Shown here: piece after piece, positions 1-64,000 of the stretch
Position numbering within the stretch: position 1 is the first letter of the stretch
Layout: every line of letters starts with the position of its first letter
Assembly (NCBI GenBank): GCA_016786615.1
Contig: JAEUVX010000003.1
Span: 156,771-220,770, forward strand
Length of the DNA stretch: 64,000 bases
DNA from: Flavipsychrobacter sp.
Lineage (GTDB): Bacteria > Bacteroidota > Bacteroidia > Chitinophagales > Chitinophagaceae
Direction of reading: 5' to 3'
Notes under the pieces: generated by a model
What the model saw: only the letters and a program-made list of their open reading frames with translations
The model's database searches: none
What the model was told of the DNA's origin: nothing
Translations under genes and position numbers: made by a program

Positions 1-251
1 CCAATGGAGACGGAAAGAACGAAAAAGCGAAAGTATTATTTAAAGGCGATTTTGTATTGAAATCGTTTGCTATATATAACCGTTTCGGACAAAAGGTATT
101 TGAAACAAATATAATAGGAGACGGATGGGACGGCAATTTCAAAGGGAAACCGCAGGATTTAGGAACATATAATTATTATGCCAAAGGTATATGTGGCAAT
201 GGCGGTACCAGAGAAGTAGAATATAAAGGCACAATCATTTTAGTCAGATAA
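1..251 (+). CDS. C-terminal end of a T9SS type B sorting-domain (gliding motility-associated) protein, 5' truncated by window
   Basis: The reading frame is open from base 3 with no start in the window, so only about the last 82 residues of a larger protein are seen. They begin NGDGKNEKA and continue through KSFAIYNRFGQKVFE, GWDGNFKGKPQDLGTYNYY and end GTIILVR. This is the gliding motility-associated C-terminal (CHU_C, type B) domain, which directs secreted proteins through the type IX system across the outer membrane and keeps them at the cell surface or releases them. The same domain ends the giant protein at 40421-47710. The cargo part lies outside the window, so its function cannot be told. 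A hairpin terminator follows at 278-321. Confidence 0.85.
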   Translation, partial: NGDGKNEKAKVLFKGDFVLKSFAIYNRFGQKVFETNIIGDGWDGNFKGKPQDLGTYNYYAKGICGNGGTREVEYKGTIILVR

Positions 252-277
252 TAAATAAAGTAGATAATTTTTCAGCC

Positions 278-321
278 AAAGGGGGCAAATACAGGTTAAA
301 ACCTTTATTTTTGCCCCCTTT
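278..321 (+). terminator. Rho-independent terminator-like hairpin
   Basis: A 12-bp perfect stem AAAGGGGGCAAA (278-289) pairs with TTTGCCCCCTTT (310-321). The loop holds a second small stem AGGTT/AACCT. It sits between the type B domain protein and the next gene on the same strand. Confidence 0.75.
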
Positions 322-334
322 CTATTAATAAATT

Positions 335-907
335 ATGGAATACAGAGAAATAGTTGCAGTAACCGGTTTAGGCGGTTTGTTTCATTTACTAGCTACAAAA
401 AGCGATGGCGCGATAGTACGCAATCTGGCAGATAAGAGTACAAAATTCATATCTGCACGCCTGCATAATGTTACTCCGCTTGAAAGTATAGAAGTATATA
501 CAACAGGAGATAACGTGCGTTTGCACGAAGTGTTTCAGAAAATGAAAGATCAGGAAAATACCATCAAAATAATTGATGGGAAAAATGCTGATAACAATGC
601 TGTTAAAGGATATTTCAAAAGCATATTCCCAGAGTTTGATGAAGAACGCGTGTACGTAAGTGACATGAAGAAAATGCTGAAGTGGTACGAAATTCTGAAG
701 TCAAATGACCTTCTGAATTTTGAATACCAGCAAGCTGCAGAAGAAGAGGTAGTAACAACTACAACTGCTGCTGAACCTGCAGTTGAAGCAACAGCTGAAG
801 AAAAACCGGCTAAAAAATCGCGCGCTAAAAAAGCTGCTGAACCTGCTGCTGAAGGTGAAGAAAAGCCGGCTAAAAAAACAGCCCGTAAAAAGAAAACTGA
901 AGAATAG
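335..907 (+). CDS. DUF5606 family protein with Lys/Ala-rich C-terminal tail
   Basis: 190 residues. The first ~130 residues (MEYREIVAVTGLGGLF..., later LHEVFQKM, and DMKKMLKWYEILKSND) match my memory of the DUF5606 family, a small cytoplasmic Bacteroidota family of unknown function. From about residue 130 the protein is low complexity: an acidic Thr/Glu stretch, then two copies of an EEKPAKK block separated by RAKKAAEPAAEG, ending in KKTARKKKTEE. This tail resembles histone H1-like or other nucleic-acid-binding basic tails by composition. There is no signal peptide. The ATG at 335 follows the upstream terminator by 13 bases. Role unknown; nucleic-acid contact by the tail is inference only. Confidence 0.75.
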   Translation: MEYREIVAVTGLGGLFHLLATKSDGAIVRNLADKSTKFISARLHNVTPLESIEVYTTGDNVRLHEVFQKMKDQENTIKIIDGKNADNNAVKGYFKSIFPEFDEERVYVSDMKKMLKWYEILKSNDLLNFEYQQAAEEEVVTTTTAAEPAVEATAEEKPAKKSRAKKAAEPAAEGEEKPAKKTARKKKTEE

Positions 908-931
908 TACCAACAAGGTATCACAATATTG

Positions 932-962
932 TGGCTGACCATTTTAATGGCCAGCCATTTTT
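932..962 (+). terminator. Terminator-like hairpin after DUF5606 gene
   Basis: TGGCTGaCCATT (932-943) pairs with AATGGcCAGCCA (946-957) with one A/C mismatch, followed by five T. It ends the DUF5606 transcript. Confidence 0.7.
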
Positions 963-986
963 ATAATCTGAAAGAAATACAAATAA

Positions 987-994
987 TATATTTG
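987..994 (+). promoter_or_regulatory. Possible Bacteroidota -7 promoter element (TATATTTG)
   Basis: TATATTTG fits the TAnnTTTG consensus of Bacteroidota sigma-ABfr promoters, 38 bases before the ATG at 1033. No clear TTG -33 element is seen at the right distance, so the call is tentative. Confidence 0.35.
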
Positions 995-1032
995 TATCTT
1001 TCTGTATCTGTTTATCTGTTACATATAGTAAG

Positions 1033-2529
1033 ATGAGAATATTCCGCAGTCTGTTGATAGCGGCTTTGCTGTTATTGAATAAGGCTCACGCACAGGCCCC
1101 TAAAAGAGAATTCAGAGCTGCATGGATAGCAACCGTTTCTAATATCGACTGGCCTTCTAAACCAGGCTTGCCTTCTGCACAACAACAGCAGGAATTTATA
1201 TACAGGCTCAATGAATTGGAAAAATTGGGGTGCAATGCTGTAATCGTACAAATCAGGCCTGCATCAGACGCTTTTTATCCCAGCAATAGTGAACCATGGA
1301 GCCGTTATTTAACCGGCAGGCAGGGACAACCGCCATTTCCGTACTACGACCCGTTGAAGTTTATGATAGATGAAGCACATAAACGCAATATGGAGTTTCA
1401 TGCATGGTTCAACCCCTACAGGGCACTTACAGACAGCAAAAAAAATCCTAACCCAAAAGAGCATATTACATACAAGCATCCCGATTGGGTTATAAGCTAC
1501 GGTGGTAAATCTTATATAGATCCGGGTATTCCTGAAGCAAGAGAATATGTAACCAACATCATCATGGATGTGGTAAAACGGTATGATATTGATGCGGTTC
1601 ACCTTGATGATTATTTCTATCCGTACAGGATTGCAGGGCAGGAGTTTGGAGATTACCGTACTTACAGCAGATACGGACAGGGTATGAGCAAAGATGACTG
1701 GAGACGTAATAATGTAAACCTCTTTGTATCCGTACTAAATACGAACATTAAGCAGGCAAAACCTTATGTAAAGTTTGGTATCAGCCCATTTGGCGTTTGG
1801 CGCAATGCTTCTAAAGACCCTGAAGGCTCTGCTACGCGTGGCGGGCAAACCTGTTATGACGACCTCTATGCAGATGTATTGCTGTGGATGCGAAAAGGTT
1901 GGATTGATTATGTGTTACCGCAGTTATACTGGGAGCATTATCATCGCGCAGCGGCTTTTGATATATTACTACCCTGGTGGGAAGCCCATAGCTATGGCAG
2001 GCATGTGTATTACGGACTGGGTGTGTACCGCATGGTAGGCGCGAGTAAAAGCCCGTGGGTAGGTACCAGAGAACTTCTGTGGCAAATGCAGGATATCAGG
2101 CGCATTGCACAAAATCCAAGTCATGTATTTTATAGTGCTTCTATATTCGATAAACTATCTGTACCTATTAAGGATAGCATTATCAGTCATAACATATACT
2201 ACGCTTTTCCTCCGGTAATGAAATGGCTGGATACTACAGCCCCGGTAGCTCCAACTCTAAAAGCCATTCCATCCAGTCAGGGGACACTGCTGCAATGGTC
2301 GGGTAGTGGCGGTAATAAAGAAAAGCTGAAATATGCTGTATACAGGTTTGTAAACGGAGAACCGGTAAACATTAACAAAGCAGAGAAAATCATTAAAGTA
2401 TCTGCCGAAAACGAGTACCTGGATGTAAATGCCAACAAATACAGAAAATGCACCTATGTAGTAACTGCGTTTAACAGGCTCTGGAACGAAAGCAAACCCA
2501 GTATTCCAGCCGAAACCAGTATTAAATAA
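1033..2529 (+). CDS. Family 10 glycoside hydrolase-like protein (GHL10/DUF187), secreted
   Basis: 498 residues with a signal peptide (MRIFRSLLIAALLLLNKAHAQ). The mature protein opens with REFRAAWIATVSNIDWPSK, the typical start of the GHL10 (formerly DUF187) family, a TIM-barrel related to glycoside hydrolases. Further family landmarks are the VIVQIRPASDAFY strand, the FHAWFNPYR motif near residue 122 and AVHLDDYFYPY near residue 190, whose acidic residues are likely in the active centre. After about residue 400 the chain (APTLKAIPSSQGTLLQW..., ending YVVTAFNRLWNESKPS) looks like a fibronectin type III or similar beta-sandwich. Members are thought to act on peptidoglycan-like or other envelope glycans; the substrate is not known here. 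Located in periplasm or outer membrane by inference. Confidence 0.85.
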   Translation: MRIFRSLLIAALLLLNKAHAQAPKREFRAAWIATVSNIDWPSKPGLPSAQQQQEFIYRLNELEKLGCNAVIVQIRPASDAFYPSNSEPWSRYLTGRQGQPPFPYYDPLKFMIDEAHKRNMEFHAWFNPYRALTDSKKNPNPKEHITYKHPDWVISYGGKSYIDPGIPEAREYVTNIIMDVVKRYDIDAVHLDDYFYPYRIAGQEFGDYRTYSRYGQGMSKDDWRRNNVNLFVSVLNTNIKQAKPYVKFGISPFGVWRNASKDPEGSATRGGQTCYDDLYADVLLWMRKGWIDYVLPQLYWEHYHRAAAFDILLPWWEAHSYGRHVYYGLGVYRMVGASKSPWVGTRELLWQMQDIRRIAQNPSHVFYSASIFDKLSVPIKDSIISHNIYYAFPPVMKWLDTTAPVAPTLKAIPSSQGTLLQWSGSGGNKEKLKYAVYRFVNGEPVNINKAEKIIKVSAENEYLDVNANKYRKCTYVVTAFNRLWNESKPSIPAETSIK

Positions 2530-2605
2530 TTTAATAAGCCCGACAGTAGCAATATTAAAATCTGTTTTTGTATCTTCAACTTTCGTTAAAATCTAATATT
2601 AATAC

Positions 2606-3034
2606 ATGAAATCAGCATGGTTTGGTAAAGCATTACTATTATCTACTGTAGTAGTGTCTTTGTACGCTTGTAAGGATAAAACACAATCTACTACATTAGA
2701 ACCTGCAATGAAGGCAGGTAAGGGTGGCATGGCTACTATGCGTGTAGTGGCTGAAAACAGTGGTATTAATGTTGATAGCGGCATGGTGTATATTAAGTAT
2801 AATACATCTGTAACCCCTGTTGACGGTAAATATGATGACTCTGCCAAGATTAAGTATGTAGATAATACCGCAATGGCAATATTTACAGAACTGAAAACAG
2901 GTAATTATTTCTTTGCTGCAAAAGGGTGGGATATTATCCGCTCTCAAACTGTTTATGGTACAAGGCCTTATACCATACAAACTGAAGCAAAAACAGGTAC
3001 CAGCTACCTTGTATTACAGACTACAAAACAGTGA
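2606..3034 (+). CDS. Small putative lipoprotein, unknown function
   Basis: 142 residues. The N-terminus MKSAWFGKALLLSTVVVSLYAC is a lipoprotein signal with lipobox LYAC (Cys at residue 22), so the mature form should be lipid-anchored. The rest (MRVVAENSGINVDSGMVYIKYN, ELKTGNYFFAAKGWD, GTSYLVLQTTKQ) looks like a short beta-sandwich of the transthyretin or carboxypeptidase-regulatory kind, with the pattern gene product value-to-structure typical of small Bacteroidota envelope proteins. I do not recognise a named family. It is a single gene with its own terminator at 3057-3086. Confidence 0.75.
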   Translation: MKSAWFGKALLLSTVVVSLYACKDKTQSTTLEPAMKAGKGGMATMRVVAENSGINVDSGMVYIKYNTSVTPVDGKYDDSAKIKYVDNTAMAIFTELKTGNYFFAAKGWDIIRSQTVYGTRPYTIQTEAKTGTSYLVLQTTKQ

Positions 3035-3056
3035 CATTCAACCTATTGAATATTAT

Positions 3057-3086
3057 AAAAAAGCCACCTTTCGGGTGGCTTTTTTA
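3057..3086 (+). terminator. Rho-independent terminator
   Basis: AAAAAAGCCACC and GGTGGCTTTTTT form a stem with a TTTCG-type loop and a T run. It follows the lipoprotein stop by about 20 bases. Confidence 0.85.
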
Positions 3087-3135
3087 TTGTGTTAATAACT
3101 TGTGCATTTTTACAGTGCCTTAACATTAGCCCCTG

Positions 3136-3164
3136 TTGACTGGCATTATTATTTGTTAACTTTG
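3136..3164 (+). promoter_or_regulatory. Bacteroidota-type promoter for the TPR gene
   Basis: TTG (3136-3138) and TAACTTTG (3157-3164) are separated by 18 bases, matching the -33 TTG / -7 TAnnTTTG arrangement. The ATG follows 14 bases after the -7 box. Confidence 0.5.
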
Positions 3165-3178
3165 ATAAAACGGTTGCT

Positions 3179-4597
3179 ATGTTTGAAGATGATGATTTTC
3201 TCGATGAAGAATGGAGCTCGCTGGAGGATCTGCTGCAACGGTACGATCAGGTGAAGAAAGGCGAATCTTCAAGTATTATGGACGAGGAAGATTTTGAGAG
3301 GGTGATTGAATACTACTTCCAAAATAGCAATGAAGAGCAGGCATTGCTTGCATGTGATATTGCCGGAACTTATTATCCTTTTTCTACATCAATAATGTTG
3401 CTGCGTGCAGAGATATTAACGCAGGCACAGAAGTACGGACAGGCGTTAAAAATACTGGATGAAGTAGATGAGAACGATCCTAAAAGCCTTGATGCTACTT
3501 TGCTCCGCTCCGATATCTTACTCGGACAATTTAAATATGATCAGGCTGCAATGTGGCTCGAACAAAAATCGAATGAGTTTACCGGTAAAGAAAAAATAGA
3601 AGTATTGCTGGAGCTTTCAGATGTGTATGATGAGTGTGAGGAGTTTGATGCAGTTTTTGATACACTGAAACGCGTAATAAAAATTGACCGTCGTAATGAA
3701 GAGGCATTGCAAAAAATTTGCTTTTGGGCAGATTTCACCAAGCGTCTTGAAGAAAGCGTAACCCTGCATACACAGCTAACAGAAGAAGACCCTTTTAATG
3801 CATTGGCGTGGTTCAATCTCGGAGCGGCATATCAAGGGTTGAAGCTCTATGAAAAATCTATTGATGCCTATGAGTATTGTGTAGCTATTGATGAAAAATT
3901 TGAATTCGCTTATCGCAACATGGCCGATGCCTTCATGCGGCTGAAGTGGTATGATAAAGCAATAGAGGTACTTGAAAAACACCTTGAAATAGCAAAAGCA
4001 GAAGATGTAATCTTCGAAGCAATGGGCTATTGCTGGGAAAAGCAAAAAGATTTCCAAAGGGCGCGCCACTTCTATCGTCAGGCTTCGCAACTTAGCCCGC
4101 AGGATGATACCATCTTTTACAAAATAGGTGAAACATACGCACGTGAAAAGCAGTGGGAAAAGGCTGTAAAATCTTACTCCGTGGCACTGCACCTTGATAA
4201 GGACAATGCTTCGTACTGTATGGCAATAGGTAATTGCCTGATGGAAATGGATGCAAAAAGCGAAGCACTGGTTTGCTACCTGAATGCCGTGCGCCTGAAA
4301 CCGGGCAACAAGAGCACATGGGTTGCACTCATCAAAGGTTTGTACGCATCAGGCTATTACGACGAAGGGCTTACACAACTGGAAGTAGCACGCGAACATT
4401 GTGGTGATAAACCCGACTTCTACTACTACCAGGCAGCACTGTTGCTGGAACTTGGTAAGAGCAAGGAAGCTATGCTGCAACTGGAGAAAGGACTAAAAGG
4501 TTCGTTGGCAAAATTGAAAGTGTTTACAGAACTGAACCCCGAGTACCTGCGCCGCAGCTCTGTTACAGACCTGATAAGCAAATACAAAAAGAAATAA
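3179..4597 (+). CDS. Tetratricopeptide (TPR) repeat protein
   Basis: 472 residues, no signal peptide, very acidic N-terminus (MFEDDDFLDEEWSSLEDLL). Helical TPR pairs run through most of the chain; the clearest lie at about residues 205-440, for example ALAWFNLGAAYQGLKLYEKS, FAYRNMADAFMRLKWYDKA, TIFYKIGETYAREKQWEKA and ASYCMAIGNCLMEMDAKSEA. TPR proteins act as protein-protein scaffolds; the partner is not evident from the neighbours, since the gene stands alone between its own promoter and a bidirectional terminator. The family is common in Bacteroidota genomes. Function beyond scaffolding unknown. Confidence 0.85.
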   Translation: MFEDDDFLDEEWSSLEDLLQRYDQVKKGESSSIMDEEDFERVIEYYFQNSNEEQALLACDIAGTYYPFSTSIMLLRAEILTQAQKYGQALKILDEVDENDPKSLDATLLRSDILLGQFKYDQAAMWLEQKSNEFTGKEKIEVLLELSDVYDECEEFDAVFDTLKRVIKIDRRNEEALQKICFWADFTKRLEESVTLHTQLTEEDPFNALAWFNLGAAYQGLKLYEKSIDAYEYCVAIDEKFEFAYRNMADAFMRLKWYDKAIEVLEKHLEIAKAEDVIFEAMGYCWEKQKDFQRARHFYRQASQLSPQDDTIFYKIGETYAREKQWEKAVKSYSVALHLDKDNASYCMAIGNCLMEMDAKSEALVCYLNAVRLKPGNKSTWVALIKGLYASGYYDEGLTQLEVAREHCGDKPDFYYYQAALLLELGKSKEAMLQLEKGLKGSLAKLKVFTELNPEYLRRSSVTDLISKYKKK

Positions 4598-4600
4598 ACT

Positions 4601-4630
4601 AAAAAAGCCTCTCAATTGAGAGGCTTTTTT
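4601..4630. terminator. Bidirectional terminator between TPR gene and korA
   Basis: AAAAAAGCCTCTC / GAGAGGCTTTTTT, a perfect 13-bp stem with AATT loop. It has T runs on both sides and lies between two convergent genes, so it can stop both. Confidence 0.9.
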
Positions 4631-4651
4631 AATATCGTAACTTCTGTATGA

Positions 4652-6496
4652 TTACAATAATTCACTGATAGCATTTACCAGTTCTGCCCTTGTAATTGGC
4701 GTACCTTTTATTTTATTAAACCCAACAGCATCTATCAGGTATTTATCACGTATGATTTTTATCAGCTGTCCGTTGTTGATTTCAGGTATCAATACTTTCC
4801 TATAACGTTGCAGCATCTCTCCCAGGTTTTTAGGGAATGGGCGCATGTGGCGCAAATGTGCATGCGCAACAGATTTTCCTGCTGCTTGCAGTTCGCTTAC
4901 TGCACTTTTGATGGAACCATAAGTAGAACCCCAACCCAATACGAGTACATCACCACTCTCAGGACCACTGTCCAATGTTTGCAGCGGTATATAGTCTGCA
5001 ATCATATCTACCTTAGCTTCACGGGTTTTCACCATGTGCTGGTGATTTTCGGGGTCGTAAGAAATATTGCCTGATATATCTTCTTTTTCAAGCCCGCCAA
5101 TGCGGTGTTCCAAACCTGCAGAACCGGGTACAGACCATGGGCGAACCAATTTTTCATCCCGCTTATATGGCATGAATTTTTCTTCGCCTTCTTCCAATGC
5201 AGTTTTAAACTTCACTTCAATAGGTTTCAAATCTGCAGATTGCGGAAAACGCCATGGTTCTGCACCATTTGCTATATAACCATCGCTCAGCAAAATAACA
5301 GGAGTCATGTGCTGTACAGCAATACGTGCAGCTTCATATACAGCATCAAAACAATCGCTTGGCGTAGATGCAGATATAACCGGCATAGGGCATTCACCAT
5401 TTCGGCCGTAATACGCCTGCAGCAAATCGCTCTGTTCCGTTTTTGTAGGTAAGCCAGTTGACGGGCCACCGCGTTGTATATTTATTATCAGCAGTGGTAT
5501 TTCCAGCATCACAGCCAATCCCATAGCTTCTGTTTTCAGTGCCATACCCGGGCCTGATGTGGTAGTAATACCAAGGCTGCCACCATAAGATGCACCGATT
5601 GCAGATGTGATACCTGCAATTTCGTCCTCAGCCTGAAACGTTCGGATACCGAAGTTTTTGTAACGGGATAGATCATGCAATATATCTGATGCGGGAGTAA
5701 TAGGATATGTACCTAAGAACAATGGTAATCCTGATTTTTCTCCAACAGCTATCAAACCGTAAGCCAATGCGGTATTACCTGTTATACTGCGGTATTTACC
5801 GGCTGGCAGTTTTGCTTTCTCTACCTTGTATCGGGTAGTGAATGCTTCTACTGTATCACCGTAATTATAGCCCGCTTGCAACGATTTGATGTTACTTTCC
5901 AGTATCTCTGCTTTCTTTCCGAATTTTTCGTTCAGGAAAGAAATTGTCACACTCAAATCCCTGTTGTATAACCAATACAGGAAGCCCAGTACAAACATAT
6001 TTTTGGCACGGTCTTTTTCTTTAGTGCCAAGTTGTATGTCCTTCAACGCTTCGCGCGTCAGTTTTGTTACATCTATCTTATGCAATTCATAGTTGGTCAG
6101 CGAACCATCCTCTATCGGGTTCACACCTTCGGGATAATTTGCAAGACGTAGGTTTTTAGAATCAAACCCATCTGTATTTGCTATGATAATGCCGCCCGGT
6201 TTCAGCGATTTCAGGTTTACTTTCAATGCCGCAGCATTCATTGCTACCAATACATCGCAGGTATCACCCGGCGTGTAGATACGGTTACTCGAGAAGTGTA
6301 GTTGATACCCGCTGACACCCGGCACCGTACCCTGAGGCGCACGTATCTCAGCCGGGAAATCGGGGAATGTTGAAAGGTCATTACCCAAAAGCGCTGTGCT
6401 ATTGGTAAACTGGCTACCGGTAAGCTGCATACCATCACCACTATCCCCTGCAAACTTTATTACAACATCTTCAACAACCTGCGTAGAAACTGACAT
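4652..6496 (-). CDS. korA: 2-oxoacid:ferredoxin oxidoreductase, alpha subunit (gamma-alpha fusion, KorA type)
   Basis: 614 residues from the ATG at 6496. The N-terminal ~200 residues form the gamma domain (VVIKFAGDSGDGMQLTGSQF, FPDFPAEIRAPQGT); the rest is the alpha (pyrimidine-binding) domain with FLGTYPITPASDILHDLSRY, FQAEDEIAGITSAIGASYGG, TTSGPGMALKTEAMGLA and QRGGPSTGLPTKTEQSDL. The complex oxidises a 2-oxoacid, most likely 2-oxoglutarate, to acyl-CoA with reduction of ferredoxin in the cytoplasm. The TTG at 6517 could extend the frame by seven codons, but a TAACTTTG promoter box covers 6515-6522, so the ATG is preferred. The thiamine-diphosphate-binding beta subunit, normally adjacent, is not in this window. 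Confidence 0.88.
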   Translation of the reverse strand: MSVSTQVVEDVVIKFAGDSGDGMQLTGSQFTNSTALLGNDLSTFPDFPAEIRAPQGTVPGVSGYQLHFSSNRIYTPGDTCDVLVAMNAAALKVNLKSLKPGGIIIANTDGFDSKNLRLANYPEGVNPIEDGSLTNYELHKIDVTKLTREALKDIQLGTKEKDRAKNMFVLGFLYWLYNRDLSVTISFLNEKFGKKAEILESNIKSLQAGYNYGDTVEAFTTRYKVEKAKLPAGKYRSITGNTALAYGLIAVGEKSGLPLFLGTYPITPASDILHDLSRYKNFGIRTFQAEDEIAGITSAIGASYGGSLGITTTSGPGMALKTEAMGLAVMLEIPLLIINIQRGGPSTGLPTKTEQSDLLQAYYGRNGECPMPVISASTPSDCFDAVYEAARIAVQHMTPVILLSDGYIANGAEPWRFPQSADLKPIEVKFKTALEEGEEKFMPYKRDEKLVRPWSVPGSAGLEHRIGGLEKEDISGNISYDPENHQHMVKTREAKVDMIADYIPLQTLDSGPESGDVLVLGWGSTYGSIKSAVSELQAAGKSVAHAHLRHMRPFPKNLGEMLQRYRKVLIPEINNGQLIKIIRDKYLIDAVGFNKIKGTPITRAELVNAISELL

Positions 6497-6514
6497 ATAA
6501 AAAAGAAATGGCTG

Positions 6515-6522
6515 CAAAGTTA
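6515..6522 (-). promoter_or_regulatory. Possible -7 promoter element of korA (TAACTTTG)
   Basis: TAACTTTG on the minus strand, 18 bases upstream of the chosen korA ATG. No convincing TTG at -33. It argues against the upstream TTG start at 6517, which would lie inside the element. Confidence 0.4.
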
Positions 6523-6564
6523 CACATTTTGTATATGAACCGATAACAGAATAACACTTATGGA

Positions 6565-6586
6565 TTTTTACACAATTGTGTTAAAA
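6565..6586. promoter_or_regulatory. Palindrome in the divergent korA / VWA-gene intergenic region
   Basis: ACACAATTGTGT (6570-6581) is a perfect 12-bp palindrome, extended by T and A runs with one mismatch on each side. It lies between divergent genes and could be an operator; no regulator is identified. Confidence 0.3.
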
Positions 6587-6635
6587 TCTGATTATCAAAC
6601 CCTATTGGGGGGAGCATTTGTTCGGGCATTTGATG

Positions 6636-6643
6636 TAGGTTTG
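6636..6643 (+). promoter_or_regulatory. Possible -7 promoter element (TAGGTTTG) of the VWA operon
   Basis: TAGGTTTG fits TAnnTTTG and lies 22 bases before the ATG at 6666. A TTG at 6618-6620 gives only a 15-base spacer, so the -33 element is uncertain. Confidence 0.35.
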
Positions 6644-6665
6644 CCATAGATTATTTCTTTGCCTG

Positions 6666-8561
6666 ATGCGATTTATCAAAAGCCTGCTGGTTTTAGTTTT
6701 TATATTTTATTGCAATACACAGTTTGCCCAAACAAATGATGTAAAACAACCCCGTATCCTGATACTGCTCGATGGCTCATCGAGTATGAATTACGAGTGG
6801 ACAGGTGGTGAAACCAGATTCAAGGCAGCATCGCGCATCATACTGGCTTTAATGGACAGTATGTATAAGATTAATAAAGATGTAGAATTTGCACTGCGTG
6901 TATATGGCCACCAATACCCGTCTCAGGACAATAACTGTTTTGATACCCGTTTAGAGGTAATGTTCAGTAAAGACAACATAGACCAGATGGGCATGAGGCT
7001 TGCAGCACTGAAACCAATCGGTGTATCTCCAATTGCACTATCGCTGAAAGAAGCCGCTGAATGGGATTTTGAAAAACCATTGCGAAATACCTACAGCCTG
7101 ATATTGGTTACCGATGGGGCAGAAAGCTGTGGCGGAAATATATGTGATGTTGTAAAACAGTTATTGGAGAAGAAGATTGACTTCAAACCATACATTCTAA
7201 GCCTTGTAGATAACCAGTCGCTGAAAAACGGGTATGATTGTTTAGGTACCTACTTGCCAATAGCTGCCGAAAAAGACCTGAAGCCTTCTGTAGGGAAAAT
7301 TGTAGATGCCTACCAGCAAGTATTTATGCTGCAAAAAATTGACAAAAAAGTGTTGATGGAAGCAGTTGTAAATGCACCAAGCGTTCTGAAAGTAGATATC
7401 CCCAAATTTAAAGTCGCAAAAGAAGCAGACCCGTTACCGGTACAGCAGGAAGCCCCTAAACCACAGGTTGTAAATACACCTCCGCCTGCTGCAAAACCTG
7501 TAATAAAACCCGCAGAACCTGTTAAAGACCTAACCAACCGTACGAACGAAAGTACAGTACCTGCTGCCAGGGAATTACCTATCTCTACAGTCACGGGCAT
7601 ATACAATACCAACCCTTTACGTTCATTAAGGTCTTTTTATGCAGTTCCCGAATTCAAACTGAAGCGTGTACCTAAGGTAAAAATACCTGTGATAAAAGAT
7701 GAACCCGCCCCTAAGCCGGTAGTAACACAAGCACCCAAACCACCTGCTCCGAAAAAAGAGACGGAACCTGTAGAAATCAAAAAAGCTACGGCATTAAATA
7801 ATACCCCTCCGGTAATAAATAATAAAGAAACTACACTACAGGTGTACATCAGTGATGGTAATAAATACTTCGATGTCGCACCGATTATGGCGGTTTTAGA
7901 CCCTAAGACCAAGAAAGAAGTAACACGTTTTCAACGAACTGTAGATGTAAAAGGACAGCCACACCCTCAAAAAATACCTGCCGGCAGCTATTTACTTACG
8001 ATTGTAGGTAGAGAACATAAACATACTTACGATTTTGTTGCAAAAGCAAATGAGAATAATGCCATCATGATACCTGTAAACAATGGTACAATTATCTTTT
8101 TTTACGAGGGTAATCCCAAAAGACCGATGAAAGATTATATGGCATTGGTATCCAGGCGCTTTGCTGCTATGGAACGTGTAGAGCAAAAAGTATCTGAAGA
8201 AATACCGTACGAACCCGGCACCTATAATGTTCGGGTTAATACAAATCCGCCTTGGAATGTATCTTTTGATATAGAACTTGGTACAGCTCATGGAGTAGCT
8301 ATACCTGAAGAAGGAGACCTCATTCTATCTAATAATAGTCCTATTGGCAAAGTGACATTTTATTACCCGTTGGGCGACAAATTCAGGCCATTTACTACTA
8401 TTAACCTCGACGGTGGCGGCAAGCAATATACATTCCGTATTCTTCCCGGTAAATACAAAGCAGGCTATAAAAAGAACCCTAATTTGCCGTTGGAAGAAGA
8501 AACAATGGTAGAATTTACCATTAAAAGCAATAATGTTACTAACTTAGAACTAACCAAATAG
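6666..8561 (+). CDS. Secreted von Willebrand factor A (VWA) domain protein with Pro-rich linker
   Basis: 631 residues with signal peptide (MRFIKSLLVLVFIFYCNTQFAQ). The VWA domain starts at about residue 30; the metal-binding MIDAS motif DGSSS is at 36-40, with the later LVTDGAESCGG loop supplying the other acidic ligand. Residues about 250-400 form a Pro/Ala/Lys-rich linker with repeated APKP and EAPKP pieces. The C-terminal part (TTLQVYISDGNKYFDVAPIMAVLD onward) reads as beta-sandwich modules. VWA proteins bind protein ligands through a divalent metal; the ligand is unknown. It is the first of a four-gene plus-strand run: 9 bases to the GNAT gene, then a 4-base overlap, then 30 bases. Confidence 0.82.
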   Translation: MRFIKSLLVLVFIFYCNTQFAQTNDVKQPRILILLDGSSSMNYEWTGGETRFKAASRIILALMDSMYKINKDVEFALRVYGHQYPSQDNNCFDTRLEVMFSKDNIDQMGMRLAALKPIGVSPIALSLKEAAEWDFEKPLRNTYSLILVTDGAESCGGNICDVVKQLLEKKIDFKPYILSLVDNQSLKNGYDCLGTYLPIAAEKDLKPSVGKIVDAYQQVFMLQKIDKKVLMEAVVNAPSVLKVDIPKFKVAKEADPLPVQQEAPKPQVVNTPPPAAKPVIKPAEPVKDLTNRTNESTVPAARELPISTVTGIYNTNPLRSLRSFYAVPEFKLKRVPKVKIPVIKDEPAPKPVVTQAPKPPAPKKETEPVEIKKATALNNTPPVINNKETTLQVYISDGNKYFDVAPIMAVLDPKTKKEVTRFQRTVDVKGQPHPQKIPAGSYLLTIVGREHKHTYDFVAKANENNAIMIPVNNGTIIFFYEGNPKRPMKDYMALVSRRFAAMERVEQKVSEEIPYEPGTYNVRVNTNPPWNVSFDIELGTAHGVAIPEEGDLILSNNSPIGKVTFYYPLGDKFRPFTTINLDGGGKQYTFRILPGKYKAGYKKNPNLPLEEETMVEFTIKSNNVTNLELTK

Positions 8562-8570
8562 TTTTTTCCC

Positions 8571-9014
8571 TTGGAAGACATAGTCGTCAGACGTATTGAT
8601 ATTAACGACGCAATATACCAACAGGTATACGACCTACGTGAGGCTGTACTACGCAAGCCGATCGGTTTATCATTAAAAGATGAGAATCTGAGTGCCGATG
8701 CACTTAATACAATTTTCATAGCCGAACAAGAAGGCAAGGTGGTAGGTTGCGTAATGCTATACCCAATTGCAGATGATGAAAAAATAAAGCTGCGCCAGAT
8801 GGCTGTGTATGAAGATTGGCAGGGTAAAGGCATTGGCAAAAAACTGGTGGATGCTGCTGAACATTATGCAAAGGAAATAGGCTATAGCGCCATCATACTG
8901 CATGCACGTACTTTGGCAGAGGGTTTTTACAAAAGTCTTGGCTACTATACTACCAGCAGTGAATTTACAGAAGTGGGCATACCACACGTGGTGATGGAAA
9001 AAGATATATTTTGA
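8571..9014 (+). CDS. GNAT family N-acetyltransferase
   Basis: 147 residues. GNAT fold landmarks: IFIAEQEGKVVGCVMLYPI (strands 3-4), MAVYEDWQGKGIGKKLVDAAEHYAKEIGY with the acetyl-CoA-binding Q-x-x-G-x-G loop (QGKGIG), and GFYKSLGY near the end. The cytoplasmic enzyme transfers an acetyl group from acetyl-CoA to an amine; the acceptor is not evident. Translation must start at the TTG at 8571, 9 bases after the previous stop, because the next ATG would remove the first beta-alpha unit. The stop overlaps the start of the next gene (TTGA), suggesting coupled translation. Confidence 0.85.
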   Translation: MEDIVVRRIDINDAIYQQVYDLREAVLRKPIGLSLKDENLSADALNTIFIAEQEGKVVGCVMLYPIADDEKIKLRQMAVYEDWQGKGIGKKLVDAAEHYAKEIGYSAIILHARTLAEGFYKSLGYYTTSSEFTEVGIPHVVMEKDIF

Positions 9015-10168
9015 GCCCCTGTAATAAGAAAAACGATACCATTACATTTCAGCATTATCTATCGTGTGCTACATTGCCTGACGATTGGGACAGGTTATTG
9101 CCCGAGGGTCATTTTCTGAAAAGGAACAATTTGCAGGCAACCCAACAATCTTCATTGCCGCATTTAAGTTATGTGTATGTTTTAGTATCGAAGGGTACAG
9201 ATGCAATAGCAGCAATTTATTTTCAGGTACTGAAGTTGCAACGCCATCATCTGAATGAAGGTCCATTATCAACCGTACAAAAATTAGGATGGCAGGCATT
9301 TACAAATATTGTAAACCCGCGATTGTTAGTTGCAGGACACCTCTTCAGGCACGATGTTGAAACCTGTTACTATAACGATACCCTCTCTCATTTCGAAGCT
9401 TACAAAATATACAATGATGTTATCAATGAGCAGCTTAGAGCTACCTGCTCTTATGCCGTACTGGTAAAAGATTTGCCAGATGAGTTAGTAACCTATTTTC
9501 AACACTATGCGCAGCAATACATCATGTTGAGAAACGACATCATGATGGAATTGGATATACCGGCTGAATGGGATAATATTCATGATTACGAAAAAGCACT
9601 GAAACATAAATATGCACAGCGTTTCAGGAAAGTAAGGGCTGCGCTGAACGGAATTGAAGTAGCGGAACTGGATGCCATACAAACAGAGGCAGAGAAAAAA
9701 AACATCTACGCATTATACAGGCAGGTATGCGAAAAACAAACTGCACGAATAGGCATAATTAGTGAGGACTTTCTGCCTGCATTGAAGAAATATAACCCTG
9801 AATCATTAAAAGTATGGGCTATCCGCGAAAACGGGAAAATTGTAGCATTTTTCAGTGCATGGGTAAAGGAAGATGCTTTTGATATGTTCTATATTGGCTT
9901 CGATTATAGTCGAAACAACGATTTGATGCTATATTTCAATATCCTGTTTTGCGGTGTTGAACAAGCAATAATCCATAAAAAAACTAAAGCCATATTTGGC
10001 CGCACAGCGCTTGATGCTAAAGCACGCCTTGGATGCAAACCTGTTTACAAATCTACATTTGTAATGGTAAGAAATAAGTTCATACGCATGGCTACGCTTC
10101 GTCTTCAAAATAACAGTCAGTCTCAGGAAGGTGAATGGGAACAAAGACATCCATTAAAAAATAAATAA
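9011..10168 (+). CDS. GNAT/FemAB-like acyltransferase family protein, function unknown
   Basis: 385 residues, starting at TTG (9011) that overlaps the previous stop TGA. The protein appears to have two halves. The C-terminal half (LKHKYAQRFRKVRAAL, IYALYRQVCEKQTARIGI, LKVWAIRENGKIVAFFSAWV, ALDAKARLGCKP) resembles GNAT and FemAB-type aminoacyl or acyl transferases, in which a basic KYxxxFRK segment precedes the transferase core. There is no signal peptide or membrane segment. It probably works with the adjacent GNAT enzyme, but the acceptor is not known. Assignment rests on pattern only. Confidence 0.6.
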   Translation: MSPCNKKNDTITFQHYLSCATLPDDWDRLLPEGHFLKRNNLQATQQSSLPHLSYVYVLVSKGTDAIAAIYFQVLKLQRHHLNEGPLSTVQKLGWQAFTNIVNPRLLVAGHLFRHDVETCYYNDTLSHFEAYKIYNDVINEQLRATCSYAVLVKDLPDELVTYFQHYAQQYIMLRNDIMMELDIPAEWDNIHDYEKALKHKYAQRFRKVRAALNGIEVAELDAIQTEAEKKNIYALYRQVCEKQTARIGIISEDFLPALKKYNPESLKVWAIRENGKIVAFFSAWVKEDAFDMFYIGFDYSRNNDLMLYFNILFCGVEQAIIHKKTKAIFGRTALDAKARLGCKPVYKSTFVMVRNKFIRMATLRLQNNSQSQEGEWEQRHPLKNK

Positions 10169-10198
10169 TAGTATTTTGCGTTTGTTTTAGCACAGCTC

Positions 10199-11737
10199 AT
10201 GCAAATAAAAAAACTACCGGCAAACGCCCTTTTCTTTTTCGTATTCATAATAATAGCGATAACATACTATTCCGAACTGGTATTAAAATATCCTTTCGGC
10301 ATACACGCATGGGCACAATCAGACAGATTAGCACTGGCAATTGGCTTTTACGATAATGGTATGAACTTTTTTCTGCCTACAACATACAGCCTCTTGCCTG
10401 AAAAAGGGATAACAGGTGTTGAATTCCCGATACAGAGCTATATGGCGGCTGTAATGGGTAAAATATTCGGCAGGGAATATATTAGTGTTTCTTTCAGAGT
10501 ACTTGATACTATCGTATCGTTGATTGGTATGTGGTTTTTATTCAAGGCAGTTTATAAACGCACTCAGGATTTCATCTTCTCTCTGCTACCACCATTATTT
10601 ATCTTTTGTTCACCGGTATTTATTTACTACACATGTAGTTATATCCCCGATACAGCAAGTGCATCTCTTGTCTTTATTGCTTTCTACTATATCCTCAATT
10701 TTATTGACGGGCATAAAAACAAAGATGCTGTCATTGCAATTATTGTATTGATGTTTGCTGCATTAATAAAAACATCTGCTGCAATTTACCTGCTTGGCTT
10801 TTCGGGTTTTGTTTTTTTACACAAGCTATTTATAGAAAAGAAAAGAACTGTTAATACATACATCCCGGTATTAATTTCTTCACTATTTGCATTAGGTGCA
10901 TTATTCGCATACTACCGATACAATGCATACCTCAACGGTAAATACAATTCCGGTATATTCCTCGCAGCAGTTAAGCCTTTCGAGGATATGGATAAATTTA
11001 ATTACTTCATTAACCAACAGCTCAAGGATGTATTCCTCAAAGAGTATTTCGTTTTACCCGAATACTTATTACTGTTTGCAATAGCTGCACCGGGTATTGC
11101 ATACCTGTTTAAGAACAAACATGGCAGGTCATTATTATTACAGGCAGGTATATTCTTAGCCGGTACAATTGGAATATCAGTACTGCTAGGCTCTCAGCTT
11201 ATTGGCCACGATTATTATGCCATAGTTATATTTTTCCCAACTATCATTTTTCTATTGCTTATCTGCACAATCGAGATAAAAAATAACATTACAAGTGATA
11301 CTGCGCTTAAACCAGTGAAAACTGCATTAATAGCCTCGATGGTTACGATTTATCTTTTCGCAAATTACCAGATAAATCAACGATTATACCCTGATTATCA
11401 TCCGTTTTATCCGGGAAAAGTATGGGCAGAGAACGGCAAACAGCTATTAGACAGTCTTAATGTCAGTAAAGATGAACACTTATTTTTATTCGACGAAGAA
11501 TCTCCTAATCTCGGATTGCTGTATTTCGACCGTAAGGGTTATACTATGAACAAAGAGTGGTGGAATGGTAATGCCTCAACTGCAGTGAACTTCATGAAAG
11601 AGAAAAAACTCAGTATCATGATTACCAGAGCGTCAAAACAAGAATTGCTTAAAAATGAGCATAACGACATTCTTAAGCAATTCAGTTTGTTGGGTGTAAA
11701 TGATAGTATCCTTGTTTACAAGCTCGCAGAACAATAA
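10199..11737 (+). CDS. Integral membrane glycosyltransferase, GT39/ArnT-like
   Basis: 512 residues with about 10-12 hydrophobic segments. The first membrane helix (ALFFFVFIIIAITYY) is followed by a periplasmic loop with HAWAQSDRLAL (Asp42), the place where GT-C enzymes keep their catalytic acidic residue. Later helices and the soluble C-terminal part (from about residue 410, DYHPFYPGKVW onward) fit the dolichyl- or polyprenyl-phosphate-sugar dependent transferases of the PMT/ArnT superfamily. Likely transfers a sugar from a lipid-linked donor to an envelope acceptor on the periplasmic side. It is the last gene of the VWA operon and ends 5 bases before the convergent polA stop, with no room for a terminator. 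Confidence 0.75.
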   Translation: MQIKKLPANALFFFVFIIIAITYYSELVLKYPFGIHAWAQSDRLALAIGFYDNGMNFFLPTTYSLLPEKGITGVEFPIQSYMAAVMGKIFGREYISVSFRVLDTIVSLIGMWFLFKAVYKRTQDFIFSLLPPLFIFCSPVFIYYTCSYIPDTASASLVFIAFYYILNFIDGHKNKDAVIAIIVLMFAALIKTSAAIYLLGFSGFVFLHKLFIEKKRTVNTYIPVLISSLFALGALFAYYRYNAYLNGKYNSGIFLAAVKPFEDMDKFNYFINQQLKDVFLKEYFVLPEYLLLFAIAAPGIAYLFKNKHGRSLLLQAGIFLAGTIGISVLLGSQLIGHDYYAIVIFFPTIIFLLLICTIEIKNNITSDTALKPVKTALIASMVTIYLFANYQINQRLYPDYHPFYPGKVWAENGKQLLDSLNVSKDEHLFLFDEESPNLGLLYFDRKGYTMNKEWWNGNASTAVNFMKEKKLSIMITRASKQELLKNEHNDILKQFSLLGVNDSILVYKLAEQ

Positions 11738-11742
11738 ATATT

Positions 11743-14574
11743 TTAGTGTGCTGCCAGCCAGTTCTTCCCGGTACCAGCTTCTGCTACTATCGGTACACCG
11801 TGTGGTAATGCCATAGCTCGTTCCATATTTATCTTAATAAGTTCTGTTACCTGTGCTACTTCGTCTTCAGGTACATCAAATACCAATTCATCGTGCACTT
11901 GTAGTACCATCTTGGTTTTCAGTCCGCTCTTCTTCAGTTCATGGTGCACTTTCACCATGGCCAGTTTTATCATCTCTGCGGCAGTACCCTGTATCGGCGA
12001 GTTGATGGCGTTGCGCTCGGCATAGCCGCGCACCGTCTGGTTGGCAGAAGTGATATCACGCAAGTAGCGTTTGCGCCCCATAATTGTTTCTACATAGCCT
12101 GTCTCTCTTGCAAAGTTTATGGTATCATCCATATACTTTTTAATAGATGAGAACTCTGTAAAGTAATTATCGATAATCGTCTTTGCTTCCGTACGGCTGA
12201 TGCCCAACGACTCTGCCAAACCGAATGCAGACTGACCGTAGATAATACCGAAGTTGACAGCCTTAGCAGCACGACGCATATCGCCTGTTACTTCACTTTC
12301 TGCTACGCCATATACTTTGGCAGCAGTTGCAGTGTGGATGTCTTTATTTTCTACGAAGGCTTTAATCATATTCTCATCGCCGCTGATGGCAGCAACAATA
12401 CGCAGCTCTATCTGCGAATAGTCGGCAGAGAGCAATGTCCAGCCATCACCACGGGATGTAAATGCTTTGCGTATTTCTCTGCCCCGGTCTGTACGGATAG
12501 GAATGTTCTGCAGGTTCGGATCTATACTACTGAGTCTGCCGGTTACTGCTACTGCCTGATTGAAGCTGGTATGTACACGGCCTGTCTTCGGGTTTATCAT
12601 TGTTGGCAGTGCATCTACATACGTGCTCTTCAGTTTGCTCAATTCGCGGAAGGCAAGAATATCATCAACTATCTGATGCTTGTTGCGCAGTTTGGCAAGT
12701 ACATCTTCGCCTGTTGCGTACTGTCCTGTTTTTGTTTTTTTGGCTTTGTCATCCAGCTTCATTTTATCAAACAATACTTCTCCCAATTGTTTGGGCGATG
12801 CAAGATTGAAAACAATACCTGCCTGTTTGTACACACTATCTTCTGCAATTTTTATTTCACGCTCCAGTTCTTTAGAATAGTCTTTCAGAAAGTTTACATC
12901 TATACCCACACCTTCATATTCCATATCTACCAATACAGGTACAAGTGGATTTTCTACATGTTCAAATACTCTGCGCACTTCCTGCTTATCCAGCATCGGG
13001 TTGAAAGTCTGTTTCAACTGGAATGTTACATCCGCATCCTCGGCAGCATATTCCTTCACCTGCTCTACAGGCACATCGCGCATACTGCCCTGGTTCTTCC
13101 CTTTCTTACCTATCAGTGTTTCTATAGACACAGGTTCGTAACCAAGATACTTGGCACTCAGTACATCCATGCCTCGCTTACCTTCAGGCTCTATTACATA
13201 GTGTGCCAGCATGGTATCAAACATTTCGCCCTTAAGCGCATGACCATACCATTTCAGTATAGTCAGATCGTACTTAATGTTCTGTCCTATCCACAGTATA
13301 TCTTCTTTATCAAATACAGGTTTAAACTGCCCGAGTATTTTCTTTGCGGCATCGTTATCAGGTATCGATACATAGTATGCTGTGCCTTTCTCCCAACAAA
13401 AGCTCATACCAATGATGTCTGCGATATTTGCATCAACATTAGTTGTCTCTGTATCAAACGCTACTTCTTTTTGTTGCAATAGTTTTTGTACAAGGTCTTG
13501 TATAGCTGCATCATTATCTACAAGGTGATATGTATGCGGTGTGTTTTCTATATTCTTATCAGCAACAATAGTTGTTGTTTCTTCAGGTACATCAACTACC
13601 GTTTTTTCAATTTTTATTGGTGCGGCTTTCTGTGGCACAAGGTTGCCGAATAAATCTGTAATCATTGCCTGAGGCGCAACTTCTGCAGGTGCTACAACAT
13701 CCTCGCCCAGTATGCGTTTACCAAGTGTTTTAAACTCAAGCTCGGCAAATATTTCTTTCAGTGTTTCTTTATCAATATCCTTTACACGGAAATCTTCTTC
13801 ATGAAATGATACCGGCACGTTTGTAATAATCGTAGCCAGTTTCTTTGAGATGATAGCAGACTCTTTGCCGTTACGTACTTTTTCGCCAAGCGCACCTTTT
13901 ATACTATCAGCATTCGCCAATACATTTTCAAGGGTATCATATTCTGCCAATAGTTTAGCAGCCGTCTTTTCACCCACACCGGGAATGCCGGGAATGTTAT
14001 CAACCGCATCGCCCATCAGGCCCAGTATATCTATTACCTGATCCACACGTTTGATGTTCCATTTCTCGCATACTTCTTTCGGGCCCAATATTTCTACGCT
14101 ACCCCCCTGGTATGCTGGTTTATAGATGAATACATTGTCTTTCACCAACTGTCCGTAATCTTTATCAGGTGTTACCATATATACGGTATAACCCATCTCG
14201 GCAGCTTCGTGTGCCAAACCGCCAATCACATCATCGGCCTCATAGCCATCGCTTTCCATTACAGGCAGGTTGAAGCCACGTATGATTTTTTTGATGTCGG
14301 GTACAGCGGCAGATATATCCTCAGGAGTTTCCTGCCTGTTGGCTTTGTATGCTTCAAAGTCTGTATGCCTTTCTGTTGGGGCACTGGTATCAAACACTAC
14401 GGCAAGGTGTGTAGGCTTTTCTTTATTCAGCAAATCCAGCAGTGTTGTAGTGAAGCCAAACTGTGCATTGGTATTGCGGCCCTTGCTGGTAATGCGCGGA
14501 CTTCGTATAAGTGCGTAATAAGCGCGGAATATCAACGCGAATGCGTCGAGTAAAAAGAGTTTCTTTTCAGACAT
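11743..14574 (-). CDS. polA: DNA polymerase I
   Basis: 943 residues, the usual length. Three domains are present. The 5' nuclease domain (about 1-290) has LLDAFALIFRAYYAL and YEADDVIGGLA. The 3'-5' exonuclease domain (about 340-540) has AFDTETTNVD (Exo I), NIKYDLTIL (Exo II) and YAAEDADVTF (Exo III), so proofreading looks intact. The polymerase domain has motif A DYSQIELR, motif B RRAAKAVNFGIIYG and motif C QVHDELVF. It fills gaps in repair and removes Okazaki RNA primers. It follows DUF2256 by 33 bases on the same strand and may be co-transcribed with ykgJ and DUF2256. Confidence 0.97.
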   Translation of the reverse strand: MSEKKLFLLDAFALIFRAYYALIRSPRITSKGRNTNAQFGFTTTLLDLLNKEKPTHLAVVFDTSAPTERHTDFEAYKANRQETPEDISAAVPDIKKIIRGFNLPVMESDGYEADDVIGGLAHEAAEMGYTVYMVTPDKDYGQLVKDNVFIYKPAYQGGSVEILGPKEVCEKWNIKRVDQVIDILGLMGDAVDNIPGIPGVGEKTAAKLLAEYDTLENVLANADSIKGALGEKVRNGKESAIISKKLATIITNVPVSFHEEDFRVKDIDKETLKEIFAELEFKTLGKRILGEDVVAPAEVAPQAMITDLFGNLVPQKAAPIKIEKTVVDVPEETTTIVADKNIENTPHTYHLVDNDAAIQDLVQKLLQQKEVAFDTETTNVDANIADIIGMSFCWEKGTAYYVSIPDNDAAKKILGQFKPVFDKEDILWIGQNIKYDLTILKWYGHALKGEMFDTMLAHYVIEPEGKRGMDVLSAKYLGYEPVSIETLIGKKGKNQGSMRDVPVEQVKEYAAEDADVTFQLKQTFNPMLDKQEVRRVFEHVENPLVPVLVDMEYEGVGIDVNFLKDYSKELEREIKIAEDSVYKQAGIVFNLASPKQLGEVLFDKMKLDDKAKKTKTGQYATGEDVLAKLRNKHQIVDDILAFRELSKLKSTYVDALPTMINPKTGRVHTSFNQAVAVTGRLSSIDPNLQNIPIRTDRGREIRKAFTSRGDGWTLLSADYSQIELRIVAAISGDENMIKAFVENKDIHTATAAKVYGVAESEVTGDMRRAAKAVNFGIIYGQSAFGLAESLGISRTEAKTIIDNYFTEFSSIKKYMDDTINFARETGYVETIMGRKRYLRDITSANQTVRGYAERNAINSPIQGTAAEMIKLAMVKVHHELKKSGLKTKMVLQVHDELVFDVPEDEVAQVTELIKINMERAMALPHGVPIVAEAGTGKNWLAAH

Positions 14575-14607
14575 AGGGCTAAGTTAAGCAATGTATGCTT
14601 GCAGCGG

Positions 14608-14790
14608 TTATACCTTGATTTCTTTTGATGCTTTTTTGTGTTCGTTGCGACAGCGGTCGCTGCAATATTTTACTTCGTCCCACACGCGTGCCCATTTTTT
14701 GCGCCATACAAATGGCAGCCCGCATTGCAGACAGGTTTTGTGCGGCAGTAATTCTTTTCGGTGTGTTCCTTTTTGCGGCTTACCACTCAT
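14608..14790 (-). CDS. DUF2256 domain protein (small Cys4 protein)
   Basis: 60 residues. The sequence [20 protein letters not shown] followed by [11 protein letters not shown] is the DUF2256 signature. Cys20, Cys23, Cys43 and Cys47 form two CxxC/CxxxC knuckles that likely bind zinc. Function is unknown; the family is often found near photolyase genes, which is not the case here. Its start overlaps the end of the YkgJ gene by 11 bases, and polA follows 33 bases later, so the three are probably one transcript. Confidence 0.9.
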
Positions 14791-15280
14791 ATTCTTTCTC
14801 TACACGTTTACGCAAGCGGTTGATGAGCGTAAAAGTAGCAGGGCAGTACTCTATGTTTGTTTTAAACATATCGTTGTACAAATCGAATGGTTTTTTGTTG
14901 TGGTGCGGAAATTCTGCACAGTCCACAGGGCGTATTTCGTAGATGCTGCACAGATTGTTTTGCAGAAACTGGCAAGGGCGTTGCTTATTCATCCAGTCAC
15001 CGTTTTCAGGGTCTTTCTCCAGCCACTTGTCTTTAAATTGTTTTGGCGTCATACCAAAGTGAGCAGATATACGGGCTATGTCTTTGGTACTATAGGTAGG
15101 CACCATAGACTTGCAGCAGTTTGCACAAGTAGTACAGTCTACATCTTCCCAAACGGTTTTATCAACCTCTGCCACCAGCTTGGGCATGTCATCAGGTACT
15201 ATATCATCCAGTTTGGTAAGAAAGGCTGTCAGTTTGTCCTTTTTCTTGGCTACTTTCTTCTTAAACGCTTTTAAGTCCAT
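14780..15280 (-). CDS. YkgJ family cysteine-cluster protein
   Basis: 166 residues, basic N-terminus ([17 protein letters not shown]). The cysteine cluster [10 protein letters not shown] (Cys49, 52, 55, 56) and Cys103, Cys111 and Cys121 ([21 protein letters not shown]) define the YkgJ/UPF0153 family, thought to bind zinc or an iron-sulfur centre. Cytoplasmic; role not established. First gene of the likely ykgJ-DUF2256-polA transcript. Confidence 0.88.
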
Positions 15281-15322
15281 ATTGAAGTGTGTAAATATAA
15301 GGGGATTGCAATACAGGTGTGT

Positions 15323-15330
15323 TATTTTTG
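15323..15330 (+). promoter_or_regulatory. Possible -7 promoter element (TATTTTTG)
   Basis: TATTTTTG fits TAnnTTTG; TTG at 15306-15308 leaves a rather short 14-base spacer. If used, the DUF5686 gene has a leader of about 110 bases. Confidence 0.3.
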
Positions 15331-15445
15331 CATAGTTTTTTGAACCTGTTTAAACAAAATGCTGTTTAAAACATCTAAGTGATAATAGGATTTCATTAAG
15401 AACTGGAATTGTATCATTGCTTATGGATATCGATTACCCTCAATA

Positions 15446-18001
15446 ATGTATAAAAAACCATTTTTATATGTATACTGTTTACTGCAACTGGCTATACTGC
15501 CGGCTTGGGGGCAAATAACAGATACTTCGGAGGTTTTTATCTCTGAAGAAAAAACAGATGTATATAAATATCACATTTCGGGTGTTGTAAAAGATAAGAA
15601 AACGGGAGAACCGATACCTTTTACAACCATATATTTTCAGCGTACACAAACAGGTGTACCGGCCAATCTTGATGGCGTATTCGAACTTAATTTTGACCGG
15701 TATCCTTCCGATACATTAGCTATTAATGCATTGGGATACAAGCCCGTATTCAAAAAAATAGATACAAGCAAAACAGATTTAGCACTTTATATAGAGCTTG
15801 AGACATCTACCCGCAAGCTGAGCGAAGTTGTTGTATATGCCGGAGAAGACCCTGCAATAACAATACTCAAAAATATTATCCGCAGAAAAGAAATAAATAA
15901 TCCCGATAAAACAGAAAACTATTACTACGAGGCATATAATAAGATAGAGATAGACCTGCTGAACCTGAGCAAAGAAACATTTCAAAGCTTGCCGGTTCCT
16001 TACCTGCGAAACTTCGGGTTTATATACAACAATATGGACACCGCCGAAAACGGCGAGCGCTTCCTGCCTTTCTTTCTTACAGAGGCTATATCCGATTTCT
16101 ACTTTCAACGGAAACCAAAGAAAGCAAGAGAAGTAATAAAGGCTACACAAATACGTGGTATCAATAACAAAAGTCTTGAGAAGTACCTCGGTACCATGAA
16201 TCTTGATGTAAACCCTTATGAGAATTACATGCTCTTCTTCGAGAAGAAGTTTGTAAGCCCCATCAACAATGCAGGCCCCGCGTTTTATAAATATAAAATC
16301 ATAGACACCACCTACCTGAATGGTCATCGCATCATACACCTGAGCTATAAACCCCTGCGCCCTGGCGAAAACTGCTTTACAGGTACCATCCGCATAGTTG
16401 ATTCCGTCTTCGCGCTGGAATATATGGATGCCCTGCTACCCAAGGAAACAAACATCAACTGGATAAAAGGTACTTCATTCTACAAACAGTATGCACCCGT
16501 TGGTGATACTCTCTGGTTTTGCAGCAAAGAACATCTGTCTGCCAAAATGCTGCCACCCGGCGATATCATCAAACCACCGGGTTTTATTGCACGCAAAACA
16601 ACACACTACAACAATGTAAGGGTGAATGATGAAAGCATCACAAAAGTGATAAATAAGTATAAAACAGACATCATACTTACCGATACTGCAAGAGATGTTA
16701 CAGAAGCTACTTGGGTAAACCTGCGCCCCGATACCCTCAGCAAAAACGAACGTGCCATTTACAATATGTTCGATTCGCTGGAAAATAACAGTACTTATAC
16801 ACGGTTCAAAAACCTGATGCGCGTTGTTGCAACAGGTGTAGTAAAATGGGGACCGATAGAGATAGGACCATACTGGAGCCTGTATAGCTACAACCAGATA
16901 GAAGGCAACCGTGTACGTTTCTCAATGGGTACAACACCAAAGCTATTTAAAGATGCTTATATAAATGGCTACATAGCTTATGGCTTTAACGACCAGCGCT
17001 GGAAAGGAAGCATTGCCGCACTATGGCTGCTCGAAAGGCAACCACGTTCTTACATATTCGCCTCTTATACATCTGATATAGACCGTACTGTAAACTATTA
17101 CGACAGGGTGAGCTACGACAACCTGTTTACAATGGCCATACGCAAGAGTGGTGTACCGCCTAAGTTCATGTTTGCAAAAGACCTTCGCTTTGAATACTTC
17201 AAGGAGTTCTACAGCGGTTTCCGCTATATGTTTACATTCTTCAATAAAGAGTACGACCCATACAACCCGCTGCCTGATGTGAATATATTTAAAGACGAAC
17301 AAGGCAATGTATCGAGCACTGTAACGAATACAGAAGTCAACCTGCAGTTACGTTTTGCTTACAAAGAAAAATTCCTGGAGGGTAATTATTACCGCTTCAG
17401 CCTAGGTAGCAGGTACCCGGTAGTAGAAATGCGTATTGGCGTTGGCTTCAAAGGGTTACTCAATAGTTCATATGATTACCAGAAGGTGTCACTCACTGTA
17501 TCAGATAATATTAAGATAGCACCACTCGGTTCTTTATATGTAAACGTGTTTGCTGGTAAATATTTCGGCAACCTGCCATACCCTTTGCTCGAATCGCACC
17601 CGGGTAATGAGTTTTATGCTTACAATAAGTATGCATTCAACATGATGAACCAATACGAGTTTCTCAGCGACCAGTTTGTAGGTTTCAATTTAGAGCATTC
17701 ACTGGGCAATGGTATTTTCAATTATATACCGCTTATCAAGAAGCTGAAGTTTCGCCAGTTCTGGACAGCAAAGGGTATTGTCGGCAGCCTGAGCGATGCC
17801 AACACTGCTACCAATCTTGATAAAGGTTTTGCTTTCAAAACACTGGAAGGCAGCCCATATCTGGAAGTAGGTACGGGTGTTGAAAATATCCTGAAACTCT
17901 TCAGGGTAGATTTTATATGGCGTGTAACACCTAAAGCATTGCCAACAGAACCACGCCAGAAATATTTCGGCGTATTCGGTAGCGTGAAATTTGCTTTCTA
18001 A
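15446..18001 (+). CDS. DUF5686 outer-membrane protein with carboxypeptidase-regulatory-like domain
   Basis: 851 residues with signal peptide (MYKKPFLYVYCLLQLAILPAWGQ). Residues about 40-120 are a carboxypeptidase-regulatory-like beta-sandwich (HISGVVKDKKTGEPIPFTTI, GVFELNF, LAINALGYKP), as in the N-terminal parts of TonB-dependent receptors. The rest is the DUF5686 region, rich in alternating aromatic/polar beta strands, and ends ...FGVFGSVKFAF with the terminal Phe typical of outer-membrane beta-barrels. There is no TonB plug. Probably an outer-membrane channel or assembly factor of unknown substrate. The stop overlaps the convergent bcp stop by 4 bases. Confidence 0.85.
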   Translation: MYKKPFLYVYCLLQLAILPAWGQITDTSEVFISEEKTDVYKYHISGVVKDKKTGEPIPFTTIYFQRTQTGVPANLDGVFELNFDRYPSDTLAINALGYKPVFKKIDTSKTDLALYIELETSTRKLSEVVVYAGEDPAITILKNIIRRKEINNPDKTENYYYEAYNKIEIDLLNLSKETFQSLPVPYLRNFGFIYNNMDTAENGERFLPFFLTEAISDFYFQRKPKKAREVIKATQIRGINNKSLEKYLGTMNLDVNPYENYMLFFEKKFVSPINNAGPAFYKYKIIDTTYLNGHRIIHLSYKPLRPGENCFTGTIRIVDSVFALEYMDALLPKETNINWIKGTSFYKQYAPVGDTLWFCSKEHLSAKMLPPGDIIKPPGFIARKTTHYNNVRVNDESITKVINKYKTDIILTDTARDVTEATWVNLRPDTLSKNERAIYNMFDSLENNSTYTRFKNLMRVVATGVVKWGPIEIGPYWSLYSYNQIEGNRVRFSMGTTPKLFKDAYINGYIAYGFNDQRWKGSIAALWLLERQPRSYIFASYTSDIDRTVNYYDRVSYDNLFTMAIRKSGVPPKFMFAKDLRFEYFKEFYSGFRYMFTFFNKEYDPYNPLPDVNIFKDEQGNVSSTVTNTEVNLQLRFAYKEKFLEGNYYRFSLGSRYPVVEMRIGVGFKGLLNSSYDYQKVSLTVSDNIKIAPLGSLYVNVFAGKYFGNLPYPLLESHPGNEFYAYNKYAFNMMNQYEFLSDQFVGFNLEHSLGNGIFNYIPLIKKLKFRQFWTAKGIVGSLSDANTATNLDKGFAFKTLEGSPYLEVGTGVENILKLFRVDFIWRVTPKALPTEPRQKYFGVFGSVKFAF

Positions 18002-18462
18002 GCCATTCCAAAACCTTTCAGTATCTGCTGTGTGTGTATTTTCGACAATGCACGTTTTACAATGCTGTGTATCTTTCCTTTTTCATCTATCAGGAATGTG
18101 CTGCGTACAATGCCCATGTGCCTGTTGCCGTACAATACTTTCTCAGCCCACACTCCGTATTTGTTAGCCAGTTTCAAATCTTCATCTACCAATAGCGGAA
18201 AAGGTAGCTTGAATTTCTGTTCAAATTTTTTGTGGCTCTTCTGGTCGTTAGGGCTTACACCCAGTATCGTGATACCATGCTTTTTCAGCTCATCATAATT
18301 ATCGCGCAGGTTGCATGCCTGCACAGTGCATACCTGTGTATCATCTTCGGGGTAGAAGTATAGGGCTACTTTCTTTCCTTTAAAATCTTTCAACGATACT
18401 ACATTACCATCCTGGTCGGTAGTTTTGAAATCGGGTGCTTTATCGCCTGCTTGCAGTTCCAT
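17998..18462 (-). CDS. bcp: Thioredoxin-dependent thiol peroxidase (BCP-type peroxiredoxin)
   Basis: 154 residues, normal length. The peroxiredoxin motif P-x-x-x-T-x-x-C is YPEDDTQVC with peroxidatic Cys45; resolving Cys50 lies five residues on (CTVQAC), as in E. coli Bcp. The usual Pro-Gly before Cys is Gln-Val here. Also present are GVSPNDQKSHKKFEQKF, the SPN loop and the conserved Arg in GIVRSTFLID. It reduces hydroperoxides using thioredoxin in the cytoplasm. It starts 5 bases after the stop of the upstream M23 peptidase gene, so the two are co-transcribed. Confidence 0.95.
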   Translation of the reverse strand: MELQAGDKAPDFKTTDQDGNVVSLKDFKGKKVALYFYPEDDTQVCTVQACNLRDNYDELKKHGITILGVSPNDQKSHKKFEQKFKLPFPLLVDEDLKLANKYGVWAEKVLYGNRHMGIVRSTFLIDEKGKIHSIVKRALSKIHTQQILKGFGMA

Positions 18463-18467
18463 ATCTG

Positions 18468-20156
18468 TTATCTTGTAAAGTTGTATTTCAATATCCTTGT
18501 ATTGTCGTTTTCATCAATGGCTGTCAGTACCAATGTATGTTTGCCTTTCGGGCAATACTCGTCAAAGGTATAGAAGTATTGGCTGCCGTGTTGCTCTACA
18601 CATATCCATTTACCATCCAGTTCACCACGATAATATCTCACGCTTGTTACCTCATCTTTTATTGTAAAACTCATTCGTTTTGCCTTACTCAATATTGCAC
18701 CATCTTTCTGCAATGATTTAATAACCGGTGCTACTGTATCAGCCACCAGCCTGTATTCACCAAAATTTCTTACAGATGCTTTATACCAGCCATTTTCAAG
18801 ATTAGCTGCTTTGCCCGTTTCATCATTGCCATCCGTCAGTACCATCGCAATCTTATCCTTCAATCCAAAAGGTATAGCCCTGTTGGGTTTTATACCAATA
18901 TCGAAGTAACTATGCACAGGTACATAGCTGTTGTGTATGCCGTATTTATCACTAAACCCATCCGTTGTTTTTGTCACAGCAAACTGAAAGCATATATCAT
19001 CATACAGGGCATTTTCATTCATCTTTATAAATACATTCGGGTGTTCGAAAACATTGGCATTACCTTCCTTCCATAGCTTGCCGTTACATGTTGTATTAGT
19101 CGTATCAGCTACTTGTCGTACATAAAAGCGTACATCTGTAATATTCTTCGATGCATCTTCAAGATGGATATCTACACGATGTACATTACTATCCGGTAAG
19201 TGCATCAAACCTTTACTATTGTTCTGCCACTTATATATACCGTTAAGTTTATTGCCTGGCAATTGATACAGCAGTTGCATCCATTGTCCCGATTGTTTTC
19301 TCGTCTTGTAGTCGATATAAGAATGCAGGTAGCGTGTTACATCATAGCCAATATCATCCAGTGTTACTGTTCCCTGCAATGTGCTGTCGAGGTAAACAGC
19401 AGCTTTATAAAACGTAAGTGTATTATCACTTCCATTCATATAGTCATTCACGTTTACACCTGCACCTATGAAGTTCGAACCGCATACTATCGTATCACCA
19501 ACATACATTCCTGCTTTTTTTCTGAGTGCAGCTTTTGCAGGTATTTGCTCGTATATACTTGCTCTTGCATTATACACAGCTATTTGTGTTGGTACTGGTG
19601 CTATGGCATCTTTTATTTCAAAGCCAAACAGTTGCGGGTTCAGCGGGTGTTCTGTTTTGGTATCACGTATTTCTAAGTGCAGGTGTGGTGCTGTAGAGCC
19701 GCCTGTATTACCACTCCATGCTATCTGTTGCCCCTTTTTTACCGGAAACCGGTCTGCTGTTAATGCAATATCCATCGTCCAGCTTTCTGTTTTATACTGC
19801 ATTGATTTTACAAAGCGTTGTATAGCAGGTGCAAAATCGTTGAGGTGTGCATAGAGTGATGTGTAACCATTGGGATGTGTAACATACAACGCATGACCAA
19901 AACCACCCGGCTCCATTTTGATACGCGATACATAACCATCTCCGATGGCATATACAGGCAGGTTTTCTACCCCATTCGTTTTAATGTCTATTCCGCTATG
20001 AAAGTGATTAGGGCGACATTCTCCGAAATTGCCCGCAAGCATAATAGGAATATCCAACGGATTGCGAAAATCTGCAATAGGATAATCCTTTGTCTGTGCT
20101 GATGCAATAGATACCTGCATCATACATATAGCAATTAATATCTTTTTGTACCTCAT
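18468..20156 (-). CDS. M23 family metallopeptidase (LytM-like), secreted
   Basis: 562 residues from ATG 20156, chosen because it gives a clean signal peptide (MRYKKILIAICMMQVSIASAQ); the open frame extends 43 codons further but without a sensible start. The peptidase domain is N-terminal: HFHSGIDIKT holds H53 and D57 of HxxxD, and APHLHLEIRD holds H158 and H160 of HxH, the zinc ligands of M23 peptidases. LYAHLNDFAP and AWSGNTGGSTAPHL are further family blocks. The remaining ~390 residues are beta-rich domains. Expected to cut peptidoglycan cross-links or act as an envelope factor in the periplasm. Co-transcribed with bcp downstream. Confidence 0.88.
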   Translation of the reverse strand: MRYKKILIAICMMQVSIASAQTKDYPIADFRNPLDIPIMLAGNFGECRPNHFHSGIDIKTNGVENLPVYAIGDGYVSRIKMEPGGFGHALYVTHPNGYTSLYAHLNDFAPAIQRFVKSMQYKTESWTMDIALTADRFPVKKGQQIAWSGNTGGSTAPHLHLEIRDTKTEHPLNPQLFGFEIKDAIAPVPTQIAVYNARASIYEQIPAKAALRKKAGMYVGDTIVCGSNFIGAGVNVNDYMNGSDNTLTFYKAAVYLDSTLQGTVTLDDIGYDVTRYLHSYIDYKTRKQSGQWMQLLYQLPGNKLNGIYKWQNNSKGLMHLPDSNVHRVDIHLEDASKNITDVRFYVRQVADTTNTTCNGKLWKEGNANVFEHPNVFIKMNENALYDDICFQFAVTKTTDGFSDKYGIHNSYVPVHSYFDIGIKPNRAIPFGLKDKIAMVLTDGNDETGKAANLENGWYKASVRNFGEYRLVADTVAPVIKSLQKDGAILSKAKRMSFTIKDEVTSVRYYRGELDGKWICVEQHGSQYFYTFDEYCPKGKHTLVLTAIDENDNTRILKYNFTR

Positions 20157-20213
20157 CTTCAATACGCTTGTCAAATTTGCTGAAATAGCACGAGATATAC
20201 AATCAATAAGCCT

Positions 20214-20221
20214 TAGATTTG
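20214..20221 (+). promoter_or_regulatory. Possible -7 promoter element (TAGATTTG)
   Basis: TAGATTTG fits TAnnTTTG and lies 19 bases before the ATG at 20241. No TTG is seen at the expected -33 distance. Confidence 0.35.
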
Positions 20222-20240
20222 CAACGCTTTCGCATATAAT

Positions 20241-20528
20241 ATGTTCGACGGGCTTAAAAATAAATGGAAAGTAGGCGGGCTGCAATTGCTGCTGATACTA
20301 TGCACTTTTGCATTAGGTGGTAGCCTGTGCGGATATGCGGGGCGTAAAATACTTTCTTTATTTCCGCTTGAAAAGGGTGTGCTATGGTTTGTCATTTACA
20401 TAGTACTTATCACTATCCTGTGGCCTGTTTGTGTATTAATCATCAGCATACCATTCGGCCAGTTTCCTTTTTTCAAAAACTACCTGCATCGTATATGGAA
20501 CCGTATGACGGGCAGGAAAAAGCCTTAG
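20241..20528 (+). CDS. Small two-helix membrane protein, DUF6787-like
   Basis: 95 residues. MFDGLKNKWKVGGLQLLLIL, then FALGGSLCGYAGRKILSLF and a second membrane helix (VLWFVIYIVLITILWPVCVLI), ending in FGQFPFFKNYLHRIWNRMTGRKKP. This pattern is what I recall as DUF6787, a Bacteroidota membrane family of unknown function. The sequence FALGGS-x(4)-AGRK is the most conserved part. Divergent from the M23 gene; its stop overlaps the convergent recO stop by 4 bases (TTAG). Confidence 0.7.
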   Translation: MFDGLKNKWKVGGLQLLLILCTFALGGSLCGYAGRKILSLFPLEKGVLWFVIYIVLITILWPVCVLIISIPFGQFPFFKNYLHRIWNRMTGRKKP

Positions 20529-21259
20529 TGCAATATTGCCCGCAGCACAGCCAGCGATTTAATACTGCCCATGTGTTGTGTATGATTATGCATAAACTCA
20601 ATGTACCAATCGAGCAGGCGGTTTCTGATATCTCCATTCAGCGATACTGTTTTTAATAACACCACTTCTTCTATCTGCAATAATTTACCAAGTGCTATAG
20701 CATCCTCATCATGCAGGTAGGTATCTATCTTTGGCGGAGTGGCTGTAAATGCGCCATCCTGCAGATTCAGATAAGGTGTTTCGTTTGTGTAGGCTCCGCT
20801 TATCTCATAACCCAATATACGGCTGCATTGTATCAGAAAATATAATGGAAAATTGGCAACATCTGCCGAAGGCATAGCATCCAGTTGCCTGAAGTAATCG
20901 AACGAAAAGTCAAACAGTTCGGGCATCAGGGCTTCTTCAGGCAATATGCGCAGCAGTACTTCTGCCGAAAAAAGTGCAATGCTGTTTTTTACAATTTCTT
21001 CCTGCAGCGATGTGTAGATATATGCGTATTGGTATTCTTTGATGCGCTGCAGTTTTGTTTGCGGTTTGTGATACACTACCATATCCAGCAATGTTGCCGG
21101 TTGCAGTAATGCCGCTTTATTGTTTTTTGATTTGCTGCTGCGGATGCCTTGCACCATGTAGCTCTGCACACCATACTTTTCTGTGAAGACTGCAGCTATC
21201 ACACTTGTATCTCCGTATTTAACCGCGCGAAGCGCTATACCTCTTGTATTCTGCAGCAT
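20525..21259 (-). CDS. recO: DNA repair protein RecO
   Basis: 244 residues. N-terminal OB-fold: TRGIALRAVKYGDTSVIAAVFTEKYGVQSYMVQGIR, typical of RecO, followed by a helical part with LFDFSFDYFRQLD and PLYFLIQCSRILGYE. The zinc-finger cysteines of some RecO proteins are absent, as in other Bacteroidota. RecO loads RecA onto SSB-coated single-stranded DNA with RecR. It starts 3 bases after the porZ-like stop, so the two are one operon. Confidence 0.92.
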   Translation of the reverse strand: MLQNTRGIALRAVKYGDTSVIAAVFTEKYGVQSYMVQGIRSSKSKNNKAALLQPATLLDMVVYHKPQTKLQRIKEYQYAYIYTSLQEEIVKNSIALFSAEVLLRILPEEALMPELFDFSFDYFRQLDAMPSADVANFPLYFLIQCSRILGYEISGAYTNETPYLNLQDGAFTATPPKIDTYLHDEDAIALGKLLQIEEVVLLKTVSLNGDIRNRLLDWYIEFMHNHTQHMGSIKSLAVLRAILH

Positions 21260-21262
21260 ACA

Positions 21263-23563
21263 TTACTCCATAAACACCATCTTGGCTACATTGGTTTGAG
21301 AGCCATCCTTGTTGGTAATGAATACAAGATACACACCACTCTGCGGGCGGCGGCCTGTATAGTCCACACCATTCCACACAGCCTGGCCACCCAATGCCTT
21401 TGTACGATACACTAACTGGCCTGAAATATCGGTTATGCGTACATCCGCGTTTTCTACCAATCCTTTAATGGCTATAGTTCCGTTGTATCCCGACTTTACA
21501 GGATTAGGAAATACTTTTACATCTGTATTTTCTTTAGCACCATCGGTAGCAGTACCCCGATAGCTTACAAGGCCTTGTTCCGTACCTATATACACATCGC
21601 CTGTTGCCGGGTCTATCACTATTTTCTGTATCAGGTTTGATGGTAAAGGACTATTATCTGCTGTAAAACGATTGATAACTTTATCGCCTTCTTCCGATAT
21701 CAGCCACACACCGTTATTGGTGCCTATCCATTTTCTGTTAGCACCATCTACAGCTATAGTTTTTATTATTTCCTCCTGAAACAGGTATCCTGCAAACTTA
21801 TCATACTGTACAATTCTGTTCTCAGCTTCGCAACTGCCATCAATCACCTGTGCTGCGCAGCTTACTATACTGATGCCATTTTTAGTACCTATCCATATAC
21901 TGCCGTTCTTATCTTTTGCAAGGCAATACACTTCGTTATCTGCCAATCCTCCTGTACCCTTGCCCGATAATAATTGCCTGTACCTATCGTCAAATGCACT
22001 TTCAGGTGTATTATTATCGTCATACACTATCACACCACCACCACCACCGGTAGTAGCATACCACTTCAGGTTATTGTCATCTACAATGATGGATGCAGCT
22101 GCATTCTGTATGCCTGAACGGAATATGGGCACCGTAAGCGGATGCCACAGGCCATCCTTAGTTTTCACAACCAATTCCCTTTTTGCGCCGTATGCCGTCA
22201 TCCACAGGTTGTCGTTATTATCTATTGCAAAGCCACCAACAATATGCCATGTAGATGATACAGAAGATGGGTCTATAAATGAGTTTTGTTTATAGTATTC
22301 TGTACTGCCATCAGGCTTCAGGATGAAAAGGCCGCTTTGTGCGGAGCCTGCATACAAAACACCATTATTGTCTTTAATGATTTTTGAAAAATCTTTCATG
22401 GTATCGCCAAAGGGCTTGTAGTCTCCCAGCTTATACACTTTCCACTTGCCATCTACATAGCCGGAAAAGCCTGCACCACTTTCGTTGGCCTTCAACTTTT
22501 CGTTGTAGCCGCCATGCGCTACCCACAATTCATTTTTATGAACATACAAATCATAACTTGGGAAAGAACTTGGCCCCTGTGGCGTTATTATACGATACGG
22601 GTCTCCTTTGTATTCACGGATATTCAAACCGTTAAAGGCATCTACTACCCATATATTATCTACCCTTGATTGTACGAGCTGATTGCAGTAGCCATTTGTT
22701 TTGAAGGAATCAATAAACGAATAATCGGCAGACATCTTCTTCCCCTTACCGGTGAATGTGGTATTATAGCCTTCTGATATCCATACGCCGTCTGCTGCTA
22801 CATCCAGGTGCCTTATATTGGTATCTGTACGATAAATGTATTTCAGGTTGTTATTGTCAAGAACGAATAAGGTATCTGCTGCGGCAACAAATATTTTACT
22901 TTCATACGCTGCAACACTGATAAATGCACGCGTCGTATCCAGTTTAGCCCATGAAGAGAAGTTTTGGAGATTAATAGCGTTACGTGTGTTTCTGTACAAA
23001 CCTTTATCTGTAGCCGCATAAATAAAGTTGCCGTCAATCGATAAAGATTTAATAGCAATATTATTGCCATTAACTGTAAAATTGTAGGTCTCTTTTATTT
23101 CTTTTTTATCAAGGTCTATTACCAGTATACCAGCATCTGTACTTACATACGCCAGCCCGGATGATGTGTATATATGATTGATGGCTTTACCGCCTGTAAT
23201 GTTCTTTTGCTTCAGGTCGGGCAGGTTATAAAAGCTGCCATCTTCAAACAAGTCTATATTACTGTTTTCGTATGCCAGTATTACCGTCCTTGTTTTTTCA
23301 TCGTAGGCAATGTAAGACATACCTACATCTGCCATGCCTTCTACTTTGCTAAAGCCTTCCGATTCCTTTGTAGCAATATTGTATATATAAAATGACTTTT
23401 CGGTAGCTACATACAGGGTATCCCCACCATTCCATGCAGCACTTACAGATGTATTATATGGAAGGTGCGAACGCCAGTAGCCAATAGGGCGTTGTTGTGC
23501 ATGTATTGTGGCAGAGAGTATAAATATCAGTAAGGATGTGAGGTACAGTATGCGCTTATTCAT
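21263..23563 (-). CDS. porZ: PorZ-like T9SS protein: two-component-regulator-type beta-propeller with type A sorting domain
   Basis: 766 residues with signal peptide (MNKRILYLTSLLIFILSATIHAQ). The N-terminus QRPIGYWRSHLPYNTSVSAAW, then EGMADVGMSYIAYDEKTRTV and GLAYVSTDAGILVIDLDKKEI, matches PorZ proteins. Blades of the two-component-regulator propeller type recur (IWIGTKNGISIVS, KWIGTNNGVWLIS, VYIGTEQGLVSYRG). The last ~80 residues (VKVFPNPVKSGYNG, VRITDISGQLVYR, SGVYLVFITNKDG) are a T9SS type A C-terminal sorting domain. In Porphyromonas PorZ sits in the surface attachment complex and delivers anionic LPS to the sortase PorU. Upstream of recO in the same operon; own promoter element at 23583-23590. 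Confidence 0.85.
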   Translation of the reverse strand: MNKRILYLTSLLIFILSATIHAQQRPIGYWRSHLPYNTSVSAAWNGGDTLYVATEKSFYIYNIATKESEGFSKVEGMADVGMSYIAYDEKTRTVILAYENSNIDLFEDGSFYNLPDLKQKNITGGKAINHIYTSSGLAYVSTDAGILVIDLDKKEIKETYNFTVNGNNIAIKSLSIDGNFIYAATDKGLYRNTRNAINLQNFSSWAKLDTTRAFISVAAYESKIFVAAADTLFVLDNNNLKYIYRTDTNIRHLDVAADGVWISEGYNTTFTGKGKKMSADYSFIDSFKTNGYCNQLVQSRVDNIWVVDAFNGLNIREYKGDPYRIITPQGPSSFPSYDLYVHKNELWVAHGGYNEKLKANESGAGFSGYVDGKWKVYKLGDYKPFGDTMKDFSKIIKDNNGVLYAGSAQSGLFILKPDGSTEYYKQNSFIDPSSVSSTWHIVGGFAIDNNDNLWMTAYGAKRELVVKTKDGLWHPLTVPIFRSGIQNAAASIIVDDNNLKWYATTGGGGGVIVYDDNNTPESAFDDRYRQLLSGKGTGGLADNEVYCLAKDKNGSIWIGTKNGISIVSCAAQVIDGSCEAENRIVQYDKFAGYLFQEEIIKTIAVDGANRKWIGTNNGVWLISEEGDKVINRFTADNSPLPSNLIQKIVIDPATGDVYIGTEQGLVSYRGTATDGAKENTDVKVFPNPVKSGYNGTIAIKGLVENADVRITDISGQLVYRTKALGGQAVWNGVDYTGRRPQSGVYLVFITNKDGSQTNVAKMVFME

Positions 23564-23582
23564 AGATATATTTCTACAGTAT

Positions 23583-23590
23583 CAAATGTA
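23583..23590 (-). promoter_or_regulatory. Possible -7 promoter element of porZ-recO (TACATTTG)
   Basis: TACATTTG on the minus strand, 19 bases before the porZ-like ATG. The -33 region has no clear TTG. Confidence 0.4.
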
Positions 23591-23653
23591 CTGAAATTTT
23601 AACGCTGGCAGTGGCTATATTATTGCCCTGAAAACCGTTACAGTTGCTATTGA

Positions 23654-24220
23654 TTATGCTGTTTCAGCGGTCTTTGTCTTAGATATATTATTAATCATAC
23701 GTACCATCATACCGAAGATGAAAAGATATACTACGATGTTGAATATTGTATGGTGGTCTATATCGGCATGGCGCAATGATGGTTTTGTGCGGATAAGTGC
23801 CAGAATGCCTACACGTATCATATTGAGCAGAGTAATAACCGAAAGCCCGGTAATGCCATATAACAATTTACTTTTCAGCCGGTTGGGGAATGTTATGACG
23901 AAGGCTATCCAGAAACAGAGTATGTTGATACCAATACAGGAATACACCATGCGTACACCACCATAACCTGTTACTGATAGTCTATAGCCGGCAATAGAAG
24001 TATCGTAGCCAAAGATATTGACGATTAACTCTCCGCCATGCAATACAAGATTGCGGAGGCCGCTTACATAGTCCAGATTATCATCCAGCCATTTGCTGTA
24101 ATAACCACCGGGTATCAGCATACCTGTCAGCAGATGATTGACCGCGTACAACACACCAAACAGTATCAGGAACCTGATGGCAAACCATAGCGGTACATTA
24201 TTTTTTATCTTGCTGAACAC
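23654..24220 (-). CDS. Exosortase/archaeosortase family protein
   Basis: 188 residues, GTG start at 24220 (no in-frame ATG upstream; the next ATG would delete the first membrane helix). About five or six hydrophobic segments. The catalytic triad of the family is present: Cys95 in VYSCIGIN, Arg136 in LNMIRVGIL and His156/157 in DHHTIFNIVVY. Exosortases cut substrates near a C-terminal tripartite signal and pass them to the envelope. The short length and lack of an EpsI domain fit the Bacteroidota-type exosortases (XrtF, XrtN, XrtX or XrtY groups); I cannot choose between them. No substrate with a matching C-terminal tail is visible nearby. Confidence 0.85.
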   Translation of the reverse strand: MFSKIKNNVPLWFAIRFLILFGVLYAVNHLLTGMLIPGGYYSKWLDDNLDYVSGLRNLVLHGGELIVNIFGYDTSIAGYRLSVTGYGGVRMVYSCIGINILCFWIAFVITFPNRLKSKLLYGITGLSVITLLNMIRVGILALIRTKPSLRHADIDHHTIFNIVVYLFIFGMMVRMINNISKTKTAETA

Positions 24221-24235
24221 CGGTGTATGTTGATG

Positions 24236-24277
24236 GTTAAAAATAAATAAATAAGGGCAGCCGTTAAGCTACCCTTA
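24236..24277 (-). terminator. Terminator of the rplM-rpsI-rpsB-tsf operon
   Basis: On the minus strand TAAGGGTAGC (24277-24268) pairs with GCTGCCCTTA (24261-24252) with one mismatch, followed by a T-rich tract TTATTTATTTATTT. It lies 28 bases after the tsf stop. Confidence 0.75.
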
Positions 24278-24305
24278 CAAAATATATACAGTGCAAATAT
24301 TATAA

Positions 24306-25148
24306 TTAGCTACCTACAGCTATACGCTTGAAGCTAACAACTGTAAGATCTGCTTCAACACTTTTCAGATAATCAGCAACTGACTTACCACCATCTTTTA
24401 CGAATGCCTGTGGCAACAGTGTGTTTTCTTTGAAGAATTTGTTCAGTTTGCCCATAGCAATTTTTTCTGCCATGTCGCCGGTTTTACCTTCAGCAGCAAC
24501 TTGTTCCAAAGCGATAGCTTTTTCGCGTTCTACCATTTCAGCAGGAATGCTTTCAGCATCAACAGCCAGCGGGTTCATAGCAGCAATCTGCATTGCTACG
24601 TCTTTACCTGCAGTTATTACGCCTTCGTTAGCAGCTTTGTTCATACCTACCAGTACACCAATGCGGTATCCTGCGTGGATGTAAGGAACTACAGCAGCAG
24701 CCGTCATAGTTTCGTAACGAACTACGTCTATTTTCTCACCTATTTTAGCTACCATTTCCAGCAGTTTGTCGCCTACAGTAGCACCTTCCATAGCAGCAGC
24801 TTTCAGCTCATCGATAGATGCAGCTTTAGTATTCAGTGCTATATCAGTCAGGTCGTTTGCAAATGCGATGAACTCAGCATTTTTAGAAACGAAGTCAGTT
24901 TCAGAACTCAGGTTTACGATAACGCCATAAGTGTTGTCTGATGATGCTTTAGCGATAACAACGCCTTCTTTAGCGTCGCGGTCGCTACGGTTAGCAGCTA
25001 CTTTCTGGCCTTTTTTGCGCAGGTAGTCTATCGCTTTTTCGAAATCACCTTCACTTTCCATCAGCGCTTTACGACAATCCATCATACCCGCGCCTGTTTG
25101 CTGGCGCAGTTTGTTCACATCTGCTGCAGATATTGTTACAGTACTCAT
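24306..25148 (-). CDS. tsf: Elongation factor Ts
   Basis: 280 residues, normal length. Starts with the UBA-like domain (ADVNKLRQQTGAGMMDCRKAL, DFEKAIDYLRKKG), then the conserved TDFVSKNAEF segment that inserts into EF-Tu, and two core halves ending VVSFKRIAVGS. It is the nucleotide exchange factor for EF-Tu. Last gene of the operon; separated from rpsB by 139 bases holding a hairpin. Confidence 0.97.
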   Translation of the reverse strand: MSTVTISAADVNKLRQQTGAGMMDCRKALMESEGDFEKAIDYLRKKGQKVAANRSDRDAKEGVVIAKASSDNTYGVIVNLSSETDFVSKNAEFIAFANDLTDIALNTKAASIDELKAAAMEGATVGDKLLEMVAKIGEKIDVVRYETMTAAAVVPYIHAGYRIGVLVGMNKAANEGVITAGKDVAMQIAAMNPLAVDAESIPAEMVEREKAIALEQVAAEGKTGDMAEKIAMGKLNKFFKENTLLPQAFVKDGGKSVADYLKSVEADLTVVSFKRIAVGS

Positions 25149-25207
25149 TGTTGAATATCCTTTTATAAGTTTTTTAAAAAATCGTGTTTGCGAATTTCAG
25201 GCTTTGC

Positions 25208-25236
25208 ATTAAAGCCCCAAATTATGGGGCTTTAAT
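25208..25236 (-). terminator. Hairpin in the rpsB-tsf spacer (attenuator or weak terminator)
   Basis: ATTAAAGCCCC and GGGGCTTTAAT form a perfect 11-bp stem with a 7-base loop. On the coding strand it is not followed by a T run, so it may be a processing or attenuation site rather than a full terminator. Confidence 0.45.
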
Positions 25237-25287
25237 AATTTGTTATATCTATTAAGTAAGGTTGTTGTCCAACCTGCTTAAGCAATA

Positions 25288-26223
25288 TTACCTTTTAGGA
25301 GCACCTGTGCGTGCGCCACCACCAGGACGGCTACCGCCACCACCAGGGCCACGGCCTGCACCACCACGGTTGCCACCACCGGCACCCTGACGGTTACCAC
25401 CGCCTTGACCACGGCCTGCACCTGCACCACGTCCGCGACGTTCACCTTTATCACCACCTTCTTCTTCTACTTCCATTCCGCGCATACGTTCTGTCGATAC
25501 TTCTTCTTCTGTTTCTTCTTCTTTGTTCTGAGAACGCTCCTGCAGACCTTCCATGATAGCAGCAGTCAGGTAGTTTACGATGATTGCTATTGATTTTGTA
25601 GCATCGTCGTTTGATGGGATTGCGAAATCTACTTTCGTAGGGTCGCTGTTTGTATCTACCATCGCAAAGGTGTTGATGCCTAAGCGCTTAGCTTCTGCCA
25701 GTGCAATGTGTTCGTGGCTGATATCAACCATAAACAATGCTGCTGGTGTACGGCCCATTTGAGAGATACCACCCAATACTTTTTCCATTTTTTCTTTGCT
25801 ACGTGTCAATGTCAGGCGTTCTTTTTTAGTAACGCTATCCATTGTACCATCCTGCAGCATTTTTTCGATGCTCTGCATCTTCTTAACGCTCTTGCGGATA
25901 GTCTGGAAGTTGGTAAGCATACCACCCAACCAACGTTCTGTAACGAAAGGCATATTTACTTTAGCTGCTGCTTCAGCAACTATTTCTTTTGCTTGTTTTT
26001 TAGTAGCTACGAACATGATTTTCTTACCGCTCTTAGCGATAGATTTCAGTGCAGCAGCAGACTCTTCAAGACCTTCGATTGTTTTGTTCAGGTCTATGAT
26101 ATGAATACCATTTTTTTCGGCAAAGATGTAAGGAAGCATCTTTGGGTTCCACTTTTTCTTCAGGTGGCCGAAGTGTACACCAGCTTCTAACAATAACTGG
26201 TGAAGGCTTTTATTTTCTTCCAT
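25288..26223 (-). CDS. rpsB: 30S ribosomal protein S2 with unusual acidic and Gly/Arg-rich C-terminal extension
   Basis: 311 residues against about 240 for E. coli S2. The core (1-230) is standard: LLEAGVHFGHLKKKWNPKM, IHIIDLNKTIE, FVATKKQAKE, ERWLGGMLTNFQTI, MVDISHEHIALAEA. Residues 235-257 are mostly Glu (KEEETEEEV, EVEEEGG). Residues 258-311 hold about 25 Gly and 10 Arg with runs such as RGRGAGAGRGQGGG and GNRGGAGRGPGGGG, like RGG RNA-binding tails. The gene end is far more GC-rich than its surroundings because of the Gly/Arg codons. The tail is in frame up to a normal stop. S2 joins the small subunit late, next to S1. Confidence 0.95.
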   Translation of the reverse strand: MEENKSLHQLLLEAGVHFGHLKKKWNPKMLPYIFAEKNGIHIIDLNKTIEGLEESAAALKSIAKSGKKIMFVATKKQAKEIVAEAAAKVNMPFVTERWLGGMLTNFQTIRKSVKKMQSIEKMLQDGTMDSVTKKERLTLTRSKEKMEKVLGGISQMGRTPAALFMVDISHEHIALAEAKRLGINTFAMVDTNSDPTKVDFAIPSNDDATKSIAIIVNYLTAAIMEGLQERSQNKEEETEEEVSTERMRGMEVEEEGGDKGERRGRGAGAGRGQGGGNRQGAGGGNRGGAGRGPGGGGSRPGGGARTGAPKR

Positions 26224-26262
26224 TGTAGTAATTTCTTGACGGTTAAATAAAATTGTACCAGA

Positions 26263-26652
26263 TTAACGTTTAGAGAACTGGAAGCTACGGCGGGCTTTCG
26301 CTTTACCAAATTTCTTACGTTCTACCATACGGCTGTCGCGCGTCATCAGGCCTTCTTTCTTCAGTGCCGGACGATACTCAGCGTTTACATCGCACAGTGC
26401 GCGTGCAATAGCCATTTTCACAGCTTCTGCCTGGCCTTTAGGACCGCCACCTGCTACGTTTACCACTACGTCAAAACTTCCTACTGTTTCAGTTGTTTTG
26501 AATGGTAATTCAACCTGGTTTTGCAAGTACATTATCGGAAAATAAGCCTTGTATTCTTTGTCGTTTACCGTGATGTTGCCGGTACCTTTGCTCATGTAAA
26601 CACGGGCAACTGCTTCTTTACGGCGACCAACGGCGTTTTTTTGCTTTTCCAT
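26263..26652 (-). CDS. rpsI: 30S ribosomal protein S9
   Basis: 129 residues. NAVGRRKEAVARVYMSKGTG at the start and RKKFGKAKARRSFQFSKR at the end are S9 signatures; the basic C-terminal tail reaches toward the P-site tRNA. Second gene of the operon, 35 bases after rplM. Confidence 0.97.
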   Translation of the reverse strand: MEKQKNAVGRRKEAVARVYMSKGTGNITVNDKEYKAYFPIMYLQNQVELPFKTTETVGSFDVVVNVAGGGPKGQAEAVKMAIARALCDVNAEYRPALKKEGLMTRDSRMVERKKFGKAKARRSFQFSKR

Positions 26653-26687
26653 TTATTATATAATGGTTTTACTTTTTTAAAGTTTGA

Positions 26688-27140
26688 TTAGTATTTACCA
26701 AATTTCAATTCCTTTGGTTGCTGTGCAGTGTGCGGGTGTGTTGCACCTTCGTACACAAACAGTTTTTTGTACATAGCACGGCCCATACGGTTTTTAGGAA
26801 GCATACCTTTTACGGCGCGCTCTATCATTACGTTCGGACGACGAGCCTGCAGTTCTTTTGCAGTTTCTGCCTTCTGGCCACCAGGGTAGCCGCTATATGT
26901 CTGGTATTCTTTATCTTCCAGTTTGTTGCCGGTCAATACTGCTTTACCGCTGTTTACAACAATTACATAATCACCGCAATCGAAGTGTGGTGTGTAATAT
27001 GCTTTGTGCTTACCGCGCAGTACGCTTGCAATGCGGGTAGTCATACGGCCCAGTGTCATGTTTGTAGCATCTACTACATACCAATCGCGTTTTACGATTT
27101 TTTCGTTGGCCGATTGTGTTTTAAAACTAAGATGTCTCAT
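26688..27140 (-). CDS. rplM: 50S ribosomal protein L13
   Basis: 150 residues. [20 protein letters not shown], then [12 protein letters not shown] and [19 protein letters not shown] are typical of L13. First gene of rplM-rpsI-rpsB-tsf. A well-formed promoter lies 47 bases upstream. Confidence 0.97.
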
Positions 27141-27187
27141 TGTTGTCTTTAAATTATATAGCCACTATGGGCTTTATTTTGGGACGG

Positions 27188-27218
27188 CAAAGGTAAGACC
27201 GCTATTTTTCACTACCAA
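27188..27218 (-). promoter_or_regulatory. Promoter of the rplM operon (TTG-N20-TACCTTTG)
   Basis: On the minus strand TTG (27218-27216) and TACCTTTG (27195-27188) are 20 bases apart, the best match to the Bacteroidota -33/-7 consensus in the window. The leader to the rplM ATG is about 40 bases. Confidence 0.65.
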
Positions 27219-27424
27219 GAAATTCATGAAGTTTTTTTATCGTGCCGTTGCAACACATTGATTATCAATAATAATTTCGTAAAAAAGTTATTGACATGGC
27301 TGTATAACAGGGCTTTTTGATGCCTGAAAACAGGCTGCAAACGGTGGATATATATATAATAGGATGCTATGCACGCACCGGGGATGGTGTCGCGGCTGTA
27401 TAAATGGCTGGTGTGGTGTGCCTA

Positions 27425-27721
27425 TTAGCCTACTTGTTTCAGTATCTCTCGCTGAGAGCTTTCTATGCATTGCTGAAACCTTGCGTACCAGTCCTTCCAG
27501 TCGGGGCCTGTCATTTCGCGTTTCAGGTTGGCTTCGAAATCGGCGAGGGTGTCATAGCCTTCTTCGAGTATGAGGCGGTAAGATGCACCGGTGAAATCTG
27601 TTAGTATCCTTTTAGACTTGCCATCGGGGAACATACCTTTCTGCTGGCCCTCATCTATCAGGGCTTTGGCTTGCCTGTACTGGCCAAACTTGAGCTGGAA
27701 AATTTCTCGAACGATATACAT
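27425..27721 (-). CDS. Conserved hypothetical small protein, possibly dimeric alpha-beta barrel (NIPSNAP-like)
   Basis: 98 residues: MYIVREIFQLKFGQYRQAKA, LTDFTGASYRLILEEGYDTL, ANLKREMTGPDWKDWYARFQ, ending SSQREILKQVG. The order strand-helix-strand-helix and its length fit the dimeric alpha-beta barrel fold (ABM, NIPSNAP, EthD types); I recall similar unnamed Bacteroidota proteins. No signal peptide. Single gene on the minus strand between the ribosomal operon promoter and a repeat element. Function unknown. Confidence 0.65.
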   Translation of the reverse strand: MYIVREIFQLKFGQYRQAKALIDEGQQKGMFPDGKSKRILTDFTGASYRLILEEGYDTLADFEANLKREMTGPDWKDWYARFQQCIESSQREILKQVG

Positions 27722-27765
27722 ATTGCGGGATTTCCTACTAAGTTACGAAGATGAAGTACTAATTG

Positions 27766-27936
27766 CGTCATTGCGAGGAACGAAGCAATCTAATCATAAT
27801 ATGGAGTATTCCTTGAGCGAGTATTTTACTTTCTTTTCCGGAAAAGAAAGTAAAGGCTCGCGTAGGGCGACGCTCATTTCGCAAGGTTGCTTCGCTATCA
27901 CTCGCCCCGAAGTATCGGGATGCGAACACAATGACG
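27766..27936. repeat. 171-bp nested inverted-repeat element (MITE/REP-like)
   Basis: Four pairs of inverted words are nested about one centre: CGTCATTG (27766-27773) with CAATGACG (27929-27936); CGAAGCAA (27781-27788) with TTGCTTCG (27887-27894); TGAGCG (27814-27819) with CGCTCA (27871-27876); and a 30-bp perfect palindrome at 27825-27854 centred on CCGG. A small CCCGA/TCGGG stem lies in the right arm. The left end GTCATTGCGAGGAACGAAGC resembles an intergenic repeat widespread in bacterial genomes. It contains no open frame. Confidence 0.65.
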
Positions 27937-27944
27937 AGAGAACA

Positions 27945-29165
27945 TTACCCCTCCCACCGCCTTACCACCAGCGAAGAATTGGTACCACCAAAGCCAAATG
28001 AATTGGACAGGAACAGGTCGAAGTCTTTCTTCAGTGTTTGTGGTATCACGTTTATTTTGGCGCTGTGCTCGTCCGGGTTTTCAAAGTTGATGTTCGGAGC
28101 TATAAAGCTGTTCTGCATCATCAGCATGCTATACACTATCTCGCTTGCACCTGCCATCCAGCATTCGTGTCCCGTCATGCTCTTGGTACTGCTTACCGGT
28201 ACTTTGCCACCAAACACTTCGTATATCGCTTCGGCCTCGCTGCCATCGCCTGCAGGCGTGCTGGTAGCATGGGCGTTTATGTATTGTATATCGGCCGGGG
28301 TATAGCCACTGCCTGCAAGGGCGCGGCTTATAGAGCGTACCTGCCCTTCGGTACTTGGGTTGCTTATGTGCTGGCCATTGCTGCTAAAGCCATAGCCCAG
28401 CACCTCTGCCAGTATGGTAGCACCACGTGCCTGTGCACTTTCAAGGCTTTCCAGTATCACAGTTGCGGCACCACCACCGGGTACAAGACCATCCCTGTCC
28501 CTATCAAACGGGCGGGAAGCACGTGCAGGTTCGTCCTCTCGTGTACTAAAGGTACCCAGTGCATCGAAGTTGGGCATTGAGTAGATGTTTATCTCTTGCG
28601 CACCACCACATATCACACGGTCTTGCAGGCCTTGTTTTATAAACATGTAGCCCATGCCTATGCTGTGCGAACCACTGGCACATGCCGCACTAATGGTAAA
28701 GTTGATACCACGCAGTTTGAAGATGGTTGCAAGGTTCATCGTCACCGTACTATTCAGCACCTGGAAAACCGAGCCACTGCCTACCAGCATGGTGTCTTTC
28801 TTTTCGCGCACCAGGTCTATGCCCTCTATCACGGGTTGGGCACAGCTATCGTTGCCATATACGATGCCTGTTTCGTGGGTGTCGAAGTAGTCAGTCGTCA
28901 TGCCTGCCTGTGCCATAGCCTCTATGGTTGCCATGTAGGCAAACTCTGCATGTTCGGGCATCATAATGCGGGAACGGCGGTCGAGCAGACCCTTCAGTTG
29001 CGGACGCTCTACAAAGCCCGTCAGGCCACTGCGGTAGCCCATCTCTTTGCGGCGGGGGTCCAGTATTATACCACTCCTGCCTTCAAACAACGACTTTGCT
29101 ACTTCTTCCCTGTTCTTGCCAAGCGAAGAATAGATACCTAACCCTGTGATGACTACACGACTCAT
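27945..29165 (-). CDS. Beta-ketoacyl-ACP synthase (FabF/KAS II type)
   Basis: 406 residues from ATG 29165 (MSRVVITGLGIYSSLG, the normal KAS start). The Cys-His-His triad is complete: Cys162 in ISAACASGSHSIG, His299 in NAHATSTPAGDGSEA and His333 in KSMTGHECWMAG, with Lys328. Gly-rich VPGGGAATVILE and the C-terminal NSFGFGGTNSSLVV are also present. It condenses malonyl-ACP with an acyl-ACP. There is no other fatty acid gene adjacent; TAL and fabG 4-6 kb away suggest a link to aryl-polyene or flexirubin synthesis, but it may equally be a second FabF. The stop is 8 bases from the repeat element. Confidence 0.9.
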   Translation of the reverse strand: MSRVVITGLGIYSSLGKNREEVAKSLFEGRSGIILDPRRKEMGYRSGLTGFVERPQLKGLLDRRSRIMMPEHAEFAYMATIEAMAQAGMTTDYFDTHETGIVYGNDSCAQPVIEGIDLVREKKDTMLVGSGSVFQVLNSTVTMNLATIFKLRGINFTISAACASGSHSIGMGYMFIKQGLQDRVICGGAQEINIYSMPNFDALGTFSTREDEPARASRPFDRDRDGLVPGGGAATVILESLESAQARGATILAEVLGYGFSSNGQHISNPSTEGQVRSISRALAGSGYTPADIQYINAHATSTPAGDGSEAEAIYEVFGGKVPVSSTKSMTGHECWMAGASEIVYSMLMMQNSFIAPNINFENPDEHSAKINVIPQTLKKDFDLFLSNSFGFGGTNSSLVVRRWEG

Positions 29166-29285
29166 GGCTGCAAAATAATTTAAAAATCGCATCTCTGAAA
29201 TACCATATTGTCACATTGATAACATCGGAGGCACTGATTTTTTTAAAGTTCATTCGTTACTTTAGTACCAATATCGCACAACACT

Positions 29286-30758
29286 ATGACGAAAACCGCT
29301 GCTACTGATAATAATGGCATCAGCATAAAACCCGAATTACTGCAAAAGCTGCTATGGCCTGTTTTTGCCGTCTATTGCCTGCTGGTAGTGATGGGTGTAA
29401 TGAACCACGAATCTTGGGCAGATGAGGCACAGGCATGGTTGCTGGCAAGGGATAATACCCCCGCAGCTATCATAAAAATACTGCCCGATGAGGGGCATCC
29501 CCCCTTCTGGTATGTGCCGTTGTATATAATGTCTCATGCAGGATTGCCCTACGAGTCTATGAAATGGCTTGCAGGCATTGCCATGATGCTGGCCGCATAC
29601 TTATTGATGTTTCGCACACGGGCCAATATTGTGCTGAAGCTCTTAATACCATTCAGTTATTTCTTCCTGTACGAGTACTCGCTGATAGGGCGCAGCTATA
29701 GCATAGCGGTGTTGCTGTCTATGCTCATCATCGCACTCTATGAAAAACGCTTTGAGAAACCCTGGCTGTTTGCGTTGTGCGTGGTAGCACTGGGCAATAC
29801 GCATGTTATCACTGTCGGTTTTGCAGTAGCCATCATGGCGGTGTATGTTGCAGATGCTGTACAATACAAAAAGCTGAGTGGCAAAGTATATGCAGCTATT
29901 GCCATCATGGCGATGGGGCTATTATACCTGTTGCCATATATGAGCAGCAGCCAGATGGCACCGTATTACGAGAAACAGGTAGAGCAACCCTCGAATCACA
30001 TAAAAGCCGCTATAGGCAACGCTTTGGTAGCTGGTAATAATAGTTTTATTGCTTTGGCAATATTCCTTGCCCTGCTTGTGTTGCTGCTGAAATACACAAA
30101 ACCTTTTTTCATAGCCGTTTGCGGTATTGCGGGTTTGTTTTTTGTAGTTGCTGTTGCCTACGAATCTAAAATCCGTCATCAGGGGCTGATGTTTATCATG
30201 CTGCTGGTAGCTTATATTCTTACAGATTATTACAAAAACGATAAGCTGAACCTGCGGAAAATCAGCATACCTGCCGAGTTGTATGGCAGCTGGCTATTAG
30301 CCGCTACGGTACTGTTACAACTATCAGCTACTTTTAAAAGCTACAAGGCCGATAATGAAAAACTGTTTTCCGGCTCGAAGGAAGTTGCGGAGTACCTGCA
30401 GGATAATATGAGCGATTCTACCATCGTAGTAGCATACCAGGCTACCAGTACTTTATCGGTACTGCCATATATGCCAAAGGAGTTGCAGTTTTACTACGCC
30501 GAATGTGAACGCTACGGTACGTACTATGTGTATGATACCTGCTTCAAAAAAGAAATATGGATGTATCCTGTAGATTATGCGGTGAAGGTAGCACACGACC
30601 ATTTTCCGGATAAACTGAAAGATGTAATCTTCCTGTTCAACTATCCTATACAACAACAAACACAAAAATACCTCGACCTGCAATACACTACATCGGAGTC
30701 TACCCTGCTATGGGACGAACGCTTTTTCGTATATAAGTTCAAACAGGGGGTAAAGTAA
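29286..30758 (+). CDS. Multi-spanning membrane protein, GT-C glycosyltransferase-like
   Basis: 490 residues, about 10-12 hydrophobic segments. After the first membrane helix comes HESWADEAQAWLLARDNTP, with Asp46-Glu47 in the first periplasmic loop, where GT-C transferases hold the catalytic acid; EGHPPFWYVPLY is a second typical loop. The C-terminal ~130 residues are soluble (SGSKEVAEYLQDNMSDSTIV onward). Predicted to move a sugar from a polyprenyl-phosphate donor to an envelope acceptor. Not closely similar to the GT at 10199. Alone in its transcript. Confidence 0.7.
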   Translation: MTKTAATDNNGISIKPELLQKLLWPVFAVYCLLVVMGVMNHESWADEAQAWLLARDNTPAAIIKILPDEGHPPFWYVPLYIMSHAGLPYESMKWLAGIAMMLAAYLLMFRTRANIVLKLLIPFSYFFLYEYSLIGRSYSIAVLLSMLIIALYEKRFEKPWLFALCVVALGNTHVITVGFAVAIMAVYVADAVQYKKLSGKVYAAIAIMAMGLLYLLPYMSSSQMAPYYEKQVEQPSNHIKAAIGNALVAGNNSFIALAIFLALLVLLLKYTKPFFIAVCGIAGLFFVVAVAYESKIRHQGLMFIMLLVAYILTDYYKNDKLNLRKISIPAELYGSWLLAATVLLQLSATFKSYKADNEKLFSGSKEVAEYLQDNMSDSTIVVAYQATSTLSVLPYMPKELQFYYAECERYGTYYVYDTCFKKEIWMYPVDYAVKVAHDHFPDKLKDVIFLFNYPIQQQTQKYLDLQYTTSESTLLWDERFFVYKFKQGVK

Positions 30759-30820
30759 GATATGATGTAATGTACCTGACTAACCACTAAGTGTATGAGC
30801 AATACGCTGATGATGTCGCA

Positions 30821-31807
30821 CTAACCCATAGCTACCATATTATACCGCTCTCTGTATTGCAATGGCGACATACCGGTAATTTTCCTGAACACCTCACGAA
30901 ATGCTTTTACATCCGTATAGCCCACATCGTACATTACTTCGTTGACCGTTTTATTGCTGCTTTCAAAGGCTTTCTTTGCAGATTCTACCTTTACCCGCTG
31001 TGCATATTCCAGCGGTGTATTGCCTGTGGCTTTTATGAAACGCCTGTCGAAGTTTCGCCTGCCTAGGGCAAACATCGCAGACAATTGCTCCGCCGAAATC
31101 TTTTCGTCCAGCCTGCTTTCTATATATGCCTGTGCTTTCTTTACCACTTCATCGCCATGCAGCTTCTGCCCGGTAAATATGCTGAAGGGCGATTGGCTGT
31201 TTCTATCCATTTCTACCTGATAGATTTTACTGCAAAAGATGGCTGCTTCCCTGCCATAGTATTTCTCTACCAGGTATATCACTAGGTTCAGGAAGGAGTA
31301 TGCGCCACCGTTTGTATAGATACCATTTTCGTCGGTTATCAATTGGTCGGCCTGTAGGTTAATGTCAGGAAACATATTCCTGAACTTATCGGCATGCGCC
31401 CAATGTGTAGAGCAGTTTTTACCATCCAGCAATCCTGAAGATGCCAGTATAAATGCACCCGAACACATCGTTGCTACCTCTGCGCCGTTTTTGTATTGTT
31501 TCTTTATCCAGTCTATAAGCTGCTTGTCTTCTTTCTTTTCCAACTTATAGTTGTGTGTGGTAGATGGAAGTATGATGAGGTGCGTTTTGCTGATGTCCAG
31601 CACATTAGTTTCCGGCTTCACAGTAATCATGCCTTGCACTTCTTCTTTCTTACACGTGCCAGCCAGCTCTATTTTGAAGAGTTCTTTTTTACCTGTTCCC
31701 ACCCTGTATTCATTGGCTGTGGTAAATATCTCGTAAGCGCCTGCAATGCAGGCTATCGTACTCAGGTTACTTTGCCCACCCGGAAATATTATGGTAAGAT
31801 GTTTCAT
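30821..31807 (-). CDS. GlxA family transcriptional regulator (DJ-1/PfpI-like domain plus AraC HTH)
   Basis: 328 residues from ATG 31807. The N-terminal domain (1-~190) is amidase/DJ-1-like: LTIIFPGGQSNLST, HLIILPSTTHNY and TMCSGAFILASSGLLDGKNC with the nucleophile-elbow Cys. The C-terminal ~100 residues are an AraC-type double helix-turn-helix: QLSAMFALGRRNFDRRFIKATG and EVMYDVGYTDVKAFREVFRKITGMSPLQYR. Such proteins are usually activators or repressors of nearby genes. It is divergent from the AHSA1 gene, 138 bases apart, each with a TAnnTTTG element. A TTG further upstream (31855) lies before the promoter element and is rejected as start. Confidence 0.88.
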   Translation of the reverse strand: MKHLTIIFPGGQSNLSTIACIAGAYEIFTTANEYRVGTGKKELFKIELAGTCKKEEVQGMITVKPETNVLDISKTHLIILPSTTHNYKLEKKEDKQLIDWIKKQYKNGAEVATMCSGAFILASSGLLDGKNCSTHWAHADKFRNMFPDINLQADQLITDENGIYTNGGAYSFLNLVIYLVEKYYGREAAIFCSKIYQVEMDRNSQSPFSIFTGQKLHGDEVVKKAQAYIESRLDEKISAEQLSAMFALGRRNFDRRFIKATGNTPLEYAQRVKVESAKKAFESSNKTVNEVMYDVGYTDVKAFREVFRKITGMSPLQYRERYNMVAMG

Positions 31808-31830
31808 GCTGTGGCTGTTTGTTATACAGG

Positions 31831-31838
31831 CAAATATA
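31831..31838 (-). promoter_or_regulatory. Possible -7 element of the GlxA-type regulator (TATATTTG)
   Basis: TATATTTG on the minus strand, 23 bases before ATG 31807. TTG at 31855-31853 leaves a short 14-base spacer. Confidence 0.4.
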
Positions 31839-31903
31839 TGAATTGTCCAAATCAACCCGTTATAATGTCCATTTTACACCCCGGATAGATTGGGACAACG
31901 GGG

Positions 31904-31911
31904 TAGCTTTG
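31904..31911 (+). promoter_or_regulatory. Possible -7 element of the double AHSA1 gene (TAGCTTTG)
   Basis: TAGCTTTG, 34 bases before ATG 31946. The -33 region is not convincing. Confidence 0.35.
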
Positions 31912-31945
31912 CTTTATCAAACCTCAATAATCTAAAAACTGAAGC

Positions 31946-32827
31946 ATGACAACACAGGATTTTACAACATCGATAGTAGTAGACCAATCTCCCAAAGAAG
32001 TATTTGCTGCCGTTACCAATGTGCGCGGCTGGTGGAGCGAAGAAATAACAGGTGGTACCGCAAAGCTGAATGATGTATTCAACTATCATTTCAAAGATGT
32101 ACATAGGTGTACCATCAAACTGATAGAAGTAGTACCGAATGAAAAAGTTGTGTGGCATGTGCTCGATAATTATTTCAACTTTACACAAGACAAGAGCGAA
32201 TGGAAAGACACAACGATGAGTTTTGTGATTACCGAACAGGACGGCAAAACACACCTGCGTGTTACGCATCACGGACTGGTATCTGCTTACGAATGTTTTG
32301 AAGTATGCAGTAATGCATGGACACGCTATGTGCAGCAAAGCCTCTACAAGCTGATAACTACCGGCAAAGGAGAACCAAACTCTAAAGAAGCGGATATCAA
32401 TTACAGTACTACGTTTCTGGTAGATAAATCTCCTGCCGAAGTATTCAATGCCATCAACAATGTGCCTGCATGGTGGAGCGAAGCATTCACAGGTAGTTCT
32501 GATAAACTGGGAGATGAGTTTGATGTAACCTTTGCAGATATACACTATTCAAAACACAGGCTGACAGAACTGGTACCCAACAAAAAAATAGTATGGCTGG
32601 TAACAGATAGCAAGCTGAATTTCCTGAAAGACAAAGAAGAGTGGAACGGCACTAAAAACATCTTCGAGATTGTAGAGCAGGATGGCAGAACACAGGTACA
32701 CTTTACCCACGAAGGGCTGGTACCAACGATAGAATGTTTTGGTGATTGCTCTAAAGGGTGGACACAATACATACAAAGCCTGCACGATTATATAGCGACA
32801 GGCAAAGGAGAACCTTTCCGCAACTAA
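31946..32827 (+). CDS. Tandem-duplicated SRPBCC/AHSA1 domain protein
   Basis: 293 residues made of two copies of one START-like (AHSA1) domain, about residues 1-145 and 150-293. Matched pieces are [21 protein letters not shown] against [34 protein letters not shown] against [13 protein letters not shown], and [18 protein letters not shown] against [17 protein letters not shown]. Both end TGKGEP. AHSA1-like proteins form a hydrophobic pocket for small ligands or act in stress response; ligand unknown. The fused double copy may work as an intramolecular dimer. Expression is likely linked to the divergent GlxA-type regulator. A terminator follows. Confidence 0.85.
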
Positions 32828-32832
32828 AAACA

Positions 32833-32857
32833 AAAGGGCAGCTGATGGCTGCCCTTT
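32833..32857. terminator. Bidirectional terminator between AHSA1 gene and fabG
   Basis: AAAGGGCAGC / GCTGCCCTTT, a 10-bp stem with 5-base loop between convergent genes, A-rich on the left and T/A-rich on the right. Confidence 0.75.
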
Positions 32858-32878
32858 ATAATATCGTGTTGTGTACTA

Positions 32879-33607
32879 CTAAGTGTACAATGCACCGTTG
32901 ATAGATATTACCTGACCACTGATGTAGCCTGCATTTTTACCTGCAAGGAAACCTGCTAACTCAGCCACTTCTTCAGCAGTGCCAAAGCGTTTCATCGGTA
33001 TCATGCCTACCAAGTCTTTTTCGTCAAGGTCGCCTGTCATATCTGTTTTGATAAAGCCCGGTGCAATGGCGTTTACTGTGATGTTGCGTTTTGCAATCTC
33101 CTGCGCCAGTGCTTTGGTAGCACCTATCATACCTGCTTTCGCTGCACTGTAGTTTACCTGTCCAGGCATACCTTTTATACCACTCAGCGATACCATATTA
33201 ATGATACGGCCAAAGCGGTTCATCAGCATCGGGTTCAATACCGTTTTGGTAACGTTGTACATGCCTTGCAGGCTTGTATCCAGTACGCTGTCCCACTGCT
33301 CATCGGTCATGCTCATCAGCAATGTATCTTGTCTGATACCTGCATTATTTACCAGTACTTCTATGATGTGTTCTTTGTTTGCTTCCATCCAGCCACCCAG
33401 TACTTGCTGCACATCTTCCTTGCTGGCAACATCAAAGTTCAGCACTTGTGCATCTACGCCTTTTTCTTTTGCAAGCGCAGCTGTTTCTTCAGCAGCAGCT
33501 TTATTGCCTTTGTAGTTTACAAGTATGTTATAGCCCATCTCTGCCAGCTTCAGGCATGTAGCACGGCCTATACCGCGAGAGCCACCTGTTACCAATGCGT
33601 ATTTCAT
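32879..33607 (-). CDS. fabG: 3-oxoacyl-ACP reductase (SDR family, FabG)
   Basis: 242 residues. NADP-binding TGGSRGIG (7-14), NNAG (87-90), catalytic Ser140, Tyr153 and Lys157 (YSAAK) and the NAIAPGFIKTDMT segment are all present. It reduces 3-oxoacyl-ACP to 3-hydroxyacyl-ACP. Its ATG comes one base after the TAL stop, so translation is coupled. The pairing with an aromatic ammonia-lyase points to an aryl-primed (aryl-polyene/flexirubin) pathway rather than the housekeeping fatty acid role; this is inference. Confidence 0.88.
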   Translation of the reverse strand: MKYALVTGGSRGIGRATCLKLAEMGYNILVNYKGNKAAAEETAALAKEKGVDAQVLNFDVASKEDVQQVLGGWMEANKEHIIEVLVNNAGIRQDTLLMSMTDEQWDSVLDTSLQGMYNVTKTVLNPMLMNRFGRIINMVSLSGIKGMPGQVNYSAAKAGMIGATKALAQEIAKRNITVNAIAPGFIKTDMTGDLDEKDLVGMIPMKRFGTAEEVAELAGFLAGKNAGYISGQVISINGALYT

Positions 33608-33608
33608 G

Positions 33609-35162
33609 TTAAATCTTCTTTTTGAATTGTGCTACTACGTCTGTATCTATCATCCATTGCTTTACCTGTTGCAGGTTTGGCGATGCCGAGAAATCGTCTT
33701 TGAAGAACGGGAACAGTTTGCGCACACCATTGTACATCCACTTGGTAGATGGTGCCAGCTTGTTGCTGAAACCACGCAAGTCTATAGCCTGCACCAGTGC
33801 CACAGCTTCTACTGCCAGTACTTCGTATGCATTTTCTATTACGCGGCTGCACATCATGGCAGCATTGCAACCCATGCTCACTATATCCTGGTTGTCGTTG
33901 TTGTTTGGTATGCTGTGTATATACATCGGGTTGCTCAGTGTCTGGTTTTCTGCAACGGTACTTGTTGCAGGGTACTGCATACCCTGTATACCAAAGTTCA
34001 AACCAAGCTTGCCTGCATTGGCAAACGGTGGCAGCTTCTGGTTCAGATGAGGATTAAGCAGGAAGTTCAATTGACGCTCTGACAACATAGACAGCTTTGT
34101 TACAGCTATCTTCAGTTTATCCATTTCCAGTGCAATATAGTCGCCGTGGAAGTTGCCACCGTGGAAGATGTTTTTATTCTTGCGGTCAACAACTGGATTG
34201 TCGTTTACAGAGTTCAACTCGTTTACAATCACTTTCTCTGTATTCAGCACTGTGTCGAATATCGGACCCAGTATCTGCGGCACGCAACGCAGTGAGTAGT
34301 ATTCCTGTACTTTATCTTCTATTACGTCAACAGTTACTTTCTTATCATACAGATGTTCGTGGCGTTTGCGCATCAGCTTACTGTCTTTGCCAAGTATGCG
34401 CATCCACTCTGCTACCGCACGTTGTCCGTTGTGTTGTTTTACATTGTTCAGTTCGGCAGAAAAATGGTCGTCGTACGCTTCCATCATTTCATTCACCATC
34501 AGCGACATCAGCATACTCCACACTACCAGCCTGTGCGCCATTATCACATTCACACCACCAATACCCGTCATAGCCGATGTACCATTGAGCATACCCAATC
34601 CTTCGCGGATGTATATGTCCATAGGTTTCAGCCCCAGCTCTTTATATACTTTCTTAGCAGGCGTTACTTTGCCTTTGTACCAGAAGTTGCCTTCGCCTAT
34701 CAGACCCAATGCAAGATGTGCAAGCTGTACAAGGTCGCCACTGGCACCAACGCCACCATGCGCATATACACAAGGATATGCTTCATTATTCAGCAGGTCG
34801 GTCATCAGCTGCACTGTGTCCGGGTGTATGCCCGAAAAGCCGAGCAGCATCGTATGCAGCCTTGCCAGCAACATAGCCCTGCTATGCATGGGCGATAATA
34901 ACTGCCCCATACCCGAACTATGGCTGCGGATAAGGTTGTACTGCAATTGCTTGCGGTCAGTATCGTTGATGCGGTATTGCGCCATAGGGCCAAAACCGGT
35001 ATTGATACCGTATATCAGTTTATCTGTAGAAAACGATTTCAGGAAGTTGTAACTCTGTGTTACTTCTTTGATGGCAGGTGCAGCAATATTTACTTCTTTT
35101 TGCTGAAGTACTATCTGCTCAAACGCCGCTAAATCTATTGCTTTGCCCCCAAGGGATACCAT
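33609..35162 (-). CDS. Aromatic amino acid ammonia-lyase, probably tyrosine ammonia-lyase (HAL/PAL/TAL family)
   Basis: 517 residues from ATG 35162. The MIO cofactor triad is Ala140-Ser141-Gly142 in GGVGASGDLVQLAHLAL. The catalytic Tyr51 lies in YGINTGFGPMAQYR. NDNPVVD, NFHGDYIALEMDKL and SIPNNNDNQDIVSMG are family blocks. The whole sequence resembles the Flavobacterium johnsoniae tyrosine ammonia-lyase as I remember it, including QLQYNLIRSHSSG in the substrate-selectivity region, more than HutH. It would release ammonia from tyrosine to give p-coumarate, the starter of flexirubin-type pigments. Histidine as substrate is the alternative; no other hut genes are nearby. A TTG at 35192 lies inside a promoter-like box and is not used. 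Confidence 0.85.
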   Translation of the reverse strand: MVSLGGKAIDLAAFEQIVLQQKEVNIAAPAIKEVTQSYNFLKSFSTDKLIYGINTGFGPMAQYRINDTDRKQLQYNLIRSHSSGMGQLLSPMHSRAMLLARLHTMLLGFSGIHPDTVQLMTDLLNNEAYPCVYAHGGVGASGDLVQLAHLALGLIGEGNFWYKGKVTPAKKVYKELGLKPMDIYIREGLGMLNGTSAMTGIGGVNVIMAHRLVVWSMLMSLMVNEMMEAYDDHFSAELNNVKQHNGQRAVAEWMRILGKDSKLMRKRHEHLYDKKVTVDVIEDKVQEYYSLRCVPQILGPIFDTVLNTEKVIVNELNSVNDNPVVDRKNKNIFHGGNFHGDYIALEMDKLKIAVTKLSMLSERQLNFLLNPHLNQKLPPFANAGKLGLNFGIQGMQYPATSTVAENQTLSNPMYIHSIPNNNDNQDIVSMGCNAAMMCSRVIENAYEVLAVEAVALVQAIDLRGFSNKLAPSTKWMYNGVRKLFPFFKDDFSASPNLQQVKQWMIDTDVVAQFKKKI

Positions 35163-35189
35163 ATTCAATAAGGATAATTGTAAAGTGTG

Positions 35190-35197
35190 CAAAAATA
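35190..35197 (-). promoter_or_regulatory. Possible -7 element of the TAL-fabG operon (TATTTTTG)
   Basis: TATTTTTG on the minus strand, 27 bases before the ATG at 35162. No clear -33 TTG. Confidence 0.35.
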
Positions 35198-35272
35198 TAA
35201 AAAGAAAGGGGTGTATAATACTAATTGCCCCCGTATTTGGGATAAAATACCCGATATATGGTATTTATTCGA

Positions 35273-36082
35273 CTATTCTTTGCTGATGAGCGATGTAAAA
35301 GGGTGGCGCAATCTTTCATACCCTACCAAATCTACTTTGATGCTGCCTACCAGTATGGGGCTATCTACCCGCACGGGTATATGATTGGCATCATCGCTCA
35401 CCCACACCATCATTTTCTCACCTCCGCTGAAGATAGTACCCTCTATCAGCAACGGGCTGATTTTGATAGCATTAAACGTACCATATTTTGTAGTAATGCG
35501 TTCCTTGCCCATATAGCGTATATACAGATTGTACACCTTATCATCCAGAAACATGCTGAACGGTATCTTATCTCCGGGTTTATATTTATTATAGTCTATA
35601 CTGCGGGCATAATAGATGGTTGACAGGACATCCTGCACACATTCGGGTACTTTGTGTACACTATTGCCCGATGTAGCCTGCCCTGCAGCATGATTGAACG
35701 TTACATGGTTATATATCTTAAACCCTCCTTCATCTACATTGCGTATAAACTTGTGCGGGCGCAGGTTATCTACATCTATAAATGTTTCGTAACGATCCCT
35801 TACCTTAAAAAACCAGTCGTATGATTTAAAGGTTTTGCCATCGCCTATTACATGGTACACCGGTTTACCATTCAGGGTTTCGAGGCTGGTATTGAATATA
35901 GCTTCACCCGCGCCTACCCATATCATGCCCATATTATAATACACCTTGAACTTCAGCCTTTCCCCCTCTTTGAAACTGGTGTTTTTGATGCCGCAAAAAT
36001 CAGTTTGTTGCGCACTGAGAGTACCTGCGCCCAGCAATAACGCCGCACCTATCGTAAACAAATATTTCATGGGCTTTTTCAT
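35273..36082 (-). CDS. DUF3108 domain protein, secreted
   Basis: 269 residues with signal peptide (MKYLFTIGAALLLGAGTLSAQ after a short KKP lead). FKEGERLKFKVYYNMGMIWVGAGEA, YHVIGDGKTFKSYDWFFKVRD, DVLSTIYYARSIDYNKYKPGD and KYGTFNAIKISPLLIEGTIF are DUF3108 landmarks, a beta-barrel or jelly-roll-like periplasmic family of unknown function in Bacteroidota. Ends SLISKE. It follows the flippase gene by 42 bases on the same strand. Confidence 0.85.
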   Translation of the reverse strand: MKKPMKYLFTIGAALLLGAGTLSAQQTDFCGIKNTSFKEGERLKFKVYYNMGMIWVGAGEAIFNTSLETLNGKPVYHVIGDGKTFKSYDWFFKVRDRYETFIDVDNLRPHKFIRNVDEGGFKIYNHVTFNHAAGQATSGNSVHKVPECVQDVLSTIYYARSIDYNKYKPGDKIPFSMFLDDKVYNLYIRYMGKERITTKYGTFNAIKISPLLIEGTIFSGGEKMMVWVSDDANHIPVRVDSPILVGSIKVDLVGYERLRHPFTSLISKE

Positions 36083-36124
36083 GCAATCAACCTCCCTGAG
36101 CTATATATAAATTTACTGAAATCA

Positions 36125-37081
36125 TTAACGTAACAACCGCATCCTGAATATTAATATACTGCCGAGTATTGCAGGCAATATCAGGTTGATGCACCAGATG
36201 CCAACAGTAGCGGCCAATATACCCACAGTATTCTCCGAAAAATGATGGAACAAATATAGGCCTACTTGTCCGCGTTCTCCCAGTTCTATCAGTGTAATGG
36301 ATGGTATCACCGCTATTACCCAAAAGAAGAGTGAAGACATCATAAAACCACCGAAAGCAGGTACATCAACATTCATCCACCACAATAAAAACAAATACTG
36401 TGCCGTATAAATACCATACCGCAACAACGATATAGAAAGAATTGTTAACTGTTTTCGGGCAGTAAAGCGTTGCAACAGCTTGCCATATACATTGTATTTG
36501 CGCAACCATTTTATCCTTTCTATCAGCGGCATCCATGTTTCGAAACGCCAATAGATAATAAATACTACCACCAATACTATGGCACATACTATGAGCACTA
36601 CCGCGGAGAATGCATCGGGGAATGCAATATTGTAATATATAAGCCCTGCCAAACCATAGATAAAAAGTGTTAGCATTTGTGCCAATGCCCCTAATAATGA
36701 TACACCAACAAGACGAACGGTATTTTTTCTTTTCAGGTATAATAATCTGCCCGGATACTCGCCAATGCGATTGGGTGTAACCAATGAAAATGCAATGCCT
36801 GCAAAATAACTATGCAATGCCTGACGGTACGATAAAGGTTGCGCAGAGCCGGCGAGCAAGTGCCACTTCTTCGCTTCCAGCGCAAGGTTCAGGGGCATAA
36901 GCGAAATGCAGATAATCAATAAATACACAGGGCCTGTTACCCATATCGCATCCCAATCTACTTTGTTCAGTTGCTTTTGTATCTGCAAATAAATACCCCA
37001 TAACAGCAATACAGAGATGCAACCGCCTATTACATAATTAAGCCATATTTTAGTAGTTTTGTTCAAATCAATTTTCGGCAT
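36125..37081 (-). CDS. Lysylphosphatidylglycerol synthase transmembrane-region/UPF0104 family membrane protein
   Basis: 318 residues, about eight hydrophobic segments. LLAGSAQPLSYRQALHSYFAG, AFSLVTPNRIGEYPGRLLYL and VAVIPSITLIELGERGQVGLYL are typical of the family (AglD/UPF0104), membrane proteins resembling the flippase part of MprF. Only the membrane part is present, with no aminoacyl-transferase domain. Likely lipid or glycolipid translocation or synthesis. The ATG at 37081 shares one base pair with the ruvC start on the other strand. Confidence 0.82.
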   Translation of the reverse strand: MPKIDLNKTTKIWLNYVIGGCISVLLLWGIYLQIQKQLNKVDWDAIWVTGPVYLLIICISLMPLNLALEAKKWHLLAGSAQPLSYRQALHSYFAGIAFSLVTPNRIGEYPGRLLYLKRKNTVRLVGVSLLGALAQMLTLFIYGLAGLIYYNIAFPDAFSAVVLIVCAIVLVVVFIIYWRFETWMPLIERIKWLRKYNVYGKLLQRFTARKQLTILSISLLRYGIYTAQYLFLLWWMNVDVPAFGGFMMSSLFFWVIAVIPSITLIELGERGQVGLYLFHHFSENTVGILAATVGIWCINLILPAILGSILIFRMRLLR

Positions 37082-37668
37082 TGCAACAGGATACGCAAAT
37101 CATTCTTGGTATAGACCCCGGTACACTTGTTATGGGTTATGGCCTGATTGCTGTGAACAAAAATAAGATTTCATTGGTGGAAATGGGGGTACTTCATTTA
37201 TCAAAACATGATGACCATGCAGAAAGGCTTGAACTCATCTACCGAAAAATGGAAACCCTTATCAGCATTCACAAACCTGTAGCTGTTGCTATTGAAGCAC
37301 CATTCTTTGGCAAAAACGTACAAAGTATGCTGAAGCTGGGCAGGGCGCAGGGTGTAGCCATAGCCGCTGCAATGAAGCACGGGCTGCGAGCCGTAGAATA
37401 TGCACCCCGTAAGGTGAAGCAATCAATAACAGGGCGTGGTAATGCCAGTAAAGAGCAAGTGTGGGAGATACTGCAGCATACCCTAAAATTTCAGGAAGAT
37501 GTGAAGTATATGGATGCTACCGATGCGGTAGGCGTAGCACTATGCCATCATTACCAAAGCAAAGTACCGGTTGGTGCAGGGGCATCAAAAAAACCATCTG
37601 TAAAAGCTAAGAAATCAAGTAGCTGGGCGGCATTCCTCAATGAGAACCCCGGCAGGGTTAAGAAATAA
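37081..37668 (+). CDS. ruvC: Holliday junction resolvase RuvC
   Basis: 195 residues, TTG start at 37081 directly before the conserved QIILGIDPGTLVMGYGLI. The catalytic acidic residues are Asp12, Glu72 (AVAIEAPFF), Asp145 and Asp148 (DATDAVGVALCHH). YAPRKVKQSITGRGNASKEQV is the family DNA-binding block. The last ~30 residues are a Lys/Ser-rich extension. It cuts four-way junctions as a dimer with RuvAB. No ruvA or ruvB in the window. The stop abuts the convergent lipoprotein gene with no spacer. Confidence 0.95.
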   Translation: MQQDTQIILGIDPGTLVMGYGLIAVNKNKISLVEMGVLHLSKHDDHAERLELIYRKMETLISIHKPVAVAIEAPFFGKNVQSMLKLGRAQGVAIAAAMKHGLRAVEYAPRKVKQSITGRGNASKEQVWEILQHTLKFQEDVKYMDATDAVGVALCHHYQSKVPVGAGASKKPSVKAKKSSSWAAFLNENPGRVKK

Positions 37669-38340
37669 TTACATTTCTTTTATTTTTATTTTCACATCGT
37701 GTGGTGCAGCCTCATTGCCCCCGAAGTATGGCAGTAGCTTGTAGCCATAGGCACTGGTTGTATTGCAGCCACGTAACATGGTATCCGTCTTCCCGTTCAG
37801 TTCAAAAACATACTTCTCCGGCAGTATGGTCAGCATACAATCAAATGCTTTCCCGATTGTTACCACACCAAGCTCTTTGTAGCTGCGTACACTACCTGCA
37901 TAACAATAAGCATGTATGCGCATAGCACCGTTATGCCAGTTCCACCCGAAACGGGCACTGTTGGTTTGATGATGGCTGCTGCAATCTGCAAAACCGAAGA
38001 GTTTGTTGATATCCGCCTGGTTTGTAGGGTCTGTAGTGGTATAGATGCAAGTACTATCTAATATTGCTGTAAAGCGCAGTGATGTGTATTGGGTAATGTT
38101 GTAATTATTATTGTCGCAATAATTATTGCCTTTACGTATCAGGTAGGTGATGAAACTATCCTTAGGATCGGCTATTTCACCGTTGTACTTAACTGAAGTA
38201 AGCGGAAGGGCAGCTGTAGTTGTATCGGGTTTATTATTATTTACCGTTGTACCGGGGTTATTACCGTTACTGATATCTTGCGTTTTTTTGCTGCAGGCCG
38301 ATAATACCAGCAATAAAGCAATTGATAATAATATTCGCAT
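37669..38340 (-). CDS. Putative lipoprotein, unknown function
   Basis: 223 residues. MRILLSIALLLVLSACSKK has lipobox LSAC (Cys16). A Asn/Thr-rich linker (NGNNPGTTVNNNKPDTTT) leads to a globular part with many aromatics and several Cys (YCDNNNYN, DCSSHHQTNSARFGWNW, RIHAYCYAGS, DCMLTI, RGCNTTS). Six cysteines in the mature part may form disulfides in the periplasm. The domain resembles the jelly-roll domains of polysaccharide-active proteins by composition, but I do not recognise it. Convergent with ruvC, stops adjacent. Confidence 0.7.
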   Translation of the reverse strand: MRILLSIALLLVLSACSKKTQDISNGNNPGTTVNNNKPDTTTAALPLTSVKYNGEIADPKDSFITYLIRKGNNYCDNNNYNITQYTSLRFTAILDSTCIYTTTDPTNQADINKLFGFADCSSHHQTNSARFGWNWHNGAMRIHAYCYAGSVRSYKELGVVTIGKAFDCMLTILPEKYVFELNGKTDTMLRGCNTTSAYGYKLLPYFGGNEAAPHDVKIKIKEM

Positions 38341-38557
38341 ATCAGATTATGGTTAAGATAAATGTAATATAATTGTTGATTAACGCTGAATAACTACTTA
38401 AAATAATTATATACGAACTTGCATAGGCAAAGGGTTTTGTTTACTTTTAACTGCTGAAAACTATCAACCTGAAAAAGGTTCTTGCATTTGTATGTAGTGC
38501 ATGGTGGATATTTATCAGAAACTTGAAGATAAACGGAGAAAAATCATTTAGTTACGT

Positions 38558-39250
38558 ATGCCCGATAAAGCCAAAATACTATTAGTAGAGGATGACCCGA
38601 CGCTGAGCTATGTAGTACGCGATAGCCTTTCGAACAACGGCTATGATGTAATACATTGTGCCGATGCAGAAACTGCTTGGGCGCAGTTTATGAAACACAA
38701 TTTTGATGTATGCCTGCTGGATGTAATGCTGCCTAAAAAAGATGGCATGCACCTGGCTACCCAAATACGACAGAAAAACGAAAGCATTCCCATATTACTG
38801 CTCACATCCAAAAACATGGATGATGATAAGATAGCAGGTTTCCGAAGTGGTGCCGATGATTATATCACCAAGCCATTCAATATGCAGGAATTACTGCTTC
38901 GCCTTGAAGTGTTTCTGAAACGCACACGTAAGAAAGAAGATGATGCACCTACAGATGTTATGCTGGGTACATTATTGTTCGACTACAATAACCTTGTACT
39001 TAAAAATGATACGGTAGAGCATCAACTGACACAGCGCGAAGCTGACCTTATCAAATATCTGGTACAAAATGCTAACCGTGTATTGAAACGCGATGAAATA
39101 CTGCTGAATGTTTGGGGTAAAGAAGATTACTTCCTCGGCCGCAGTATGGATGTGTTCATTACAAAAGTTCGTAAGTTTATTAAAGAACAGCCCGGTGTAG
39201 AACTGCAAACGATACACGGCATCGGATTCAAGTTTGTTTACAATCCGTAA
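38558..39250 (+). CDS. OmpR/PhoB-type response regulator
   Basis: 230 residues. Receiver domain (1-~122): acidic pocket Glu11-Asp12-Asp13, phosphorylated Asp55 in CLLDVMLPKKDG, Thr83 in LLLTSKN and Lys105 in YITKPF, all intact. Winged-helix DNA-binding domain (about 135-230): LTQREADLIKYLVQNANRVLKRDEIL and RSMDVFITKVRKFIKEQPGV, then TIHGIGFKFVYNP. No histidine kinase lies beside it, so it is an orphan in this window. The 217-base upstream region has TTG and a TACTTTTA box near 38420-38450 that may be its promoter. Confidence 0.92.
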   Translation: MPDKAKILLVEDDPTLSYVVRDSLSNNGYDVIHCADAETAWAQFMKHNFDVCLLDVMLPKKDGMHLATQIRQKNESIPILLLTSKNMDDDKIAGFRSGADDYITKPFNMQELLLRLEVFLKRTRKKEDDAPTDVMLGTLLFDYNNLVLKNDTVEHQLTQREADLIKYLVQNANRVLKRDEILLNVWGKEDYFLGRSMDVFITKVRKFIKEQPGVELQTIHGIGFKFVYNP

Positions 39251-39281
39251 TTACAGATTTTCATAGCTTAATATAAAATGC

Positions 39282-39313
39282 AAAGCGATGGGTAGATACC
39301 CATCGCTTTTTTT
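39282..39313. terminator. Bidirectional terminator between response regulator and porP/sprF-like gene
   Basis: AAAGCGATGGGT / ACCCATCGCTTT, a perfect 12-bp stem with AGAT loop, followed by a T run on the plus strand. It serves both convergent genes. Confidence 0.85.
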
Positions 39314-39332
39314 CTATCCTCTATATGTAACG

Positions 39333-40397
39333 CTAAAATTGTGCTTCGCCGCCTTCAAGCATTTGTTCGAAACGGGGACATGCAATACTGCTGTTGTACC
39401 CTTCGCGATGCTTGTATTTGCCACGAACGAATAATGATATTTCGTAACCGGCTGTACCGTTTGTTGCAGGCTTCAGTCCGGAAGTATTAAAGTCGTAAGA
39501 CGCTGTGAACGAGTATTGGTTGTAATCCACTTTCACTGTCGGAATCCATGCATCCTTAATACGTATAAACGTACCTGCATACAATACTATTGTTTTTGAA
39601 AGTTCGGGATTGCTGCGCCAGCTTATCAGTGCGCCCCCAATCATTTCGGTATATGGCCCCTGTGTAGTATAATTCGCATGTACCGTTAAACCGAATTGTT
39701 CTGTAAGGTTTGCCTTCACACCCAGGTTTGCAGTCCACCTCGTATCTAAACGAAGTAAATCGTTATCACCATTAAATGTATGCTTCGGGCGTGCAACGTG
39801 ATAGCCTGCTGCACCTATATAATAGTTTACAATTCTGTTAGCACCTATTGAACTATTAAAGCTGATACCGGCACCCAAATCATAAGCAGTCATACTTACA
39901 TTCTGGATGTTTTCGCCCGATGCAGCACCATGTTCAAAACCACCGTTCTGGTATTGTGTGCTGAAGGTTGCTTTTGATAAATCGAAAGCGCGCTGAATAT
40001 AACCACCTGTAAAACCAACTGATAAATAAGAACGGCGACCATCTGCCATTGCTTTATTATAATTGATGGCAGGATATACCTGCATACTTGTAAAGTTGAT
40101 ACTACCCGCTCTGTCGTAAGTAGCAGTAACACCCAAGCTGATGTAATCGCCTACAGATTTATTTACTGCAATCCTTGTTTCGGCAGATGCCAGCATTGTA
40201 TTGAACGGAACAGAGATATTGCTCCATTGCGTCCGATAGTTTACACCTGCTTTATAATCTCCACTGAAAATACCTGTGAGTGCCGGATTGCGAAGAATAG
40301 CATTCTCATAAAACTGAGAAAAATGTATATCCTGCGCAGATGCAACACCAACCTGGAGCATAGCAGCAAATAATACTGTTGATAATTTCTTCATCAT
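39333..40397 (-). CDS. PorP/SprF family type IX secretion system outer-membrane protein
   Basis: 354 residues from ATG 40397 (MMKKLSTVLFAAMLQVGVASAQ signal peptide). A GTG at 40418 would only add MNRKKKF. The mature start DIHFSQFYENAILRNPALTGIFSGDYK is the PorP/SprF signature, followed by RTQWSNISVPF and alternating beta strands of an outer-membrane barrel ending in ...GEAQF with terminal Phe. These proteins are paired with type B (CHU_C) cargo and hold it at the surface, as SprF does for SprB. The gene starts 23 bases after the stop of the giant PKD protein, so the pair forms one operon. Confidence 0.9.
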   Translation of the reverse strand: MMKKLSTVLFAAMLQVGVASAQDIHFSQFYENAILRNPALTGIFSGDYKAGVNYRTQWSNISVPFNTMLASAETRIAVNKSVGDYISLGVTATYDRAGSINFTSMQVYPAINYNKAMADGRRSYLSVGFTGGYIQRAFDLSKATFSTQYQNGGFEHGAASGENIQNVSMTAYDLGAGISFNSSIGANRIVNYYIGAAGYHVARPKHTFNGDNDLLRLDTRWTANLGVKANLTEQFGLTVHANYTTQGPYTEMIGGALISWRSNPELSKTIVLYAGTFIRIKDAWIPTVKVDYNQYSFTASYDFNTSGLKPATNGTAGYEISLFVRGKYKHREGYNSSIACPRFEQMLEGGEAQF

Positions 40398-40420
40398 AAA
40401 TTTCTTTTTACGGTTCACAA

Positions 40421-43400
40421 TTACCTCACCAATGAAATGTCACCTTTTATTTCAATCGGCTCTCCTGATTCACAAAATGCATTAACCATATATACAAACA
40501 CATCCGGTTTTAGTGGTGTTTGTTTATAAGTACCATCCCATCCTATTGACGGGTCGTTTATTTTCATATCATCTCTTGCAAATATCAATTCGCCCCAGCG
40601 GCTGTAAACCCTGAAACTCTTGACATGAGTTATGCCTTTACCTTGCGGGAAAAATTTGTCATTAACACCATCGTTGTTTGGTGTAAATGTGTTTGGCAAG
40701 AAAATCTGATTATTATCGCACGTCACCCTCACTGTAATATTATCTTCTGCACTACAACCTTTTTCATTTGTAACTACGACATTGTAGTTTGTTGTTTTCC
40801 TCGGCGCTGCTTTCGGAGTAGCGCAATCTACACAACTTAAATCAATTTCCGGCGACCATTTATAATTTCTTATTCCCTCACCTGATGCATTTAATTGCAC
40901 ACTATTTCCACCTCCAATGGTAACATCAGGGCCGAGATCTACAAACGGTAATGGATGTACATTAACTGTTATATATCCTGTATCCGTAAAGCAATTACCT
41001 TGTTTTACAATTACTTTATATGTAATTGTTTTATCAGGAGTAGCTGTCGTAGTGCCTGTCTGGTGATTGCTTAACCCATCTGCAGGAATCCACAGGTAAG
41101 ATGAACCACCTGTTGCATACAGTTCGGCTGAACCACCTTTACAGAAAGAAGCATCAGGGCCAAAGCTGATAGGACTTTTATCTATGATACTAACCGTTAC
41201 CTGATCTGAATCGCTGCAACCAATATTGTCAACACCTATTACTGTATATGTAGTCTGTACGGCAGGCGATGCTGTTGGGTCTGCACAATTGGTACATGAC
41301 AATGTATTGCCCGGTTTCCAGTCGTATGATACAGCTCCTGTAGCATTCAGTTTAACAGTAGAACCACTACAAATAGTTACATCGTCACCTGCATTTACAT
41401 CCGGTATCGGGTTAACAGTAATTGTTACCTGATTAGTTGCCGTACATCCATCAGCACCTGTACCTGTTACAATATATGTAGTAGTAGCAGATGGTGTTGC
41501 TACCGGTGCATCGCAATTAGTACATGACAGTCCGCTTGCCGGAGACCATGAATAGGTTTGTGCGCCTGTAACATTCAGCTGCACACTCACCCCTTCGCAT
41601 ATTGCTTTATCCTGAGTAATAGAGATAAGTGGTTTCTTTATTACATTCACTGTAATAGTTGCATTAGATGTACACCCGTTAGTAGTGCCGGTAACAGTAT
41701 ATGTTGTTGTACTTGCAGGGTTGGCTACAGGATTGTTACATCCTATACAAGACAAAGCAGTAGCAGGAGACCATACATAAGTTGCGGCACCCAATGCTGT
41801 AAGGCTTGTAGAACTACCTTCACAAATTGTGCCTGTACCACTGATAGTTATTACCGGAATCGCATTTACTGTTACTGTTGCTACACCTGTATCAATACAG
41901 CCATTGGCATCTGTACCTGTTACTACATAAGTAGTAGTAGCAGCAGGATTAGCAACGGGCGTGGTACATGTAGTACATGAGAGTGATGTAACAGGCGACC
42001 ATATATAATTAACAGCGCCACTTGCATTGAGTGTCGTATTGCTACCTGCACATATCGATTTTGATGGCCCTGCTGAAACGGTTGGTAAAGTATTAACCGT
42101 TACCAGCACCTGATCTGTATCAGAACAACCATTATTATCTACACCTATAACACTATATACAATGGTAGCAGATGGTGTTGCAGTTGGCGATTGACATGCA
42201 GAACATGACAATGAAACTGCCGGGCTCCACTGATAAGTAACAGCACCGCTAGCAGATAAACTTGAAGATGTTCCTGCGCAAATAGCCCTGTCAATACCTG
42301 CATTAACAGTTGGCCTTGTATTAACCGTTACGGTAATCATCCCTGTATCAACACAACCATTTGCATCCGTACCGGTTACTACGTATGATGTTGTAATTGC
42401 AGGGTTGGCAATAGGAGAAGTACAAGTAGAACATGACAATGCTGTAGTCGGAGACCACACATAGCTTATTGCACCATTACCTGTTAGTGTTGTTGATGAA
42501 CCTTCGCATATAGTATTGTTACCACTGATAGTAACATTAGGCTTATTATTTACCGTTACAACAACTGTGTCAGATTTTGAACAGCCATTACCATCCGTAC
42601 CTGTTACAATATATGTGGTAGTAGTTGATGGTGTAGCTACTGGGCTTACACAGGTACTGCATGATAACGTTCCTGATGGAGTCCATACATAACTCGTAGC
42701 CCCGCTTGCTGTCAATGTAGTTGACAAGCCGCTGCATATAGCAACATCGTTGCCGGCAGCAACATTCGGTAACTGGTTTACATTTACCGTTACAGATGCA
42801 GTGTTCGCACAACCGTTAGTATCTGTGCCTGCTACAGTGTATGTTGTAGTAGTTGATGGTGTAGCTACTGGGCTTACACAGGTACTACATGATAATGTTC
42901 CTGATGGAGTCCATAAGTATGTTGTTGCACCCGTAGCTGTAAGCGTAGCACTATTACCTGCACATATAGTTTGATTACTTCCGGCAGAGACATTCGGTAA
43001 CGGATTTACTGTTATCGTTACTATACCTGTATCAACACAACCATTGGCATCCGTACCTGTTACAGTATATGTTGTTGTAGCAGTAGGATTTGCTGTTGTA
43101 GTTGAACAGCTGGTGCAGGTCAGTGCAGTAGCGGGAGACCAAGTATAGGTTGATGCACCGCTACCTGTAAGTGTAGTACTGCTACCTGTACAGATAGCTG
43201 TATTCAGTGCAGTAGCTGTAACACTTGGTTTAGTATTTATCCCTACAGTTACAGTGGCACTATTTGTACAACCATTTGCATCCGTACCTACTAAAGTATA
43301 AACAGTGGCAGTAGTTGGTGTAGCAATAGGGCTTACACAAGTACTGCACGATAAAGTTGCTGATGGAGACCATACATAAGTTGTCGCACCGCTTGCAGTA

Positions 43401-46400
43401 AGTGTAGCCGGCTGGCCATCGCATACAGAAGTATTATTACCAGCACTTACACTCGGTAGTGCGTTTACAGTAACCGTTACGGTAGCTGTATCTATACAAC
43501 CATTAGCATCCGTACCGGTTACGGTATATGTAGTAGTTGTTGCAGGGTTAGCAGTCGGGCTTGTACAAGTAGTACATGAAAGGCCTGTTGCAGGAGACCA
43601 CAAATAAGTTGATGCGCCGCTTGCAGTCAAAGTAGTTGATGTACCATTACATATTACTGCATTAGTACCTGCACTTACATTCGGCGGATTGTTTACCACT
43701 ACTGTAACTATACCCGTATCCGTACAACCGTTAACATCCGTACCGGTTACAGTATATGTAGTGGTGGTGGTTGGGTTAGCAGTCGGGTTATTACAATTTG
43801 TGCATGATAATCCCGTTGCAGGAGACCATGTGTATGTTGATGCTCCCGTTGCTGATAATGCAGTACTGCCGCCGAGGCAAATTGCAGCATTAGCAGAAGT
43901 AGCACCAACGTTTGGTTTATTATTAACTGTTATTGTTACTGCATTCGTATCTGCACATCCGCTGGCATCAACACCTATTACAACATAGGTTGTTGTTGCA
44001 CTTATTGTTGCAGTAGGATTAACACAATTTGTACATGACAATCCTGTTGCAGGAGACCATGTATATGTTGATGCACCAGATGCTGTAATAGATACTGGAG
44101 TAGTACCTCCCTGGCATATCGGGCTGATATTATTTACCGTAACATTTGGTGGGGTGAGGATGGTAATGGATTTAATAATAGTATCCATACAACCCTGTGC
44201 ATTTGTAATAATTAACCTCACCGTATAATTGCCCGGAGCAGTATAATTATGAGAAGGATTATGCGCAGTGCTTGTTCCGCCATCTCCAAAGTTCCATGCT
44301 CTTGTAGTTACAGCGCTGATGGTTGTAAGTACCGTATCGGTAAACTGCACTGTTCCCGCATTACATATAGTACCCGGTGAAAAACTGAAATCAGCATTCA
44401 GGTAATCAACCTTAATCGTATCTGTTCCGAATATTGGTACCAGGCAAGATGCACCATCACTAAGTATCAGCTTTGGTACGTATTTACCTGTTGTAGTATA
44501 AGTATATGAAAAAGTAGAGCTGGTTGTAGATTGTGTATATCCATTACTCATATCCCATATCAGCGACGAAGCATTGGTTGTAGTTGCACTAAAATTGACA
44601 GTCAAAGGACTACAACCGGCAATAGGAGTATAGCTGAACGTACCTGTTGGTCCGTATATGGTTACATTCTTTGTTACAGAATCTTTACAACCCGAATTTG
44701 TAGTACCTATTAGTTTTACGGGATATACACCGGGATAGGTAAATACAGTAGATGGATTCGTCAAAGTTGATTGACTACCGTTATTAAACTTCCAGGTATA
44801 GCTGGTAACACCTGATGAAGTATTGGTGAAGTTAACGAGTAGCGGCGGACAGTTTGCAACTGTATCGCTCATTGTAAAATTAATGGCCGGGCTTGTAACA
44901 TGGATGTATGCATTTTTAATCATTGAATCTTTACAGCCATACATATCTGTTATTACCAACTTAATGGTATAGTTGCCTGACGTTGTGTAAGTATGTGTTG
45001 GTGTAAGAACGGTAGATGTATTACCATCGCCAAAATTCCATAAACATGTAAATGATGCACCGCCCGAATTATTTGTGATGCTCACATTCTGTCCCACACA
45101 AACAGTAGTATCGTTTGTATAGAACTGTGCAACAGGTTTGTTAGCGCTTACATAATTTGTTTTTGTGAGTGAATCCTTACAGCCATTAGCATCTGTTACA
45201 ACCAGCTTCACAGGCCATGTACCACCATATATATATGTGTAAGACATGGTAGTACCTGTTGTTGTCTGAGGGCCGCCATATACAAAATCCCATGTGCGGC
45301 TTGTGATTGCGAAACCGCCATTTGGTGTACTGAGGTCTGTAAAGTTTGCAGTAAACGGCAGACAACCTGTAAGTGGCGCTCCGCTGAAATCTACAGTAGG
45401 CCCACCAACACGCACATGATTTGTTTTTGTGATGGAGTCTTTACAACCATTCACATCTGTTACAACCAGCTTCACATTATATATGCCTGATGTAGTATAA
45501 TATTCGCTGAAGCTTGGAGTACCTAAGCTGTAATTGCCACTGGTACCGATATTCCATGTATAATTTGTAATAACAGGGCTGCTAACCGCAGAAAAAGTTG
45601 TTGCCTGAAATTTACAAAGTGTAGTATCGGATACAGAAAATGCTGCCGTCAAAGGTTGAATATTAACAACCCTGCTATACTGGCTGCTGCAACCCGTCAA
45701 TGTATTTACAACTACCAATGTAATATTGTAACTACCTGCTGTTGCGTAGGTATGTGTAAGTGTACCACCTGCCTGAGTAGATGTATTGCCATCACCAAAA
45801 TTCCATGCATAGGTATTAGCCCCTACTGAGCTATCTGTTATAGTAACATTATACCTGCTGCTGCAAGATGTGGTAACAGCAAAATAAGCTTCCGGCGGAT
45901 GTACCGTTATATAGTTTGTTCTTGTAAACGTATCGCGGCAGCCATTATTATTTGCTATTAAGGTTACACTATATGTGCCTGTAGAATAACCTGTATAAGA
46001 TGGATTGGTTGCAGTTGAGCTTCCGCCATCGCCAAAGTTCCATGTATAAGAAGTTGCGCCGGTTGATGCATTTGTAAAACTAACTGCTGTATTCGGACAT
46101 ATAGTAGTCGGAGAGGCAGTGAATGAAGCTGTAGGCTTACTGCTTATATTTACGTTTGTTGTAGTACTATAAGTACAACCGCTGCCTGTTGTATAGGTTA
46201 GTGTAACTGTATAAGTACCAGATGCGGTGTAAGTATGTGATTGCGTAGGGCAAGAAGAGCAAGAGACTGTGGGGCTACCGTCGCCAAAGTTCCATGTATA
46301 ATTACTTACCGGAATTATAGTTGTTACATTAGCCGTAAAGCTGACATTCACAGGTGCACAACCAGAATATGCGCCTACTGATATGCTTGCTGTTGGCTGC

Positions 46401-47710
46401 AGTACCTTTATATAGTTGGTACGTGTAAATGAATCTGTACAGCCTGATGCATTCGATGCAATAAGTTTTACTGTATAATTACCAAGAGCAGTGTACGTAT
46501 GAGATGGTGCAGCTGAAGTGGATGTGTTACCATCGCCAAAACGCCATGTATATGATGTAGCGTTTGTGGTGCTGTTCGAAAAATTAGTAATGAATGGCAC
46601 AGAACAACCTTCAGTAGGTGAAGCTGTGAAGCTTACAATCGGATTCGGGTTAATAGTTATTGTTTTAGAATCCGTATCACTGCAACCGTTTTTGGTTACA
46701 ATCAGCTGTACTGTATAGGTGCCTGTTGTAAGATAACTATATGTAGGACTTGTTGATGTAGAAGTTGCGCTGTTTCCGAAATTCCATAAACTGGTGTATC
46801 CGGATGGAGTAGAAGTATTGGTAAATGATACTGGTTTGCCCGAACATGCTGTGCTTGCACTCATATTAAATGATGCAACAGGAGAACCTATACTTACTAT
46901 CGAAGTGCTTGTAAATGTGTCTTTGCAACCATAAGCGTTTGTAGCTATCAGCCTGACGGTGTAGTTGCCATTTGATGTATATGTATGAGTAGGATTGGTA
47001 GCTGTAGAAGAACCACCATCGCCAAAGCTCCAATCATAAGCAGTAGCTCCTGAGCTTGTGTTTGTAAAACTTGCCGTAACAGGGGCTATACATCCTGTAT
47101 TATTTGCTGCCGTAAAACCGGCTACTGGTTTATTTGATACTTTAATATAGTTTGACTTGATTAAAGATTGCGAACAACCATTGCCATTGGTTACTAATAG
47201 TGTAACTGTATAAACACCGGGAGTATTATATGTTTTTGTCGGGCTGGTAGCAGTTGATGTGGTGCCATCGCCAAAATCCCAGAGATAAGAAGCTGTACCT
47301 GTTCCACCGGGTACCGAATTGTTTGTAAATGAAACTGTTTTAGTGCCTACACACGATGGCGTACTATCTGCTGTAAAAGAGACAACCGGTGAAGGAGCAA
47401 CTGTTATGTAATTGGTTACTGTTTTTGTATTGCTACCGCTACCATTGGTTACCGTAAGGCTAACCGTATAGGTTCCGGGGGTTATGTATGTGGTTGAAGG
47501 GTTTTGCAGGGTAGATGTACTACCGTTTCCTAAATCCCAATACCAGCTTGTAGGAGTATTAGTACTTAAGTCTGTGAAATTAGCTACTATCGGAGAACAT
47601 CCCGATGTGCTACTTGAACTAAAATTAGCTACCGGTGCCTGAGCAGAGGCATTAACGGAAGAAAGGATAGAAAAGCATACACATATCAATGCGTATATAT
47701 ACTTGTTCAT
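40421..47710 (-). CDS. Giant T9SS-secreted adhesin-like protein: 14 PKD domains, 15 Cys-rich Ig-like repeats, type B CTD
   Basis: 2429 residues. Signal peptide MNKYIYALICVCFSILSSVNASAQ. Residues 25-~1188: by my count 14 PKD domains, each with a WxFGDG-type turn and TPGTYTVxL strand. Residues ~1189-2332: 15 repeats of about 76 residues with the plan I-C-x-G, TASGAxTYxWSP, LSCTxC, TTTYTVTGTDANGC, TVTVNxxP. The last ~97 residues (NQIFLPNTFTPNNDGVNDKF, FRVYSRWGELIF, GWDGTYKQ, GDISLVR) are the CHU_C type B sorting domain. This is the build of SprB-like surface adhesins used in gliding or attachment. It is paired with PorP/SprF downstream. Ligand unknown. No frameshift was seen along the 7.3 kb. 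Confidence 0.92.
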   Translation of the reverse strand: MNKYIYALICVCFSILSSVNASAQAPVANFSSSSTSGCSPIVANFTDLSTNTPTSWYWDLGNGSTSTLQNPSTTYITPGTYTVSLTVTNGSGSNTKTVTNYITVAPSPVVSFTADSTPSCVGTKTVSFTNNSVPGGTGTASYLWDFGDGTTSTATSPTKTYNTPGVYTVTLLVTNGNGCSQSLIKSNYIKVSNKPVAGFTAANNTGCIAPVTASFTNTSSGATAYDWSFGDGGSSTATNPTHTYTSNGNYTVRLIATNAYGCKDTFTSTSIVSIGSPVASFNMSASTACSGKPVSFTNTSTPSGYTSLWNFGNSATSTSTSPTYSYLTTGTYTVQLIVTKNGCSDTDSKTITINPNPIVSFTASPTEGCSVPFITNFSNSTTNATSYTWRFGDGNTSTSAAPSHTYTALGNYTVKLIASNASGCTDSFTRTNYIKVLQPTASISVGAYSGCAPVNVSFTANVTTIIPVSNYTWNFGDGSPTVSCSSCPTQSHTYTASGTYTVTLTYTTGSGCTYSTTTNVNISSKPTASFTASPTTICPNTAVSFTNASTGATSYTWNFGDGGSSTATNPSYTGYSTGTYSVTLIANNNGCRDTFTRTNYITVHPPEAYFAVTTSCSSRYNVTITDSSVGANTYAWNFGDGNTSTQAGGTLTHTYATAGSYNITLVVVNTLTGCSSQYSRVVNIQPLTAAFSVSDTTLCKFQATTFSAVSSPVITNYTWNIGTSGNYSLGTPSFSEYYTTSGIYNVKLVVTDVNGCKDSITKTNHVRVGGPTVDFSGAPLTGCLPFTANFTDLSTPNGGFAITSRTWDFVYGGPQTTTGTTMSYTYIYGGTWPVKLVVTDANGCKDSLTKTNYVSANKPVAQFYTNDTTVCVGQNVSITNNSGGASFTCLWNFGDGNTSTVLTPTHTYTTSGNYTIKLVITDMYGCKDSMIKNAYIHVTSPAINFTMSDTVANCPPLLVNFTNTSSGVTSYTWKFNNGSQSTLTNPSTVFTYPGVYPVKLIGTTNSGCKDSVTKNVTIYGPTGTFSYTPIAGCSPLTVNFSATTTNASSLIWDMSNGYTQSTTSSTFSYTYTTTGKYVPKLILSDGASCLVPIFGTDTIKVDYLNADFSFSPGTICNAGTVQFTDTVLTTISAVTTRAWNFGDGGTSTAHNPSHNYTAPGNYTVRLIITNAQGCMDTIIKSITILTPPNVTVNNISPICQGGTTPVSITASGASTYTWSPATGLSCTNCVNPTATISATTTYVVIGVDASGCADTNAVTITVNNKPNVGATSANAAICLGGSTALSATGASTYTWSPATGLSCTNCNNPTANPTTTTTYTVTGTDVNGCTDTGIVTVVVNNPPNVSAGTNAVICNGTSTTLTASGASTYLWSPATGLSCTTCTSPTANPATTTTYTVTGTDANGCIDTATVTVTVNALPSVSAGNNTSVCDGQPATLTASGATTYVWSPSATLSCSTCVSPIATPTTATVYTLVGTDANGCTNSATVTVGINTKPSVTATALNTAICTGSSTTLTGSGASTYTWSPATALTCTSCSTTTANPTATTTYTVTGTDANGCVDTGIVTITVNPLPNVSAGSNQTICAGNSATLTATGATTYLWTPSGTLSCSTCVSPVATPSTTTTYTVAGTDTNGCANTASVTVNVNQLPNVAAGNDVAICSGLSTTLTASGATSYVWTPSGTLSCSTCVSPVATPSTTTTYIVTGTDGNGCSKSDTVVVTVNNKPNVTISGNNTICEGSSTTLTGNGAISYVWSPTTALSCSTCTSPIANPAITTSYVVTGTDANGCVDTGMITVTVNTRPTVNAGIDRAICAGTSSSLSASGAVTYQWSPAVSLSCSACQSPTATPSATIVYSVIGVDNNGCSDTDQVLVTVNTLPTVSAGPSKSICAGSNTTLNASGAVNYIWSPVTSLSCTTCTTPVANPAATTTYVVTGTDANGCIDTGVATVTVNAIPVITISGTGTICEGSSTSLTALGAATYVWSPATALSCIGCNNPVANPASTTTYTVTGTTNGCTSNATITVNVIKKPLISITQDKAICEGVSVQLNVTGAQTYSWSPASGLSCTNCDAPVATPSATTTYIVTGTGADGCTATNQVTITVNPIPDVNAGDDVTICSGSTVKLNATGAVSYDWKPGNTLSCTNCADPTASPAVQTTYTVIGVDNIGCSDSDQVTVSIIDKSPISFGPDASFCKGGSAELYATGGSSYLWIPADGLSNHQTGTTTATPDKTITYKVIVKQGNCFTDTGYITVNVHPLPFVDLGPDVTIGGGNSVQLNASGEGIRNYKWSPEIDLSCVDCATPKAAPRKTTNYNVVVTNEKGCSAEDNITVRVTCDNNQIFLPNTFTPNNDGVNDKFFPQGKGITHVKSFRVYSRWGELIFARDDMKINDPSIGWDGTYKQTPLKPDVFVYMVNAFCESGEPIEIKGDISLVR
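40715..44146 (-). repeat. 15 tandem Ig-like repeat units of about 228 bp inside the giant gene
   Basis: Units of about 76 codons follow each other without spacer. Most carry four cysteines: one in the IC opening, two in SCxxC and one in the NGC loop. Unit 14 has lost the SCxxC pair (LSNHQTG) and unit 15 has lost the first Cys (TIGGG), so the array decays toward the C-terminus. Neighbouring units 6 and 7 are the most alike (TPSGTLSCSTCVSPVATPST in both), which suggests recent duplication. Confidence 0.85.
44147..47638 (-). repeat. 14 tandem PKD domains of about 250 bp inside the giant gene
   Basis: Each unit of 80-88 codons encodes the PKD core (SxTWNFGDGxxSTxxNPxHTY, then GxYTVxLxxTNxxGC). 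Units are less alike than the Ig-like repeats downstream, suggesting an older array. Unit 10 is the longest, with WDFVYGGPQTTTG in place of the WxFGDG turn. Confidence 0.85.
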
Positions 47711-47801
47711 ACGTTGGTTGTCTGGTTTATTATATCCTCTATTCTTTGTTTTGAAATCCAGACTGCTAATTCAATAGCGGGCGATACATATAATTGTTCA
47801 A

Positions 47802-47809
47802 CAAATTTA
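47802..47809 (-). promoter_or_regulatory. Possible -7 promoter element of the giant adhesin operon (TAAATTTG)
   Basis: TAAATTTG on the minus strand with a leader of about 90 bases to the ATG at 47710. The surrounding 249-base intergenic region (47711-47959) is strongly AT-rich and holds no gene. Confidence 0.35.
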
Positions 47810-47896
47810 TACAATTTGTGGATAAACTGTTATTTTTTGTGTATAAATGTGCAAAAGTTAGTAATTATTTCATAGATGAAATAAAATTATTTATAT

Positions 47897-47920
47897 TTTA
47901 AATCAAATCAATGATTTAAA
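47897..47920 (-). terminator. Weak AT-rich hairpin after pdxJ
   Basis: TTTAAATCA / TGATTTAAA, 9-bp stem with a 6-base loop, about 40 bases after the pdxJ stop, followed by A/T-rich sequence. It may end the pdxJ transcript. Confidence 0.3.
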
Positions 47921-47959
47921 AACAAATCGTAATGATATATTTTGTGGATTTCTTGTGAA

Positions 47960-48682
47960 TTAATCTGAAATTTGCCTTTTATATAGCTGGATTGTGTTTT
48001 CTAATCCATAATATAATGCGTCAGATATCAATGCATGGCCTATGGATACCTCCAATAAACCGGGGATGGAGTTTGCGAAATATTTAAGATTATTCAGGTC
48101 TAAATCATGCCCGGCATTCAGGCCAAGTTTTTTTTGTGCAGCAACATTAGCTGCTTTGATGTATGATTCTATGGCTGCATTCTTGTTTGCAGTATAATGT
48201 TTAGCGTATGATTCCGTATATAATTCTATCCTGTCAGTACCCGTATCTGCTGCTGCTGCAACCATATCTTCTATAGGGTCTACAAATATGGAAACCCGGA
48301 TTCCTTGTTTTTTGAACACTCCGATGATATCCCTCAGATAACCTGCCTGCTTTATAGTATCCCAGCCATGGTCGGATGTAAGCTGGCCAAGTGCGTCCGG
48401 TACTAAAGTTACCTGCTCTGGCTTTACCTCCAGTACCAGTTGCACAAACTTATCTTCAGTAGGGTTGCCCTCAATATTAAACTCGGTAGTAATGAAAGGT
48501 TTTATGTCCCTTACATCGCTATACCTGATATGGCGTTCATCCGGACGGGGATGCACCGTAATTCCGTCAGCACCAAATAACTGGCAATCAATAGCAGCTT
48601 TCAGTACATCGGGGTTATTACCTCCGCGGCTGTTTCTTAGTGTAGCTATCTTATTTATATTTACCGAGAGCTTGGTTGCCAT
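47960..48682 (-). CDS. pdxJ: Pyridoxine 5'-phosphate synthase
   Basis: 240 residues, normal length. [23 protein letters not shown] at the start, [71 protein letters not shown] and [13 protein letters not shown] are PdxJ blocks. The cytoplasmic enzyme condenses 3-amino-2-oxopropyl phosphate and deoxyxylulose 5-phosphate to pyridoxine phosphate (vitamin B6). Divergent from the peptide-binding protein gene with only 24 bases between starts. Confidence 0.96.
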
Positions 48683-48698
48683 TACAATTCCTTTTCGC

Positions 48699-48706
48699 CA
48701 AAATTA
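48699..48706 (-). promoter_or_regulatory. Possible -7 promoter element of pdxJ (TAATTTTG)
   Basis: TAATTTTG on the minus strand, 16 bases before the pdxJ ATG; it touches the start region of the divergent gene. No clear TTG at -33. Confidence 0.4.
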
Positions 48707-50386
48707 ATGCGCTTTTCAGTTAAATTGCAGTTAATGTACTTTTTGTACCGCAGTCATCGATATAAGTATGTATCATATATAGTAGCCATTACCTTGCTAT
48801 TATATAACAGCGGTTGTAAATCCCCAAAAACAAAAAGTGTAAATACCATATTCCTGAACTACAGCAGCGGCACACTTGAAAGTATAGACCCTGCATTTGC
48901 TAAAAATTTATATAATATGTGGACCGACCACATGGTATATAATACATTGGTAGAGGCAGATGAAAACCTGCATCTGATACCATCATTGGCAAAAAGCTGG
49001 GATGTAAGCGCTGATGGCCTTACATATACTTTTCATTTGCGAACCGACGTGCACTTCCACGATAATGAGGTATTTGAAAAAGGAAAGGGCAGAAAAATGG
49101 TAGCAGCCGATGTTGTTTACAGCTTCAACAGATTGATAGACCCTGAAACAGCATCTGCCGGCGCATGGATATTTAATGACAGGGTAGATACTGCAGAACC
49201 CTTCAAAGCAATAGACGACAGTACTGTAATAATAAAACTGAAAGCTCCGTTCAGGCCATTGCCTGAAATACTGAGTATGCCGTATTGCAGTATTGTGCCG
49301 CATGAAGCTGTAAGGAATTGGGGTAAAGATTTCAGGTCTCACCCATGTGGTACAGGTCCATTCCGGTTTCATTATTGGGATGAAGGAAATGTATTGGTAC
49401 TCAGGAAAAACTCAAACTACTGGCAATATGATACCGCAGGGAACAAGCTACCATATACTGATGCTGTACAAATAGGCTTTATTGATAGTAAGGCTACTGA
49501 ATTTATGTTGCTGCTGCAAGGAAAGATAGATTTTGTAAACGGATTGGATGGCTCTTTTAAAGATTTGGTGCTGACAAAAAACGGAGATTTAAAAAAGGAT
49601 TTTTCATCACAAATCAACCTCAGAAAGCAAACCTACCTGAATACTGAATACATTGGTTTTCTTACAGATAGTACAAACGATGTGGTAAGTGCAAGCCCGC
49701 AGCTAAACCCATTAGTACGCAGGGCCGTAAACCATGCAATCGACAGACAGAAAATTGTAACATACTTCCGCAATGGCGCGGTATTGCCTGCTACATCCGG
49801 GTTCATACCATCCGGCATTCAGGGGCATGATAGCAGCAGTCATTTCGGATTTGATTACAACCCTGCAAAATCTTTAGCATTGTTGAAACAAGCCGGCTAT
49901 CCAAATGGTAAGGGACTGAAACCCCTTCGTGTACTGGCACCTGAAAACTGGGCAGATGTTGTAAACTTTATTGCAACACAATTGAAAGAAGTAGGCATAC
50001 CAATGGAAGTGGAAATAATACAAGCCAATATATTAAGACAGCAAATGAGCCGTTCGCAGGCTACAATGTTTCGTGCGCAATGGATAGCAGACTATCCCGA
50101 TGCTGAAACCTTTTTGGCTTTCTTCAACGGGCGTTTCCCGGCACCACCTAATTATACCCGTTTCAGTAATGCCACGTACGATAAATGGTATGATGAAAGC
50201 ATGAATCTTCCGGATAGCTTGCGGCACATACGCTATATGCAAATGGATAGCCTTGTAATGAGCTATGCTCCGGTAATACCAATATTCTACGACAGGCTAT
50301 TGCACTTTACAAGCAAACGCATATCCGGTTTTAAAGCAAACCCGATGAATATCATCGACCTGAAAACGGTGCAGGTATCACAATAA
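48707..50386 (+). CDS. ABC transporter substrate-binding lipoprotein, peptide type (SBP_bac_5 family)
   Basis: 559 residues. A membrane-targeting stretch (YVSYIVAITLLLYNSGC) with lipobox-like YNSGC makes it a likely lipoprotein; the start may be ATG 48707 or ATG 48734, the latter giving a shorter signal. Family blocks: LESIDPAFAKNLYNMWTDHMVYNTLVEAD, LIPSLAKSWDVSADGLTYTFHLRTDVHFHDN, ADVVYSFNRLIDP, HPCGTGPFRF, NPLVRRAVNHAIDRQKIV and RAQWIADYPDAETFLAFF. It would bind oligopeptides. No permease or ATPase genes are adjacent, so the transporter is elsewhere. Confidence 0.88.
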   Translation: MRFSVKLQLMYFLYRSHRYKYVSYIVAITLLLYNSGCKSPKTKSVNTIFLNYSSGTLESIDPAFAKNLYNMWTDHMVYNTLVEADENLHLIPSLAKSWDVSADGLTYTFHLRTDVHFHDNEVFEKGKGRKMVAADVVYSFNRLIDPETASAGAWIFNDRVDTAEPFKAIDDSTVIIKLKAPFRPLPEILSMPYCSIVPHEAVRNWGKDFRSHPCGTGPFRFHYWDEGNVLVLRKNSNYWQYDTAGNKLPYTDAVQIGFIDSKATEFMLLLQGKIDFVNGLDGSFKDLVLTKNGDLKKDFSSQINLRKQTYLNTEYIGFLTDSTNDVVSASPQLNPLVRRAVNHAIDRQKIVTYFRNGAVLPATSGFIPSGIQGHDSSSHFGFDYNPAKSLALLKQAGYPNGKGLKPLRVLAPENWADVVNFIATQLKEVGIPMEVEIIQANILRQQMSRSQATMFRAQWIADYPDAETFLAFFNGRFPAPPNYTRFSNATYDKWYDESMNLPDSLRHIRYMQMDSLVMSYAPVIPIFYDRLLHFTSKRISGFKANPMNIIDLKTVQVSQ

Positions 50387-51346
50387 TTATTCTTCGGGTT
50401 TATTTACAGTGGTATTTTCATCTATCACATAAAGTGGCCTGTTGCGTACATTATTTATTATCCGGCTGATGTATTCGCCCAATATTCCTAATGACAATAA
50501 TTGAACCCCACCAAGGAATGTAATACTGATAATGGTGGATGCCCATCCGGGTAATGTACTATGTGTAAAGAAATAACCATACAATGCATACACACCAATA
50601 AAAAATGAAATAATACAAACTATAAAGCCCATGCTTGTAGCTAACTTCAGTGGCGAGTCTGAAAATGCAGTGATGCCATTAAATGCCAGGCGCAACATTT
50701 TTTTAAACGGATAATTTGTTGTCCCGAATTTGCGTTCATCACGTTCAAACATTACATAAGTGCTTTTAAAGCCCAGCCATGCTATTTGCCCCCTGATGTA
50801 TTTATCATATTCCTTCATTTGTTTCAGATAATCCAAAACATCGCGGCTTATTAGCCTGAAATCTCCTACATCCAATGGTATTTCAAAAGACACGAGCCTT
50901 GCCATCAGGCGGTAAAACATTTTTGCAGTCAGCAGTTTAAAAAATGTTTCTCCTTTTCGTTTGCTACGTTTTGCATACACTACTTTAAACCCGTCCCGGT
51001 ATTCCTTATACATTTCAGGTATCAGTTCGGGCGGGTCTTGCAGGTCGCCATCAATGGTTACAATTGCATCACCTTTTGCATAATCCATCCCTGCAGTAAT
51101 AGCAATCTGGTGGCCGAAGTTTCTGGCAAAACTTATATAGTGCAGCCTTTCTTTATCTGCAGCACAAGCAAGTTTCAGGTTTTGCAGCGTGTTATCTCTG
51201 CTACCGTCATTTACAAATATTACTTCGTAATCTTCTGTAATGCTTTTTGCGGCATCTGTCATACGTTTTACCAACTGGTCAATGATCATTTCTTCATTAA
51301 AAACCGGTACAACTATGGAAAGTGCTATTTTTTTATTTTGCTGCAT
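50387..51346 (-). CDS. Family 2 glycosyltransferase with two C-terminal membrane helices (DPM1/GtrB-like)
   Basis: 319 residues. GT-A fold: LSIVVPVFNEEMIIDQLVKR at the start, FVNDGSRDNTL, SFARNFGHQIAITAGMDYAKGD, then the metal-binding region AIVTIDGDLQDPPELIPEM. Two hydrophobic segments near residues 235-295 anchor it in the inner membrane. Such enzymes transfer a sugar from a nucleotide donor to undecaprenyl phosphate and so make the donor for GT-C transferases like those at 10199 and 29286. Its stop abuts the convergent transporter gene. Confidence 0.9.
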   Translation of the reverse strand: MQQNKKIALSIVVPVFNEEMIIDQLVKRMTDAAKSITEDYEVIFVNDGSRDNTLQNLKLACAADKERLHYISFARNFGHQIAITAGMDYAKGDAIVTIDGDLQDPPELIPEMYKEYRDGFKVVYAKRSKRKGETFFKLLTAKMFYRLMARLVSFEIPLDVGDFRLISRDVLDYLKQMKEYDKYIRGQIAWLGFKSTYVMFERDERKFGTTNYPFKKMLRLAFNGITAFSDSPLKLATSMGFIVCIISFFIGVYALYGYFFTHSTLPGWASTIISITFLGGVQLLSLGILGEYISRIINNVRNRPLYVIDENTTVNKPEE

Positions 51347-51449
51347 GTATTGTATATGCGTTTACAGGGCTAAGAAATATGATTTTTTAACCGATGTAAA
51401 TATAGCGCCTCTTTTTTGAACATTAATGATATAAGCTTGTTTTGTACTT

Positions 51450-52766
51450 ATGAATGTATCGGTATTCTGGTTTCGGAGAGACCTCAGATTGGAAGACAAT
51501 GCAGGATTGTATCATGCTTTGCGAAGCAATAATCCAGTATTGCCCGTTTTTATTTTCGATACCAACATATTGGATGAGCTTGAAGATAAAGCTGACAGGC
51601 GTGTAGATTATATTCATCGCGCACTTGAAAAAATGCAGGTGCAACTAACGGCAATGGGTAGCACACTGCATGTGATGCATGGTACACCTATTGAGTGTTA
51701 CAAACAACTTACTGAAAAATATACGGTTGCCGCAGTATATACCAATCATGACTATGAACCGTATGCGAATGTTCGTGAAAAATTGGTAGGCGATTTTCTT
51801 GCACAAAAGGGTATATCGCTACATACCTTCAAAGATCAGGTGCTTTTTGAAAAGGATGAGGTAATAAAAGATAATGGGGCACCCTATACGGTATATACGC
51901 CGTATAGCAAAAAGTGCAAAGCAAAACTTAATGCATTTTTCCTGAAGTCCTATCCTACAGAAAAATACTTTGGCAATTTTTACAAACAACCATCAATTGC
52001 ATTACCATCTCTTGCCGAGATAGGTTTTCAAAAAACAGATTTGGATGTGGTGTTGCCCGAACTTGATACAGAGATAGCAAAGCACTATCATGAAACAAGA
52101 GATATACCAAGCATCAGAGGCACAACACGATTGAGCGTACATCTGCGCTTCGGTACCATCAGTATAAGAAAGCTGGCAAGAGAAGCTGCTGCTATCAGTG
52201 AAAAATTACTGAATGAATTGATATGGCGAGACTTCTATCAGATGATATTATGGCATATCCCTCACGTTGTTAATGAGGCATTTCATAAAGAATATGATAA
52301 TATCAGGTGGCGGAATAATGAAATTGAATTTGGAAAATGGTGTACAGGGCAAACCGGCTATCCTATTGTAGATGCAGGTATGCGGGAACTGAATAGCACC
52401 GGTTACATGCATAATCGTGTGCGTATGATTGTAGCCAGTTTTCTTACCAAACATTTATTGATTGACTGGCGATGGGGCGAAGCCTATTTTGCAAAAAAGC
52501 TGATGGATTTTGACCTTGCCAGTAATAACGGTGGCTGGCAATGGGCTGCAGGATGCGGTTGCGATGCAGCACCATATTTCAGAATATTCAATCCCTACCT
52601 GCAAACACAGAAGTTCGACCCTGATTTGAAGTACATTCAGAAATGGGTACCGGAGTTTCAGGAGTTTTCTTATCCTAAACCAATAGTAGTACACGAAGAT
52701 GCGCGCGAACGCTGCCTGAAAGTTTACAAAGAAGCCTTATCAGAAAAAATGAAAGCTGTGCATTAG
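51450..52766 (+). CDS. Deoxyribodipyrimidine photolyase / cryptochrome family
   Basis: 438 residues. N-terminal photolyase alpha/beta domain MNVSVFWFRRDLRLEDNAGL and the FAD domain with TRLSVHLRFGTISIRKLARE, LIWRDFYQMILWHIP, GQTGYPIVDAGMRELNSTGYMHNRVRMIVASFLTKHLLIDWR and NNGGWQWAAGCGCDAAPYFRIFNP. These blocks fit class I CPD photolyases, which split UV dimers using light. All residues around the FAD binding loop appear intact. The stop overlaps yifB by 4 bases. Confidence 0.93.
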   Translation: MNVSVFWFRRDLRLEDNAGLYHALRSNNPVLPVFIFDTNILDELEDKADRRVDYIHRALEKMQVQLTAMGSTLHVMHGTPIECYKQLTEKYTVAAVYTNHDYEPYANVREKLVGDFLAQKGISLHTFKDQVLFEKDEVIKDNGAPYTVYTPYSKKCKAKLNAFFLKSYPTEKYFGNFYKQPSIALPSLAEIGFQKTDLDVVLPELDTEIAKHYHETRDIPSIRGTTRLSVHLRFGTISIRKLAREAAAISEKLLNELIWRDFYQMILWHIPHVVNEAFHKEYDNIRWRNNEIEFGKWCTGQTGYPIVDAGMRELNSTGYMHNRVRMIVASFLTKHLLIDWRWGEAYFAKKLMDFDLASNNGGWQWAAGCGCDAAPYFRIFNPYLQTQKFDPDLKYIQKWVPEFQEFSYPKPIVVHEDARERCLKVYKEALSEKMKAVH

Positions 52767-54307
52767 CCCGCCCAACCTTCCCTGTCAAGGCTGCGGTATT
52801 GAATCGCTTCCGCCAAATGTTCAGGTTTTATATCGTCGCTGCCTGCAAGGTCGGCAATGGTACGTGCTACTTTCAGTATTCTGTCGTACGCACGTGCAGA
52901 AAGATTGAGCCTGTCCATAGCAGTTTTCAATAGTGTTTGTCCTACCTGATTGATGATGCAGATTTCCTTCAACTGTTTACTGCTCATCTGTGCGTTAGCA
53001 TATACACCTTCTGTTGCTTCAAAGCGTTTGGCTTGTATATCCCTTGCCTTCAGTACACGTTCTCTTACAACATCACTGGCCTCGGATGATTTCTGAGATG
53101 ATAATTCGTTGAATGATACAGGGATTACTTCTACATGCAGGTCTATCCTGTCTAACAATGGACCGGATATTTTATTCAGGTATCGCTGCACCATTATCGG
53201 GTTGCAGGTACATTCTTTTTCGGGGTGATTAAAATATCCGCATGGGCAAGGATTCATAGAAGCTATCAGCATAAAGCTGGCAGGGAAATCTATACTTACT
53301 TTAGCGCGCGATATAGAAACTCTTCGTTCTTCCATAGGCTGGCGCATTACTTCCAGCACCGTTCTTTTAAACTCCGGCAATTCATCCAGAAACAACACAC
53401 CATTATGTGCCAGTGATATTTCTCCGGGTTGCGGATTACCACCGCCACCTACCAGTGCCACATCGCTGATTGTATGGTGAGGAGAACGGAACGGGCGGCG
53501 TGATATCAGAGATGTATTACCGGGCAGTTTACCTGCTACCGAATGGATTTTTGTAGTTTCCAATGCCTCATGCAGGGTAAGTGGCGGCAATATTGTAGGC
53601 AATCTTTTTGCCAGCATCGTTTTCCCTGCACCGGGCGGCCCTATAAGTATCGCATTATGCCCTCCTGCGGCAGCAATCTCCAACGCACGCTTTACGTTTT
53701 CCTGCCCTTTTACATCGTTAAAATCTAAATCAAATTCATACTGCGACTGGAAAAATTCTTCCCTCGTATTTATGATTACAGGTTCCAAAACTTTAGTTCC
53801 GGCAAAAAAACCGATTACCTCACTTATATTCTCTACCCCATATACTTCAAGGTTATTTACCATACCTGCTTCGCGGGCATTAGCTTTAGGAAGTATAAGG
53901 CCTTTATATTTTTCTGCACGGGCTTGTATGGCAATGGGCAGTGCCCCTTTGATGGGTTGTACAGTGCCGTCAAGCGAGAGCTCTCCCATTATTATATACT
54001 GGTTCAGCTCTGCAGCAGGTACCTGGCCTGATGCAGCAAGCATACCTATTGCTATTGGCAAATCGTATGCAGAGCCTGCTTTTTTGATGTCGGCAGGCGC
54101 CATATTCACTACTACTTTATTACGCGGTCGTTCAAAACCCGTGTTCTTAATAGCAGACAATACACGTTCTGTACTTTCTTTTACGGCGTTATCGGGCAAC
54201 CCGACAATAAAATATCCTGTTTGTCCACCGCCAATTATATCTACTTCTATAGTGATAGTGATAGCTTCTACGCCATACACGGCACTGCCGAATACTTTTA
54301 CCAGCAT
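52763..54307 (-). CDS. yifB: YifB/ComM-type Mg-chelatase-like AAA ATPase
   Basis: 514 residues. The N-terminal domain (AVYGVEAITITIEVDI, GLPDNAVKESTERVLSAI, INMAP-like VVNMAPADIKKAGSAYDLPIA) is ChlI-like; Walker A is IGPPGAGKTMLAKRLP at about residue 218, Walker B HNGVLFLDELPEF. RPFRSPHHTISDVALVGGG is a family signature. The C-terminal part has CTCNP-like zinc residues (MNPCPCGYFNHPEKECTCNP). ComM/YifB acts as a helicase in branch migration during recombination or transformation. Convergent with photolyase, stop overlap of four bases (TTAG). Confidence 0.93.
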   Translation of the reverse strand: MLVKVFGSAVYGVEAITITIEVDIIGGGQTGYFIVGLPDNAVKESTERVLSAIKNTGFERPRNKVVVNMAPADIKKAGSAYDLPIAIGMLAASGQVPAAELNQYIIMGELSLDGTVQPIKGALPIAIQARAEKYKGLILPKANAREAGMVNNLEVYGVENISEVIGFFAGTKVLEPVIINTREEFFQSQYEFDLDFNDVKGQENVKRALEIAAAGGHNAILIGPPGAGKTMLAKRLPTILPPLTLHEALETTKIHSVAGKLPGNTSLISRRPFRSPHHTISDVALVGGGGNPQPGEISLAHNGVLFLDELPEFKRTVLEVMRQPMEERRVSISRAKVSIDFPASFMLIASMNPCPCGYFNHPEKECTCNPIMVQRYLNKISGPLLDRIDLHVEVIPVSFNELSSQKSSEASDVVRERVLKARDIQAKRFEATEGVYANAQMSSKQLKEICIINQVGQTLLKTAMDRLNLSARAYDRILKVARTIADLAGSDDIKPEHLAEAIQYRSLDREGWAG

Positions 54308-54397
54308 AACTGTAATATGGATGTGAAGATATAATTATTGTGTACAATAATATTCCTATTATTGTACCATCCTGGCATAGTATACTATTAGCGTTCT

Positions 54398-55426
54398 ATG
54401 AAATACATTAAAGGGTATGATGCCCTAAGAGCAGCATCTATATTTTTTGTTATTTGTACCCACTTAGGTATTCACGAACAATTTTCTTCATTTATCGGTA
54501 ACAGCAGGCTGCTGTTGCCATTTACCGGAGTAGCAGGTGTTACGATCTTTTTCTCATTAAGCGGATTCCTGATAACACATATATTACTGAACGAAAAAAA
54601 AGAAACCGGTAGTATTAATGTAAAAAATTTCTACATACGCAGATTCCTGCGCTTATTGCCACCACTCATACTATTCTATATTGTTATCGGGTTTCTTATG
54701 CAAAAAGCTATGATCAGCAGTAGCTTTAAAGGATACCTTATGTCTATCTTCTACATTTATAATTTCGTACCTAAGCAATATTATACTGGAGAGTTAGGGC
54801 ATACATGGTCTTTATCTGTAGAAGAACAATTTTACTTATTACTTCCAGCAGTACTCATATTTGTACGGAGTACATCAAGGTTGTATGCAATCATATTTAT
54901 ATTATTAGTTGCTTCAGTTGCTGCTACATTTGTGTTGCCGGGATTACTTATAAATATTGACGGTGTACCTAAAACATTAGATAGCCAGTTTTTTATTTCC
55001 AGATGGTTTATACCGGCTATAGCACCTATAATAATAGGCAGTGCTTTTTCTATAATGCTAAACGATATCGGACCACGATTAAAACAGCAATTTCATAAAA
55101 ACTATTATATACTATCCGGTTCAATAGCATTGTATTTTTTACCATTCCTGTTATTACCGGAATATATTTTACTTGTTTCCAACATATTTGTTGGTATTTC
55201 TATTTCTTCATTATTGGTTTGGATATACTATAATCAAGATAATAAGCTATGCGATATCCTGGAGTTTAAACCGCTGAGGTATATTGGTAGAATCTCATAC
55301 GGGCTTTACGTATATCAGGGATTTTTTTTGAGAACAGGTCCTGCAGACGGGCTATATGTTCAACAGTTCCCTCAAAACATTATTCTGACAGTTGTGGTTT
55401 CAATTCTCTCTTATGAGTTTATTTGA
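54398..55426 (+). CDS. Acyltransferase family 3 membrane protein, C-terminus cut by a likely 1-base frameshift
   Basis: 342 residues, about ten membrane segments. The start MKYIKGYDALRAASIFFVI with CTHLG (His22), GVTIFFSLSGFLITHILL, FYIRRFLRLLPPLI and HTWSLSVEEQFYLLLPAVL are typical of O-acyltransferases that decorate surface glycans (OatA/NodX type). The frame ends ...ILSYEFI at a TGA at 55424-55426. Deleting one T in the TTT at 55422-55424 restores EKRILRLKNRFAYSKA up to a stop at 55473-55475, the usual basic end of this family. So either a real 1-base insertion or a read error; the loss is only about 16 residues and the enzyme may still work. Confidence 0.85.
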   Translation: MKYIKGYDALRAASIFFVICTHLGIHEQFSSFIGNSRLLLPFTGVAGVTIFFSLSGFLITHILLNEKKETGSINVKNFYIRRFLRLLPPLILFYIVIGFLMQKAMISSSFKGYLMSIFYIYNFVPKQYYTGELGHTWSLSVEEQFYLLLPAVLIFVRSTSRLYAIIFILLVASVAATFVLPGLLINIDGVPKTLDSQFFISRWFIPAIAPIIIGSAFSIMLNDIGPRLKQQFHKNYYILSGSIALYFLPFLLLPEYILLVSNIFVGISISSLLVWIYYNQDNKLCDILEFKPLRYIGRISYGLYVYQGFFLRTGPADGLYVQQFPQNIILTVVVSILSYEFI

Positions 55427-55556
55427 AAAAAGAATACTGCGGTTGAAAAACAGGTTTGCATATTCAAAAGCATGATTCTCTATTTTAATGACAATCATAT
55501 ATATACTTTTGATGCTAAATTTGATATATCGGGAATAGGCACAAATACTATTTACA

Positions 55557-56561
55557 ATGCAACTTACAAGCACAGAAAAGATAGACATTACAAATATCGG
55601 GTTAATGATAATTGCATGCTGTGTTGCAATGGTATTACCTTTTGAGCTATTCCTGTTTTCGTACGCTATACTTGGGCCACTACATTACCTAACAGAAATA
55701 TCGTGGTTGCATGATAAAAAATATTATACTAAAGAACGCTATGATGCTATCATATTAGTCGTAATAGGTTTTCTGATAAGCCTGAAGTTTTTTGATAAGT
55801 ATATAGAAATTGATTTCCCGGAAGGTTTTGACGCAAATCTCGCGTACATAGCTCTGCTCGGTTCTATCATATTCGTTACTGTAAAAAACACTTTTTACAG
55901 AATAGGTGGCATATTCATACTTATACTATCATCACAGGCATCACACAATTTCATGGTATTTTTTACAGTGTTTTTACCAACACTGATTCACGTATATTTT
56001 TTCACAGCACTGTTTATGTTGTATGGTGCGTTGAAAAGCCAGAGCCGTTTTGGCATTGCATCTGTTGTGGCTATGATATTATGCCCTGTAATTCTTTTTG
56101 TAGTATTTCCGGATAAAACATTTTATCCTCCGACAGCATACAGTATGAATGCTTACGAACTTTTTAAAGTAGTAAACATCAGATGGCTGATTCATGTGCA
56201 GGGCGTACCGCAGCAAGCAGATATGCCCGCATGGAACAATATTATTTTCCATTCAAAAGATGGAATACTACTGATGCGCTTTATAGCATTCGCATATACC
56301 TATCATTATCTTAACTGGTTCTCTAAAACTAAAATTATTCAATGGCATAATGTACCTAAAATCCGCTTTGCTGCTGTCATCATCTTATGGCTGATAAGTA
56401 TCGGATTATATATTATCAACTATTCAATGGGTATGCAATGGTTAGTATTTTTAAGCTTTTTGCATGTGCTGCTTGAGTTCCCATTGAATGTTACAAGTAT
56501 CCTTGGTATCGGTAATTACTTTAAAGGCCGGTTGTTTAAAACGAAATCTGCACAAACATAG
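55557..56561 (+). CDS. Histidine-rich multi-spanning membrane protein, distant resemblance to Brp/Blh dioxygenases
   Basis: 334 residues with about eight hydrophobic segments and no signal peptide. Histidines sit at helix ends: H43 in GPLHYLTEISW, H145 in PTLIHVYFF, H250 in YTYHYLNWF and H303 in FLHVLLEFPL. This spacing recalls the Brp/Blh family of iron-dependent beta-carotene dioxygenases, which have PHGALD, IHFG, IHSRRH and PHMILID blocks. One Blh iron ligand (the second His of HSRRH) is Trp254 here by simple alignment, so dioxygenase activity is doubtful. I cannot name the family. It follows the frameshifted acyltransferase on the same strand after 130 bases. Confidence 0.6.
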   Translation: MQLTSTEKIDITNIGLMIIACCVAMVLPFELFLFSYAILGPLHYLTEISWLHDKKYYTKERYDAIILVVIGFLISLKFFDKYIEIDFPEGFDANLAYIALLGSIIFVTVKNTFYRIGGIFILILSSQASHNFMVFFTVFLPTLIHVYFFTALFMLYGALKSQSRFGIASVVAMILCPVILFVVFPDKTFYPPTAYSMNAYELFKVVNIRWLIHVQGVPQQADMPAWNNIIFHSKDGILLMRFIAFAYTYHYLNWFSKTKIIQWHNVPKIRFAAVIILWLISIGLYIINYSMGMQWLVFLSFLHVLLEFPLNVTSILGIGNYFKGRLFKTKSAQT

Positions 56562-56588
56562 TCCAATAATAGTTTTTAATTTTGTCAC

Positions 56589-57368
56589 ATGAGCAATACA
56601 ATACTTCTTACGAAAGAAAATGGTGTAGGTTATATCACACTTAACCGTCCTGATAAATTCAACAGCTTCAACCGCGAAATGTCATTAGCATACCAGGCTG
56701 CGTTGGATGAGTGTGAAGATGATGAAACCGTAAGAAGTATTTATGTAACAGGGGTAGGTAAAGCATTTTGCGCAGGACAAGACCTGGCAGAAGCCATAGA
56801 CCCGCAGGGCCCTGAACTTGAAAAAATAGTACGCGAACATTATAACCCGATTATCACACGTATGCGCAAAATTGAAAAGCCAATCGTTGTAGCAGTGAAC
56901 GGCGTTGCTGCAGGTGCAGGTGCCAATATAGCACTGGCAGGCGATATAGTATTAGCTGCTAAAACCGCATCTTTCATACAGGCTTTCAGTAAGATAGCTT
57001 TGATACCTGATAGTGCCGGTACTTATATTTTACCTCGGTTAGTTGGCATGCAACGCGCACTGGCATTAACTATGCTTGGCGATAAAGTAAGTGCTGATGA
57101 AGCTGTGTCTATGGGGATGATTTATAAATGTTTTGCGGACGAAAGCTTTGAACAGGAAACTAAACAAATTGCTATCAATCTGGCACAGATGCCAACTAAG
57201 GCATTAGGGCTCACCAAACGACTTTTGAACGAAACCTATAATAATACATTAGTTGAACAACTGGACCGGGAAAAAGAGCTGCAGATAGAAGCCGGCAGCA
57301 CCGAAGATTTTAAAGAAGGGGTAAATGCTTTTCTTGAAAAACGAAAGCCTGTTTTCAAAGGCAAATAG
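56589..57368 (+). CDS. Enoyl-CoA hydratase/isomerase family protein, PaaG-like
   Basis: 259 residues. Crotonase landmarks: GVGYITLNRPDKFNSFN, oxyanion-hole GKAFCAGQDL (around residues 57-66), and PIVVAVNGVAAGAGANIALAGD. Asp141 in ALIPDSAGTYILPRLVG matches the catalytic Asp of PaaG, which isomerises epoxy-phenylacetyl-CoA, instead of the second Glu of true enoyl-CoA hydratases. No other phenylacetate (paa) genes are in the window, so a related role in another CoA pathway is possible. It begins 27 bases after the membrane protein. Confidence 0.85.
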   Translation: MSNTILLTKENGVGYITLNRPDKFNSFNREMSLAYQAALDECEDDETVRSIYVTGVGKAFCAGQDLAEAIDPQGPELEKIVREHYNPIITRMRKIEKPIVVAVNGVAAGAGANIALAGDIVLAAKTASFIQAFSKIALIPDSAGTYILPRLVGMQRALALTMLGDKVSADEAVSMGMIYKCFADESFEQETKQIAINLAQMPTKALGLTKRLLNETYNNTLVEQLDREKELQIEAGSTEDFKEGVNAFLEKRKPVFKGK

Positions 57369-57412
57369 CGATTATAATCCTGTTGGCCAACATGCCAATT
57401 TCGTATATGCTG

Positions 57413-58444
57413 TTAACTAACAGCAGGTATTGCTTTTTGTATGTTTTCATGATATTGCGGAGCGTGTTCATTTATTAATCGTGCAATGATTTCGGTTGTC
57501 TGGTCGGGGTAATCAACCTTTACAGGTTCTCCGGCCATCAACCACCAACTGATACGTTCGTAGTATTTTTTACTTAGTTGTTTTATAACCGGTACTCCCA
57601 AAGTTTCGGCTGCGGCTGCATTACAATGCTGTTCATATTGTTCCTGCATAGGTATTACCATCAGCTTTTTGCCCAGGTACATTGCTTCTGCCGGCCCTTC
57701 GAACCCTGCACCACATAATACGCCTGCACTGCTTGCCATACTTTTTATAAACGCATCATTTTCTATTGGCTGAATGTGTACGTTTTTAAAACTGAACGGT
57801 TCTTTATTATGTTTTGAAAAAACATGCCATTGCACATTTTCAAAATGAGAAAGGTGGGCTACTAATGCTTCGTCGTTATATGCAGGCAAATAAACAGTAT
57901 AATGTCCTTCGTTAGTTGGTTGTAATGCCCGGATTTCTTTCCTGATTACCGGTGTGAAAATATTACTTGCATATGCTTTGAAATGAAAGCCATAAAAATC
58001 AGTAACAGGCGCGTAGTGTTTTAGTACCAGCTCACCTTTCCAATCACCGTCTTCAGGTATTGGTGCCCTGCTATGCAACACCGCACTTTGATGGCTAAGG
58101 CCAATACATGGTTTACGTTTCAGTTTACATGCCCATGCTGTAATAGGTTCAAAATCATTTATAACCAAATCATACTGCTCAATCGGAAATTTTCTAATGT
58201 CATTTAACAGCTTGAAAAGCTTTAATTTTTTTGCAGTTTCCCAAATATCCACCCCTCCTTTTTTTCCAAAGATGAAGCTCATCCCATACATTTTATACTT
58301 AACAGGAAATGGTACTTCTACATCGGCTTGTATGCCACTAATCAAAACATCAACTTCTCCATATTTTACCAATTCAGGGTAAATATCCCTAGCGCGGCTT
58401 AAGTGTCCATTGCCGGTACCTTGTATGGCAAATAATATCTTCAT
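57413..58444 (-). CDS. GT-B fold glycosyltransferase (MurG-like, glycosyltransferase family protein)
   Basis: 343 residues. The start KILFAIQGTGNGHLSRARDI has the Gly-x-Gly-H motif of MurG-like enzymes. YDLVINDFEPITAWACK and the C-terminal donor site SSAGVLCGAGFEGPAEAMYLGKKLMVIPMQEQYEQHCNAAAAE are typical of GT-B transferases in Bacteroidota. No signal peptide or membrane helix. Starts 2 bases after the phosphoesterase gene, so the two work together, probably on a lipid-linked sugar; substrate unknown. Confidence 0.85.
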   Translation of the reverse strand: MKILFAIQGTGNGHLSRARDIYPELVKYGEVDVLISGIQADVEVPFPVKYKMYGMSFIFGKKGGVDIWETAKKLKLFKLLNDIRKFPIEQYDLVINDFEPITAWACKLKRKPCIGLSHQSAVLHSRAPIPEDGDWKGELVLKHYAPVTDFYGFHFKAYASNIFTPVIRKEIRALQPTNEGHYTVYLPAYNDEALVAHLSHFENVQWHVFSKHNKEPFSFKNVHIQPIENDAFIKSMASSAGVLCGAGFEGPAEAMYLGKKLMVIPMQEQYEQHCNAAAAETLGVPVIKQLSKKYYERISWWLMAGEPVKVDYPDQTTEIIARLINEHAPQYHENIQKAIPAVS

Positions 58445-58446
58445 GG

Positions 58447-59328
58447 TTATGCTGCTTCTATATTATCTGATAAGTCTCCCGGCAAATTCGATTTCATATT
58501 CAGTTCCTGCATCAGCGTTGCCATCAATTGTTTTGATGTTTCTTTAGGTTGTTTTGTTTTATTTATTTCTATCGACTGCGCTACTTCATCTTCCAGATAT
58601 TTATAAATACTCCATTTACCATCACTGTATTCCAGAGATGTGAGGTTCTCAATCCAGTCGCCGGAGTTCATATAAACAACCGCACCATTTTCTGTTACCA
58701 CTGTCCTTATTTCAGGCTGATGTATATGACCGCAGATAACGTATTTGTATTTATTCTCAGCAGCGATTTCGCAAACGGTTGATTCGAATTTGTTGATAAA
58801 CTTCACTGCTCCTTTCACGCCGTTCTTTATTTTCTTTGACAGTGAAATTTTACCGCTACCTAGTTTTGCAGAAATGAAGTTTACAAACCTGTTTATCAAT
58901 ATGAGTGTATCGTAACCTATTGCACCCAACTTTGCCAACCACTTACTGTGTTGCATCACCACATCAAAAACATCTCCGTGGAATATCCACACATTCGAGC
59001 CATCTATCTTTAACGATAGTTTATTGGTAATCTTCAATGAACCGAGTTGGAAGTCTTTGAACCTGCGCAACATTTCATCATGGTTGCCAGGTATATAATA
59101 CACAGGAACGTCTTTGGCAATGAGCCCTACAAGGTGTTTCACTACCATCATATGTGTAAGTGGCCAGTAACGTTTGCTGAATTGCCAGATGTCGATAATA
59201 TCGCCGTTCAGAACTACGGCTTTGGGTTTGATACTTTTAAGATATTGCAGCAGTTCTTTTGCATGACATCCGAATGTACCAAGATGTATGTCTGACAGCA
59301 CCACAATATCCACTTCTCTTTTTGCCAT
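58447..59328 (-). CDS. UDP-2,3-diacylglucosamine diphosphatase-like metallophosphoesterase (LpxH family)
   Basis: 293 residues. Metal-binding motifs of calcineurin-like phosphoesterases are intact: LSDIHLG (Asp13, His15), NGDIIDIWQF (Asp43), IPGNHDEM, FHGDVFD and CGHIHQPE. The GDIIDIW and HGD pieces are close to LpxH, which removes UMP from UDP-diacylglucosamine in lipid A synthesis. The protein is longer than E. coli LpxH (240) because of a C-terminal extension. Coupled to the GT-B gene by 2 bases. It may be a paralogue acting on another glycolipid. Confidence 0.85.
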   Translation of the reverse strand: MAKREVDIVVLSDIHLGTFGCHAKELLQYLKSIKPKAVVLNGDIIDIWQFSKRYWPLTHMMVVKHLVGLIAKDVPVYYIPGNHDEMLRRFKDFQLGSLKITNKLSLKIDGSNVWIFHGDVFDVVMQHSKWLAKLGAIGYDTLILINRFVNFISAKLGSGKISLSKKIKNGVKGAVKFINKFESTVCEIAAENKYKYVICGHIHQPEIRTVVTENGAVVYMNSGDWIENLTSLEYSDGKWSIYKYLEDEVAQSIEINKTKQPKETSKQLMATLMQELNMKSNLPGDLSDNIEAA

Positions 59329-59455
59329 CTAGAAGCCCCTACAGGGCATTTGGTTAAGCAAAAAGACATAATAATTATTACCGCAATGTTATGTGGCGGT
59401 TAGATAAATATTACTAATCTTATAAAAATGTAACTATTTGTCATTAACCAGAAAT

Positions 59456-59490
59456 TATAAAGGCAGTTCATCAGATGAACTGCCTTTATA
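59456..59490. terminator. Terminator downstream of the metH-like gene
   Basis: AAAGGCAGTTCATC / GATGAACTGCCTTT, a perfect 14-bp stem with A/T pairs extending it on both sides (59456-59490), 20 bases after the metH-like stop. Confidence 0.8.
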
Positions 59491-59510
59491 ATTGTCAATA
59501 TATATTCTTT

Positions 59511-60527
59511 TTATGCCATTACTAATTCAGGCAACTTACGAGGACTGAAATTTTTCATAGCATCTGCTATCGCCTTTATGTGTGCAGGTGTGGTACCGCA
59601 ACATCCTCCAACAAAATTCACCCATCCCTGATTCGCAAATTCTGCAACGATTGATGCTGTCATTGCCGGAGACTCGTCGTACTCGCCCATTGCATTTGGA
59701 AGGCCTGCATTCGGATAGCAGCTTACATGGCAAGACGCTATCTGTGCCAGTTCCTCTACATACGGGCGCATCTGTGCAGCGCCAAGTGCACAATTCAAAC
59801 CGATGCTCAATGGATTGGCATGCGATACGGAAATATAAAACGCTTCCAGTGTTTGTCCGCTAAGTGTACGACCCGATGCATCCGTAATAGTTCCTGATAT
59901 CATTACAGGCAGGCGGTTGTTGGTATCACGAAAATATTTTTCGGTTGCGTAGATGGCTGCTTTTGCATTTAGCGTATCGAAGATAGTTTCAATCAATAGC
60001 AGATCTGCTCCACCATCAACCATTCCTTTTATGTGCTCATAGTAAGCCTCTGCCACTTCATCAAAAGTAACTGCACGATAACCGGGGTCATTCACATCGG
60101 GTGAAAGCGACAGTGTTTTGTTCATTGGCCCAACAGCACCGGCAACGAATTTTTCTGTGCCAGGATTATCCTTCTTGTATTCCTCAACTGCCTGTTTTGC
60201 AACACGTGCAGCCTCGTAGCTTATTTCGTATGCATATTCCTGCATATCATAATCTGCCAGTGCAACAGCCTGCGCGCTGAAAGTATTGGTTTCAATAATA
60301 TCGGCACCGGCATCCAGATACTGCCTGTGTATTTCTTTAATGATATGCGGCTGTGTAATAACAAGCATATCGTTGTTGCCTTTCACGTCTTTGTGCCAGT
60401 TTTTGAAACGTTCTCCACGATAGTCTTCTTCCTGCAATTTGTAGGTCTGTATCATACTACCCATTGCACCATCTATTATCATTATGCGTTGCGATAGTAT
60501 TTCGCGCAGCTTTTGTTCAGTTGTCAT
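59511..60527 (-). CDS. Homocysteine S-methyltransferase (N-terminal module of cobalamin-type methionine synthase)
   Basis: 338 residues. [17 protein letters not shown], the [15 protein letters not shown] region and the zinc ligands Cys246 (GLNCALG) and Cys309-Cys310 (VGGCCGTTP) are complete. In E. coli MetH this module is the first of four; here it ends at ...RKLPELVMA, so the folate, cobalamin and reactivation parts must be encoded elsewhere. Split MetH is common in Bacteroidota. No second part lies in the window. The start lies just 12 bases from the inverted-repeat element at 60540. Confidence 0.9.
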
Positions 60528-60539
60528 ACATCAAAAATA

Positions 60540-60566
60540 CCCCTAAATCCCCTTTCAGGGGACTTT
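60540..60566. repeat. Left inverted repeat of the DUF559 element
   Basis: 27 bases, CCCCTAAAT then CCCCTTTCAGGGG then ACTTT. It is the reverse complement of 61026-61052 except at the central loop (TTTC against GAAA). Its own middle forms a TCCCCT/AGGGGA hairpin. Confidence 0.8.
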
Positions 60567-60579
60567 TTTGTTATAAATT

Positions 60580-60942
60580 CTATTGATTTGCCATGATGAC
60601 TATTTTATCTATCACTTCTTCAATGTTGTTGAAGACTTCCCCATTTGTTACTCTTAATACTTTCAAGCCCAATTCTGTTAACTCCTTATCTCTGTTTCTG
60701 TCATACTCATATTGTTCGGGAATGTTGTGAACACAGCCGTCTACTTCTATTACAAGTTTTACTTGCGGGCAGAAAAAGTCTGCGATAAAATATAATACCG
60801 GATGCTGCCTTCTAAATCTTAATCCATTCACTTGCTTCTTGGAAATTCTTTCCAATAATACCTTTTCAGCCTCTGTTTCATTTACTCTTAATTCTCTGGC
60901 AAACTTTATTAGTATTGGATTAGCCACGTAATACATTTCCAT
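60580..60942 (-). CDS. DUF559 domain protein, endonuclease-like (PD-(D/E)xK/Vsr-related fold)
   Basis: 120 residues. FARELRVNETEAEKVLLERI, LRFRRQHPV (44-49), YFIADFFCPQVKLVIEVDG and LGLKVLRVTNGEV are the DUF559 plan. Asp55 and Glu66-Val-Asp68 look like the active-site D-(x)n-E-x-D of restriction-like nucleases; the fold is related to Vsr patch-repair enzymes. Its role is unproven. ATG 60942 is used; a second ATG lies two codons on. It is flanked by inverted palindromic repeats, unlike its neighbours, and is the only gene inside them. Confidence 0.85.
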   Translation of the reverse strand: MEMYYVANPILIKFARELRVNETEAEKVLLERISKKQVNGLRFRRQHPVLYFIADFFCPQVKLVIEVDGCVHNIPEQYEYDRNRDKELTELGLKVLRVTNGEVFNNIEEVIDKIVIMANQ

Positions 60943-60974
60943 AGGTAGTAGTGTTCATTTTTCTACAGGAATAA

Positions 60975-61009
60975 AAATAGCCTTTATGATTATATCATAA
61001 AGGCTATTT
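60975..61009. terminator. Strong hairpin, probable typA terminator, inside the DUF559 element
   Basis: AAATAGCCTTTATGAT (60975-60990) pairs perfectly with 60994-61009, a 16-bp stem with a 3-base loop. It lies between the right repeat and the DUF559 start, about 45 bases after the typA stop. Confidence 0.65.
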
Positions 61010-61025
61010 AATATTTAATTCTACT

Positions 61026-61052
61026 AAAGTCCCCTTTCAGGGGATTTAGGGG
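61026..61052. repeat. Right inverted repeat of the DUF559 element
   Basis: AAAGT, then CCCCTTTCAGGGG, then ATTTAGGGG. It mirrors 60540-60566 and abuts the TAA stop of typA at 61053-61055. Confidence 0.8.
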
Positions 61053-62861
61053 TTACGCTTCTGCTTTCAGCATTTTCTGGAAACGAGCACGATCGTTTTC
61101 ATCCAGCATTATTTTACGCAAACGAATGCTTTGAGGTGTTATCTCGATACATTCATCCTGCTGAATGTATTCCATACATTCTTCAAGGCTCATCTGTATT
61201 TTCGGAGCAATGCGGTTGGCATCATCTGTACCACTTGCACGCATGTTTGTCAGTTTCTTAGGTTCTGTTGCGTTTACAATCAGATCTCCCGGTTTAATGT
61301 GTTCACCGATGATTTGACCAGAGTAAACTTCTTCACCTGCATCGATAAAGAATGAACCCCTATCCTGCAGTTTATCCATAGAATAACCTGTAGTAGTTGC
61401 AGTGTTCTTAGACAACAGCACACCATTGCTACGACCAGGTATTGGTCCTTTCCATGGTTTGTACTCGCTGAAGCGGTGCGCCATTACAGCCTCACCTGCA
61501 GTTGCAGTCAGCATGTTAGAACGCAGACCTATCAAACCACGAGATGGGATATCGAACTCAAGGTGTTGCATTTCGCCCTTACTTTCCATAATCAGCATTT
61601 CGCCCTTACGTTGTGTTACAAGGTCTATCACTTTACCACTGAACTCACCCGGTACGTCTACAACCAATGTTTCATATGGTTCACATTTCTTACCGTCTAT
61701 TTCTTTAGTGATAACCTGCGGCTGACCAACCGTCAACTCAAAACCTTCGCGACGCATTGTTTCTATCAATACAGACAAGTGAAGGATACCACGTCCATAC
61801 ACCAGGAATTTATCCGCATCATCCGTATCCTGTACACGCAGTGCAAGATTTTTCTCCAGTTCTTTATAGAGACGATCACGAATGTTACGGCTGGTTACGA
61901 ATTTACCTTCGCGACCAAAGAATGGAGAGTTATTGATGCTGAACTGCATGTTCATTGTCGGCTCATCTATAGGAATAACCGGTAATGCTTCAGGCGTTTC
62001 AAAATCTGCAACTGTTTCACCAATCTGGAAACCTTCAATACCTACGATAGCACAAATGTCGCCTGCAGATACTTCAGTTACCCTTTTCTTGCCCATACCT
62101 TCAAACGTGTACAGTTCTTTGATGCGGCCTTTTGCAAAACTGCCATCAAGCTTACACAATTGTATTGGTTGGTTTTCTTTAAGTGTTCCACGTGTCACTT
62201 TACCAATTGCAATACGACCGAGGAATGAAGAATAGTCCAAAGAAGTGATTTGCATCTGTACTGTACCTTCTGATACTTTAGGTTCCGGTACTTTTTCAAG
62301 TATTGTATCCAACAGCGGAGTGATATCTTCTGTAGGAGTCAGTGATGTATTGAACCAGCCTTGTTTTGAAGAACCATAGATAGTAGTAAAGTTCAGTTGT
62401 TCTTCTGTTGCATCCAGTTGGAAGAACAGTTCGAATACCGCATCGTGTACTTCATCAGGGCGACAGTTTGGTTTATCAACCTTGTTGATAACAACTATCG
62501 GACGCAGATTCAGTTGCAGTGCTTTTTGCAGTACGAAACGTGTTTGCGGCATAGGGCCTTCAAAAGCATCTACCAACAACAATACACCGTCAGCCATTTT
62601 CAATACACGTTCTACCTCACCGCCAAAGTCAGAGTGACCCGGAGTATCGATAACGTTAATCTTAACGTCTTTATAATTTACTGAAATGTTTTTACTCAGG
62701 ATGGTGATACCACGTTCACGTTCCAGGTCGTTGCTATCCATTATCAATTCACCGGTTTCCTGGTTATCGCGGAATACCTTAGTGGCGTGGATGATTTTGT
62801 CAACCAGTGTAGTCTTACCGTGGTCAACGTGTGCGATGATCGCTATGTTACGAATATTCAT
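61053..62861 (-). CDS. typA: Ribosome-binding GTPase TypA/BipA
   Basis: 602 residues from ATG 62861 (MNIRNIAIIAHVDHGKTT). G1 AHVDHGKTT, switch I RGITILSKN, G3 DTPGHSDF, G4 NKVDK and the typical domains II, III and V are present, with the C-terminal RLRKIMLDENDRARFQKML. E. coli BipA is 607 residues. It binds the ribosome and helps 50S assembly and stress adaptation. A TTG at 62882 could add seven codons but is less likely. The stop touches the DUF559 repeat. Confidence 0.96.
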   Translation of the reverse strand: MNIRNIAIIAHVDHGKTTLVDKIIHATKVFRDNQETGELIMDSNDLERERGITILSKNISVNYKDVKINVIDTPGHSDFGGEVERVLKMADGVLLLVDAFEGPMPQTRFVLQKALQLNLRPIVVINKVDKPNCRPDEVHDAVFELFFQLDATEEQLNFTTIYGSSKQGWFNTSLTPTEDITPLLDTILEKVPEPKVSEGTVQMQITSLDYSSFLGRIAIGKVTRGTLKENQPIQLCKLDGSFAKGRIKELYTFEGMGKKRVTEVSAGDICAIVGIEGFQIGETVADFETPEALPVIPIDEPTMNMQFSINNSPFFGREGKFVTSRNIRDRLYKELEKNLALRVQDTDDADKFLVYGRGILHLSVLIETMRREGFELTVGQPQVITKEIDGKKCEPYETLVVDVPGEFSGKVIDLVTQRKGEMLIMESKGEMQHLEFDIPSRGLIGLRSNMLTATAGEAVMAHRFSEYKPWKGPIPGRSNGVLLSKNTATTTGYSMDKLQDRGSFFIDAGEEVYSGQIIGEHIKPGDLIVNATEPKKLTNMRASGTDDANRIAPKIQMSLEECMEYIQQDECIEITPQSIRLRKIMLDENDRARFQKMLKAEA

Positions 62862-62929
62862 AATCTGTGCCTCTGTTAACAAATAACCCTTCCATATCTT
62901 TAAATAAGGAAGGGCCTCATTTTGCCGCG

Positions 62930-62937
62930 CAAAGGTA
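62930..62937 (-). promoter_or_regulatory. Possible -7 promoter element of typA (TACCTTTG)
   Basis: TACCTTTG, identical to the rplM -7 box, with a 68-base leader to the ATG. A CCCTTCC/GGAAGGG stem (62887-62914) lies in the leader. No clear TTG at -33. Confidence 0.4.
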
Positions 62938-63000
62938 CGGAAAATATATCTTATATTAACGTCATTAATAAGTTAATTCTCTGACTATAAATATTTATAT

Positions 63001-63405
63001 ATGAAATATCTCCTCTGCTTTCTCTTATCATTAGCAATTAGTAATACCGGATTTGCTCAAAACAAGAATGAGAAAACCTTTAAAGATGGTGTGTACACTA
63101 TGAAGCAATACTATTTCGTGATGCTTACAAAAGGTGAACGAAGAAATGAAATTACAGATACTACAGTGATTAATAATATACAAGCCGGTCATCTTGCCAA
63201 TATAGACAGACTGGCCAAAGAAGGAAAAATACTGGTTGCCGGCCCATTTGGAGATAACGGTAACTGGCGTGGAATTTTCATCTTTGATTGTGAAACAAAA
63301 GAAGAGGTTGAAAAGCTGTTAAGTACTGATCCTGCAATAGCTGCAGGCAGATTGGCATACGAAATACATCCGTGGTGGACAGCCAAGAATGCAGTGTTTA
63401 AATAA
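63001..63405 (+). CDS. YciI-like protein with signal peptide
   Basis: 134 residues. MKYLLCFLLSLAISNTGFAQ is a signal peptide. The mature part has the YciI fold: KQYYFVMLTKGERRNEI, GHLANIDRLAKEGKILVAGPFGDNGNWRGIFIFD, LLSTDPAIAAGRLAYEIHPWW with the His and Asp of the family centre. YciI proteins are dimeric alpha-beta barrels of unclear function; an exported version is a Bacteroidota habit. Convergent with apaG, one base between stops. Confidence 0.85.
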   Translation: MKYLLCFLLSLAISNTGFAQNKNEKTFKDGVYTMKQYYFVMLTKGERRNEITDTTVINNIQAGHLANIDRLAKEGKILVAGPFGDNGNWRGIFIFDCETKEEVEKLLSTDPAIAAGRLAYEIHPWWTAKNAVFK

Positions 63406-63406
63406 A

Positions 63407-63802
63407 TTAATTCATCTTAAACGGTGCTATAAGCTGAAATTCCGGGATGTTTACCGTGAAACTTTTCTTGTTGTATTGGTTCACCATGCTGTAGGTACCA
63501 TACATTTTACCTATGTCGCTACGCAGGTTGGCTGCAGATACATATTGATAGCTTTCGCCCGGCTCAATAATGGGCTGTTCGCCAACTACACCTTCGCCTT
63601 CTACCTCTCGTGTACTACCGTTGCTATCTGCTATGTACCAGTGCCTGCGCATCAACTGAACAGGCATGGCGCTTAGGTTTTCTATTGTTATACGATATGC
63701 AAACAAGTATTCGCTATTCAGCGGGTTTGACTGAGTAGGTTGATAAAATGTTTCTACAGAAACACTTACGCCGTCTGTAACCTGTTGTACCATGTTTGGC
63801 AT
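63407..63802 (-). CDS. apaG: ApaG family protein (DUF525)
   Basis: 131 residues. VQQVTDGVSVSVETFYQ, FAYRITIENLSAMPVQLMRRHWYIADSNG, EVEGEGVVGEQPIIEPGESYQYVSAANLRSDIGKMYGTYSM are the ApaG blocks. ApaG is a fibronectin-type fold protein linked to Co2+/Mg2+ efflux phenotypes and Ap4A signalling in enterobacteria; its exact role is unknown. ATG 63802 or ATG 63793. Confidence 0.93.
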   Translation of the reverse strand: MPNMVQQVTDGVSVSVETFYQPTQSNPLNSEYLFAYRITIENLSAMPVQLMRRHWYIADSNGSTREVEGEGVVGEQPIIEPGESYQYVSAANLRSDIGKMYGTYSMVNQYNKKSFTVNIPEFQLIAPFKMN

Positions 63803-64000
63803 CTATGTAAAAATAACGATTTCTATATACGAATAGTTCAATCCTTATTTAATATTTCGTTAGTAAGTATCACTTAAATGGGAACAGGAAAATCATATAT
63901 TTTTTAATGATTTTTTTTGAGCGCCGTTTTTTAGCATTTATTATTGTCGATTAAGCTGAATTTTAATGGAATTCAATAGTCTTGTTAGTATGCAAGCCTA
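63803..64000. other. AT-rich gap with no recognised feature
   Basis: 198 bases upstream of apaG to the window end, AT-rich, no frame of interest, no clear promoter box matching TAnnTTTG at a sensible place. Nothing further seen. Confidence 0.5.

Follow-up and report, generated by a model that had tools for sequence, protein, structure and literature searches.

The window, the whole stretch of 64,000 nucleotides analysed here, belongs to the draft genome of Flavipsychrobacter sp. (G000; 2.96 Mb, 15 contigs, 91% complete). A gene for a DUF559 (PF04480) Vsr-like nuclease of 120 amino acids (60580–60942, minus strand) was recognised from Pfam, residue conservation and PDB matches. It is flanked by typA (61053–62882, minus strand), which is in the ORF list and has orthologues in the genus, and by a listed ORF (59511–60527, minus strand) found after typA in relatives, which from its sequence we take to be the N-terminal part of a metH-like gene. 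The metH-side palindromic end (60540–60566, minus strand; inverted repeat I1, 27-mer search) is a hairpin with an outward CCCCTAAAT tail. The typA-side end (61026–61052, plus strand; inverted repeat I1) lies directly after the typA stop codon, with its tail towards typA. Both ends are 27 bp long and are reverse complements save for three loop positions; a search that allowed up to three mismatches found the 27-mer in none of 100 dinucleotide-shuffled versions of the window. Folded as single-stranded DNA, they formed modest hairpins (−5.2 to −7.5 kcal/mol, z −1.2 to −2.9). One border of the interval is the typA stop codon, and 12 bases separate the other from the ATG at 60527. No ORF of at least 80 amino acids besides DUF559 is listed between the ends, so that there is no transposase gene. 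On all of these points (a DUF559 gene within inverted ends whose mismatches are confined to the loop, a hairpin at each end, the two borders, and no transposase) the preliminary description of the locus was accurate. A copy of the metH-side end was likewise found beside the metH start in the related genome G007.

A further element, absent from the preliminary description, is a strong hairpin with a 16-bp stem and a T run (60975–61009, minus strand), enclosed by both ends. A hairpin of ATAGCC..GGCTAT type stands at the equivalent place in several relatives and, by its position and this comparison, the window hairpin is probably the terminator of typA. The metH-side end also gave terminator-like scores. 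The search of positions 60400–61200 against Rfam returned one sub-threshold match only (28 bits, gathering cut-off 59).

The window protein matched the Pfam model of DUF559 with an E-value of 6.2e-31 and 106.9 bits (gathering cut-off 20.6). Residues of catalytic type are E26, D55, E66, D68, H72 and D81. Conservation was counted, and the domain tree inferred, on 137 domains, one of the 138 collected being left out; E26, D55, H72 and D81 were invariant, E66 was kept in 136/137 and D68 in 135/137. All six were kept in the 47 copies (47/47) located in frame within longer proteins. At two conserved positions the window protein deviates, with L30 in place of W (135/137) and V98 in place of F (125/137). 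Purifying selection was detected in 12/12 pairs of DUF559 genes, with pN (0.04–0.21) well under pS (0.30–0.93, many values being saturated). A profile of eight DUF559 sequences matched PDB entries 3hrl, ‘Endonuclease-Like Protein’ (E 1.9e-33), and 3r3p, ‘Mobile intron protein’ (E 1.3e-4), which we take to be I-Bth0305I; as a single query the window protein matched 3hrl and gave no match to 3r3p at E ≤ 1. A single-sequence AlphaFold model was too poor for use (mean pLDDT 56). The Pfam and 3r3p profile matches support in kind the nuclease fold related to Vsr that had been proposed, and from its sequence the protein appears to group with the Vsr-like and EDxHD-type nucleases, among which there are homing enzymes.

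The half-motif of the ends, AGGGGANTTAGGGG, is dispersed. G000 holds nine copies, two within the ends of the unit and seven away from DUF559, of which this genome has a single gene. The reversed motif, used as control, gave no match in G000 and two over all 15 genomes of the genus. The half-motif was detected in 11/15 of these genomes, and G004 has ten copies yet no DUF559. Loop letters vary among 39 distinct copies in genus loci; the orientation of the loop, once considered a possible strand-specific signal, is ordinary variation. The 5′ arm reads AAGTCCYY in 29/39 copies, which puts a G.T wobble adjacent to the core stem. The target of Vsr is a T:G mismatch, and the wobble is, speculatively, reminiscent of it.

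The tail type of the window-type copies read is TTTAGGGG. In 15/39 of them a convergent ORF has its stop codon 0–8 nt from the tail, in 8/39 this distance is 22–59 nt, and in 16/39 no such ORF is found within 60 nt. Such positions, together with the terminator-like scores of the metH-side end, would suit an ordinary arrangement, with DUF559 serving the host as a repair nuclease and the hairpins acting as terminators of transcription or as 3′ elements of mRNAs. In the same sense, the available text of PMC12907096 describes Caulobacter VsrA, a protein with the same DUF559 (PF04480) domain, as a lone Vsr-like nuclease linked to a DNA damage response and predicted to be a mismatch-repair endonuclease; that text mentions neither palindromic ends nor in-gene units (‘palindrom’ has 0 occurrences). 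An arrangement of this kind is very improbable, given copies that lie in frame within coding genes and are bordered on each side by palindromes, the existence of empty sites, and a patchy presence of PF04480, in at least 102/247 genomes of the phylum at E ≤ 1e-15.

Window-type palindromes were also observed around another gene. In G004 (L254:1483–2682) an inverted pair encloses an ORF (ATG at 1558, stop at 2614–2616) that starts MAKVTYLLGAGASYNALP and has no significant Pfam match, presumably SIR2-like. Two unlike palindromes in inverted order make up a MITE-like family (about 130 bp; L016, L261–L269) that has whole or partial copies in G000, G002, G006, G007 and G009, and copies adjoin the DUF559 genes of G006 and G009. 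Gene-less inverted-repeat copies at several genomic places, the mark of MITEs, were found for this family; the finding refers to the genus family, not to the window unit.

Borders of REP-like or MITE-like nature may be moved by another enzyme, for example a RAYT (Y1 transposase), with DUF559 as one cargo among others. The other gene within the same ends in G004 and the common MITE-like copies without DUF559 agree with this, as do the Y1_Tnp genes present in 10/15 genus genomes (20 places). The exact window half-motif was found within 1.5 kb of none of the 10 Y1_Tnp loci examined out of these 20, and five of the ten (L228, L229, L231, L232 and L233) have their own, different inverted palindromes. 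RAYT was rejected as owner of the window palindromes on the ten places examined of the 20, and transport by another enzyme is quite improbable in view of these loci and of the enrichment around DUF559 described below.

Orthologues of typA were present in 14/15 genus genomes, including G000; identity was 86–99% in 13/14 of the other genomes, the best match of G001 being merely 38%. The junction was readable, with metH at most 1.5 kb after typA, in 11/14 genomes, ten located computationally and that of G003 by eye. The window junction has both ends and DUF559. Those of G004, G009, G011 and G012 (4/11) have the inverted pair around the terminator and no DUF559, the pair being partly degenerate in G004, G011 and G012. 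In G007 a degenerate typA-side copy is accompanied by two metH-side copies in direct order. Neither window-type ends nor DUF559 were present in G002, G006, G013, G003 and G005 (5/11), the last with other content. A possible DUF559 remnant in the junction spacer of G007 was discarded as weak, since equal scores were reached in 83/2000 shuffles and by 7/1622 window pieces. In the tree of typA and MiaB, G000 grouped with G009, G002 and G006 (inner support low), followed by G007 and then by G004.

These states indicate that at typA–metH the ends were there before the gene or remain after its loss, and the bare junctions of G002 and G006 that the place is fluid. The proposal of the 513 bp as one clean element finds no support at this locus, because relatives have both ends without the gene and because the putative typA terminator lies inside. 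Taken alone, the window copy is a weak case for a mobile unit, as junctions exist with the inverted pair and no DUF559, or with neither, and as that terminator is part of the ‘unit’. The locus is probably a worn or composite example of a wider class, for which the survey of flanks given next makes a strong case.

PF04480 was present in 32/59 relatives, and a single-query scan of the genome contigs returned two DUF559 loci. For the survey of flanks, 138 distinct DUF559 domains were taken from the best matches of E-value lists plus 80 stretches, so that the sample is biased to good DUF559 matches. Ten with less than 300 bp on one side were dropped, and 128 were tested for an inverted alignment score between flanks of at least 14. 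This threshold was reached by 84/128, compared with 5/128 cross-locus pairs and 5/125 comparisons of farther flanks. Among other ORFs of the same loci it was reached by 4/189 (Fisher p 2e-38). DUF559 genes are flanked about 30 times as often as these, which speaks against borders owned by another enzyme. Within the window, 2/100 ORFs reached the threshold, one being DUF559 itself. Comparison in direct orientation was also high (68/128), as expected if both ends are palindromes. The remaining 44/128, including 10/20 of the genus of the window, were below the threshold, some of them with one-sided palindromes.

Flanked copies were found among stand-alone genes (50/80) and long frames (30/44), and in the phylum sample (58/85) as well as in the genus (10/20). 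At least one flanked DUF559 was present in 62/83 genomes, and the first DUF559 per genome was flanked in 54/83. Among the 31 genomes with two or more DUF559 genes, the own ends of a unit matched each other better than any end of another unit of that genome in 59/74, scores of at least 14 being obtained for 49/74 own pairs and 27/132 cross-unit pairs. The units have a common end plan of tail, spacer and hairpin, in which the tail may point outward or inward; in some of them a single end consists of an inverted pair. Between families, the similarity of the palindromes follows that of the DUF559 domains (rho 0.21, with 0/2000 permutations as high), a correlation in which shared ancestry remains included. 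The search of phages gave two distant DUF559 matches only.

The protein search of plasmids returned 39 records with DUF559, of which 10 were examined, from Cyanobacteriota, Deinococcota and Pseudomonadota, three phyla other than that of the window (Bacteroidota). Seven of the ten copies (L244, L245, L249, L250, L251, L252 and L253) have palindromic pairs by score. L246 (score 12.5) was paired by eye only, and L247 and L248 have one-sided palindromes; the score of 14.0 of L247 was not counted as a pair, the match not being palindromic. The cyanobacterial copies L244 and L245 have the form CCCCTAAATCCCC...GGGGACTT in common with the window. With these seven plasmid copies and the 84/128 of the survey, matched inverted ends at other DUF559 genes, a question raised by the preliminary description, were found repeatedly. 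In plasmids of Sphingomonas and Deinococcus (L251, L252), DUF559 units were observed within operons, where they separate sufB from sufC and paaD from paaZ.

According to their frames, 83 of the 138 DUF559 were stand-alone, 47 were located in frames of at least 230 amino acids, and eight were intermediate. The host was named by NCBIfam in 37/46 long frames: LeuS (10), MetH (4), HsdR (4), IcmF (3), MiaB (2), RecG (2) and AroC, with RecB-like (2), HsdM-like (2) and PglX-like (2) under the curated cut-offs. End fusions of DUF559 were found with HemE, PurQ-like, HutG-like, RNase HI and HemF. The fusion in L103, with a helicase, is of a different kind, L020 matched a hypothetical-protein model only, and the DUF559 model was the sole NCBIfam match in L085, L106, L107, L109, L133, L141 and L166. 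The edges of the inserts are frequently translated palindromes. No splicing family appeared among the NCBIfam matches at E ≤ 1e-15 of the 46 long frames.

MiaB is interrupted, in a variable loop, in G005 and G011 (2/15), and uninterrupted in 13/15 genus genomes. In G012 (L198), the sister of G011, the MiaB loop reads TSSGEG at the position where G011 has its insert; this loop is unusual and may be a scar of loss. For LeuS, 30 of 59 loci were examined; site 1 was occupied in 2/30 (G026, G027) and site 2 in 2/30 (G021, G027). The other LeuS loops, of 12–17 and 27–35 amino acids, showed no translated palindrome, G031 remaining unparsed at site 2. The empty sites of both MiaB and LeuS are without palindrome. 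No target duplication was seen at the few sites compared (MiaB, LeuS, the G002 comparisons and the palindrome sites). Neither a clean insertion nor a clean empty site was obtained for the DUF559 locus of G002 against G000, G009, G007 and G004, and no clean empty site for a MITE copy of G002 against G006, G000 and G009, or for two palindrome sites compared in G009, G002 and G000. In close-strain comparisons the content differed or the copies were shared, and no fresh movement was seen.

In a quick tree of the 137 domains, made with no shuffled control, stand-alone and in-frame states required 14 changes. Five labelled host types required six changes against a minimum of four, so that copies sharing a host gene are often relatives, a pattern that vertical descent fits too. 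Close relatives in different hosts were L009 (LeuS) and L006 (AroC; SH-aLRT 87), L146 (IcmF) and L162 and L173 (LeuS; SH-aLRT 93), and L134 (RecB-like) and three LeuS copies (SH-aLRT 93). The host pattern is compatible both with jumps between genes and with long residence at a site.

An alternative based on homing only was considered, in which DUF559 would cut palindromes of the genome, or conserved sites, and repair would copy its gene into them, the palindromes having spread otherwise. It accords with the similarity to a mobile-intron nuclease, with the DUF559 gene placed in the EDxHD homing family in the available text of PMC9403480, with the palindromes lacking the gene at typA–metH, and with the relatedness of copies that share a host gene, as in MetH, MiaB and RecG. 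This alternative is unlikely, in that the empty MiaB and LeuS sites are free of palindromes and most units own a matched end pair; taken together, these two observations suggest that ends and gene usually arrive together.

Several known systems share features with these units. The EDxHD family is described in the available text of PMC3943268, where the enzyme is phage-derived and has extra DNA-binding regions. Likeness to these homing endonucleases (I-Bth0305I) is given by the profile similarity to 3r3p and the conserved acidic and histidine residues; in contrast, a bare domain of about 110 amino acids with palindromic ends is found here and no splicing element was seen. As in REP/RAYT (TnpA-REP) systems and REPINs, short hairpins tailed at one end are dispersed, single or in inverted pairs, some beside a nuclease gene. 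RAYTs, however, are HUH (Y1) enzymes, whereas here the partner is a Vsr-like nuclease, and in place of the GTAG or CGTC tag, which is absent, the window-type copies bear their own tail type. The small gene-less inverted pairs in several genus genomes resemble MITEs, but neither a parent transposase nor a target duplication was identified. In difference from an insertion sequence or transposon, the window unit has no transposase gene, and no target duplication was seen at the few sites compared. We know of no nuclease gene in Rickettsia palindromic elements. These elements, reported in frame within ORFs in the available text of PMC3733652, are similar in that palindromes lie in frame inside ORFs, but here a complete nuclease domain is translated within the host protein. 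No description of DUF559 with palindromic ends was found in the open-licence PMC literature; support for novelty is weak, the search being confined to such papers, with most subscription journals outside it.

The best explanation, and a probable one, is a class of small mobile units composed of a DUF559 nuclease gene and inverted palindromes of tail, spacer and hairpin, settled between genes or in frame, of which the window contains one example. Matched ends, enrichment, empty sites, many host genes, conserved catalytic residues and purifying selection are its observed features. Against it stand the 44/128 unflanked copies, the gene-less ends at the window junction, the other gene in G004 and the lack of target duplication at the sites compared. 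Thus the self-standing element of the preliminary description finds support as a class, in the recurrent matched ends across phyla and the empty orthologous sites, but not in the 513 bp of the window.

In the proposed mechanism, the palindromes would be the end signals of the DUF559 unit, and the nuclease would drive its spread through cuts made in the DNA, either at palindromes or in the empty site, after which repair of the break would copy the unit; it may thus act on its own hairpins. Units free of stop codons would settle in frame inside proteins, no intron or intein having been seen to remove them. Gene-less palindromes (single REP-like copies, and REPIN-like or MITE-like pairs such as the 130-bp family) may be non-autonomous relatives. 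At the window junction both ends were probably present first, and the gene would have arrived, or survived, between them.

In kind the class stands close to homing endonuclease genes on one side and to REP-like palindromes on the other, and it is possibly more than that. A broader view, in which a multi-phylum class pairs a Vsr-like nuclease with cognate hairpins in the role that HUH transposases have for REPs, and lives translated, unspliced and stop-free in essential proteins as a homing element without intron or intein, is somewhat doubtful and is put forward tentatively. Related units between and inside working genes of other bacteria suggest a little-noticed kind of mobile DNA. If the proposal is true, a large family of ‘unknown function’ would acquire a role, a group of GC-rich palindromic repeats of several phyla would have an owner, and nuclease units would be entering essential genes without a splicing device. 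It would also make directly testable the origin of the odd in-frame inserts of LeuS, MetH, MiaB and RecG.
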